NCBI GenBank assembly: GCA_020832805.1
Contig: JAFIED010000126.1
Coordinates: 1 to 38,622 of the forward strand
Source of the DNA: Pararhodobacter sp.
GTDB lineage: Bacteria; Pseudomonadota; Alphaproteobacteria; Rhodobacterales; Rhodobacteraceae
Reading direction: 5' to 3'
Length of the DNA: 38,622 bases
The stretch's first letter is position 1, and each line of letters starts with the position of its first letter. This document shows positions 1-38,622 of this stretch, piece after piece. The notes beneath the pieces were generated by a model that was not told the DNA's origin, made no database searches, and was given only the letters and a program-made list of their open reading frames with translations. The translations under genes were made by a program, and so were the position numbers.

Positions 1-390
1 CCCCCCCCCGCCCCCCCGCCCCGCCACAGCCCCCCCCCCGTGGGGGAAAAATCCCCCCCCCCGGCCACAACAAAAAAACCCCCCCCGGGGGGGGGGCACC
101 CCCCCCGGGGGGGCCGCAACACCAACGCACGCGGCGCGCCCGCCGCCGACTGTCCCGCCGCCCGGGCCCACCACCCGCAACCCTGCCCCTCTCCCCCCAG
201 CAAACACAGGCAAACCCCGACACCTCACCCCGAAAAGCGCGACACCAGAAAACCAGCTGACGCACCACCAAACGGCAGCGAGAAAGGATGCATGCGGCAG
301 CGGATTCTGATGACAGAATGTCCTGGCTGAGGGTATCAAGGAGCTGCGCATGCCGGGGATTGGCGTTTCTTGTGTTTAGCGCGCATGGAT
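1..390. other. low-complexity contig end, no supported gene
   Basis: This stretch is dominated by C and G homopolymer runs, densest in the first 120 bases, and grades into ordinary sequence only after about position 230. An open frame runs from 40 to 330, but its translation is proline/glycine/arginine filler with no family resemblance. The composition is unlike the rest of the window and resembles a low-quality contig terminus. I see no RNA gene, promoter or repeat unit of biological meaning here. Confidence 0.7.
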
Positions 391-391
391 T

Positions 392-1342
392 TCAGGAATC
401 CAGGAACGCCGCCAGGGCGGATGCATAGGTCCCTGCGCAGGTAACCGGTGCCATATGACCGCCGGAATCCAGGATTACATGCCGTGTCCCTTTGGGAAAG
501 TTCCAGTCATTGCGCGGGTCTTTCGGGGCAGGAAACAGCCGATCATCGCGGGCGCGCAGCATGAACAGGGCTGGGCGGAGTTCAGGCAGCGCTGCCGAAA
601 GATCGAAGGTCCCTGCCGCCTGACGCAGCCGCAAAAGGCTGGTGGCGTCATGGCGGCGGCTCCATTCCTTTGCCGCGACTCGTACCGGCGCACTGGTCGG
701 GTTCAGCCCATAGGCGGCAAGTGCGGCAAGCCGGTGGTCGAACAGGGCTGATGGGTTAGGCGAACGGGCGAGACCGGTGAGCGCGGCAATCTCTGCGGTA
801 CTGCCCCTGCCGCGCGGGGCGCTGGCCAGGACGGCGATGCGGCGGCACTGCAGCATGCCCTTCATGCCCAATTCGAACGCCAGATAGCCGCCATAGGAAT
901 AACCGATGATGGCATGAACGCGGTCAATGCCCAGCGCTTTGACGGCGAGCGCAGCAAATCTGGCCTGATCTGCCACAGTGATCCGGGGAAAGGCCTGGCC
1001 CCAGTTTCGGGTATCATCCGGTGCCGTGCAATTGGGCCCTGTCGAGCCGTAGCATGACCCCAGGTGGTTGATCGACAGGACCAGAAAGTGCCGGGTGTCA
1101 ATGCCGGCACCGGGTGCTGCCAGACGATTGCCCCAACCGGCCGACAGATCGACAGGCGGGTTGGGGGCGTGGAACCAGTGGCTGCTGCTGTAGCCATGCA
1201 AAAGCAGAACAACCGGACGATCCCGGGCTGATGACAGCGCCGCGCTGGCCTGCCACGCCGCCTGCGCGGCGGGAAGAGCAAAGCCCGATGCCAGGGTCAG
1301 CGGGCCGATCTGCACGATGCCCTGTGTGCGATGATCATTCAT
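392..1342 (-). CDS. alpha/beta hydrolase, homoserine O-acetyltransferase-like
   Basis: This 316-residue protein has the alpha/beta-hydrolase fold in the form used by the MetX (homoserine O-acetyltransferase) family. The early HGYSSSHW oxyanion segment is followed by the family hallmark stretch around SINHLGSCYGSTGP, a nucleophile elbow GYSYGG (Ser nucleophile), an acid in RARDDRLFP and a catalytic histidine in GGHMAP near the C-terminus. True MetX enzymes usually have GGSMGG at the elbow and are somewhat longer, so this is more likely a paralogue acting on another ester or acyl substrate. It has no signal peptide and is probably cytoplasmic. It is transcribed away from the TRAP operon that starts at 1501, and the two share a 158-bp intergenic region. 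It could hydrolyse a compound handled by that operon, but this is only positional inference. Confidence 0.85.
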   Translation of the reverse strand: MNDHRTQGIVQIGPLTLASGFALPAAQAAWQASAALSSARDRPVVLLLHGYSSSHWFHAPNPPVDLSAGWGNRLAAPGAGIDTRHFLVLSINHLGSCYGSTGPNCTAPDDTRNWGQAFPRITVADQARFAALAVKALGIDRVHAIIGYSYGGYLAFELGMKGMLQCRRIAVLASAPRGRGSTAEIAALTGLARSPNPSALFDHRLAALAAYGLNPTSAPVRVAAKEWSRRHDATSLLRLRQAAGTFDLSAALPELRPALFMLRARDDRLFPAPKDPRNDWNFPKGTRHVILDSGGHMAPVTCAGTYASALAAFLDS

Positions 1343-1416
1343 GTCGAACTGTTCCAGCGTTGCTGTTTCTTGTTCCGCAGTGTCGTGCCGGCCCTGAATG
1401 CCGGGCGCTGCATCAC

Positions 1417-1445
1417 TTTACACAGGCAGATTGGCATGCCATAAA
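1417..1445 (+). promoter_or_regulatory. putative sigma-70 promoter with palindrome in spacer
   Basis: A -35-like TTTACA (1417-1422) is separated by 17 bp from a -10-like CATAAA (1440-1445). A perfect 10-bp palindrome, TGGCATGCCA (1432-1441), lies across the end of the spacer and the first bases of the -10. This placement suits a repressor operator for the downstream TRAP operon, and the IclR regulator encoded at its end is the obvious candidate. The match is by eye only. Confidence 0.4.
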
Positions 1446-1500
1446 TGCGACACAGTGTGCTGCACAGCGGAACACACTATCTATGGAGGGGGAGGAGTCA

Positions 1501-2496
1501 ATGGTTGTTTCACGCCGTTTCGTTCTGGCAGGGGGGACTGCCGCAGCCGGTATTCTGGGTCTGCCGGCAATCCGATCTGCGCAGGCTGCGACGACACTGA
1601 GATATGCGCATGTGCAGCCAGAGGGGCACGCAACCAACCGGTCGGCACTCTGGCTGGCGGATCAGTTGCGCGATGCAGCCGGTGGTGCGCTGCAGTTGCA
1701 GTTGTTTCCCGGTGGGCAGCTTGGTGGCCCGAACGAGATGCTGGATGCGTTGCAGGTCGGCGATCTGGATTTCTCTTGGATTGCGTCGGCCGGGCTGGCC
1801 CAGTCGATACCGGAGTTCAGTGTCTTTTCGCTGAGCTATCTGTTTCGGGATGACAGCCACTTCCGGAACAGCCTTTCAGCGGGGGCACCGCTGTTCGAGC
1901 ATCTGAGGCGGATCGTCAGCGCGTCACCCTATGATGTCGAACTGGTGGGCATGCTGGGTGGTGTGCCGCGGAACACCTATAACAACGTGCGCCCCATCAC
2001 CTCGCCCGATGATCTGCGTGGGGTCAGGTTGCGGGTTCAGCCCTCTCCTGTCGAGGCGCGTATCTGGTCGCGGCTTGGGGCGTCGCCGGTGCAGTTGGCA
2101 TGGACTGAAATCTACACCGGTATGCAGACCGGCGTGGTGAATGGCGCCGAAAGCAGTATCGACGCGTATCTCAGCAACAATTTCAACGAGGTGGCAGGGT
2201 ATCTTTCGCTTACCCAGCATCAGTATCTTGTGCTGCCGCTGCTGATGAGCAAACGCAGCATTGACCGCCTGGGTGATACGGCTGATCAGGTCATCGACTT
2301 GGCCCTGGCATCGGGCGTGCATAATCAGGAACTGTATCAGAGTGGCAATGACGCCTCGCGCGCCGAGGCCGAACAGCGAGGCGCCCAGGTGAATGCGCCG
2401 GATACAGCGCCCTTTCAGGAAGCACTGGCGGAAATGCTGGAAGAAGAGGCCGCACGGTACAACGCGCTTGAAATCCTGTCCTTGCTGGAAGCCTGA
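1501..2496 (+). CDS. TRAP transporter substrate-binding protein, DctP family, Tat signal
   Basis: Periplasmic solute receptor of a tripartite ATP-independent transporter, 331 residues, the usual DctP size. ATG 1501 is preceded by a strong purine-rich ribosome site (GGAGGGGGAGGAG). Longer in-frame starts upstream would add about 129 residues of non-homologous sequence and hide the signal peptide. The N-terminus has twin arginines at residues 5-6 (SRRFVL) followed by a hydrophobic stretch ending near SAQA, so export by Tat rather than Sec is likely. The mature part has the DctP core, including LRVQPSP, where the arginine at about residue 178 corresponds to the position that binds the substrate carboxylate. 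It is the first gene of an operon with its own DctQ and DctM, then an M24 hydrolase and a dioxygenase. The substrate is probably an organic acid, identity unknown. Confidence 0.92.
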   Translation: MVVSRRFVLAGGTAAAGILGLPAIRSAQAATTLRYAHVQPEGHATNRSALWLADQLRDAAGGALQLQLFPGGQLGGPNEMLDALQVGDLDFSWIASAGLAQSIPEFSVFSLSYLFRDDSHFRNSLSAGAPLFEHLRRIVSASPYDVELVGMLGGVPRNTYNNVRPITSPDDLRGVRLRVQPSPVEARIWSRLGASPVQLAWTEIYTGMQTGVVNGAESSIDAYLSNNFNEVAGYLSLTQHQYLVLPLLMSKRSIDRLGDTADQVIDLALASGVHNQELYQSGNDASRAEAEQRGAQVNAPDTAPFQEALAEMLEEEAARYNALEILSLLEA

Positions 2497-2568
2497 CGGC
2501 GCTTGCCAAAAGTCGTGGCGCGCCCTGTCTGGGCGGGGCGCTGCCATCGAATTGCAGAGGTGCATTCC

Positions 2569-3054
2569 ATGACTGCGATGATCACGCGCATCGGTGACCT
2601 GCTGGCGCGCGCCCAGTGGGTGGCGATCGGCCTGCTGCTGGCGGCACTGACCTGCGTAACCATCTTGCAGGTAATCAGCCGGAACGCCGGCATCTACATC
2701 TCATGGGTAGAGGATGTGGCGATGCTGCTGCTTGTCTGGATGGTGTTCATCGGCAGCGCGCTGGCGGTGCGTTATGGCGGGCATTACACTGTCGATGTCT
2801 ACGGGGCATTGCCTGTCGGCCTGGACCGGGCCTTGCGTATCCTGTCGGTTCTTGTCGTTCTCATTGTCCTGGCCGTGCTGTTCTGGAAGGGCATCGAACT
2901 GGGCTGGCGCCTGCGCTTCCGGCTTTCCGGCGCGGCCGAAATACCGATGTACATGTTCTATGCGGCGTTTCCGATGGCGTCGCTGCTGGCCGGTTTCCAT
3001 CTGATCGAGGCCATACTGACACGCCCGCAACTGCCTGAAGCGCAGGATCTGTGA
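2569..3054 (+). CDS. TRAP transporter small permease, DctQ family
   Basis: Small membrane subunit of the TRAP transporter, 161 residues, with four predicted helices: around ALTCVTILQVISR, LLLVWMVFIGSALAVRYG, ILSVLVVLIVLAVLFW and YAAFPMASLLAGFHL. The family signature around WVEDVAMLLLVWMVFIG is present. ATG 2569 is chosen over an in-frame start at 2503 because the extra 22 residues are hydrophilic and unlike the family, and GAGG lies just upstream. The stop overlaps the start of DctM by one base, so the two permease subunits are translationally coupled. It forms the membrane complex with the next gene and receives substrate from the receptor encoded at 1501. Confidence 0.92.
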   Translation: MTAMITRIGDLLARAQWVAIGLLLAALTCVTILQVISRNAGIYISWVEDVAMLLLVWMVFIGSALAVRYGGHYTVDVYGALPVGLDRALRILSVLVVLIVLAVLFWKGIELGWRLRFRLSGAAEIPMYMFYAAFPMASLLAGFHLIEAILTRPQLPEAQDL

Positions 3055-4334
3055 TGGCAGAACTTGTTGCACTGATCGCGCTGTTTCTTGCCCTGTGCTT
3101 TCTGCGCGTGCCCATCGCCTTTGCCATGTCTGCCTCGTCGCTGGCTATCCTGGTCTGGCTGGGGCTTGATGCCCGGCAGGTGGTATCTCAGATGCTGCGG
3201 GGGTTGAGCCTGTTTCCCCTGCTGGCAGTGCCGCTTTATATCCTGGCCGGGCAGATCATGAATGCCAGCGACCTGACTGACCGGTTGATCGGCATGGCGC
3301 GGGCGATCGTCGGCGGGGTCCGGGGCAGTCTTGCCCATGTGAACATCCTGACTTCCATGCTATTCGGGGGGGTGTCCGGTTCATCAACCGCAGATGCCGC
3401 GGGCATCGGGTCGGTGATGATACCGGCCATGCAGCGGGCGGGCTATTCCCCCCGGTTGGCCGTTGTGGTTACGGCCATGTCATCGACCATGGGCAACATC
3501 ATCCCGCCCTCGATCTTCATGATCGTTTACGGGGCCCTTAGCGGCGTGTCGATCGGGGCGCTTTTTCTGGCGGGCGCCATTCCCGGTGTCCTGATCGGCC
3601 TGTCACAGATGGGGCTGACTGCCTATCTTGCGCGGCGCGACAATCTGCCGGCCGAGACCGCCATGTCGGCCGGCGAACGCTGGACAGCGGTGCGCCGGGC
3701 TGCGCTGGCGGTCGTCATTCCCGTTCTGGTGATCGGCGGCATCGCAACCGGCCTGGCCACCCCGACCGAAGCGGCTGCAACGCTGGTGGTCTATGCGCTT
3801 TTCGTCGCCATGGTTGTCTATCGCAGCCTCAAGCCGTCACAGTTGCCGGCGGTGCTGAAGCTTGCGGCCTACAACTCTTCGTTGCCCCTGTTCACCATTG
3901 GATCTGCCGCAATCTTTGGATGGCTTGTGGGTTATCTGCGCGGGCCGGACTATGTGGTGGCGATGATCTCCGCATGGACGACCGAGCCCCTGGTGATCAT
4001 CGTGCTGTTGCTGGTTTTCCTGCTGATCCTGGGCACGTTCCTGAGCGAGATCGCCACGATCATCATCTTCATGCCGATCATACAGAGACTGGGCGATCTG
4101 GCAGGGTTTGATCCGATCCATCTGGGTGTGCTGGTCGTGATGACGCTGTGTCTGGGGCTGATCACCCCGCCTTATGGCATGTGTCTGCTCATCGCGGCCC
4201 AAATCGGAAAAGTGCCGCTGCTGCAGGCCTTTCGCGCGTCGTTGGGCTTTTTCGCCATGTTTCTGGTGATCCTGGCCTTCCTGTTGTTCTTTCCTGGTGT
4301 CGTGCTGTTTCTGCCCAATCTCTTTCTTTCCTGA
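3054..4334 (+). CDS. TRAP transporter large permease, DctM family
   Basis: Large membrane subunit of the TRAP transporter, 426 residues and about 12 hydrophobic segments, full length for the family. Conserved DctM blocks are visible: the GGVSGSSTADAAGIGSVMIP region, the MSSTMGNIIPPSIFMIVYG region, and the late LGLITPPYGMCLLIAAQIG block, which form the two re-entrant substrate and sodium sites. ATG 3054 overlaps the DctQ stop. A GTG at 3051 in the same frame is an equally possible start and changes the protein by one residue. It catalyses sodium-driven uptake of the ligand delivered by the DctP protein. The next gene follows after 25 bp with its own ribosome site. Confidence 0.93.
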   Translation: MAELVALIALFLALCFLRVPIAFAMSASSLAILVWLGLDARQVVSQMLRGLSLFPLLAVPLYILAGQIMNASDLTDRLIGMARAIVGGVRGSLAHVNILTSMLFGGVSGSSTADAAGIGSVMIPAMQRAGYSPRLAVVVTAMSSTMGNIIPPSIFMIVYGALSGVSIGALFLAGAIPGVLIGLSQMGLTAYLARRDNLPAETAMSAGERWTAVRRAALAVVIPVLVIGGIATGLATPTEAAATLVVYALFVAMVVYRSLKPSQLPAVLKLAAYNSSLPLFTIGSAAIFGWLVGYLRGPDYVVAMISAWTTEPLVIIVLLLVFLLILGTFLSEIATIIIFMPIIQRLGDLAGFDPIHLGVLVVMTLCLGLITPPYGMCLLIAAQIGKVPLLQAFRASLGFFAMFLVILAFLLFFPGVVLFLPNLFLS

Positions 4335-4359
4335 GTAATGCCAAGCCAAGGAGACCCCC

Positions 4360-5511
4360 ATGCAACCTATTGATTTCGAGGGCCGGATCGCGCGCGTGGC
4401 GCACAGGCTTGGCGCGATGGGCCTCGAAGCGTATGTCGGAACCCGTCAGGCGAGCCTGCATTGGCTGAACGGCGCCTTCATGCCCTGGCGCGGCGCGGTT
4501 GTCGTATCCGCCACGGGCCAGGCACGGGTGATCTATTGGGCGATGGATGCATCTCGCGTCGAGGCCGAGGGGGCCGGCCTGCCGATGACCCGGTTCACCG
4601 GATCGGGCTTCATCGCGGCGATTGCCCAGTCCCTGTGCGACATGAATGTCGCCAATGGTGGCATCGGGCTTGATCTTTCACACCCGGGCGCGGCGCAGCT
4701 GGCACCGGGCATGCTGAGCGCGCAGGAGTATCTGGATCTGGTCGCCGCCTTGCCCGATGCCCGGTTCGTGAATGGGGTGGATGCGATCGACGAGCCGATG
4801 CTGACCAAGGATGGCGCTGAACTGGAGCGCATGCGCGCGGCCGCACTGGCCGCCGAAGCCGGATTTCAGGCCGGGCTTGCCATGATCGCAACAGGTGTGA
4901 CCGAGAACGAGATCGCCGGTGAGATCGAGCGCACCATTCGCCAGCGTGGCAGCACCTGGGCCTGGGCCGTGACTGGCGGAACAGAGGTCGGCGCCGGCCC
5001 GCGCACGGCCTTTCGTCATGGCGTCTCGCAACAGTCGACCGACAGCACGGTCGGTGCCGATGAGTTCCTGATCCTGGACATCCACACCCTGATCGACCTG
5101 TACATGGCGGATTTTGCGCTGCCGGTGTTCTTTGGCACGCCCAATGCCATGCAGCAGCGCATGATCGACGCATGGGAAGGGGCCATCGACACCCTGTTCG
5201 AGACCTTTGTGCCCGGTGCGCGCGTGGCCGATTGTGCCATCGCGGCGCATCGGTGGTTCGATCAGGCTGGCTTTGGTGAACTGGGCTTGCCCCTGTTCGG
5301 CCACGGGCTGGGCACCTGTGCGCGAACGCGGCCGTTCATCAACCCGTCCAGCACCGATGTGGTGACCGAAGGCATGGCGATCGCCCTTGGCTGCCATCTC
5401 TACGTTCCCGGCGAAGGCGGGCTGCGTTTGGAATACCCGGCGCATGTTACCGCAAGCGGCCTTCAGCCGTTGGGTAAAATGCCGCCCCGTGTTGTTCGAA
5501 AACAGCGTTGA
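4360..5511 (+). CDS. M24 (pita-bread) family hydrolase missing one metal ligand
   Basis: 383-residue member of the M24 superfamily (Xaa-Pro aminopeptidase, creatinase and ectoine hydrolase type). It has a creatinase-like N-terminal domain (about 1-145) and a pita-bread C-terminal domain (about 155-375). Of the five metal ligands of M24 peptidases, Asp240, Asp251, His315 (in FGHGLG) and Glu358 (in LRLEY) are present. The fourth, normally Glu in a T-I-E-P-G motif, is Gly344 (ALGCHLY). This suggests altered or metal-free chemistry, as in creatinase, rather than ordinary dipeptide cleavage. ATG 4360 follows AAGGAG with good spacing. Its place behind a TRAP transporter and before a dioxygenase suggests that it opens an amide or amidino bond in the imported compound. 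The exact substrate is not readable from sequence. Confidence 0.88.
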   Translation: MQPIDFEGRIARVAHRLGAMGLEAYVGTRQASLHWLNGAFMPWRGAVVVSATGQARVIYWAMDASRVEAEGAGLPMTRFTGSGFIAAIAQSLCDMNVANGGIGLDLSHPGAAQLAPGMLSAQEYLDLVAALPDARFVNGVDAIDEPMLTKDGAELERMRAAALAAEAGFQAGLAMIATGVTENEIAGEIERTIRQRGSTWAWAVTGGTEVGAGPRTAFRHGVSQQSTDSTVGADEFLILDIHTLIDLYMADFALPVFFGTPNAMQQRMIDAWEGAIDTLFETFVPGARVADCAIAAHRWFDQAGFGELGLPLFGHGLGTCARTRPFINPSSTDVVTEGMAIALGCHLYVPGEGGLRLEYPAHVTASGLQPLGKMPPRVVRKQR

Positions 5512-5545
5512 AAACCGATAATCCATAGCACCGAGAGGTCACGAA

Positions 5546-6415
5546 ATGGCACTGACAGTTTCCCCGATGGGCAATGGCATCGGCGCCCGCATAACCGGAA
5601 TCGACATTGGTGCAACGCCGGTGGATGATGCCACATTCGAACAGATCGCCGCAGCGCTTGACCAGTACCTTTTGTTGTCCTTTCCGCAACAGACTTTGGG
5701 CGCGCCAGAACAGGTGGCCTTTGCGGCCCGGTTCGGCCCCTTGGACATTCACATCCTTGACCAGTACAACCACCCTGAGTTTCCGGAAATCTTCATGCTT
5801 TCCAACGAGGTGGTGGATGGCAAACCGCAGGGTTTGTCTGATGCCGGCTCTTACTGGCACTCGGATTTTGCTTTCCGACCGGTGCCGGCCTATGTGACGA
5901 TGCTGCACGCAAAGAAGATTCCGCCGCAGGGAGGGAACACCCTGTTTTCAGACATGTACGCAGCCCATGACGCGCTGGACGCCGAATTGCGCAAGGCGAT
6001 TGCGGGGCGGCGCGCTGTTCAGCGGTATCGAAAGCGCGCCGATACGTTGGGGCAGGGCACGCGCGTGAATTTCACCCCGGAGCAGGCGCAGAAGGCGCCG
6101 GATGTGATGCATCCGCTGATCAGGGTGCATCCGGAAAGCGGGCGGTCGGCCATTTTTGCCCCGGTTGGCACGACGGCCGAGATAGAGGGGCTGCCCGCCG
6201 ATGAAAGCGCCGCGGTGCTCAAGGCCTTGTTCGCGCATATCACGCAGGATCGTTTCATCACCGAATATGTCTGGGCAACGGGCGACCTCGTCTTTTGGGA
6301 CAACCGGTTTACCATGCACAAGGCCACCTCTGACCAGCTTGATCCGTCACAGATCCGGACGCTGTATCGAACGACATCGATGGGCGAGGTTCCCTTGGCA
6401 GCCGGCGCACGATAG
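5546..6415 (+). CDS. TauD/TfdA-family Fe(II)/2-oxoglutarate dioxygenase
   Basis: 289-residue non-haem iron dioxygenase of the TauD/TfdA family. The iron triad is visible as His105-x-Asp107 (SYWHSDFAF) and distal His258 (DNRFTMHKAT). Arg271 and Arg275 in the closing RTLYR segment stand where the 2-oxoglutarate and substrate carboxylates are bound. The family hydroxylates small acids such as taurine, 2,4-D or related compounds, with decarboxylation of 2-oxoglutarate to succinate. ATG 5546 follows a GAGAGG ribosome site. It lies 34 bp after the M24 hydrolase and 34 bp before the IclR gene, so it is very probably in the TRAP operon and acts in the cytoplasm on the imported substrate or its hydrolysis product. 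Taurine itself cannot be asserted, because no sulfonate genes are nearby. Confidence 0.9.
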   Translation: MALTVSPMGNGIGARITGIDIGATPVDDATFEQIAAALDQYLLLSFPQQTLGAPEQVAFAARFGPLDIHILDQYNHPEFPEIFMLSNEVVDGKPQGLSDAGSYWHSDFAFRPVPAYVTMLHAKKIPPQGGNTLFSDMYAAHDALDAELRKAIAGRRAVQRYRKRADTLGQGTRVNFTPEQAQKAPDVMHPLIRVHPESGRSAIFAPVGTTAEIEGLPADESAAVLKALFAHITQDRFITEYVWATGDLVFWDNRFTMHKATSDQLDPSQIRTLYRTTSMGEVPLAAGAR

Positions 6416-6449
6416 ATTTCCGAAACTCAACGGCTTGGCGGAAAAACGC

Positions 6450-7247
6450 ATGACTTTTCAGGAAGACCGACGGTTCATATCAGCCCTCTCGCGCGGGTTG
6501 GATGTGCTGTCGGCCTTTTCGCCAGAAAAACCACGCATGACGCTCAGCGAACTGGCGCGCAAGACCAGCCTGCCCAAATCTACGGTTGTGCGTATCCTGT
6601 TCACCCTTGTGGAAACCGGGTACATGAGCTTTCAGAGTTCGGACAACACCTTTGCCCCGGGACCGAAGGCAATGACACTGGGCCTGTCCGTGGTGGCAAG
6701 CATGGATTTGGTGTCATTGGCGACCCCCTATCTGGAGAGCCTGTCAAAAAAGACTGGCAGAACGGTCAATATCGGTGTGCGGGATGACCTGTCGGTGATC
6801 TATTGCGCGCGGGTCGGGGCGCATCAGCTGTTGACACTGAACATACAGGTGGGCAGCAGGCTGCAATTGCACAACACCGCAATCGGCAGGGCGCTGGTCT
6901 GCTTTTCCCCGCCTGACGAGCGCGACGCCTTGCTGACGCGCCTTGGCGCGGAACCGGAGAGTCGGCAATCGGCCCTGGACATCCGGAAGGATTTGGCAAC
7001 CACGCTGGCGCGCGGGTTTGTCGTGACGGATCGCACACTTGCGCAGAGCGTGCGCGCGATCGCCGCGCCGATCTGGAAACGTGACAATCAACTGGCCGCA
7101 GCGATCAATGTCGCCTTTCTGGCCGAGACCATCACGGTAGAGGAAATCGTGGCAAGCACGGCACCCGATTTGCTGGACGCGGCCAGGTCGATATCGTTGT
7201 TGCTGGGGGCAACAAGGGATCATGTGAATGATCATCTGCCGCGGTAG
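6450..7247 (+). CDS. IclR-family transcriptional regulator
   Basis: 265-residue regulator with an N-terminal winged helix-turn-helix (about 8-70: the ALSRGLDVLSAF opening, then TLSELARKTSLPKSTVVRIL as the recognition region) and a C-terminal GAF-like effector domain (about 85-255). It resembles the PcaR/PobR branch by the opening motif and the RVGAHQLLTLN strand. ATG 6450 is chosen because the family begins just before the RGLDVL motif; an in-frame start at 6201 would run through the dioxygenase gene. It is the last gene of the TRAP/M24/dioxygenase operon and probably responds to the transported compound or a breakdown product, acting on the promoter near 1417-1445. IclR proteins may activate or repress, and the direction is unknown here. 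Confidence 0.9.
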   Translation: MTFQEDRRFISALSRGLDVLSAFSPEKPRMTLSELARKTSLPKSTVVRILFTLVETGYMSFQSSDNTFAPGPKAMTLGLSVVASMDLVSLATPYLESLSKKTGRTVNIGVRDDLSVIYCARVGAHQLLTLNIQVGSRLQLHNTAIGRALVCFSPPDERDALLTRLGAEPESRQSALDIRKDLATTLARGFVVTDRTLAQSVRAIAAPIWKRDNQLAAAINVAFLAETITVEEIVASTAPDLLDAARSISLLLGATRDHVNDHLPR

Positions 7248-7388
7248 GTCCCTCCGGACTTGCCACATGATTGCGTTGACAGAGCGGAAAATCCTGTGCT
7301 GAGGCATCGCTGATCCGGGGCGGGCGGGTTTTTTGCGGGGCGTTCGGGCGCACAGATTTGGTGCGACCCAAGGCAGGGCTGGCGTTGT

Positions 7389-8942
7389 TCAGCGTTCCGG
7401 CCCTTCAAGCCGGCTTTCGAGGTCATGGCGCTTGATCTTGCCGGTGGTACTGCGGGGCAGGTCTGACTCTGACACCAGATGGAATTCACGCGGCACCTTG
7501 TAGCGTGCGATGGCGCGCGCGCAGATGCCGCGCAAGGCGTCTGCCGTCAGACGGTCGTCGCCGGTAACGACAAAGGCCACCGGCACCTCGCCCCAGTGGT
7601 CATCGCGCTTGCGCACGACCACGGCATCCACCACGCCGGGTTCTGCCAGCAGAACGCGCTCGATTTCGGCAGGATAGATGTTTTCGCCGCCTGACTTGAT
7701 CAGGTATTTCCGCCGGTCGACAAAGGTCAGCGTGCCATCGGGGTTTCGGCGGAACATGTCACCCATGTGAAACCAGCCGTTGCGAAAATCCTCGCGGTTG
7801 GCCTGCGGGTTGTTCCAGTACCCGGAAAACAGCGCCGGGCTGCGGATGGCCAGTTCGCCCGGCGTGCCGTCCGGTACGTCGTTACCCTCGGTGTCGACCA
7901 GCCTGATCTGGCAGAAGGACGATTGTTGCTTGTCCAGCGTTTCCGGCACCATCCCCACCGGGATCATGCCCCGTGACGCCGGTGGCAGCCCTGTTTCGGT
8001 GGCGCCAAAGCTGTTCAGATAGGGTGCACCCAGCAGGCGGGTGACCTCGGCGATCTGCTCGCGCGGGACAAGATCGGCCATCACCCCCGCCCATTTCACC
8101 CCCGCGGGCGCCACGCCAAGCCGTTTCATGGCCTCGATGAAGGGCGTGATCATGCCGGGCATCAGCGTCAGCCTGCCCAGCCTTTCGCGGCCAACGATCA
8201 GGGCCAGTTCGTCAGGCACAAAGCCATCGGTGACAATCACCTTGCCGCCCTGCACCAGCGTCATGAAAACCGTGTCGGTCGATACCATGTGAAAAAGCGG
8301 CGCCCAGGCGACAAAGGCCTCGTCGCGCCCGGTGGGCAGGTCGATCATCTGCAGCATGCTGCGCGCGATTTCGGCGCGATGGCTGATCAGGGCGCCCTTT
8401 GGCAAGCCCGTGGTACCGCTGGTGTACAGAATGACCAGCCCGTCCTCGGGCGTGCAAGGGTCTTGCAGGGGGGCGCCCTGCGGTGCGCTGGCCAGAGCGG
8501 CCTCATAGGCGTCGCCAAGCATCAAAAGCGGCGTGTCGCCGGCGCAGCGTCGGGCGGCATCGGCATGGCGGGGCGATACCACCAGCAGGGACGGCGTGAC
8601 CAGCGAAAGGCAATGCGTCAGTTCCGGATCGGCCTGCCGCCAGTTCTGGCAGGCCAGGATGACGCCCATCCGTGCCGCGGCGACCAGGCATTCGACATAT
8701 TCCGCCCGGTTCTCTGACAGGATCGCCACGCGGTCGCCCCTGGTCAGGCCCAAGCCTTGCCAATGGCGGCACAGCGCAGCGGTGCGCCGGTCAAGTTCGG
8801 CATAGCTCCAGCATCGGTCGCCTTCTTGCAGGGCAATGTCGTCTGGGCAGCGGCGCAGGGTTTCGGCAAACAGCCCGCCCATGGTCAGGCCGGCTGCCAT
8901 GATGCCCAGCGACATATCGATCGCCTGTTCCCCGGATGTCAT
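7389..8942 (-). CDS. AMP-binding acyl-CoA ligase (second of two in the operon)
   Basis: 517-residue member of the ANL superfamily, the usual length for a fatty- or aromatic-acid CoA ligase. The A3 phosphate loop ILYTSGTTGLPKGA, the A5 motif around FGATETG, the GWFHMGD (A7) segment, the hinge region DRRKYLIKSGGENIYP, and the C-terminal STTGKIKR with its catalytic lysine are all intact. It should form an acyl-AMP and then an acyl-CoA from a carboxylic acid. It is the last gene of the minus-strand operon, 68 bp after the TRAP receptor gene. A second, more distantly related ligase heads the same operon, so the pathway may activate two related acids or one acid at two stages. Chain specificity cannot be read reliably. 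Confidence 0.92.
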   Translation of the reverse strand: MTSGEQAIDMSLGIMAAGLTMGGLFAETLRRCPDDIALQEGDRCWSYAELDRRTAALCRHWQGLGLTRGDRVAILSENRAEYVECLVAAARMGVILACQNWRQADPELTHCLSLVTPSLLVVSPRHADAARRCAGDTPLLMLGDAYEAALASAPQGAPLQDPCTPEDGLVILYTSGTTGLPKGALISHRAEIARSMLQMIDLPTGRDEAFVAWAPLFHMVSTDTVFMTLVQGGKVIVTDGFVPDELALIVGRERLGRLTLMPGMITPFIEAMKRLGVAPAGVKWAGVMADLVPREQIAEVTRLLGAPYLNSFGATETGLPPASRGMIPVGMVPETLDKQQSSFCQIRLVDTEGNDVPDGTPGELAIRSPALFSGYWNNPQANREDFRNGWFHMGDMFRRNPDGTLTFVDRRKYLIKSGGENIYPAEIERVLLAEPGVVDAVVVRKRDDHWGEVPVAFVVTGDDRLTADALRGICARAIARYKVPREFHLVSESDLPRSTTGKIKRHDLESRLEGPER

Positions 8943-9010
8943 TGCATTCTCCGCTGATAGAGATGGCCAGAGGCACCCCTTGCAGGCTGCCTCTGGCCCT
9001 GTTGGGTTGA

Positions 9011-10114
9011 TTATTCGGCGCAGGCGCGCACGGCTTCGATATCCGGCATCTCGCTCAGGTTGCGGCCCAGGGCAAAGGTGCCCTGCATGTCACGCCACTG
9101 CGAATAGTCTTCAAGAAAGGTCAGCATCGACAGCGTCAGCCGGGCATGCAGCGGGTTGCGGCAGGCCTCGTCCACCAGAACCTCGTTCGCCATGGTCTGC
9201 AACCGGGCGAACTCTTCGTCGTTCAGGGTGTGAATCGTCGTGCCCGCTTCCTCGAAGGTGCGGATCGCCTCGGTGGCGTTGCGTTCGAAATGCCCCAGAG
9301 ACCAGGTCATTGTCGCCGCCGCGGCCGTTTCCAGGATAAAGCGCTGCTGATCGGTAAAGCCATCCCAGACATCGCGGTTGATCATCACACCAGCCATCGA
9401 GGCGGGCTGATGCCAGCCGGGCGCAAGCCAGTAGCTGGTGATTTCCTGAAACCCAAGGCCCAGGTCGGTGCTGGGGCCGGAGAATTCGATGGCATCCACC
9501 ACACCGCGTTCCAGCGCCTGATAGATTTCCGAGCCGGGCACCATGACCTGCGCCGCGCCCAGCCGTTCCAGGATCGCACCCTGAGGACGGCCTGACATGC
9601 GCATGCGCCGGCCGCTCATGTCATCCAGCGACGTGATCGGGGTTCTGGACCGCAGGCCGGATTCGGTGGTGATCACGGCATAGGGCAGATACTTGATGTT
9701 GTGCTGGCCATAGACTTCGTCGATCAGTTCGGCGCCGCCCCATTCCCTGATCCACAACACATAGTCGATGGCGCTGAACAGCATCGGAAACGATCCGATC
9801 AGCGAAAAGGCGCTGTTGGCGCCGGCCCAGTAGCCTGCCCAGTCGCCCGATGCCTCGATGGCGCCAGAGCTGACGGCATCGAACACCTGCGTCGACGGGA
9901 TGATGCTTTCACCCGGGTGGAACTCGATCTCGATGTTCCCCTCGCCCAGACGGTTGACCAGCTCGACGAAATGCCGGTCTGAATCGATCAGATCGATGAT
10001 CGGTGGCCAGGTTGTGGTCATCTGTATGCGGGTGTTGGCCTCTGCCGGCGCGTGTGCTGCCGCCAGTGCCAGCAGACCGGCCCCCCCGACCAGTGCCGTG
10101 ACTTGTCTGTTCAT
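9011..10114 (-). CDS. TRAP transporter substrate-binding protein, DctP/TakP-like
   Basis: 367-residue periplasmic receptor with a Sec signal peptide (cleavage likely after PAEA, near residue 26). The mature N-terminus, TRIQMTTTWPP, and the long form of the protein fit the receptor subgroup that includes the 2-oxo-acid binder TakP of Rhodobacter, and the GRRMRMSGRPQG segment supplies the conserved ligand arginine. An AGGGAG ribosome site precedes the ATG. It lies 47 bp after the DctM gene and belongs to a different subgroup from the receptor at 1501, so the two transporters in this window probably take different acids. With acyl-CoA ligases on both sides in the operon, its ligand is probably a carboxylic acid destined for CoA activation. 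Confidence 0.92.
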   Translation of the reverse strand: MNRQVTALVGGAGLLALAAAHAPAEANTRIQMTTTWPPIIDLIDSDRHFVELVNRLGEGNIEIEFHPGESIIPSTQVFDAVSSGAIEASGDWAGYWAGANSAFSLIGSFPMLFSAIDYVLWIREWGGAELIDEVYGQHNIKYLPYAVITTESGLRSRTPITSLDDMSGRRMRMSGRPQGAILERLGAAQVMVPGSEIYQALERGVVDAIEFSGPSTDLGLGFQEITSYWLAPGWHQPASMAGVMINRDVWDGFTDQQRFILETAAAATMTWSLGHFERNATEAIRTFEEAGTTIHTLNDEEFARLQTMANEVLVDEACRNPLHARLTLSMLTFLEDYSQWRDMQGTFALGRNLSEMPDIEAVRACAE

Positions 10115-10161
10115 GCGATTTCTCCCTTTGCACTCCGTTTAGGACACAACCCGCGCCGATC

Positions 10162-11487
10162 TCAGCGCGAGAAGATCAGGGTCGGCAACCATGTGATGAT
10201 CTGCGGAAAGACGATGCACAATCCGGCGCCGACGATGATGAGAAAGACGAACGGCATCACGCCGCGGTAAATGTGGCCCAGCGTCACCTCCTTTGGAGCG
10301 ACGCCTTTCAGGTAGAAAAGCGCGTAGCCAAAAGGTGGTGTCAGGAACGAGGTCTGCAGCACGATTGCGATCATCATCACGAACCACAGCGGCTCGAACC
10401 CGTTTTGCGTGGCGATGGGCAGGAAGATCGGCAGGCAGATCAGCACGATGCCCAGCCAGTCCAGGAACATGCCCAGGATGAAGATGGCCAGCATCATCAC
10501 GAAGAAGATGCCCCAGGGGCCAAGGCCAAGCCCGTCAAGAAAGCTGGTCACCACCCGCGGCCCGCCGATGGCAATGAACACCCCTGTAAAGGCGGTGGCC
10601 CCGACAATGACAAACAGCACCATCGTGGCGGTGCGCGCGGTGCCGGACACCACGTCCTGCAAGAGCGACCACGAGAACCGACCATAGAAAATGACCATCA
10701 GAAGGGTGATCAACGCACCGATCGAGGCAGCCTCTGTCGCCGTGGCCCAGCCACTGAAGATCGAGCCCAGAACGCCCATGATCAACAACAGCGGCGGAAC
10801 CGCCATTTTCAGCAGCGTGACCGCAATCTCTTTCCGGTTGGTCTGGCCGAGTTCCTCTTCAGATACCGGCGGTCCCAGATCAGGCCGGAAGAAGGTGAGA
10901 ACGCCGCAATACACAGCATACAGCGTGGCCAGCAGCAGGCCGGGCATCAGCGCCGCGGCAAACAGCTGCCCTACCGATATCTGCGCGTAGCTGCCCAGGA
11001 TCACCAGCATGATCGACGGCGGGATCAGAATGCCCAGGCTGCCGCCCGCGGCGATGGCGCCTGTGCTGATTTCCTTTTGATAACCGTATTTCAGCATCGA
11101 TGGCAGCGCCAGCATCCCCATCACCGTCATCGAGGCGCCGATGATGCCCGTCGTTGCGGCCAGGACCACCGAAATGGCAATGGTGGCCAGCAACAACCCC
11201 CCGCGCACGCGGCCCAGGGCCAGCCGCAGGGCACGGAACATGTTTTCGGTGACACCGGATTCACTGAGCAATCGCGCCATCAGGATGAACATCGGCACCG
11301 CGATCAGGATGTAATTGTCCATCTGACTGTAGATGCGGTTGATGATGATCCCGAAGATCCGTTCACCTGGCCCGATATAGGCAAAGATGACAGCCAGCCC
11401 GCCCAGGACAAAGGCCAGCGGGTGCCCCATGAACAGGCCCAGCAGCAGGCCAACGAACATCAGGATTGTCAGCAGTTCGGCACTCAT
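10162..11487 (-). CDS. TRAP transporter large permease, DctM family
   Basis: 441-residue large permease subunit with about 12 hydrophobic segments. Family blocks are readable: TTGIIGASMTVMGMLALPSML, GSLGILIPPSIMLVILG and the late LQTSFLTPPFGYALFYLKG. The start is ATG 11487, overlapping the DctQ stop as ATGA. An open frame continues upstream to 11853, but that part is the DctQ gene read in another frame. It makes the sodium-driven channel with the small subunit encoded at 11484-11987 and the receptor encoded at 9011-10114. Its sequence is clearly different from the other DctM in the window, so this is not a recent duplication. Confidence 0.93.
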   Translation of the reverse strand: MSAELLTILMFVGLLLGLFMGHPLAFVLGGLAVIFAYIGPGERIFGIIINRIYSQMDNYILIAVPMFILMARLLSESGVTENMFRALRLALGRVRGGLLLATIAISVVLAATTGIIGASMTVMGMLALPSMLKYGYQKEISTGAIAAGGSLGILIPPSIMLVILGSYAQISVGQLFAAALMPGLLLATLYAVYCGVLTFFRPDLGPPVSEEELGQTNRKEIAVTLLKMAVPPLLLIMGVLGSIFSGWATATEAASIGALITLLMVIFYGRFSWSLLQDVVSGTARTATMVLFVIVGATAFTGVFIAIGGPRVVTSFLDGLGLGPWGIFFVMMLAIFILGMFLDWLGIVLICLPIFLPIATQNGFEPLWFVMMIAIVLQTSFLTPPFGYALFYLKGVAPKEVTLGHIYRGVMPFVFLIIVGAGLCIVFPQIITWLPTLIFSR

Positions 11488-11987
11488 TGGGCCACCCCCT
11501 TGCGAATGACACCAACCAGCCGGACAATATTGGCCAGCGCCTGCAGGATCAGTAGCGCGGCCGTCAGCGGAATGACGGTCTTGATGTAGTAGAGCGGCAA
11601 CGAGACGGCACCCCAGCTTGTTTCGCGCATGGCCCACGAACGCGCGGCAAAATCCCAGCCAAAGCGTAAAAGCACGTACATGAACGGAAAGAAGAAGATC
11701 ACATAACAGATCAGTTCCAGAATGGCCTGGGTGCGCGGCGACATCTGGATGCGGAACACATCGATCGAGGCGTGCTCGTTGTGCATCAGCGCATAGGCTG
11801 CCGTAATCATGAAATGCAGCGCAAAAAGCTGCGTGGAAACGTCGAACGCCCATAGCAGGGGCGCATTGAACACGCGCCGGGCGATCACGTCATAGACGGT
11901 GATGAACATGATCAGGATCATCACCCAGCCCACGATCCGGCCGATCCAGGTGTTCAATCCGTCGATTGATTTCAGAAAGACGCTCAT
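11484..11987 (-). CDS. TRAP transporter small permease, DctQ family
   Basis: 167-residue small membrane subunit with four predicted helices (VGWVMILIMFITVYDVIAR, ALHFMITAAYALM, ILELICYVIFFFPFMYVLL and TAALLILQALANIV). The conserved tryptophan-containing region SWGAVSLPLYYIKTVIPL is typical of the longer DctQ subgroup that pairs with TakP-like receptors. Its start overlaps the stop of the upstream acyl-CoA ligase (ATGA), and its stop overlaps the DctM start in the same way, so ligase, DctQ and DctM are translationally chained. Such chaining supports a dedicated import-and-activate unit. Confidence 0.92.
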   Translation of the reverse strand: MSVFLKSIDGLNTWIGRIVGWVMILIMFITVYDVIARRVFNAPLLWAFDVSTQLFALHFMITAAYALMHNEHASIDVFRIQMSPRTQAILELICYVIFFFPFMYVLLRFGWDFAARSWAMRETSWGAVSLPLYYIKTVIPLTAALLILQALANIVRLVGVIRKGVAQ

Positions 11988-13654
11988 GGCGCATTCTCCG
12001 CGGTTCGTGCGCCGGTCTGATGATGCGGCGGCTTCTTGAGATGACGAAGGTCATGGGTAAGGGGCTGCGTGACGGGGTCCTGCCCGTCGCCGAAAATGAG
12101 GCCCTTCTGAATTTTCTGGGTCCCGGTTGTGGGCAATTCCACGCGAAAGCAGATGTAGCCGGGCGCCTTGAAATACGACAACTGGCCGAACACCCAGTCG
12201 AACAGCGCCTGCGCCATGGGCGCGTCGCTGTCCTTGCCTGGCTTCAGGACGACACAGGCAAAGACCTCCTCCTCGCGCATCGGGTCGGGCACGGCCAGAA
12301 CGGCCGCTTGCAGCACTGCGGGATGCGCCTGCAGGCAGGCTTCGACCTCGGCGGCGGCGATGTTTTCGCCTGAACGGCGCACGATGTTCTTTCGCCGGTC
12401 GACAAAGTACAGCATGCCGCTGGCGTCCTGGCGCACAATATCGCCGCTGCGGAACCAATCGCCATGCCAGGCGGCGTCAGTGGCTGCGGCATCCTTCAGA
12501 TAGCCTGAAAAGAAACCGCGCCTGGGGTTGGCCGTATCACGAGACTGCACCAGCAGTTCGCCCGGCGTGCCCGGCGGCACATCCTGCATGGCGTCATCGA
12601 CGACCCGCGCGCGCAGCTTGCCCTCTGGCCGCCCAAAGGCGCGTGTGCCCAACTGCCGCGGCTCTGTGTTGTCGATGAAGCCCGAACCGATTTCGGTCAT
12701 GCCCCACAGTTCCAGCAACGGGAAGCCGAAACGTTCTTCAAAGGCGGCATGGTGTCGGGGGTCCACCCCGGCGCCGATGCCGGCACGGACGCGGTGCTGG
12801 CGTTCAAGCGGATCACGCTCCTGGGCCAGCAGCAGGGCCGGCATCACCCCCAGATAATGGATCAGGGTTGCCTTGGATTCTGCGCAATCGGCCCACCAGC
12901 GCGCCGGAGAGAACCGTTCAACCATGACATTGCAGCCGGCCCGCATGATCAGCGCCGTGGTGGTGACAACCAGATTGTTCATGTGAAACAGCGGCAGCGG
13001 GTTCAACAGTCGCTCGCACCCCGGCTGCAGCGCCAGCCGCCCGTCCCATGATACATAGGAATGCCCGGATTCGACGAAATAGCGGTTGGACAGCACACAG
13101 CCCTTTGGCCGGCCCGTGGTGCCAGAGGTGTACAGGATCGCCGCCTCATCGCTCAGGTCTGGTTGATGATCGCGCGCGGGTCTCGGGCAGGGCGGAATCG
13201 TGCCGCCAGGGGCCAGCGCATCGATCACCGGCAGGGCAGGATCGCCCTGGGCCAGGGCAGCATCCAGCGCGCCCCGCAGATCAGCGCTGACAACGACAAG
13301 ATCGGCCTCTGAATGCGTGATGACATAATGCATCTCGGCGGGTCGCGCATCGGGGTTCAACGGCACGATCGAAACGCCCAGACCGTTCAATGCCAGATAA
13401 TGCTGATAGAATACCGGCCGGTTGCCTGTCAGGATGGCCACGCGCGCCCCCGGGCCCCAACCCGCTGCCCGATACGCTGCGCGCAGGTCTTCGGTCAGAA
13501 CCAGGAAAGCGCCGTAGCCTTGTTCAATGAACGCGCCGCCTGCCCTGGCCCTGCTGGCAACAAACGGCAATGCCGGATGCCGCGCCGCTGTGCTGGCGAA
13601 AAGCGCGGCAACGCTTTCCTCGGTTGGCAAGCCGTCAAACGGGTTCCTGGACAT
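11984..13654 (-). CDS. AMP-binding acyl-CoA ligase, CaiC-like
   Basis: 556-residue ANL-superfamily ligase. The motif ILYTSGTTGRPKGC (A3), LLELWGMTEIG (A5), DWFRSGDIVRQD (A7), DRRKNIVRRSGENIAAAEVE (hinge and A8), and a C-terminal lysine region near TGTQKIQKG are present. The overall form resembles the crotonobetaine/carnitine-CoA ligase branch, but no carnitine genes accompany it. The ATG is preceded by GGAGGAACG. It is the first structural gene after the TetR regulator gene and overlaps DctQ by four bases. The C-terminal 25 residues beyond the motif are polar and not part of the conserved domain. It should activate the acid imported by the TRAP system. Confidence 0.9.
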   Translation of the reverse strand: MSRNPFDGLPTEESVAALFASTAARHPALPFVASRARAGGAFIEQGYGAFLVLTEDLRAAYRAAGWGPGARVAILTGNRPVFYQHYLALNGLGVSIVPLNPDARPAEMHYVITHSEADLVVVSADLRGALDAALAQGDPALPVIDALAPGGTIPPCPRPARDHQPDLSDEAAILYTSGTTGRPKGCVLSNRYFVESGHSYVSWDGRLALQPGCERLLNPLPLFHMNNLVVTTTALIMRAGCNVMVERFSPARWWADCAESKATLIHYLGVMPALLLAQERDPLERQHRVRAGIGAGVDPRHHAAFEERFGFPLLELWGMTEIGSGFIDNTEPRQLGTRAFGRPEGKLRARVVDDAMQDVPPGTPGELLVQSRDTANPRRGFFSGYLKDAAATDAAWHGDWFRSGDIVRQDASGMLYFVDRRKNIVRRSGENIAAAEVEACLQAHPAVLQAAVLAVPDPMREEEVFACVVLKPGKDSDAPMAQALFDWVFGQLSYFKAPGYICFRVELPTTGTQKIQKGLIFGDGQDPVTQPLTHDLRHLKKPPHHQTGARTAENAP

Positions 13655-13744
13655 TCGTTCGTTCCTCCTGACGCGCCCGTTGCCTTTGCGCGCCCTTTGC
13701 CTTGCATGCGGTTGTCGGCCCTTCCTGCCGTTCCGGCACCTGCC

Positions 13745-14494
13745 CTACCCTCCAGCCCGTGACTGGCCGGGCGGCGCCCCATGCCGCGCCACAAGCGATT
13801 CAAGTGCATGCAGGACCTGCTGCAACCGCTGATCCGGGCTGCCCCTGCGCGCATCTGGCCCAAGCCGCCAGCCATCCAGCATGGTTCGGACATAACGGCG
13901 CGCCAATGCCCCGGGGTCGATGTCGTGGCCCGCGAAGATGGTGCGATAGCCCAGATGCTCCAGCCCGCCGAAAAAAAGGTCACGGCACACGGGAATGTCG
14001 ATATCGGCGCGCAGTTCTCCCTGTTCGCGGGCGGTTTCCAGCACATCGCGCAAGACCCCGGAATACACTTGGTTATAGCGGTGCAACGCCGATCCGCGGT
14101 AGTCTGTCCAGCGCAATTGCCGGTAGACAAGCTCATGCAGGCGAGGGCTGCGTTGAATTTCCAGCAGGTGCCGCCGCGCGATCGTGAACAGCCGCGCATC
14201 GACTGACAGTACGGCATCGACCTCCAGGCGCAAGACCTCTATCGCCGGCAGCATCCAGGCTTCCAGAACCGCGGTCAGAAGGTCGTTCTTGGTGCCGAAA
14301 TAGTTGTAGACCGTGGCCTCTGATACGCCGGCGCGGCGGCCTATCGCCTCGACCGGCACACCAAGCCCGGACGATTCTTCCAGGCAGGCACGGGCGGCCG
14401 CAATGATCTCGTCACGGCGATGGCTCTTGCGCCGCCGCCATGCCCTTCCGGCCACCGGCGACGATGCATCAGGCACCGGCGAGGACCGCGCCAT
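13745..14494 (-). CDS. TetR-family regulator of the TRAP/acyl-CoA ligase operon
   Basis: 249-residue repressor-type protein with the TetR N-terminal DNA-binding domain (helix-turn-helix around VEAIGRRAGVSEATVYNYFGTK, about residues 48-70) and a divergent helical ligand domain. ATG 14494 is preferred; a TTG one codon upstream is also open. A basic, low-complexity stretch (AWRRRKSHRR) precedes the domain. It lies 90 bp upstream of the first acyl-CoA ligase on the same strand and diverges from the MaoC-type hydratase gene. Two palindromes in the divergent region (14503-14515 and 14553-14567) are likely operators for this protein, giving coordinated control of both units. Acyl-CoA thioesters are common ligands of TetR proteins in this context, but that is inference. 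Confidence 0.88.
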   Translation of the reverse strand: MARSSPVPDASSPVAGRAWRRRKSHRRDEIIAAARACLEESSGLGVPVEAIGRRAGVSEATVYNYFGTKNDLLTAVLEAWMLPAIEVLRLEVDAVLSVDARLFTIARRHLLEIQRSPRLHELVYRQLRWTDYRGSALHRYNQVYSGVLRDVLETAREQGELRADIDIPVCRDLFFGGLEHLGYRTIFAGHDIDPGALARRYVRTMLDGWRLGPDARRGSPDQRLQQVLHALESLVARHGAPPGQSRAGG

Positions 14495-14502
14495 CAAGAA
14501 TT

Positions 14503-14567
14503 TGAGCGTTGCTCATTTCTGGCAAGCCCCCCTGCTGATCTCCTCCGATGACAACGCTATCAGCGTT
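14503..14567. promoter_or_regulatory. two palindromic operator candidates in the TetR/MaoC divergent region
   Basis: Two separate inverted repeats are seen in the gap between the TetR and MaoC-type genes. The first is TGAGC-GTT-GCTCA (14503-14515), directly upstream of the TetR start. The second is AACGCT-ATC-AGCGTT (14553-14567), with perfect 6-bp arms. Odd-length palindromes of 13-15 bp with a 3-bp centre suit TetR dimers. The second also contains AGCGTT, which partly matches the GAGCGTT half of the first. Confidence 0.5.
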
Positions 14568-14744
14568 CTTGCAAAGGGCAAGAAATCTTTTTCCGCCGGA
14601 CAGAAAATTGAGCGCATCTCTTTAAGGCATCTTGAGAACACCGGTTTTCGGCGCGGTGCCGCATTGCGTCGGCTTGTGCAAAAGGTCAGGATAGCTGCCG
14701 GGCGGATGATTCCGGCGCGCCTTGCTGGCCAGCGGGAGGGGTTG

Positions 14745-15200
14745 ATGCATTTGAACGAAACTGCACCCGGAACGGTGCTGGGTATCTCGGACTGGTTCAG
14801 GGTCGACCAGCAGCGAATCGACCGTTTCGCCGACCTGACCGAAGACCGGCAGTTCATCCACATTGACCCCGTGCGCGCCGCGGAAACGCCGTTTGGCGGG
14901 ACCATCGCGCATGGTTTCCTGACCCTGTCCATGCTCAGCCATTTTCTGGAACAGGCCGTGCCGGAAATGGGCAATGCGCGTGAATCCCTTAACTATGGCT
15001 TTGAAAAACTGCGGTTTCTAAGCCCGGTCCCCGCCGGCGCCCGGATACGCGGTCGGTTTACCCTGCTTGGTACCGAAGAGCGGCGACCGGGCATGCGGCT
15101 GTGTCGCCTGGGCGCCGAGATAGAGATTGAGGGCGGCACCCGCCCCGCCTTGGCCACCGAATGGCTGGTCATGCTGGTGACCGATCCCGCCAACGACTGA
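14745..15200 (+). CDS. MaoC-family (R)-specific enoyl-CoA hydratase-like protein
   Basis: 151-residue single hot-dog protein of the MaoC dehydratase family. The active site is readable as Asp34-x4-His39 in EDRQFIHIDPVRAA, followed by FGGTIAHGFLTLS, matching the PhaJ-type hydratase motif. ATG 14745 has a strong GGGAGGGG site. Earlier in-frame starts would add non-conserved sequence that overlaps the divergent promoter. It should hydrate a trans-2-enoyl-CoA (or dehydrate the 3-hydroxyacyl-CoA) in the cytoplasm. Divergent placement next to the TetR gene and the ligase/TRAP operon suggests that it handles the CoA ester made by those ligases. No thiolase or acyl-CoA dehydrogenase is in the window, so the rest of the route would be elsewhere. 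Confidence 0.9.
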   Translation: MHLNETAPGTVLGISDWFRVDQQRIDRFADLTEDRQFIHIDPVRAAETPFGGTIAHGFLTLSMLSHFLEQAVPEMGNARESLNYGFEKLRFLSPVPAGARIRGRFTLLGTEERRPGMRLCRLGAEIEIEGGTRPALATEWLVMLVTDPAND

Positions 15201-15250
15201 CAGGGCGATCAAGGAAAAGCGGCATGCGCTGCCCCGGTGCCCCGCGTGGG

Positions 15251-17086
15251 TCAGAACGGCAACACCAGCGGAACAAGAAGCACGCTTGTTGCAAGACAGA
15301 TCAGTGCGAATGGCACGCCGACACGCAGAAAATCGATGAACCGATAATTCCCCGGCCCCACAACCAGCGTGTTCACCGGCGAGGATACCGGGGTCATGAA
15401 GGCCGCTGATGCAGCCAGCGCCACGGTCATGGCAAACGGATAGGGCGAGGCATCAAGGGCGCTGGCGACAGCCAGGGCCACCGGGGCCATCAGCACCGCC
15501 GTTGCGGTGTTCGAGATGAACAACCCCAGGATGCCCGTGACCGCAAAGATTGCCGCCAGAACCAGCCGGGGCGAGGCACCGTCCAGCGCGCCCAGAAGCG
15601 CCTGCGCTGCGATCTCGACCCCGCCGGTGCGTTGCAGCGCCAGCGAGAAGGGCAGCATGCCGACGATCAGGATCAGGCTTTGCCAGTGGATAGACCGGTA
15701 GGCACCGGCCATGTCGATGCAGCGAAAAAGGCCCAGCAGCAGGCAGCCGAACAGCGCTGCCTGCACGTTCGGCACGATCCCCCAGACCATCAATACCACC
15801 ACCAGCGCCAGCACGCCCACAGCCAGCGGGGCGCGGTGGCGCGCGGGAACGGCCTCGTCGGACTCGGCGGGCAGATCGAGCAGCACCAGATCGCGGCGTT
15901 CGTCGGCCAGCTTGCGGATCGCGCGCCAGGGGCCGACGGCCAGCAGCGTGTCGCCGGGGCGCAGCGGCTCGTCGATCACGCCCTCGGGCACGGGTTTCGT
16001 GCCATGCTTCATGCCGATGACCGACAGGTCATAGGTGCTGCGGAACCGGGCTTGCGTGACCGTCTTGCCGATCAGGCGCGAGGTCGGCGGCACGATGATC
16101 TGCGCCATGCCGATTTCCTGCGCCGTGTCCGTGAACCACGTGCCGGAAACCGGGGTTTCCACAAGATCATGGGCGCGTGCGAAATCCTCCAGATCAAACC
16201 CCGCGCTGCGTTGGTCGATCAGCATGATATCGCCGCCCTGCAGAACCGTCTCGGCGCGCGGATGGATCAGCGCGCGGCGAAAGCGCGCGCCGCGTTCAAT
16301 GGCGACAATGTTGATACCCGCGCTGGCGCGCAGGTCCAGCGCGTCCAGGCGTTTGCCCACCAGAGCCGACCCGGGCCGCAGCCTGAGCCGATGTTCGCGC
16401 CCCGCCAGCTTGTAGTCCTGAACCCAGTTGGCCAGCGCGGCGCGTTCGGGCAGTTCGGGTGCCGGCCCGGGTGCCAGCATCCGGCGTGCCACCAGCATGT
16501 ACAGCACCGCCAGCACCAGGATCGGCACGCCGAATGGCGTGAACGAAAAGAAGCCGAACCCTGCGTGCCCTTGCCGCATCAGTTCGGAATGGACAACCAG
16601 GTTGGGTGCGGTGGCGACCAGCGTCATCATGCCGCTGATCAGCGCGGCCACCGACAGCGGCATCATCAGCCGCCCCGCGGGGATGTGCGCCTTGCGCGCA
16701 ATGCGCAGCACGATGGGAATGAAGATCGCCACCACCCCGGTCGAAGACATGAAAGACCCCACGCCGGCCACGATCACCATCAACAGGAAGATCAGCTTTG
16801 CCTCGCTGGCGCCGGCTCGTGCGGTCAGCCAGTCGCCCAGGCGCTGCGCCACGCCGGTGCGCACCAATGCCTCGCCAATCACGAATAGGGCCGCGATCAG
16901 CACGATATTGGGGTCAGACAGGCCCACCAGCGCCTCGGACATGCTGATCACGCCGGTCATCGGCAGCGCGACCATCATGGTGACCGCAACCACATCCATG
17001 CGCGGGCGGTTGAGCGCAAACATGACTACCGCCGCACCCAGCAGGGCCAGCACCATCAACAGCGGTGACATGGTTAGTTCCATCAT
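15251..17086 (-). CDS. SLC13/SAC1-like anion permease with two RCK_C (TrkA-C) domains
   Basis: 611-residue membrane protein of the SLC13-related permease group: about five to six helices (from MSPLLMVLALLGAAVVMFAL to PILVLAVLYMLVARRM), then two consecutive RCK_C (TrkA-C) regulatory domains (about residues 215-285 and 300-375, recognisable by GSALVGKRLDALDLR and TSRLIGKTVTQARFR), then a second helical block ending in VLLVPLVLPF. The substrate-site regions SSTGVVAIFIPIVLR and ISNTATAVLMAPVALA are present. The family moves sulfate, dicarboxylates or similar anions. ATG 17086 is used; ATG 17071 has a better-spaced GGAA and is equally plausible. The open frame extends to 17407, but that part overlaps the neighbouring gene and is not conserved. 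Confidence 0.87.
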   Translation of the reverse strand: MMELTMSPLLMVLALLGAAVVMFALNRPRMDVVAVTMMVALPMTGVISMSEALVGLSDPNIVLIAALFVIGEALVRTGVAQRLGDWLTARAGASEAKLIFLLMVIVAGVGSFMSSTGVVAIFIPIVLRIARKAHIPAGRLMMPLSVAALISGMMTLVATAPNLVVHSELMRQGHAGFGFFSFTPFGVPILVLAVLYMLVARRMLAPGPAPELPERAALANWVQDYKLAGREHRLRLRPGSALVGKRLDALDLRASAGINIVAIERGARFRRALIHPRAETVLQGGDIMLIDQRSAGFDLEDFARAHDLVETPVSGTWFTDTAQEIGMAQIIVPPTSRLIGKTVTQARFRSTYDLSVIGMKHGTKPVPEGVIDEPLRPGDTLLAVGPWRAIRKLADERRDLVLLDLPAESDEAVPARHRAPLAVGVLALVVVLMVWGIVPNVQAALFGCLLLGLFRCIDMAGAYRSIHWQSLILIVGMLPFSLALQRTGGVEIAAQALLGALDGASPRLVLAAIFAVTGILGLFISNTATAVLMAPVALAVASALDASPYPFAMTVALAASAAFMTPVSSPVNTLVVGPGNYRFIDFLRVGVPFALICLATSVLLVPLVLPF

Positions 17087-17154
17087 CGGTCTAGAGTTGC
17101 CCAGATGTTCAAGCACGCCTACCACGCTGCCGCAAGGTCTGCGCGCTGCCCGCA

Positions 17155-17733
17155 TCAACGCCCGGGCAGCAGCCGGGGCACCAGTTTCAGATAGGCCAGC
17201 ATGCCGAACAACTCGACCAGGGATTGCAGCACGATCACCAGAACAGCCAGGCGCAGCTCGTGCACCATCATCAGGCCCGCCAGCAGCACCCACAGCCAGA
17301 CCGGCCGAAACACCATCTGCGCCAGCAGGTTCACGGGGGTTGCGGCAATGGCGCGGGTGGTATCGCCCCCTGCCAAATGGGTGAAGGTTACATACCACTC
17401 GCCACAAGGTGACAGCAGAACCAGCGCCACCCCCAACCGGATTGCCGGATCGGCGGGCAGCAAGGGCAACAGGGCCGCCACGCTCATCGGTAACGGAATG
17501 AAGTTGCCTGTCAGCACCGCACCCATGAAACGCCGGTCGCGCACGGCCAGCGGCAGCGTGGCCAGCGGCACCTGGGTGAATGTCACAAAGATCAGCGCGC
17601 TCAGCAGCGGCCAGAGCAACCGATCCAGTGCATTGCCGGTGCCCTGCTCACCAAGCGCACATTTACCCGGCACCAGCCCGCACACCAGTGGGGCCAGACA
17701 GAACCAGAGCTGACGGCGTTCAAGCTGCAACAC
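17155..17733 (-). CDS. half-length ACR3/arsenic-resistance-like transporter (possibly truncated)
   Basis: 192 residues, five or six hydrophobic segments, resembling the N-terminal half of ACR3-type arsenite permeases. The start LERRQLWFCLAPLVCGLVPG and the LSPCGEWYVTFTHLAGGDTTRA segment match the family, including the conserved cysteine followed by a tryptophan and the LAGGDT motif. Known members have ten helices and about 320-400 residues; here the protein stops directly after the first five-helix repeat (ending LVPRLLPGR). No second half was found downstream in another frame. It may be a decayed gene or a genuine half-size transporter. The start is GTG, without a clear ribosome site, 30 bp downstream of the FG-GAP gene stop. 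Arsenite transport should not be assumed. Confidence 0.6.
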   Translation of the reverse strand: MLQLERRQLWFCLAPLVCGLVPGKCALGEQGTGNALDRLLWPLLSALIFVTFTQVPLATLPLAVRDRRFMGAVLTGNFIPLPMSVAALLPLLPADPAIRLGVALVLLSPCGEWYVTFTHLAGGDTTRAIAATPVNLLAQMVFRPVWLWVLLAGLMMVHELRLAVLVIVLQSLVELFGMLAYLKLVPRLLPGR

Positions 17734-17762
17734 GGTCGTGGCGCGCCCGCCGCCGGGGTATT

Positions 17763-20700
17763 TCAGAACTCTTGCAGATGGCCGATCAGCACGCCGGTGA
17801 ACTGCATGTCGGGCAGGTCGGTGGTCAAGGTCTCGATGCTGCGGCCAGGTGTGACCTGCGCATTCATCCGGTCGATACCCGAAACATCGGTTGATGCGTC
17901 AATGAATATCCAGCGCGGTGCCTGTTCCGTTGGCAGGCCGACAGCAACGCGCAGGATATCCAGGGCGTCGCTGGCGTTGACCTGCCCGTCGCCGTTGAAA
18001 TCGGCGGCAATGAAATCAAGCGGCCCCGCAGCGCCCCATGACACCGGCAACCCCACTGCCAGTCGCAGCACCTCCAGCGCCGACGTGGCGGTGATGGCGG
18101 GGTCGCCCATGGCATGGCTGCGCTCGATGCCCAGATGCCCTGTGGCACCGACAGGCAGATCAAGGGCAAAGCGCCCCATCACATCGGCATCTGCAGAGTC
18201 TGGCACGCCCTCTTGTGGGGTGAACACAAGACTGGCGCCAGTGATGTCGTTGCCCAGGCGGTCGGTGACCGTGCCGGTGACCCGAACGGTTTCACCATCG
18301 ACCAGCCGGCCCAGGCGCACAGCGGCATAGTTCAGTCCGGACGGGTCGTGTTCCGGCAGATCCCAGCCAGAAACCATATAGACCATGTCCGGCACGCCAT
18401 CGCCGTTCACATCGGCAAAAACGGACTGGATGGTGCCGGGATAGGTGGCGGGGTCGATCCGTGCAAAGTTGCCCTCGCCGTCATTCTGGAACCAGTGCAC
18501 CTGCATTGCCGAAAAATCCGAGGTCCAGCGCGACAGGACGATATCCAGATGCCCGTCGGCGTTGAAGTCGGTCAGAAAGAAATCCGGCGTGCCGGTGGCA
18601 TAGTCCAGCCGCGCGCCGCCTTCCTGCCCGCCGATCCGGTGCGACTGGTCGACAAAGCCGTCCGCGCCCCGGTTTTCCAGGAACTGGAAATGAATCAGGT
18701 CCGGCCCCACCCACAACACGATCAGATCCTCCAGCCCGTTGCCGGTGACATCGCCCACGCGCGTCATCTCGGGCAGCAAGGTGCCATTGCGGATCTGGTT
18801 CATCGGCAGATCGGGGGCCAGCGCATCGTCATAGACCAGCGTGAAATTCCCCGCGCCATCGTTGACCGCCACGGCGAAGCCCAGCGCATCGGGCGCCAGA
18901 TGGCCAGGTCCGAAATAGGTGACATAGCCAAGGAAGATGTCGTTGATGCCATTGCCGCCGTAATCGATGCCGTCGGCATGATAGGACATCGTGACCCATT
19001 CGAAGGTCTCGTCGAAACTGACGCCGCGCGGCCAGCCGTGCAGGGTGGAATAATGCTGCGGCGCGCCGAAACCGCCCTCGCCATCGGCCAGCAGCAGGTA
19101 GCTGGTGATGTTGTCGCGTTCCCCCAGGTTGTTGATGTAAAGGTCCAGATGCCCGTTGCCGGTGAAATCGGCCGCGACCGAACCATGGCTGAAATCAGTG
19201 TAATCCGGCAGCAGATGGGTGGCATCGCCATAACGCCCCTCGCCGTCCGAGATCAGCAGCACATTGCGTTCGCCGGGGAAGGGCCAGAAGGCCTCGGTCC
19301 CGGTGCTGTTGACCAGGATGTCCGTGGTGCCGTCGCGGTTGAAATCGCCCAGGATGAAGTTGCGCACGATGGACCCGCCCACCGGGCCGGGCAGCAGTTC
19401 GGCGCTCAGTTCCACCAGCGCGCCGTCGCGCCAGCCCAGCACGACCAAGGGGCTGGCCTCCTCGGGCCGTTCGTTCGCGCCTTCGGGCGTGGTTGAAATC
19501 ACCACCTCATGCTGCCCGTCGCCGGTGATGTCGACCGCGACCGCGCGTTCCCATTCCACCTGACCCAGCCCCCAGTCGGCGCCCAGCGGGGTTTCGGCAT
19601 ATATCGGCGCGCCAAAGACGATGCCGGTAGGCGCGTACAGGGTGAAGGGAGAGGGCTGATCAGGACCGGGCCTTGGATCGGGGCCGGGCTCTGGATCGGG
19701 GTTCGGTTCGGGGTCGCGGTCCGGCTCAGGCTGTGGTTCTGGCTCGTCGACCGGGGCATTCAGGACCAAGGGCGCGCCCGGGGTCAGCACGATCCTCTCG
19801 CCGGTTTCCTCGATGACGATTTCGTTCTCGGGGCTGAAGATCGTGGTGCGCCCGGTTTCGGGATCATGGGCGACGGTCAGGCCGGGGCCGGCATCCTGGG
19901 GCGGCGGCGCCTCGGTTTCCGGGTCGTCGCGGCCCGGCGGGTCGAAGGTTGGCCAGAGACCGGGGTCCGGCGTCGGTTCTGCGCCGGTTTCGTCATCGGG
20001 AATATCGTCGGGCCCGCCGCCCAGCACCAAGCCGTCGACAAATATCGTCCCGGCAGAGGTTTCGATCCGCCAGGCGCCGGCATGGCTCGTCGGCAGCCAG
20101 AAATGCATCGTGCCCTGGTGCAGCGTGGCGGTCTTGGGGCCGAACTGACCCGGTTCCGGCCGCGAAAGCGACAGGTTGGAATCCTGCCACAGCCAGAAGC
20201 CGGTGGTATCGAAGCCCTGCATCCGGATCACGGTGGTATCGTCGGTGATGATCCGCTCGCCGAAGCCGACGATCTGGCCGCGTGTCACGAAAGGCTCGTT
20301 GATGTGGCCCAGGCTGCCCCAAACCGTGACCGCCTTGTTTGCCTGCGGGGTCACCACATCGGCCAGGAAGCCGTAAAGGTTGTAATGTGAATCCGCCGTC
20401 GGCGCATCGACCCGGCTGACCCCTATGGGCGCGCCGTTCGGCGCGCGGTTGTAGACGATATGCGACCAGAGAGGGTTCCCGTCCAGCCGCACGGACGCAT
20501 CGGCGCCGGGGTTTTCGTCGAGGCCGACATGCAGAAGGGAATGAGAGACCCGCCGTTCCACGAATAAGACATCCGAGGGAGACACCGAGCGCATGTCGTC
20601 CGGAGAGCCCGACAGCACCAGATCGTTGGCATCGGATGCAATGACGCCCGACGGAATCACCGAGGGTCGCTGCGGGCCAACCAGGATATCCCAGCCGATC

Positions 20701-21584
20701 AACTCGTCCATTTCCGGATCGAAAAACGAATGCGAGAACCGAAGGCTGTCGGTGCCATCGAAGCCGATGATCCGGTCCGTCCTTCCATAGGTCAGGGGGC
20801 TGTACGAAAGCCTTACTTCGGCCGGTCCGGCACCCAGTTCCAGCTCAAGCGGCGCTTCGGACCAGAAGCGGACCGTCTTGTCTTCTGCGTTAGGGTCGTT
20901 CGGGTCGGCCGGAATGACAAAGCTGCCGGTTCCGGAACCCACTCTTGCCGGGCCGTCGCCAAGCCTGAAGACACCGCCATCATGGATGCTGATCTCGACC
21001 GGCCCGGCAAACGGCGACCCTTCCTGCCAGCTGCCGAAGGGGCGCCAATCAGGGGGGGCGCCGGAAGTCGACGAGACCCTGATCAGAGGGGTGGTCGGCT
21101 CTGTCACCTGCATCCTTGGATCAAGGGTTCCAGCAGAAACCGAAAAATTTTCGCTAAGCTGGCCGAAGCGCTCGACCGTCTGACGGTCGTAAACCTGATC
21201 CACGCTATAGAAATGCTGGTCTTCGGACGGGATATTCCCGAAGTCGTCTGAAAAGACGCGGGTTACGACCACATCCGGCCTGCCCGCCACACTTTCGTCG
21301 ATACGCAGACGGCTCAGCAACAGCGGCCCGAATTCGACTGCCCCCGGCAGGCTTTCCAGCACCTGCGGCCAAACCCATGACCCCTGTCCGGCCCATGTGC
21401 GATAGAATGAGGAATCCAAGTTCTGCAGCATTCGCATTTGATCCGGGTCCGGCAACCCGTCATCGTTCAACCCGACAGACCACACCAGAGAGCCGACAAG
21501 GACCGTATCTGGCAGCGCCAGAGGCGGTGGGCTGGTCAGATCAAAGCCCGTGACACCCCGGTGGAACGTGATGGATGTGACCAT
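17763..21584 (-). CDS. large FG-GAP repeat protein with C-terminal dockerin module
   Basis: 1273 residues. The N-terminal ~600 residues are unrecognised and beta-rich by eye. A proline/acidic linker of repeated P-E/D-P units spans about residues 611-648. Then come at least six FG-GAP/VCBS-type calcium loops (VDITGDGQHE, GDFNRDGTTD, ADFTGNGHLD, GDVTGNGLED, TDFNADGHLD, ADVNGDGVPD), which should form one beta-propeller. The end is dockerin-like: a canonical loop DFNGDGQVNASDALDILR, preceded by a degenerate partner (ITATSALEVLRLAVG), and a closing GVLIGHLQEF. ATG 21584 has GAGGG upstream and replaces a longer, unconserved 61-residue extension. No Sec signal is visible, although such proteins are normally outside the cell, so a type I or other route is likely. 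The ~240 bp upstream hold no recognisable feature. No cohesin gene is in the window. Confidence 0.85.
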   Translation of the reverse strand: MVTSITFHRGVTGFDLTSPPPLALPDTVLVGSLVWSVGLNDDGLPDPDQMRMLQNLDSSFYRTWAGQGSWVWPQVLESLPGAVEFGPLLLSRLRIDESVAGRPDVVVTRVFSDDFGNIPSEDQHFYSVDQVYDRQTVERFGQLSENFSVSAGTLDPRMQVTEPTTPLIRVSSTSGAPPDWRPFGSWQEGSPFAGPVEISIHDGGVFRLGDGPARVGSGTGSFVIPADPNDPNAEDKTVRFWSEAPLELELGAGPAEVRLSYSPLTYGRTDRIIGFDGTDSLRFSHSFFDPEMDELIGWDILVGPQRPSVIPSGVIASDANDLVLSGSPDDMRSVSPSDVLFVERRVSHSLLHVGLDENPGADASVRLDGNPLWSHIVYNRAPNGAPIGVSRVDAPTADSHYNLYGFLADVVTPQANKAVTVWGSLGHINEPFVTRGQIVGFGERIITDDTTVIRMQGFDTTGFWLWQDSNLSLSRPEPGQFGPKTATLHQGTMHFWLPTSHAGAWRIETSAGTIFVDGLVLGGGPDDIPDDETGAEPTPDPGLWPTFDPPGRDDPETEAPPPQDAGPGLTVAHDPETGRTTIFSPENEIVIEETGERIVLTPGAPLVLNAPVDEPEPQPEPDRDPEPNPDPEPGPDPRPGPDQPSPFTLYAPTGIVFGAPIYAETPLGADWGLGQVEWERAVAVDITGDGQHEVVISTTPEGANERPEEASPLVVLGWRDGALVELSAELLPGPVGGSIVRNFILGDFNRDGTTDILVNSTGTEAFWPFPGERNVLLISDGEGRYGDATHLLPDYTDFSHGSVAADFTGNGHLDLYINNLGERDNITSYLLLADGEGGFGAPQHYSTLHGWPRGVSFDETFEWVTMSYHADGIDYGGNGINDIFLGYVTYFGPGHLAPDALGFAVAVNDGAGNFTLVYDDALAPDLPMNQIRNGTLLPEMTRVGDVTGNGLEDLIVLWVGPDLIHFQFLENRGADGFVDQSHRIGGQEGGARLDYATGTPDFFLTDFNADGHLDIVLSRWTSDFSAMQVHWFQNDGEGNFARIDPATYPGTIQSVFADVNGDGVPDMVYMVSGWDLPEHDPSGLNYAAVRLGRLVDGETVRVTGTVTDRLGNDITGASLVFTPQEGVPDSADADVMGRFALDLPVGATGHLGIERSHAMGDPAITATSALEVLRLAVGLPVSWGAAGPLDFIAADFNGDGQVNASDALDILRVAVGLPTEQAPRWIFIDASTDVSGIDRMNAQVTPGRSIETLTTDLPDMQFTGVLIGHLQEF

Positions 21585-21827
21585 GTCAAAGCCCTCGCCC
21601 GTTGCCGCGTCGGGGCTGTCGAGACAAGGCGCCAGCCCGGGCACAGGCGCCTGATCGTGGTTTTTGCAAGCCCTGACAAGACTGTAGGCACCCCCCTTGC
21701 GGCTTGTCCACAGGCATCTGCCGCGCAGGCGCGCAAACATGCATGTGTCAGGTGCCTTTCTTGGCACGGATCAGAGGGCGACGCGCTGTCAGCGGTGCCG
21801 TCTCGGGGCTGGTGTCAGGGAGTATCG

Positions 21828-22571
21828 TCAGCCAACAAGGGGCCGGGCCGATGCCTGAGAGGGCGCGGCACCCTGACCGAGCAGCGCCAGCATGCCGGCC
21901 TCGGCGTAGCAGATCAGCGCCTCTGTCCTGTCAAGCTGATTGCCGCTGTCATTCTCGGCGGCGATGCCGTTTGCAGAGTCTGCCAGGGCGTCGATCCGCC
22001 AGGTTGACGTGATCAGCGCCAGCATGGCCGCCACGCTGAAAACCAACCCGGCGGCCAGGTGCTCTGGCGCGGCTCTTGGGCAGCTTGCGGCAATGACCTG
22101 GCTGAAGCGAGCTACCGTGGGGTCAAAGCACCGCGCGGTCAGGGCGCGCCACTGTGGATCGGCTGAAATCATGGCAATGAGCCTGGCATAGGCGCGCCAG
22201 CCCGGGTCCGGCCCGGTGGCGCGCGCCATCAGCGGGCGGATGAACGCGGCCAGGATCGCGCGCAAGGGTGGCCTGGGCTGGGCTGCCATCAGCTCGGCCA
22301 GCGCGGCCTCGCGTGCAGCACTCAGTTCCGACGCCCGCGCCTGCACCACGGCCTCGAACAGTGCCTGCTTTGTACCGCCGTGAAAGGATACAAGCGCCGG
22401 TGTCACAGCGGCCTTGGCGGCAATGTCGCGCGTCGACGTGCCATCAAATCCGCGTTCGGCAAACAGCGCCTCGGCCGCGGCAAAGATCGCGCGTCTGGTT
22501 TCCTGCGCGCGGCGAGAGGGGCGGCGCTGGCGTGTGCCAAGGTCTGTTTTTGCCTGATACATGAAAAGCAT
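21828..22571 (-). CDS. TetR-family regulator divergent from the monooxygenase operon
   Basis: 247-residue protein with a TetR DNA-binding domain in the first ~70 residues (AIFAAAEALFAERGFDGTSTRDIAAKAAV, then an LVSFHGGTKQALF helix) and a C-terminal domain resembling the CerR/DUF1956 type (MISADPQWRALT... segment). The normally conserved Y-Y/H-F after the recognition helix reads SFHGGT, which is unusual but near some CerR-type members. ATG 22571 is used; an ATG three codons later (22562) is equally open. It is divergent from the flavin monooxygenase gene, and an imperfect palindrome between them (22583-22598) is a likely operator. It probably controls the plus-strand operon up to 26584. Confidence 0.87.
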   Translation of the reverse strand: MLFMYQAKTDLGTRQRRPSRRAQETRRAIFAAAEALFAERGFDGTSTRDIAAKAAVTPALVSFHGGTKQALFEAVVQARASELSAAREAALAELMAAQPRPPLRAILAAFIRPLMARATGPDPGWRAYARLIAMISADPQWRALTARCFDPTVARFSQVIAASCPRAAPEHLAAGLVFSVAAMLALITSTWRIDALADSANGIAAENDSGNQLDRTEALICYAEAGMLALLGQGAAPSQASARPLVG

Positions 22572-22582
22572 GTTGATTTATT

Positions 22583-22598
22583 TTGGACAGATGTTCAA
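22583..22598. promoter_or_regulatory. putative TetR operator between regulator and monooxygenase operon
   Basis: The 16-bp sequence TTGGACA-GA-TGTTCAA is an inverted repeat with one mismatch in 7-bp arms. It lies 12 bp upstream of the TetR start and 37 bp upstream of the monooxygenase start, in the only A/T-rich part of this gap. This is a typical size and place for autoregulation and for control of the divergent operon. Confidence 0.45.
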
Positions 22599-22634
22599 TC
22601 TAAACCCGCATCGGCGCGCAAGGGAGGGCGGGAC

Positions 22635-23963
22635 GTGACAGCAGGCGACACCACCGAGCAGGACAGGCGCGACCGATATGCCCTGATTGGCGCAGGGCCC
22701 ATGGGGCTGGCCTGCGCGCGGGTGCTGGTGCAGCAGGGCATTCCGTTCGAAGGGTTCGAACTGCACGCCGATGTCGGCGGGCTGTGGGATATCGATGCCC
22801 CGCGATCGACCATGTACGAAACCGCGCATCTGATCTCTTCCCGGCGCAAGACCGAGTTCACCGATTTTCCGATGGAGCCGGGGGGTGCAGACTATCCCTC
22901 GCATCGTCAGGTTCTGGCCTATTTCCGCGCCTTTGCCGACCATTTCGACCTGCGGCGCCACTACCAGTTCAACGCAGAGGTGGTGCAAGCCCAACCACTG
23001 GGGGGCGATGGCGATGGCTGGCGCGTGGTCTGGCAGCAGAACGGGGTGGAACAGGCCGCCATCTATCGGGGTGTGATGATCGCCAATGGCACCTTGTCAG
23101 AGCCGAACCGCCCGCAATTCAGGGGCGACTGGGCGGGCGAGATGCTGCATTCGGCCGATTACCGCAACCCGCGCCAGTTTGCAGGAAGGCGCGTGCTGGT
23201 GGTGGGGGCGGGCAATTCGGGTTGTGACATTGCCATCAATGCGATTCACCACGGCGAAAGCTGCGATATTTCCATGCGGCGGGGGTACTACTTTGTGCCG
23301 AAATACGTGTTCGGCAAACCTGCCGATACGGTGGGTGGCGCCATCCGCCTGCCTATGTGGCTGAAACGCCGGATAGACGGTCTGGTCTTGCGCTGGTTCG
23401 TGGGCGATCCGCAGAAATACGGGTTCCCGAAACCTGATTACCAGCTTTACGAAGCGCACCCTGTCGTCAACTCGCTGATCGTGTTCCACGCTGGCCATGG
23501 CGATATCCGCGTGCGCCCGGATATCGACCGTCTTGACGGCAACACGGTGCATTTCCGTGATGGGTCAACAGGCGAATACGACACCATACTGACCGCCACC
23601 GGTTACCGGTTGCATTATCCCTTTATCGACCGCGCGCACCTGAACTGGCAAGGCGATGCACCGCATCTTTACCTGAATTGCATGCATCCGCAGCGCGATG
23701 ATCTGTACGTCATGGGCATGGTCGAGGCCGCAGGGCTGGGCTGGCAGGGCCGCCATGATCAGGCAGAGATGGTGGCGCGCTACATCAAGGCGCAGGGCAC
23801 CCCGGCCGGCGCCGCACTGAAGGCCGAAAAGGCAGGGGGGTTTCAGCGTGCGACCGGCGGCATGCGCTATATCGATCTGCCGCGCATGGCCTATTATGTC
23901 GAAAAACAGACCTATCTGCGTGCTGTGCGGCGGGTATCCGATCGGTTGGGGCGTGCAGTATGA
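22635..23963 (+). CDS. FAD/NAD(P)H-dependent flavin monooxygenase (FMO-like)
   Basis: 442 residues. The FAD-binding Rossmann motif is Gly19-x-Gly21-x-x-Gly24 (LIGAGPMGLA), the NADPH-binding motif GAGNSGCD is near residue 191, and between them lies the FMO fingerprint in the form WAGEMLHSADY (the first aromatic is Trp instead of Phe). Length and motif order fit class B flavin monooxygenases that add one oxygen to nitrogen, sulfur or ketone carbons. A Baeyer-Villiger role is possible but the fingerprint is closer to FMO. The start is GTG 22635 behind GGGAGGGCGGGAC; the upstream open frame is antisense to the TetR gene. It heads an operon whose genes all overlap by ATGA, with a transporter and two SDR enzymes, suggesting uptake and oxidation of a hydrophobic or steroid-like acid. 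Confidence 0.9.
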   Translation: MTAGDTTEQDRRDRYALIGAGPMGLACARVLVQQGIPFEGFELHADVGGLWDIDAPRSTMYETAHLISSRRKTEFTDFPMEPGGADYPSHRQVLAYFRAFADHFDLRRHYQFNAEVVQAQPLGGDGDGWRVVWQQNGVEQAAIYRGVMIANGTLSEPNRPQFRGDWAGEMLHSADYRNPRQFAGRRVLVVGAGNSGCDIAINAIHHGESCDISMRRGYYFVPKYVFGKPADTVGGAIRLPMWLKRRIDGLVLRWFVGDPQKYGFPKPDYQLYEAHPVVNSLIVFHAGHGDIRVRPDIDRLDGNTVHFRDGSTGEYDTILTATGYRLHYPFIDRAHLNWQGDAPHLYLNCMHPQRDDLYVMGMVEAAGLGWQGRHDQAEMVARYIKAQGTPAGAALKAEKAGGFQRATGGMRYIDLPRMAYYVEKQTYLRAVRRVSDRLGRAV

Positions 23964-24469
23964 ACGGCGCCGCCGCCGCCATCGACGAGGTGATGCTGAA
24001 CTTCACCCCGGGCAGCCTGATGCTGTTGAACGGCATTCTGGCCATCGTCATGTTTTCAATCGCGCTGGACCTGCGCCCGCGCGATTTCCGGGTCTTTGCC
24101 ACCCAGCCGCGCCCGGTGCTGGCTGGCCTGTTTTCGCAGTTCGTGGCCCTGCCGGCACTGACCTTTCTGCTGGTGCTGGCCACCGCACCGCGGCCCTCCA
24201 TTGCGCTGGGGCTGATGCTGGTTGCGGCCTGTCCGGGCGGAAACATCTCGAACTTCATCACCCACCGTGCGGGCGGGAACACTGCGCTTTCGGTGTCGCT
24301 GACGGCCTTTTCGACTGTCGGCGCGATCCTGCTGACGCCATTGAACATTGCTTTCTGGGGCAGTCTGTACCCGCCCACGGCCGAGATCCTGCGCGCCACG
24401 CATATCGACCCCGTTCAAGTAGCCGTTACAGTTGGGCTCATGCTGATCCTGCCCCTGATGATGGCATGA
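23960..24469 (+). CDS. bile acid:sodium symporter-family protein, N-terminal half
   Basis: 169 residues covering the first five-helix repeat of a BASS-family transporter. It begins MNGAAAAIDEVMLN, includes the family core ACPGGNISNFITHRAGGN and the LSVSLTAFSTVGAILLTPLN helix, and ends at LILPLMMA. The stop falls where normal members continue as P-L-x-x-G-M into the cytoplasmic linker. The second half is encoded by the next open frame in the -1 phase, starting at ATG 24466 inside the stop (ATGA). One extra G at about 24463-24464 would fuse both halves perfectly (LMMGMTLKV). It is therefore either a one-base frameshift (mutation or sequencing error) or a coupled two-subunit version. The family imports organic anions such as bile acids or pantoate with sodium. 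Confidence 0.8.
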   Translation: MNGAAAAIDEVMLNFTPGSLMLLNGILAIVMFSIALDLRPRDFRVFATQPRPVLAGLFSQFVALPALTFLLVLATAPRPSIALGLMLVAACPGGNISNFITHRAGGNTALSVSLTAFSTVGAILLTPLNIAFWGSLYPPTAEILRATHIDPVQVAVTVGLMLILPLMMA

Positions 24470-24873
24470 CGCTGAAGGTGCGCCGCCCGGCGCTGGCCGG
24501 GCGGCTGCGCGGGCCCATGCAGGGGCTGTCGATGCTGATCTTTGTGGCTTTCATTGTGGTAGCGCTGGCCGCGAACTGGGGGTTTTTCCTGAACCTTGCC
24601 GGCGCAGTGGCGGTGCTGGTCATCGTGCATAACGCCCTTGCCCTGACCGCCGGCAATCTGGTTGCGCGTGCCAGCCGCCTGAGTGCCTATGACCGCCGGT
24701 CACTGACCATAGAGACCGGCATTCAGAACTCTGGCCTTGGTCTGGTGTTGATCTTCGGTTTCTTTGGCGGGCTTGGCGGGATGGCGGTGGTGGCGGCGCT
24801 TTGGGGGATCTGGCACGCCATATCGGGTATCGTGCTGGCCAGCATCTGGCGGCAGTTTCCGGTGCGGCCATGA
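24466..24873 (+). CDS. bile acid:sodium symporter-family protein, C-terminal half
   Basis: 135 residues in the frame that continues the preceding transporter half. It begins MTLKVRRPALAGRLRGP, a basic cytoplasmic linker, then has the second repeat: helices around LIFVAFIVVALAANWGFF and VAVLVIVHNALALTAGNLVAR, the conserved RRSLTIETGIQNSGLGLVL crossover motif that binds sodium and substrate in this family, and two last helices. It ends SIWRQFPVRP and overlaps the next gene by ATGA. It cannot transport alone, so it must pair with the product of 23960-24469 or be the tail of a frameshifted single gene. No Shine-Dalgarno sequence precedes ATG 24466, so its translation would depend on coupling. Confidence 0.75.
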   Translation: MTLKVRRPALAGRLRGPMQGLSMLIFVAFIVVALAANWGFFLNLAGAVAVLVIVHNALALTAGNLVARASRLSAYDRRSLTIETGIQNSGLGLVLIFGFFGGLGGMAVVAALWGIWHAISGIVLASIWRQFPVRP

Positions 24874-25808
24874 GCGCCGTGCTGATCACCGGCGCGGGCG
24901 GGCATGTGGGGCGCGCCCTGACGGCCCATCTGGCGCGGCAGAGGGTGCCGGTTATCGCCACCGATCTGACGGCGCCCGCCGATCTGCCCCGGGGTGTGCG
25001 GTTTGAACGGCTTGATGTGACCGGCTCTGACCCGGGCCGGGTCATCGGTACGCATCGGCCTGATGTGGTGATCCACCTTGCCTCGGTGGTCACGCCGCCG
25101 CCGGGGTTCACCGATGCCATGGCCTATCGGGTGGATGTCACCGGCAGCCGCCACGTGCTGGACGCCTGCCTGCGGCACGGCGTGCGCCGGCTTGTCGTCA
25201 CCTCGTCCGGCGCGGCCTATGGGTATCACCCGGAAAACCTGCGCGGCCCTCTGGCCGAGGATGCCCCCCTGCGCGGCAATCGCAGCTTTGCCTATGCCTG
25301 GCATAAACGCCTGGTCGAAGAAATGCTGGCGGATGCCCGCGCTGATCACCCCGCGTTGCAGCAGGTGGTGCTGCGTGTCGGTACCGTGCTGGGCGCCGGG
25401 CTGGAGAACCAGATCACGGCGCTGTTTCACAAGCCGCGACCGCTGATGCTGACCGGCAGCGACAGCCCCTTTGTCTTTATCTGGGACCAGGACCTGGCTG
25501 CCATTCTGGCCCGTGCCGCGCAGGATGGCCCACCCGGCATCTACAACGTGGCGGGCGACGGCGCGCCGGGCATGGTGGAGCTGGCCCGGCACATGGGCAA
25601 GAGTGTCCGGCAGCTGCCACCGGGGCTGTTGCGCGCGGCCTTGACGCTGGCGCACCCCCTTGGGTTAAGCCGGTATGGGCCGCAGCAGATTGGTTTCCTG
25701 CAATATCGCCCGGTTCTGGACAACACGGCGTTGAAAACCGTCTTTGGCTATTCCCCGGGCCTGACCAGCATCGCGGCTTTTGACCGTTGGTGGCAGGCGG
25801 CGCAATGA
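24870..25808 (+). CDS. extended SDR: NAD-dependent epimerase/dehydratase-family protein
   Basis: 312 residues of the extended short-chain dehydrogenase family. The cofactor motif ITGAGGHVG (TGxxGxxG) starts at residue 7, the acidic residue after strand 2 (ATDL) favours NAD, and the catalytic pair is Tyr142-x3-Lys146 (FAYAWHKR) with a serine in TSSGAA. The region resembles nucleoside-sugar epimerase or 3-beta-hydroxysteroid dehydrogenase-type enzymes. ATG 24870 overlaps the transporter stop (ATGA); no longer start is needed. It acts in the cytoplasm, probably oxidising or reducing a hydroxyl/keto group on the substrate of the operon. The C-terminal part (about 230-312), PPGLLRAALTLAHPLGLSR, fits the substrate-binding domain. 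The exact reaction is not determinable. Confidence 0.87.
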   Translation: MSAVLITGAGGHVGRALTAHLARQRVPVIATDLTAPADLPRGVRFERLDVTGSDPGRVIGTHRPDVVIHLASVVTPPPGFTDAMAYRVDVTGSRHVLDACLRHGVRRLVVTSSGAAYGYHPENLRGPLAEDAPLRGNRSFAYAWHKRLVEEMLADARADHPALQQVVLRVGTVLGAGLENQITALFHKPRPLMLTGSDSPFVFIWDQDLAAILARAAQDGPPGIYNVAGDGAPGMVELARHMGKSVRQLPPGLLRAALTLAHPLGLSRYGPQQIGFLQYRPVLDNTALKTVFGYSPGLTSIAAFDRWWQAAQ

Positions 25809-26584
25809 CGCGGGTCGCGGTCGTTACCGGCGCTGCGGGCGGCCTGGGTCAGGCGCTTTGCGCGGGGTTGGTGGCGCAGGGCTGGCGGGTCTGGGCGCTG
25901 GACCTGCCCTCTGCGGCGCTGGATGGATTGGCTGCTGCGCAGGTAACGCCCCTGCCGCTCGATCTGACCGATGATGCCGCGGTCAGGCACGCGGCCCGCG
26001 CGATCACCGACGTTACTCCGGGCATTGACCTGGTCATTCACGCCGCCGGCATCACCCATATCCGCGCCTTTGCAGACAGCACGGTTGACAGCCACCGGCG
26101 CGTCATGGCGATCAACCATTTTGGCCCCGTGGCGCTGACCCTGCATCTGCTTGCGGCTGTCCGTCAGGCGCGCGGCATACATCTGGCGATCTCGTCGGTT
26201 GCGGGCTTTGCGCCGCTGCATCATCGCAGCGCCTATGCCGCCAGCAAGCACGCGCTGGAGGGGTTCTTCAAATCGTTGCGCAGCGAGGAGGCGGCGCATG
26301 GTGTCGCCTGCCTGATTGCATCGCCGTCCTTTGTGGCCACCAACACGGGTGCGGGGCAGGCGCAGGCCGATGGCACCGCCCGCCCCGGGGCCGCCGCCGA
26401 CGGCTTTGATGCCATGACGCCCGCGGCCGCAGCCCGTATCATCCTGCATGGTATTGACCGGCGGCAAGCCTTCATTCCGGTGGGGCGGGTGGCGTGGGCC
26501 AGTCACATGCTGGTCCGCTTCTGGCCTGCCTTGTACGAGCGGCTGATGCGCCGGCGCATTGCGGGCAACCGGCGAAATGCGTGA
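25805..26584 (+). CDS. classical SDR oxidoreductase
   Basis: 259-residue classical short-chain dehydrogenase. The nucleotide motif VTGAAGGLG (TGxxxGxG) is at residues 8-16, Asp38-type acidic end of strand 2 (ALDLPSA) indicates NAD(H) preference, and the catalytic residues Ser131, Tyr144 and Lys148 (ISSVAGF and SAYAASK) are at the normal 12-residue spacing. The start ATG 25805 overlaps the previous stop (ATGA). It is the last gene of the FMO/BASS/SDR operon and most likely acts on an alcohol or ketone produced there. Its C-terminal region with a hydrophobic segment near HMLVRFWPALYERL could associate with the membrane. The stretch after its stop contains an EcfG-like promoter rather than an operon terminator of its own. 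Confidence 0.9.
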   Translation: MTRVAVVTGAAGGLGQALCAGLVAQGWRVWALDLPSAALDGLAAAQVTPLPLDLTDDAAVRHAARAITDVTPGIDLVIHAAGITHIRAFADSTVDSHRRVMAINHFGPVALTLHLLAAVRQARGIHLAISSVAGFAPLHHRSAYAASKHALEGFFKSLRSEEAAHGVACLIASPSFVATNTGAGQAQADGTARPGAAADGFDAMTPAAAARIILHGIDRRQAFIPVGRVAWASHMLVRFWPALYERLMRRRIAGNRRNA

Positions 26585-26600
26585 CAGACCAGCCGGTGCG

Positions 26601-26625
26601 GGAACCAAACCGGTTGGCAGGCGTT
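26601..26625 (+). promoter_or_regulatory. EcfG-type promoter for a small RNA
   Basis: GGAAC (26601-26605), 16-bp spacer, CGTT (26622-26625). This matches the EcfG (general stress response) consensus in the form established in alphaproteobacteria, GGAAC-N16/17-CGTT. It lies 17 bp after the SDR gene stop. No ORF with a ribosome site starts within the next 100 bp, and a strong terminator follows at 26705. Transcription would start near 26631. Confidence 0.72.
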
Positions 26626-26630
26626 TGTCT

Positions 26631-26741
26631 GGTATCTGTCCTCCCTCGTTGCCCTGCGCGCCTTTGCTCCCTCAAGTCCCGCGCAGGGCAGGCTTCTTTC
26701 CTTCAGGCGCCGTCACTGATCAACAGTGCGGCGCCTTTTTT
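26631..26741 (+). ncRNA. predicted EcfG-dependent trans-acting small RNA, about 110 nt
   Basis: Layout of the predicted transcript: a short 5' single-stranded segment holding UCCUCCCUC (26638-26646), a 10-bp perfect stem GCCCUGCGCG/CGCGCAGGGC (26651-26660 with 26680-26689), a 19-nt loop containing GCUCCCUCAAG (26661-26679), a pyrimidine-rich linker CUUCUUUCCUUC, and a terminator stem with six U. C-rich segments of the form CCUCCCU can pair with ribosome-binding sites. This is the feature of several alphaproteobacterial small RNAs, and of the EcfG (SigT)-dependent GsrN of Caulobacter, which has a C-rich loop. Homology to GsrN is not claimed. The 5' end (about 26631) is inferred from the promoter. 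No plausible coding frame with a ribosome site is found in it. Confidence 0.62.
26705..26741 (+). terminator. strong intrinsic terminator
   Basis: AGGCGCCG-T-CACTG pairs with CAGTG-CGGCGCCT across a 5-nt loop (26719-26723), with one bulged T, and is followed by six T (26736-26741). The 13-bp GC-rich stem and U-tract make it a very strong terminator. It ends the predicted small RNA and would also end read-through from the SDR operon. Confidence 0.85.
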
Positions 26742-26895
26742 CCTGCAGAGTCGATGAGTTGACCAGAAAACCGAACGGGCAGCGGCGATCAGCGCGCCTG
26801 CCGCCAGGATAGCCGGAAACCCATGCCGGGCCGGCTTGACTTTCCTGCTGCCCTGCCGAATGCTTGCTACCAGCGGTTGTCGTGGCGAGGAGAGC

Positions 26896-27414
26896 ATGAC
26901 CGATGTTGCTGCGCTCGAGCTTGATCTCGACCGCGATCTTTTTCTGCGTGAACTGCTGCGCCAGCTTGCCGGCGCGCTTCAGGATGTCGTGGGCCTGGAC
27001 GAGGCCGAAGGCTATGTCAGTACGGTAGGCCGCGCCATCGGGGGCATGCTGGATGAAAAGTACCGACAGGCGCTGAAAACCGACAGGCTGGACAAGGATC
27101 AGATCGCTGCGGTGCTGGTTGATCTGAAGCGACGTATCAAGGGCGGGTTCCGAATCGAGTCGGTCAACGGTGGGCGGATCGTGCTGGTCAATTCTGCGTG
27201 CCCCTTTGGCGAAAAGGTCCTCGACCGCCCATCGCTGTGCATGATGACCATGAACGTCTTTGGCCTGATAGCAGGCGAGAACAGCGGCCACGCCCGCGTT
27301 GCGATCACCGAGGCTATCGCCACAGGGGCGCCGGGATGCCGGGTGGTGGTAGACGTGCAGCCCACAGGCGATACGCCAGAGGGCGCGCGCGATTTCTTTC
27401 GCGCGGACTTGTGA
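26896..27414 (+). CDS. MetOD1-domain (methanogen output domain 1) regulatory protein
   Basis: 172-residue soluble protein. From about residue 45 it fits the MetOD1 family of small signalling domains: a helical N-terminal part (LFLRELLRQLAGALQDVVG) then a domain with three cysteines, Cys102 in SACPFG, Cys115 in SLCMMT and Cys148 in APGCRVVV. The CPFG and LC pattern is the family hallmark. Cysteines at these places could bind a metal or sense redox state. ATG 26896 follows GAGGAGAGC, and a longer start adds hydrophobic junk. Its stop overlaps the following histidine kinase by GTGA, so the two form a pair. I infer that it is the input or modulator module of that kinase. Confidence 0.72.
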   Translation: MTDVAALELDLDRDLFLRELLRQLAGALQDVVGLDEAEGYVSTVGRAIGGMLDEKYRQALKTDRLDKDQIAAVLVDLKRRIKGGFRIESVNGGRIVLVNSACPFGEKVLDRPSLCMMTMNVFGLIAGENSGHARVAITEAIATGAPGCRVVVDVQPTGDTPEGARDFFRADL

Positions 27415-28544
27415 GCGATGCATCGCCAATGACCGGGAAAACGGTTCACGCACAGATATCTCTTGATTTCCTGAGCGACCCCGCGTTGCTGTTGAACCGC
27501 GATGGCACCATCGTACAGACCAATACCCAGGCGCGGCGTCTGCTGGGCGATGGTCTGATCGGCCGCCCCCTGGCCGCATTGCTGGACGACACGCCGGAAA
27601 GGCTGCGCGGGATCATCGACGCCGCCGCCAGATCGACCGCCCCGATGATGAGCGCGCTGACCCTGCACGGGCCAGAGCACGGGCCAGAGCAAGGGCCACA
27701 GAGCGGGCCGGGGCAGGCGCACGGGGGCACGCGCAGGCAGGTCAGGTTGGCCCGGATAACGCGTGACCCTGTGGCCGATCCACTGATCGTGTTGCTGTTT
27801 GCCGGCGCCAGCGGCGCACGCTTTTCGAAACTGCGTGAAGACCTGCGTCAGGCCGAATCGCTGTTGCGTGAGAGGATGGTGGAAAAAGCGGAACTGCATG
27901 CGGCGCTGGAGCAAAACCGTCTGCTGTACAGAGAGTTGCAGCACAGGCTGAAGAACAACATCCACCTGATCGGGGCCTTGCTGCGCTTGTCGGCCCGTGA
28001 TCAGGACAGCCCCGAGGTGGGCGTTGTGATTGACGGTGCGATGCGACGTATTCAGGCGATGGGCCGCACGCAGGAAGCGATCTACGAAGCGCGCAGCCTG
28101 AACACGCTTGATGCAAGACCATTCATCGAAAGAATCCTGCGCGGCCTGACGCATTCGCTCATGCCGCACGGCCGGATCGATGCGCAACTGGATGATGTCA
28201 TCATCCAAGCCGATGCCGCCCATAATCTGGCGCTGATCGTTAATGAACTGGCGACGAACGCCATGAAATACGGCCGTCAGGATGCAGACGCCCTGCTGTC
28301 GGTCGCGTTACGCCATGATCCCGCCAGCGATACCATGATACTGGAAATCGCAGACAACGGGCCGGGCTTTGATCCGGCCACGGTTCAGCGCTCGTCCGGG
28401 CTGGCGCTGTGCGAAGCCCTGGTAAGCCAGCTTGATGGTCACATGCAGCATTGTGATACGCCGCAAGGTGGCAGTTGCTGGCGCGTTCATCTGCCGGGCG
28501 AAAGCTGTATCGCCGCCCCGCCGGACCTTGCGCCTACCGGGTGA
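27411..28544 (+). CDS. HisKA_2 sensor histidine kinase with PAS domain
   Basis: 377 residues from a GTG that overlaps the previous stop (GTGA); an ATG at 27429 is an alternative start. A PAS domain occupies about residues 15-145 (SLDFLSDPALLLNRDGTIVQTN). It contains a glycine-proline repeat linker (HGPEHGPEQGPQSGP, about 85-98), which is unusual within a PAS fold. The dimerisation/phosphoacceptor helix has His178 in ELQHRLKNN, the HisKA_2 form found in kinases of the general stress response. The ATPase domain is complete: NELATNAMKYG (N box), Asp315 in ADNGPGFD (G1), and SGLALCEALVSQLDG. No membrane segments are visible, so it is cytoplasmic. It probably phosphorylates PhyR or a single-domain receiver, since no partner regulator is adjacent. 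Confidence 0.87.
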   Translation: MSDASPMTGKTVHAQISLDFLSDPALLLNRDGTIVQTNTQARRLLGDGLIGRPLAALLDDTPERLRGIIDAAARSTAPMMSALTLHGPEHGPEQGPQSGPGQAHGGTRRQVRLARITRDPVADPLIVLLFAGASGARFSKLREDLRQAESLLRERMVEKAELHAALEQNRLLYRELQHRLKNNIHLIGALLRLSARDQDSPEVGVVIDGAMRRIQAMGRTQEAIYEARSLNTLDARPFIERILRGLTHSLMPHGRIDAQLDDVIIQADAAHNLALIVNELATNAMKYGRQDADALLSVALRHDPASDTMILEIADNGPGFDPATVQRSSGLALCEALVSQLDGHMQHCDTPQGGSCWRVHLPGESCIAAPPDLAPTG

Positions 28545-28566
28545 CAGGGCGGGGCTGACGACCGGG

Positions 28567-29049
28567 TCACCCTTTCGGCGGTGCGTGGCGGTCCAGCAGG
28601 TCGATCAGTGCCTGACGATCATCGCCGAGCTGGCGGCGCTGCTCGGGGTCGGTGCTGGCGGCGATGGCTTCGACATAGGCTTCAAGCACATGTTTTTCGC
28701 CCTCTACCAGCGCGTCCATGATGTTTGACGAAATCTCGTCGAACCAGGAACGCACGGTTACCACGGCACTGTTGACTGTGCCGAAAATCGATCCGGCGTT
28801 GCCCGCGTCTTGCGACGCGTCATGGCCCAGGGTCTGCAACATGCCTGCGACGGCGGCACTTTGGCGGATATGCAACTGTCGAAAGGCAGCGGCGATGGGC
28901 CGGAAGTCGGGTTCTGCCTTTTCCAGCACTGTATCAAGGCCGTGGATCGTGTCTGCAAGGCGTGTGTTCAGCTCTTCCAGCGCCTTGGTTTCGGCTGCGG
29001 GCCAGTCGGCATCAAGCCGGGCTGCCTGGCCTTGTTTGAGATCGGTCAT
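28567..29049 (-). CDS. PA2169-type four-helix-bundle protein (DUF2383)
   Basis: 160-residue soluble protein, predicted almost wholly helical, of the ferritin-like DUF2383 family. It begins MTDLKQGQ and has the ALEELNTRLADTIHGLDTVLEKA and FRQLHIRQSAAVAGMLQTLG helices, a GTVNSAVVTVRSWF turn, and the GEKHVLEAYVEAIAAS helix. Members often lie near stress and spore-coat-like genes and some carry a di-iron site. Here His and Glu residues in helices 2 and 4 could serve, but the ligand set cannot be confirmed. ATG 29049 with AGGAC is used; a start 15 bp upstream is also open. It lies downstream of the DUF1328 gene on the same strand, which has an EcfG-type promoter, so it is probably in the stress regulon. 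Confidence 0.83.
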   Translation of the reverse strand: MTDLKQGQAARLDADWPAAETKALEELNTRLADTIHGLDTVLEKAEPDFRPIAAAFRQLHIRQSAAVAGMLQTLGHDASQDAGNAGSIFGTVNSAVVTVRSWFDEISSNIMDALVEGEKHVLEAYVEAIAASTDPEQRRQLGDDRQALIDLLDRHAPPKG

Positions 29050-29092
29050 GGGTTTGTCCTGCATCTTCTGGGTGGGTCAGAGGTTTTGAACG

Positions 29093-29122
29093 ACCGGGCA
29101 GCGCCGTATCGCGCTGCCCGGT
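29093..29122. repeat. 12-bp perfect inverted repeat between DUF1328 and DUF2383 genes
   Basis: ACCGGGCAGCGC (29093-29104) pairs with GCGCTGCCCGGT (29111-29122) around a 6-nt loop. There is no T-run on either side, so it is not a classical terminator. It may be a processing or partial-termination hairpin that sets different amounts of the two neighbouring messages. Confidence 0.6.
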
Positions 29123-29131
29123 GGGAGGCGG

Positions 29132-29305
29132 CTACATCGGGGGCTGTCCCCTGATCGCGCGGGCCACCATGGCCACGACGAACAGGATCAGGAAGATCAC
29201 GAACAGTATCTGCGCGATCGACGATGCCGTACCGGCGATGCCGGTAAAACCAAGCGCCGCTGCAATCAGCGCAACGATAAGGAAGGTCAGTGCCCAACCC
29301 AGCAT
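29132..29305 (-). CDS. DUF1328 small membrane protein
   Basis: 57 residues with two hydrophobic helices ([17 protein letters not shown] and [18 protein letters not shown]) joined by a TGIAGTASS turn. This is the YtjA/DUF1328 family, full length. The start ATG 29305 follows a strong AAAGGAG; the open frame upstream is not conserved. Function of the family is unknown, but members are often induced by stress. An EcfG-like promoter (29346-29371, minus strand) precedes it by about 40 bp. It is probably co-transcribed with the DUF2383 gene downstream, with a hairpin between them. Confidence 0.87.
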
Positions 29306-29345
29306 GGGGGGTCTCCTTTCACGATGTTTCGGTATTTGGTCAGTG

Positions 29346-29371
29346 AACGCCTTCCGCAGCGCATGGGTTCC
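29346..29371 (-). promoter_or_regulatory. EcfG-type promoter for DUF1328/DUF2383 genes
   Basis: On the minus strand GGAAC (29371-29367), a 17-bp spacer and CGTT (29349-29346). The predicted start lies about 30-35 nt before the DUF1328 ribosome site. It is divergent from the EcfG-like promoter at 29385-29410. Confidence 0.65.
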
Positions 29372-29384
29372 TGGCACGAGAGCC

Positions 29385-29410
29385 GGAACCGCGCCGTGCA
29401 TTCATGCGTT
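29385..29410 (+). promoter_or_regulatory. EcfG-type promoter for a 90-residue membrane protein
   Basis: GGAAC (29385-29389), a 17-bp spacer, CGTT (29407-29410). The next plus-strand gene starts at 29515, giving a leader of about 95-100 nt. The spacing is at the upper end of the EcfG range, so this is a slightly weaker match than those with 16 bp. Confidence 0.55.
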
Positions 29411-29514
29411 GGTTCTGTTGTCGGGGCGTTCTGATGCGCCCTGCAGGCACGCGACTGGCATCGGCATGACGACGCATGTCGCAGCCAGTAGCGCCAGAAG
29501 CGAAAGGAAATGTC

Positions 29515-29787
29515 ATGTCAGCACCCGACACCAATCTGCAAAAGCAGAAGCGGCGTCATTGGGGCCCTCTTCTGGGTATCGCCGCCGTTCTGGTACTCGT
29601 TGCGGTCTTGTTCTTTGCCTATCTGGGCTATTCGGCCGATACCGACACACCAGAGCAACAGCCCGCTGCGGGCCAAGTAGACCCCGAAGTGGGGCAGCCA
29701 GCCGAAGGAACGCCGGCAACGCCGCTGACGACGCCCGATGGCGCGCCGCAAGTGATCGAGCCTGATCAGGCCCCTGCGGAGCAGTAG
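29515..29787 (+). CDS. small single-pass membrane protein with Pro/acidic tail, unknown
   Basis: 90 residues. A basic N-terminus (LQKQKRRH) is followed by one strong hydrophobic segment (LLGIAAVLVLVAVLFFAYL), then a tail rich in Pro, Gln, Asp and Glu (TPEQQPAAGQ... to APAEQ), so the tail is probably periplasmic. ATG 29515 has AAAGGAAATG upstream; the frame upstream lacks conservation. I do not recognise a named family. The EcfG-like promoter at 29385 and position between stress genes suggest a role in the general stress response. The message ends in a bidirectional terminator at 29858. Confidence 0.7.
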   Translation: MSAPDTNLQKQKRRHWGPLLGIAAVLVLVAVLFFAYLGYSADTDTPEQQPAAGQVDPEVGQPAEGTPATPLTTPDGAPQVIEPDQAPAEQ

Positions 29788-29857
29788 GAAAACGCCGTTG
29801 GCCCGCGATGTCTCGCGGGCCGATCCGGGTGAACGACCCTGAACCGGCCAGCATGGA

Positions 29858-29887
29858 AAAAGGCCCCGGCAACGGCCGGGGCCTTTT
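29858..29887. terminator. bidirectional intrinsic terminator
   Basis: AAAAGGCCCCGGC (29858-29870) pairs perfectly with GCCGGGGCCTTTT (29875-29887) around a 4-nt loop. The A-run and T-run allow termination in both directions, separating the 90-residue protein gene (plus) from phyR (minus), whose stop is at 29906. Confidence 0.85.
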
Positions 29888-29905
29888 CATTCGGCAGCCT
29901 GTTTC

Positions 29906-30775
29906 CTAGCTCATAAGTGTTTCGGTCGAGGCAAAGAACATAGCCTGCGACACCGCCGAGCGTACCTGTTCGGGCGAAAACGGCTTGGTAATCAGGAAGG
30001 CCGGCTCTGGCCGCTCGCCGGTCAGCAACCGGTCGGGGAAGGCGGTGATGAAGATCACGGGCACGTCACCCAACTCACCCATCAGGTGCCGCACGGCATC
30101 GATACCGGACGAATTATCGGCCAACTGGATATCGGCCAGGATCAGATCAGGGCGTTTTTCCAGACCCAGTTTTATCGCCTGATCCCGCGTGCGGGCAATC
30201 CCCGTCACATCATGGCCCATGTCGTTGACAATATTGCGGATGTCCAGCGCGATCAACGGCTCGTCCTCGATGACCATCACCTTGCCGCGGATGCTGGCCT
30301 CCATTTCGCGGTAGGCGATGGCGATCAGATCCTGCGCCTCGGATGCGTCGATCTGCATGATGCGGCCTATCTCATCATGCGCGAACTCTTCGATCGTGCG
30401 CAGCAGCAGCGCTTCGCGGGTATTTGGTGTCAGGCGGGCAAGATGTGCCTGCGCGCGCGCCTCAAGCCCGATGCCGGGATCGTCGGAGATGCCATCTTGC
30501 GCGATGGGGGCGCCAGAACTTTGCCAGACCGCATGAAAGGCCGCAAAAAGTGCGATCTTCAGATCGTCATCCCGGGCAAGCAACGATCGGTCGTTGACCA
30601 TGGCCTCCAGTGTTGCGGCGGCGTAGCGGTCGCCGGTTTCCTGGCTGCCTGTCAGGGCGCGCGCATACCGGCGCAGATAGGGCAGGTCGGCGGCGATGCG
30701 CATGGCTGTGCTGTCCGGCACACTGGATTGCCGCGGCGCCGGGTTGCCCTGCGTGGAACGCTCAAGATCAGTCAT
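29906..30775 (-). CDS. phyR: PhyR anti-anti-sigma response regulator
   Basis: 289 residues with the diagnostic PhyR architecture: an N-terminal sigma-factor-like domain (about 25-155, including YLRRYARALTGSQETGDRYAA and the sigma4-like LLRTIEEFAHDEIGRIMQ) and a C-terminal receiver. In the receiver the acidic pocket is Glu170-Asp171, the phosphoacceptor is Asp215 (LILADIQ), and Thr244 (FITAF) and Lys264 (ITKPF) complete it. When phosphorylated, the sigma-like domain takes NepR away from EcfG. ATG 30775 has a distant GGAG; an in-frame ATG at 30703 would give a shorter, more typical N-terminus. It is divergent from nepR-ecfG and reads from the minus-strand face of the palindromic EcfG promoter at 30799-30830, so it autoregulates through EcfG. 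Confidence 0.96.
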   Translation of the reverse strand: MTDLERSTQGNPAPRQSSVPDSTAMRIAADLPYLRRYARALTGSQETGDRYAAATLEAMVNDRSLLARDDDLKIALFAAFHAVWQSSGAPIAQDGISDDPGIGLEARAQAHLARLTPNTREALLLRTIEEFAHDEIGRIMQIDASEAQDLIAIAYREMEASIRGKVMVIEDEPLIALDIRNIVNDMGHDVTGIARTRDQAIKLGLEKRPDLILADIQLADNSSGIDAVRHLMGELGDVPVIFITAFPDRLLTGERPEPAFLITKPFSPEQVRSAVSQAMFFASTETLMS

Positions 30776-30798
30776 TGTGTTTTTTCTCCGGTGTCTCT

Positions 30799-30830
30799 GG
30801 AACCAAACGTGTCATCGCGCGTTTGGTTCC
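30799..30830. promoter_or_regulatory. palindromic divergent EcfG promoter (phyR <-> nepR-ecfG)
   Basis: Perfect inverted repeat: GGAACCAAACG (30799-30809), 10-nt centre, CGTTTGGTTCC (30820-30830). Read on the plus strand it is GGAAC-N16-CGTT (30799-30803, 30820-30823). Read on the minus strand it is the same GGAAC-N16-CGTT (30830-30826, 30809-30806). The -35 of each promoter therefore flanks the -10 of the other. Only one RNA polymerase can bind at a time, so phyR and nepR-ecfG transcription should be mutually exclusive but equally EcfG-dependent. Start points would be near 30831 (plus) and 30798 (minus). Confidence 0.85.
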
Positions 30831-30879
30831 CAACAATTCGGTCGCCGAAGCCTTGTTGAAAAAGCATTACCGTCGGCGC

Positions 30880-31086
30880 ATGATAGAAACAGTGACGAAG
30901 GCCAGCAAGTTGCATATGAAACAAACCGACAGTAACCGCAGCGGGAAGCACAAGTTATCGCCCGCTGTCGAACAGCAGATCAACGAGAACCTGCGCTTGC
31001 TTTACGAGCAGCAGCTTCAGGCGGATTTGCCGGACAAGTTGAAAGACCTTGTAGCGCGCCTGCGCAGCGAGGGAGAGCCGAAATGA
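30880..31086 (+). CDS. nepR: NepR anti-sigma factor
   Basis: 68 residues from ATG 30880 (56 from ATG 30916; neither has a good ribosome site). The C-terminal part, EQQINENLRLLYEQQLQ followed by ADLPDKLKDLVARL, has the two amphipathic helices of NepR, with the family LR-x-x-Y/L and P-x-x-L-x-x-L spacing. NepR sequesters EcfG until phosphorylated PhyR binds NepR. It is directly upstream of ecfG with an ATGA overlap, and behind the EcfG promoter at 30799-30823. The N-terminal tail is polar and variable, as usual for this family. Confidence 0.88.
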   Translation: MIETVTKASKLHMKQTDSNRSGKHKLSPAVEQQINENLRLLYEQQLQADLPDKLKDLVARLRSEGEPK

Positions 31087-31796
31087 CCGACACATCGGGC
31101 TTTCGCGCCGCAGAGGACGATGTGTTCCCTGCGGACTCTTCGCTGTCGGCCTTGCCGGCAGAGTCGGATCGCCGCGCAACCGATGCCGCGCAATCAACGG
31201 ATTCAAGCGTCAATAACGTTGCCGGTTCGCCAGCCGATAGCGTTTCGACCGATCCGCGTGAAGCGATCATCGAGCACTTGCCGGCACTGCGCGCCTTTGC
31301 ACTCAGCATTTCGCGTGATGCGTCACTGGCCGATGATCTGGTACAGGAAACGCTGCTGAAGGCCTGGACCAAGTTCCATCTGTTCACGCCCGGCACCAAT
31401 CTGCGCGCCTGGCTGTTCACGATTCTGCGCAACAGCCTGCATTCCCTGCGCCGCAAGCGCAAACGCGAGGTCGCCGACCCTGATGGCATCATGGCCGGCC
31501 AGTTGGCCACGAAACCTGATCATGATGGCAGGCTGGCGCTTTCCGATCTGGCGGCGGCTTTTGTCAAACTGCCGATCGAACAGCGCGAGGCACTGTTGCT
31601 GGTCGGTGCCATGGGCTTCTCGGTAGAAGAAGCTGCCGATACCTGCGGCTGCGCAGCCGGCACCATCAAAAGCCGCGCCGCGCGCGGGCGGCGTGCGCTG
31701 GCCGATTTGCTGGGTCTTGATCGGGGCGAAGGCATGGATCTGACAGAGGCCGCCACCATGGCCGTGATGTCGATGCAGGGGCAAAAGGCGGGATAA
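31083..31796 (+). CDS. ecfG: EcfG general stress response sigma factor
   Basis: 237-residue ECF sigma factor (ECF15/EcfG type). Sigma region 2 spans about 60-125 (IIEHLPALRAFALSISR, DDLVQETLLKAW, LRAWLFTILRN) and region 4 about 150-215 (LPIEQREALLLVGAMGFSVEEAADTCGCAAGTIKSRAARGR). A ~55-residue Ser/Ala/Asp-rich N-terminal extension is unusually long. ATG 31083 overlaps the nepR stop (ATGA). Freed from NepR, it directs RNA polymerase to GGAAC-N16/17-CGTT promoters, of which seven candidates lie in this window, including its own. The next gene, a histidine kinase, starts 6 bp after its stop and is therefore likely in the same operon. Confidence 0.95.
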   Translation: MTDTSGFRAAEDDVFPADSSLSALPAESDRRATDAAQSTDSSVNNVAGSPADSVSTDPREAIIEHLPALRAFALSISRDASLADDLVQETLLKAWTKFHLFTPGTNLRAWLFTILRNSLHSLRRKRKREVADPDGIMAGQLATKPDHDGRLALSDLAAAFVKLPIEQREALLLVGAMGFSVEEAADTCGCAAGTIKSRAARGRRALADLLGLDRGEGMDLTEAATMAVMSMQGQKAG

Positions 31797-31802
31797 GGCC
31801 AT

Positions 31803-33653
31803 ATGCGCACGTTACGGCCCGGTGCCTTGAAAGGCGCCACCGACAGGCTGTCGATCAGGCTACTGATCCTGCTGTCGGTGGCGCTTTTGCCATTGGGCGC
31901 GATCTCGTTCAGTGCCACGCTTGAGTTGACCAGAGCGGCACAGCGCACGGGCGAGCGCAGCCTGATTGCCCAGACCGCAGATTCGCTGGCGGGCGAGCGT
32001 GCGCTGGTCGAAAGCGCGCTGGCATCGGCCGATGCCATCCGGTCTCTGGTTCTGGAACGGCTGGATGACCCGCAAGCCTGCAACACCCTTTTGCGTGACT
32101 ATGTGGAACGATCCAATATCTACAGCCTGATTGCGTTCATCGGCGTGGATGGCGTGTCACAATGCATCTCGGGCGGTGAAGTGCTGAACTTTGGCGAAAG
32201 CCCGATGTTCCAGGGTCTGCGCGACGTCCCCATGACAATGATCAGCGCCAGCCCCTCTGGCCGGTCTACGGGCGTTCCTGTGGTCATTGTCACCCGGCCG
32301 GTCTTTGAAGATGGGTCCCTGGCGGGGTTTCTGTCGGTTTCGATCACAAGGCGGTCAATGGAACTGCTGGGGCAGCGAAGACTCGCGGATGCGCCCGCCG
32401 TTTCAGTCTTGCTTAACCGCGAGGGAGAGGTGCTCAGCCTTGATCCCGAAGGCGACCAGATGGCGCAGTTGCCGGGATCTCAGGCTTTGCGGCGCATGAC
32501 CGGGCAGGCGGGCAGCAATGTGTATCATGATCGCACGCGTGCGGGCCGGCCCGCCGTCTATGCCGTTGCCGAGTTGATCCCGCGCCAGCTTTACGGCCTG
32601 GCCATGTGGGAGGAGAATGCCGACCAGTTGTCAGTGCTGCAAACCAGCGCGCTGCCCCTGGTCTTTCCGGCCGTGATGTGGCTCTCCAGCTTGGCTGTCG
32701 TCCTGTTTTCGGTGCACTATCTGGTGCTCAGGCATCTGAGAAGCCTGAACCGCCAGGTGCGCCGCTTCGCCCTGGGTCAGCGCGAGCCCTGGGCAGAGCT
32801 TGCCGGTCATGTGCCGTCCGAGATCCGCGATCTGCAAAGCACGTTCCGCAACATGTCACGCCTGATCACCCGCGACGAGTTGGAACGGGAAAAGGCGCTG
32901 GTTGAAAAGACAGTGCTGCTGAAAGAGTTGCACCACCGCGTCAAGAACAACCTGCAACTGATCGCCTCGATCATCAATCTGCAGCTGCGCCAGATCGATG
33001 ATGCCGAGGCGCGGCGCGTTCTGCATGGTGTGCAGGAACGCGTGCTGGGGCTGGCTACGGTGCACCGGGCGCTTTACGGCGAGGAACACCTGGCGCATGT
33101 GCGGGCTGACCGCGTCATCGAGGAAATCACGGGCCGGATCGGGCGCCTGGGCACTGCACCAAACAAGACCCCGACGCTGAATCTGAAACTACAGCCGTTG
33201 ACGCTGGATGCCGATCATATGGTGCCTCTGACCTTTGTACTGAACGAGGGGCTGACCAACGCGCTGAAGTATATGGGCGCGGGTGCCGCCGCGCAGCCGG
33301 GTCACGGCTGGATCGATGTCGAACTGTATCTTGAGCCGCCCACCGGGGAAGACACGTCGGGGGCGGTTGTGTTGCGGATGCTCAACCCTTTGCCGTCTGA
33401 TGCGGCGGCACGCCATGTTGATACTGCCGGTGGCGATGGCGACCATGACCCGTCAGGCGATGGGCGCATGAAGCGCAGTACTGCGGCCAGTGGGCTTGGC
33501 CGGGATCTGATCGAGGCCTTTGCGCTGCAGCTCAACGGAACCCTGCACCTGGCACCCGCACATGATGCGCAGCGTGGACCCGTGTGGGAACTGTTGTTGC
33601 GTTTTCCCGCCCCGGCCGGTGCCGTGCTGGTGGAACCGGCCCCGCCGGCCTGA
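31803..33653 (+). CDS. membrane HisKA_2 sensor kinase of the general stress response
   Basis: 616 residues. Two membrane segments (about 18-40, LLILLSVALLPLGAISFSATL, and about 280-305, ALPLVFPAVMWLSSLAVVLFSVHYL) enclose a periplasmic Cache-like sensor domain of about 235 residues. A HAMP-like helix follows, then the HisKA_2 helix with phosphoacceptor His378 in ELHHRVKNN. The ATPase part has the N box (LNEGLTNALKYMG) and a G2-like GLGRDLIEAFALQLNG, but the DxGxG box is replaced by LNPLP (about 527-531). It lies 6 bp behind ecfG, as PhyK-type kinases often do, so it probably phosphorylates PhyR in response to an external signal. The ATP-box change may mean low or altered kinase activity, or a phosphatase role. 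Confidence 0.9.
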   Translation: MRTLRPGALKGATDRLSIRLLILLSVALLPLGAISFSATLELTRAAQRTGERSLIAQTADSLAGERALVESALASADAIRSLVLERLDDPQACNTLLRDYVERSNIYSLIAFIGVDGVSQCISGGEVLNFGESPMFQGLRDVPMTMISASPSGRSTGVPVVIVTRPVFEDGSLAGFLSVSITRRSMELLGQRRLADAPAVSVLLNREGEVLSLDPEGDQMAQLPGSQALRRMTGQAGSNVYHDRTRAGRPAVYAVAELIPRQLYGLAMWEENADQLSVLQTSALPLVFPAVMWLSSLAVVLFSVHYLVLRHLRSLNRQVRRFALGQREPWAELAGHVPSEIRDLQSTFRNMSRLITRDELEREKALVEKTVLLKELHHRVKNNLQLIASIINLQLRQIDDAEARRVLHGVQERVLGLATVHRALYGEEHLAHVRADRVIEEITGRIGRLGTAPNKTPTLNLKLQPLTLDADHMVPLTFVLNEGLTNALKYMGAGAAAQPGHGWIDVELYLEPPTGEDTSGAVVLRMLNPLPSDAAARHVDTAGGDGDHDPSGDGRMKRSTAASGLGRDLIEAFALQLNGTLHLAPAHDAQRGPVWELLLRFPAPAGAVLVEPAPPA

Positions 33654-33786
33654 CCCCCGCGCCACATCAGGCAGAAACAGCGCACGCGCGCCATGCCCCG
33701 TGCGGGCCGGCTGCGTTGCGCGATACACGGCCATCCTCAGCCGCCGTTTCCGGTTCGGAAAATTCCTTGTCGGTGCTTGCGAAGCG

Positions 33787-33811
33787 GGAACCTCTGACGG
33801 GTGACAGCGTT
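33787..33811 (+). promoter_or_regulatory. EcfG-type promoter for the CsbD/DUF883 operon
   Basis: GGAAC (33787-33791), a 16-bp spacer, CGTT (33808-33811). A leader of about 57 nt runs to the CsbD start at 33875, which has a strong AAAGGAG site. Confidence 0.8.
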
Positions 33812-33874
33812 ATTCACGTGTCAGCCGGCAAGAAGGGCATTCCGTCCCGCGCCGGTATCAAAAGGAGTTTTGTG

Positions 33875-34072
33875 ATGAATTGGGACCAGGTTAAAGGCAA
33901 GTGGAAGCAGATGACCGGCAGCGCCAAAGAGCGTTGGGGCAAGTTGACCGACGATGAACTGACCCAGATCGACGGCAGCCGTGAAAAGCTGGTCGGGAAA
34001 ATCCAGGAAAAATACGGGATCGCAAAGGAAGAGGCCGAAAAGCAGGTCGACGACTGGGGCAGCAAGGGCTGA
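33875..34072 (+). CDS. CsbD-family stress protein
   Basis: 65-residue hydrophilic helical protein of the CsbD family, full length: MNWDQVKGKWKQMTGSAKE followed by RWGKLTDDELTQIDGSREK, then KIQEKYGIAKEEAEKQVDDW. CsbD proteins are abundant during general stress in many bacteria, with unknown molecular role. ATG 33875 has AAAGGAG at the right spacing; the long open frame upstream does not resemble the family. It is the first gene behind the EcfG-like promoter at 33787. Next to it is a GC hairpin without a T-run (34107-34126) and then a DUF883 gene, so read-through could co-express them. Confidence 0.94.
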   Translation: MNWDQVKGKWKQMTGSAKERWGKLTDDELTQIDGSREKLVGKIQEKYGIAKEEAEKQVDDWGSKG

Positions 34073-34106
34073 CCTGACAGACCGTTTCATGGCCTGAACG
34101 CTACAG

Positions 34107-34126
34107 CCCCGGCCGTTCGGCCGGGG
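34107..34126. repeat. GC hairpin between CsbD and DUF883 genes
   Basis: CCCCGGCC (34107-34114) pairs with GGCCGGGG (34119-34126) across a 4-nt loop GTTC. There is no U-tract, so I read it as an intercistronic hairpin that may stabilise the csbD message or give partial termination rather than as a full terminator. Confidence 0.55.
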
Positions 34127-34164
34127 TGCCGCGTCGTGCCGTTTCGCACTAAAGGAGAATGATC

Positions 34165-34512
34165 ATGGCAAGCCAAGCTGCAGACAATGCACGCAAGAAA
34201 GTGGAAGACATTTCTGACAAGGCGGTCAAGCACGCGCGCGACGCCACCAACGACCTGGCCGACGACTTTTCGGCGCTCAAGGCGCAGTTGGAAGACCTGA
34301 CCAGAAGTGTCGCCAGAATGAGTGCCGAGCGGGTCGACGGCGCGGCGCGTCAAATCGCCTCGACGGCGAATGCCGGCTACGAACGGGCAGCAGACACGGT
34401 GGTTGATGCCTATTCAGAGGCAGAGCGCTTCACTGCGGAAAAGCCTGCCGTAGCACTGGGCATGGCCGCAGGCCTTGGCCTTCTGGCGGGCATGCTGTTG
34501 ACGCGGCGCTGA
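34165..34512 (+). CDS. DUF883 (ElaB/YqjD-like) membrane-anchored protein
   Basis: 115 residues. A long amphipathic helical part (about 5-85: NARKKVEDISDKAVKHARDA and SALKAQLEDLTRSVARMSAE) ends in one hydrophobic helix (VALGMAAGLGLLAGMLL) and a basic RR tail. This matches YqjD/ElaB, inner-membrane proteins of stationary phase that can bind ribosomes. The start ATG 34165 has AAAGGAG at 7-nt spacing; ATG 34159 is too close to it. It follows csbD, probably under the same EcfG promoter, and is followed 1 bp later by the interrupted holin-like gene. The YqjD-YqjE order is common in proteobacteria. Confidence 0.88.
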   Translation: MASQAADNARKKVEDISDKAVKHARDATNDLADDFSALKAQLEDLTRSVARMSAERVDGAARQIASTANAGYERAADTVVDAYSEAERFTAEKPAVALGMAAGLGLLAGMLLTRR

Positions 34513-34513
34513 C

Positions 34514-34885
34514 ATGTTGCCCGCGCCCGCAGCACTACGCCATTATGCCATCGGCAACGCGCGCCGCGCCGGCGTTCTGACCGCCGGCGCGGTGTCCATG
34601 GCAATCGGCGTCGGGTTCCTGCTGGCAGCATAGTGGAGCGCGGCAGCTTTGGCAATGGGTCCGGTGCTGGCCAGTCTTGCCTTGGCGGCACTGCTGGTCG
34701 GGGCGGGTCTGATCGTGGTGGCTTTGGCCCCGCCGGCCCCGCCAAGGCCAAAAGCGCCGCAGCCGCTTCGCAAGTTCGCCGCCGCGGCCACGCCATGGGA
34801 GCCGACCGGCAGGTTGTCGCCCGCCGCAGAGGCTTTCCTGTTTGGCGTATCTGTCGCCGTTCAATTGCGAAACCGCCGCCGCTAG
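34514..34885 (+). pseudogene. holin-like (YqjE-type) membrane gene with in-frame TAG
   Basis: One continuous frame from ATG 34514 is interrupted by TAG at 34631-34633, after 39 codons. Upstream of the stop it reads RRAGVLTAGAVSMAIGVGFL-LAA, and directly after it WSAAALAMGPVLASLALAAL then a second hydrophobic segment, so the two parts form the usual two-helix layout of phage-holin-family/YqjE proteins (first helix ending before a Trp-containing linker). The frame ends at 34885 with QLRNRRR. The TAG is either a nonsense mutation, a sequencing error or an amber read-through site. TTG 34649 or ATG 34655 could restart the second part, giving 77-79 residues with one full helix. It follows DUF883 by 1 bp and is very likely co-transcribed. 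Confidence 0.65.
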
Positions 34886-34931
34886 GCACCTGAATACACA
34901 CTAGCCCTTGTGGCAGCCGCCCTTGGCGGCG

Positions 34932-34960
34932 CCGTCCCCGATGCGTCGGGGGCGGTTTTT
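34932..34960 (+). terminator. intrinsic terminator
   Basis: CCGTCCCCGA (34932-34941) pairs with TCGGGGGCGG (34946-34955), one T-G wobble, a 4-nt loop, followed by TTTTT (34956-34960). It ends the CsbD/DUF883/holin-like transcription unit. Confidence 0.85.
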
Positions 34961-35008
34961 AAGTTTCTGATAAAAATAAATAATTTCTGATTTCTTTTGC
35001 GCCATACC

Positions 35009-35033
35009 GGAACCGGCACACGGCGCGCGCGTT
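35009..35033 (+). promoter_or_regulatory. EcfG-type promoter for the PRC-barrel gene
   Basis: GGAAC (35009-35013), a 16-bp spacer, CGTT (35030-35033). The gene starts at 35091 with a GGAG site, giving a leader of about 50 nt. Confidence 0.8.
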
Positions 35034-35090
35034 GTTATGGCGAGCCTCGGACAGCCGAGGCAACAGACCAGAATGTAATAGGAGCTTCTG

Positions 35091-36113
35091 ATGAAAAAGC
35101 TGATGATGACCACCGCAATCGTCGCGGCAACGACCTTTGGTGCTGCCGCCCAAACCGGCTATGGCGCGGAACAGAACGGTGCCGCCGCCGGCCAGATGAT
35201 GGTGCCGGCCTTCCTGGCAACCGACTTTACCGGCATGACGCTGTACACCCTTGACAGCGATGCGGCCCGCGCCGCCGGCCAGCCGCAAGGCGACGCCGCT
35301 GTTGACGGTCAGCCGCGTTCGCAGCGCTGGACCAGTTCCGACGTGTTCATGGCCGAGCGCGACAACTGGGAAAGCGTGGGCTCGATCAGCGATGTGGTGA
35401 TGAGCCAGGACGGTGCAGTGCGCGGCATCCTGATCGATGTCGGCGGTTTCCTGGGCATGTTCGCCCGGACCGTGATGGTTGATATCGACGAGTTGTATTT
35501 CGTGGCTGACGATTCCACCGCTGAGGATCTGAACGATTTCTTTGTGGTGGCGAGCCTGACACGTGAGCAGCTGGAGGCGCTGCCGGAATGGTCGGAAGAA
35601 ATGCTGCACGCCGGTTTCGAGTATCGCTCGGCACAGCATGGCGCGGCCACCCATGAGGCCGGCGAAGCGGCCGGCATGGGCGATCAGCAGGCCACCATGG
35701 ACCAAGAGCCGGTCATGGAGCCCGGCGCACAGGGCGACGCCGCCATGGGTGCCGAGCCAGGCGCGGCGACCGAAGACGGCCAGATCGGCGCGCCGGGTGC
35801 CCCCGCGGCGATCCCCGAGGGCTATGTAGCGGTCGATCCGACCGTTCCCACGGCCGAGCAACTGACCGATGCTGATGTCTATGACGCCGCCGGCGACCAC
35901 ATCGGTAACGTAAGCGATGCCATTCTTGACCCTGATGCCGGGGTGCGCGAGGTGATCGTTGACGTGGGTGGCTTTCTCGGCCTCGGATCGCACACGGTTG
36001 CCCTGCCGGTCGATGGGGCCGAGATCCTGTGGAACGAACAGGATGACAGTGTGCGCATTCACGTTGCCATGACGCGCGAACAGCTGGAAAGCCTGCCCGA
36101 ATACGAAGGGTAA
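35091..36113 (+). CDS. exported protein with two PRC-barrel domains
   Basis: 340 residues. A Sec signal (MKKLMMTTAIVAATTFGAAAQ, cleavage near residue 20) is followed by two PRC-barrel domains, about 80-165 (WESVGSISDVVMSQDGAVRG, then DVGGFLGMFARTVMV) and about 250-335 (IGNVSDAILDPDAGVREVIV, then DVGGFLGLGSHTVALP). Each ends with MTREQLE-x-LPE or LTREQLEALPE. Between them is a Met/Ala/Glu-rich low-complexity linker (about 180-245). Such proteins are periplasmic and their role is unknown; some bind metals or help stress survival. An EcfG promoter precedes it, so it is a likely stress protein acting outside the cytoplasm. ATG 35091 has TAGGAG upstream. The two domains look like a duplication. 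Confidence 0.9.
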   Translation: MKKLMMTTAIVAATTFGAAAQTGYGAEQNGAAAGQMMVPAFLATDFTGMTLYTLDSDAARAAGQPQGDAAVDGQPRSQRWTSSDVFMAERDNWESVGSISDVVMSQDGAVRGILIDVGGFLGMFARTVMVDIDELYFVADDSTAEDLNDFFVVASLTREQLEALPEWSEEMLHAGFEYRSAQHGAATHEAGEAAGMGDQQATMDQEPVMEPGAQGDAAMGAEPGAATEDGQIGAPGAPAAIPEGYVAVDPTVPTAEQLTDADVYDAAGDHIGNVSDAILDPDAGVREVIVDVGGFLGLGSHTVALPVDGAEILWNEQDDSVRIHVAMTREQLESLPEYEG

Positions 36114-36155
36114 TCCAGACTGTACCACGGCCAGGGCAACCTGGTTCATCGATTG

Positions 36156-36182
36156 GCCCCGTCGCTTTGCGGCGGGGCTTTT
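36156..36182 (+). terminator. intrinsic terminator after the PRC-barrel gene
   Basis: GCCCCGTCGC (36156-36165) pairs with GCGGCGGGGC (36169-36178), one T-G wobble, a 3-nt loop, then TTTT. It closes the stress island on the right. Confidence 0.8.
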
Positions 36183-36239
36183 CCGGTGGTAGCCGTCGCA
36201 GCCGGCAGATGGTGGCATGCGGCCCGGCGCATCGGTTTC

Positions 36240-36557
36240 TCAGCAGCTTGTTGCCAGCAGGACGGGCAGCAAGGTCGTGGCTGTGGCGCCCAAGCCGATC
36301 CACCCGCCGGTGCGCGGCAATTGTCTGGCCAGCAAGGCCCCTGCGCCGGCGCGGGGCAAGCCCAGCATCAGCATGGCACCCGCCCCCAGCGTGACCAGCC
36401 AGCCACTGATCAGCATGGCGTGATGCAGATCAATCCCGCCGGCGAGGGTGACCTCGGGCCAATCGCGCGCGCAGCCGGTGCCATGCAGGGCATAGACAGC
36501 TGAAAAGCCGGCGGCCCAGATGCCGGGACCGGCCAGTGAAAGTGCCAGCCACCTCAT
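36240..36557 (-). CDS. small three-helix membrane protein coupled to cytochrome oxidase gene, unknown
   Basis: 105 residues. Three hydrophobic segments: LALSLAGPGIWAAGFSAVYAL, HHAMLISGWLVTLGAGAMLML and GWIGLGATATTLLPVLLA. The ATG overlaps the stop of the cytochrome oxidase gene (ATGA). The longer frame upstream overlaps that gene and is not used. Between helices 1 and 2 is a short segment, HGTGCARDWPEV, with a conserved-looking histidine and cysteine, and it ends in Cys. I do not recognise a named family. Position and coupling suggest an accessory subunit or assembly protein of the oxidase. Confidence 0.7.
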   Translation of the reverse strand: MRWLALSLAGPGIWAAGFSAVYALHGTGCARDWPEVTLAGGIDLHHAMLISGWLVTLGAGAMLMLGLPRAGAGALLARQLPRTGGWIGLGATATTLLPVLLATSC

Positions 36558-38622
36558 TCGCCCATTCCCTGAAGGCCAAGCCCAACCGCCAGCGCGGCGG
36601 CGATCAGCGTGGTGGCGGCGGTGTAGCCCTGCCACAGGCGCCAGGTGGGCAGGATCCCGGCATGGCGGGCATCGATTTCGCCACGCCTTGCCTGATCCAG
36701 CGCAAAGCCGGCCATCGCTGCACCGATCAGTGTGTGCAGTGTCACATATCCGATCAGGACCCCATGCAGGGCAACACGGGCGTGCCGGGTGGGGTCATCC
36801 ATATGCGCCAGTGCGATCACCGCCAGCGCCATCAGGGCCGCCGCATTGCCCGCAAACCCTGCCAGGGCGGATGATCCGGCCGTTCTGCCTTGGCGTTGCC
36901 GTGTTTCGGCCCGGCGCACCGCCAGCACCGCCAGCATGGGCCCCAGTGCAGCCAGGGCGACCCATGGCACTACCGCGCTGCCTGGCTGGCTGGCTGGCCC
37001 CGGCCAGCCCGGCGCTACAACCGCCAGAAAACCGATGCCAAACACCAGCGAGGCAAACAGCGTGCCATTGGCGATCAGCAGGCACAGGCTGCCGCTCCAG
37101 CCCAGGGTGCGGCGGCGCAGGCCCTGCACCGGCAGCGCCAGGTCCGGCGCCACCGTTACCGGCAGCGCATCGACCGGGCGCACCATGCCCCGGCCCCAGC
37201 GCCAGATCAGCGCCGCCACCAGCAACAGCGGCAGTGGTGTCGCCGCGTAAGCCCCTGCCAGCATCAGCAGCACGAACCCGCCAATCGCGGCTGAAAGCGC
37301 CAGGGGCAGGGCGGTATTGCCGGGCAGGATGGCCACATGATCCGGCCGTGCGGTGCCGGCGCTGGTGACCAGCAACTCGCGCCGTTCGCGTGGTGCGCCG
37401 GGCAGCAGCCCTTTGCCACGCGCCAGCGGCAAAATCGCGTCGCGTGCCGCCTGGCCCAGATGCCGCGGCCCCGGAATGGCGGCAAAGGTGTAGGGCGGCG
37501 CCGGCAGCGGCATGGCCCAGTCAAGCGTGGGCGCGCGCCACGGGTCGCGCCTGATGCGCGGGCCAAGTGTGGCTTGCAGGAACAGGTCCAGCACGAACAG
37601 GGCAAAGCCGATGGTCATGACAAAGCCGAAGATCGACGAGGTCAGGTTCAGCCATATCCATTCAGGGTTGTCCGGATAGACGTCAATGCGCCGGGGCATG
37701 CCCAGCAGCCCGGTCAGATGCATCAGGAAGAAGGTGCCGTGAAAGCCGATCAGGATGACCCAGAATGCCGCCTCGCCAAGGCCGCGGATGCGCGCGCGCC
37801 CGGTGATTTGCGGCATCCACCAGACGGCGCCGGCCATCATGGGAAACACGAATCCGCCGATCAGCACATAATGCAGATGGGCGGTGACAAAGGCGGTGTC
37901 ATGTGCCTGCCAGTTGAATGGCACCACGGCCAGCATCACGCCGGTCAGCCCGCCCATCACGAATGTCAGGAAAAACCCCAGAATGTGATACATCGGCAGT
38001 TCAAGCTCGGGTTGCCCCTTCCACATGGTGCCGATCCAGGCAAAGACCTGCACGACCGTGGGCACCGCCACTGCCAGCGATGCGGCAGAAAAGAAGGCCA
38101 GCGCCATATGCGGGATGCCCACGGCAAACATGTGATGCACCCACAGCCCGAACGACAGCAAAACCAGCGCCAGGATCGAGGCGACGATGGCGCCATAGCC
38201 CAGGATTTGCGTGCGGCACAGCACCGGAATCACGGTAGACAGCACGCCGGCGGCAGGCAGGAAGATGATATAGACCTCGGGGTGGCCGAACAGCCAGAAC
38301 AGGTGTTGCCACAATAACGGGTCGCCGCCGCGCGCCACGTCAAAGAAGGGCCAGTCAAAGGCGCGCTCGATCTCCAGCAGCACCGAGGCGAGGATCAACG
38401 GCGGAAACCCCACCAGCATCATCACGCTGGTGCCCAGGATATACCAGGCGAACAGCGGCATTTCGGTCAGTTTCATGCCCGGCGCGCGCTGGCGCAGGAT
38501 TGTCACGGTGATTTCGCCCGCAGCGGCCAGCGCCGAGATTTCCACGAAAGGCACGCCCAGCAGCCAGACATCGGCATTGATCCCGGGCGAGAACGCGGCG
38601 CTGGACAGCGGCGTGTACATGA
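36554..38622 (-). CDS. cytochrome c oxidase subunit I fused to subunit III (partial, runs off the right edge)
   Basis: The frame runs off the window end; 688 residues are visible. The first part is subunit I: a CuB/haem a3 site with GHPEVYIIFLP (His-Tyr cross-link), VHHMF (two CuB histidines) and the haem-ligand segment TAHLHYVL. The later part (about 465-688 of the visible residues) has five or more extra helices in the form of a subunit III domain, so this is the fused I-III type of haem-copper oxidase. The N-terminal part with the low-spin haem ligand and helix I is outside the window; the apparent ATG at 38620 is internal. It reduces oxygen to water and pumps protons in the inner membrane. 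Its stop overlaps the 105-residue membrane protein by ATGA. Confidence 0.93.
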   Translation of the reverse strand, partial: MYTPLSSAAFSPGINADVWLLGVPFVEISALAAAGEITVTILRQRAPGMKLTEMPLFAWYILGTSVMMLVGFPPLILASVLLEIERAFDWPFFDVARGGDPLLWQHLFWLFGHPEVYIIFLPAAGVLSTVIPVLCRTQILGYGAIVASILALVLLSFGLWVHHMFAVGIPHMALAFFSAASLAVAVPTVVQVFAWIGTMWKGQPELELPMYHILGFFLTFVMGGLTGVMLAVVPFNWQAHDTAFVTAHLHYVLIGGFVFPMMAGAVWWMPQITGRARIRGLGEAAFWVILIGFHGTFFLMHLTGLLGMPRRIDVYPDNPEWIWLNLTSSIFGFVMTIGFALFVLDLFLQATLGPRIRRDPWRAPTLDWAMPLPAPPYTFAAIPGPRHLGQAARDAILPLARGKGLLPGAPRERRELLVTSAGTARPDHVAILPGNTALPLALSAAIGGFVLLMLAGAYAATPLPLLLVAALIWRWGRGMVRPVDALPVTVAPDLALPVQGLRRRTLGWSGSLCLLIANGTLFASLVFGIGFLAVVAPGWPGPASQPGSAVVPWVALAALGPMLAVLAVRRAETRQRQGRTAGSSALAGFAGNAAALMALAVIALAHMDDPTRHARVALHGVLIGYVTLHTLIGAAMAGFALDQARRGEIDARHAGILPTWRLWQGYTAATTLIAAALAVGLGLQGMGE

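Follow-up and report, generated by a model that had tools for sequence, protein, structure and literature searches.

In the general stress response, PhyR frees the sigma factor EcfG from NepR under stress. In the CcsR/cuckoo RNAs of Rhodobacter, a member of the Rhodobacteraceae, C/U-rich motifs are exposed in loops, as they are in the candidate RNA described here, from which the CcsR/cuckoo RNAs differ in their motif, CCUCCUCCC, and in their control by RpoH. A C-rich RNA driven by the stress sigma factor is GsrN of Caulobacter crescentus. In the paper on it, BLASTn matches of GsrN are confined to Caulobacteraceae, and for several alphaproteobacteria outside that family its authors predicted C-rich RNAs under EcfG control close to the core genes of the stress response; for the GsrN target in the katG leader, where no clear ribosome site could be predicted, they discuss ribosome recruitment (PMC5869019). 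Another design is that of the alpha-r8 family (RF00519), to which MmgR of Sinorhizobium and SisA-D of Caulobacter belong and whose anti-Shine-Dalgarno core is given as UUUCCUCCCU (PMC12559287).

The candidate lies in a 38,622-nt stretch of DNA from a Pararhodobacter species (hereafter the window), whose draft genome comprises 300 contigs at 89.9% completeness. Judging from its sequence, the candidate is probably (about 0.68) a stand-alone gene of the stress response that encodes an EcfG-dependent, trans-acting anti-Shine-Dalgarno small RNA. By analogy, it is best read as working like GsrN and the alpha-r8 RNAs while being a proven member of neither. With the GsrN-like RNAs (PMC5869019) it shares a near-consensus EcfG box upstream, here an exact GGAAC-N16-CGTT, closeness to ecfG-phyR (the phyR gene is 3.2 kb and the ecfG start 4.3 kb away) and an exposed C-rich 5' segment; this CCUCCCU is a 5' stretch rather than a loop, and the looped CUCCCU lies in the middle of the RNA. 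Whereas ribosome recruitment is discussed for GsrN at katG, we assume that the candidate RNA blocks ribosome sites. With the alpha-r8 family (PMC12559287), the candidate has in common an intrinsic terminator and, with one mismatch, the core UUUCCUCCCU, and it adds a second one-mismatch core in a loop and the EcfG box. However, its score of 12.2 bits falls short of the RF00519 gathering score of 41, and the alpha-r8 order of weak hairpin, core and terminator differs from its own, since no hairpin precedes its first core and a strong one follows it. That layout is better matched by another RNA family of the genus (family C, below), which also scores below the threshold. AbcR1/AbcR2 of Sinorhizobium resemble the candidate in that they carry two unpaired, CU-rich anti-Shine-Dalgarno motifs, but differ in having three stem-loops and other promoters (PMC7143759).

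The letters and coordinates that the initial annotation gave for the EcfG box, CCTCCCT, the 10-bp stem with its CTCCCT loop and the terminator proved correct (Table 1). The predicted RNA is 111 nt long and has a folding energy of -48.4 kcal/mol; 0 of 200 shuffled sequences were equally stable. Its hairpin has a perfect 10-bp stem (26651-26660 with 26680-26689), which an outer U-A pair extends to 11 bp, and a loop of 19 nt. The terminator hairpin occupies 26705-26736 and is completed by six T at 26736-26741; an automated terminator scan called none at this site; its stated rules count plain stems, and the candidate's stem has a one-base bulge. Mechanical open reading frames of 87 aa (26494-26757) and 67 aa (26559-26762), plus others on the minus strand, cross the candidate stretch, whereas no frame of at least 60 codons starts within 200 nt after the EcfG box. 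To call the stretch gene-free, in the sense that no likely gene lies between box and terminator, is a matter of judgement. Among 90 EcfG boxes (spacing 15-17) in the window and 18 fetched phyR-locus stretches, six are followed by a strong terminator 50-130 nt downstream, versus 0 of 74 decoy sites drawn from eight motifs. These six are the candidate, two sites in each of the relatives G004 and G014, and one in G015 (L114), the last of which was taken as coding because a 323-codon frame lies just downstream.

Table 1 Features of the candidate RNA, its genomic setting and related RNAs of the genus. Positions refer to the window unless a locus or contig is given.
Feature	Position	Strand	Evidence or remark
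EcfG (sigma-EcfG) promoter box GGAAC-N16-CGTT	26601..26625	+	Exact match
Predicted small RNA, ~110 nt	26631..26741	+	5' end inferred from box, 3' end from terminator; fold z = -5.56
ATCTGTCC, 5' piece, 8 nt after CGTT, in register with G004 and G014	26634..26641	+	Sequence comparison
First anti-Shine-Dalgarno segment, TGTCCTCCCT	26637..26646	+	One mismatch from alpha-r8 core
Hairpin, 11 bp, large loop	26650..26690	+	z = -4.60
Second anti-Shine-Dalgarno segment, TTTGCTCCCT, in hairpin loop	26663..26672	+	One mismatch from alpha-r8 core
Intrinsic terminator: 13-bp stem, one bulge, T run	26705..26741	+	z = -6.17
phyR, stress-response switch near candidate RNA	29906..30775	-	Pfam PhyR_sigma2, Response_reg
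nepR and ecfG	30880..31796	+	Pfam NepR; Sigma70_r2 and r4
ecfG translation start region, weak candidate target of 5' segment (feedback)	31053..31094	+	Rank 2/34, -22.0 kcal/mol
phyK translation start region, weak candidate target of loop	31773..31814	+	Rank 1/34, -23.1 kcal/mol
Family B counterpart, G004	L107 12361	-	ATCTGTCC exactly 8 nt after CGTT
Family B counterpart, G014	L108 2914	-	ATCTGTCC exactly 8 nt after CGTT
Family C, G004	L107 15851-15945	+	EcfG box, weak hairpin, AUCCCUCCCUCC, terminator
Family C, G014	L108 7735-7829	+	EcfG box, weak hairpin, AUCCCUCCCUCC, terminator
Family D, G002	L164; G002:C7 17088-17114	-	EcfG box, CCCUC-loop hairpin, conserved UUUGUCCCUUGAA, terminator
Family D, G010	L177; G010:C8 43213-43239	+	EcfG box, CCCUC-loop hairpin, conserved UUUGUCCCUUGAA, terminator

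The candidate sits in a general stress island. Pfam places phyR, nepR, ecfG and the HisKA_2/HWE kinase adjoining ecfG, which we label phyK, at 29906-33653, and the window holds eight EcfG boxes (spacing 15-18) where 0.88 are expected. An EcfG box also precedes several nearby stress-type genes, namely those for DUF1328, a small hypothetical protein, CsbD and a PRC-barrel protein. Seven of the eight strict boxes fall in 26601-35033, and two of these face each other between phyR and nepR. Within the island, the gene of a MetOD1-domain protein also forms an operon with that of an HWE/HisKA_2 kinase (26896-28544), which may provide the stress response with a second sensor. The MetOD1 gene is absent from the relatives' fetched phyR loci and present elsewhere in G006, G007 and G014; going by record titles, it also occurs in unrelated phyla.

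Relatives were surveyed in 18 phyR-locus stretches from 15 genomes of the genus besides the candidate's own; no phyR match reached the threshold in G013 or G016, and a phyR fragment on a third contig of G006 was left out. More than one phyR-like match per genome was seen in G007 (two, L101/L102) and in G006 (on three contigs, L105/L106). We define family B (the candidate, G004 and G014) by an EcfG box, 8 nt, ATCTGTCC, a hairpin, a linker and a terminator; this order is present in all three genomes, at different positions within the stress island. The first bases of the candidate, AUCUGUCC, match G004 and G014 in register from the EcfG box, and among the 89 other EcfG-box sites these two matches rank first (G004, 9 nt) and second (G014, 8 nt), the next best being 6 nt. 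An EcfG box followed by TCTGTCC was found at three places, one in each of these three genomes and all in the stress island (control, 1), and is missing from the other 15 of the 18 genus genomes, several of them incomplete; this genus-wide count is partly circular because the motif was derived from the same sites, the in-register ranking less so. Alignments not anchored to the box gave no significant match of the candidate to G004 (359 of 2000 shuffles) or G014 (889 of 2000).

Both counterparts fold strongly (z = -5.19 for G004 and -4.80 for G014), in the order hairpin, CUGUCCCUC, terminator. There CUGUCCCUC lies in the linker before the terminator, and in the G014 fold a few of its bases pair with the 5' end. 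Although the hairpin occupies the matching place, CUCCC is missing from its loop; the CUCCCU loop is conserved in neither genome, which bears out one half of a refuting condition set by the initial annotation, namely no covariation together with no conservation of this loop. The counterparts sit between a small holin-like gene (named by eye) and a PRC-barrel gene. In the candidate's genome, the only EcfG box seen in this slot is that of the PRC gene, and the candidate RNA is instead a neighbour of the MetOD1-kinase operon. Near the two G004 sites there are mechanical frames of 127 and 186 codons, the former a GTG frame that crosses the family B unit; both are taken as chance frames. The promoter, the terminator, the stress-island position and the 5' end shared with two genus mates all support the predicted EcfG-dependent small RNA of the initial annotation.

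The proposal of two exposed anti-Shine-Dalgarno segments is also supported in the candidate's sequence: the RNA carries two alpha-r8-like copies, UGUCCUCCCU and UUUGCUCCCU, each one mismatch from UUUCCUCCCU. The TGTCCTCCCT segment is unpaired in the centroid fold and has three bases paired in the minimum-energy fold; within it, CCTCCCT (26640-26646) is, as CCUCCCU, unpaired in the centroid fold with only its first base paired in the minimum-energy fold. The CTCCCT of the loop is at 26667-26672, and three to four weak pairs are predicted in the loop that holds this copy of the core. Island sequence amounting to 638,872 strand-bases has 12 sites within one mismatch of the alpha-r8 core, and the candidate RNA accounts for two of them. 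CTCCCT itself occurs 31 times in the same sequence, which gives 0.0054 expected per 111 nt, and the candidate RNA has two. Because CUCCCU was noticed first, the core match adds only the weight of the four letters before it. At these frequencies, the presence of two such cores within 111 nt is hard to put down to chance.

Pairing was predicted for 34 gene starts in the window, and the ribosome sites of ecfG and phyK came out as weak candidate targets. The ecfG pairing was equalled by 26 of 500 shuffled segments, and the match at this site is not visibly kept in G004 and G014 (by eye); in the first-pass ranking, background windows paired as strongly in ~0.7% of cases for the 5' segment with ecfG and in 1.4% for the loop with phyK. 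The best predicted partner of the 5' segment was a flavin monooxygenase-like gene (-24.4; its GTG start is uncertain), the next-best partner of the loop after phyK was the HWE kinase (-21.2), and the linker paired best with a DctP-type gene (-21.5). Local targets had been suggested with the GGGAGG site at 14733 (MaoC gene) as the example; that site shares third place for the 5' segment, and ecfG and phyK do better, weakly. We regard all these targets as no more than leads.

For the transcription of the candidate RNA, its control by EcfG, its pairing and targets, the direction of its effect and the role of Hfq, we infer the following course. Stress would cause PhyR to release EcfG from NepR, and EcfG would transcribe the RNA from the box at 26601, the transcript being ended by the terminator at 26741. 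The RNA would then expose its two C/U-rich segments, one at the 5' end and one in the hairpin loop, each near the alpha-r8 core. By pairing with the G-rich ribosome-binding sites that several mRNAs would offer, both may mostly lower translation, probably assisted by Hfq, and the possible targets include the stress regulators ecfG and phyK themselves.

Wider searches for relatives gave little. BLASTN of the candidate found no match in the 17 other genus genomes or in plasmids, and in Rfam the RNA scored below every gathering score. The initial annotation had proposed a covariance search; run on 394 family genomes with a single-sequence model (R1), it matched 81 genomes, the candidate's included, at E <= 1, and the 24 matches read were noise, none having CTCCC in the match or a relaxed EcfG box in the preceding 60 nt. 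The best other R1 match in the 18 genus genomes (G001, 32.8 bits) was rejected, as no relaxed EcfG box precedes it and it looks protein-coding by eye. Seven minor matches of another model (R2) were read, none with an EcfG box in the preceding 70 nt. An EcfG box with ATCTGTCC was found in seven of the 394 genomes, the candidate's included, versus four in the control, with no excess outside the genus, where five of the six matches lie inside open frames of >300 codons. No such RNA was seen beside the orthologue of the downstream gene in G006, G007 and G014, or beside the SDR gene in G007. The hairpin stem GCCCTGCGCG was also considered as a repeat element and rejected as a repeat family, since it occurs in 3 of 18 genomes and at a single place in each. 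A perfect palindrome downstream of phyR in G006 (L105 6124-6154) shares its 10-base stem with the hairpin of the candidate; it is without CUCCC, so the likeness is probably a coincidence.

The genus has other candidate C-rich RNAs with an EcfG box. Family C gave strong matches in 2 of the 18 genus genomes (G004 and G014) and none at E <= 1 in the candidate's genome. It has an unpaired CCCUCCCUCC, its terminator shows one compensated pair (by eye), and it adjoins a DUF2383 gene, on the side that the candidate RNA and the kinase operon occupy in the candidate's genome; unanchored alignment of the candidate with the two members gave 92 and 55 of 2000 shuffles. Thirty-five further EcfG boxes, drawn from a narrower GGAACC...CGTTTG list, yielded family D at two and no such RNA by our criteria at the remaining 33. 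The family D site adjoins a GGDEF gene and has the RF3 (prfC) gene on its other side; it lies away from phyR. Against RF00519, its nearest Rfam family, family C reached 27.6 and 23.7 bits and one of the two family D members 21.0, all above the candidate and below the gathering score, and no match was listed for the family B members of G004 and G014; because another match of 20.1 bits (L150) is at an unrelated place, scores near 20 mean little and only those of family C carry weight. It is tempting, though doubtful, to regard the stress islands of the genus as a nursery in which EcfG-driven anti-Shine-Dalgarno RNAs change fast: each species would assemble its own set (own type, B, C, D) from the same parts, and some of the RNAs would act back on ecfG and phyK at their ribosome sites, as an RNA brake on the stress response.

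The candidate lies between two operons, and its box and terminator might serve either neighbour. The operon of MetOD1 (26896-27414) and the HWE/HisKA_2 kinase is on the same strand and starts ~155 nt past the terminator, and a sensor kinase would suit stress control, as expected if the EcfG promoter drove the leader of this operon with the terminator as an attenuator. However, no strict EcfG box was seen with the MetOD1 orthologues of G006, G007 and G014 in the stretches examined, a TTGAC located 60-64 nt before the MetOD1 start in the candidate's genome, G007 and G006 may be the operon's own promoter (by eye), and the counterparts in G004 and G014 precede a PRC-barrel gene having an EcfG box of its own; a leader is rather improbable. 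On the other side, the SDR stop codon is only 16 nt before the EcfG box and no other terminator was seen between them, so the epimerase-SDR operon (24870-26584) could simply end here, the candidate being either its terminator and 3' UTR or a 3'-UTR-derived RNA. A plain 3' UTR, though, leaves the exact EcfG box and the matching 5' ends in G004 and G014 unexplained, and the closest SDR orthologue (G007, 76%) has no strict EcfG box in the 3.8 kb examined and is followed by other sequence, with the hairpin absent by eye. We consider such an origin improbable.

That the EcfG box, the palindrome and the terminator were brought together by chance and have no function would agree with the absence of the candidate from most of the family and genus genomes searched, but hardly with the decoys (0/74), with in-register matches ranking first and second of 89, or with the location of all three genus-wide box-TCTGTCC matches in the stress island (the partly circular count), and it is highly improbable. 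Harder to separate from the preferred reading is a small RNA acting mainly through its 5' end, AUCUGUCC, the sole part common to G004 and G014, with the CUCCCU segments being minor. Other small RNAs commonly use a free 5' end as their seed, and the 5' 8-mer is the conserved part here; against it stand the two alpha-r8-like cores, which are hard to get by chance in 111 nt. The two readings are close because the first anti-Shine-Dalgarno segment overlaps the 5' 8-mer, so that their odds overlap and do not sum to one with the others; on its own terms, action mainly through the 5' end seems somewhat unlikely.

The idea of an EcfG-driven C-rich RNA is not new, as such RNAs near ecfG-phyR were already predicted by the authors of GsrN. 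The candidate is therefore an undescribed output of the stress response only in part, given the GsrN-like RNAs predicted for other alphaproteobacteria in that paper (PMC5869019). The combination of an EcfG box, two alpha-r8-like cores and a genus-restricted family was not found in the open-licence literature searched. If an EcfG-dependent anti-Shine-Dalgarno RNA is indeed encoded here, RNA as an output of the EcfG-controlled general stress response would extend to a genus of the Rhodobacteraceae. The candidate would join two known designs in one two-core molecule, the stress-sigma-driven C-rich RNA exemplified by GsrN and the anti-Shine-Dalgarno core RNA exemplified by alpha-r8, which suggests that such RNAs may turn over fast while the promoter-plus-core design persists.
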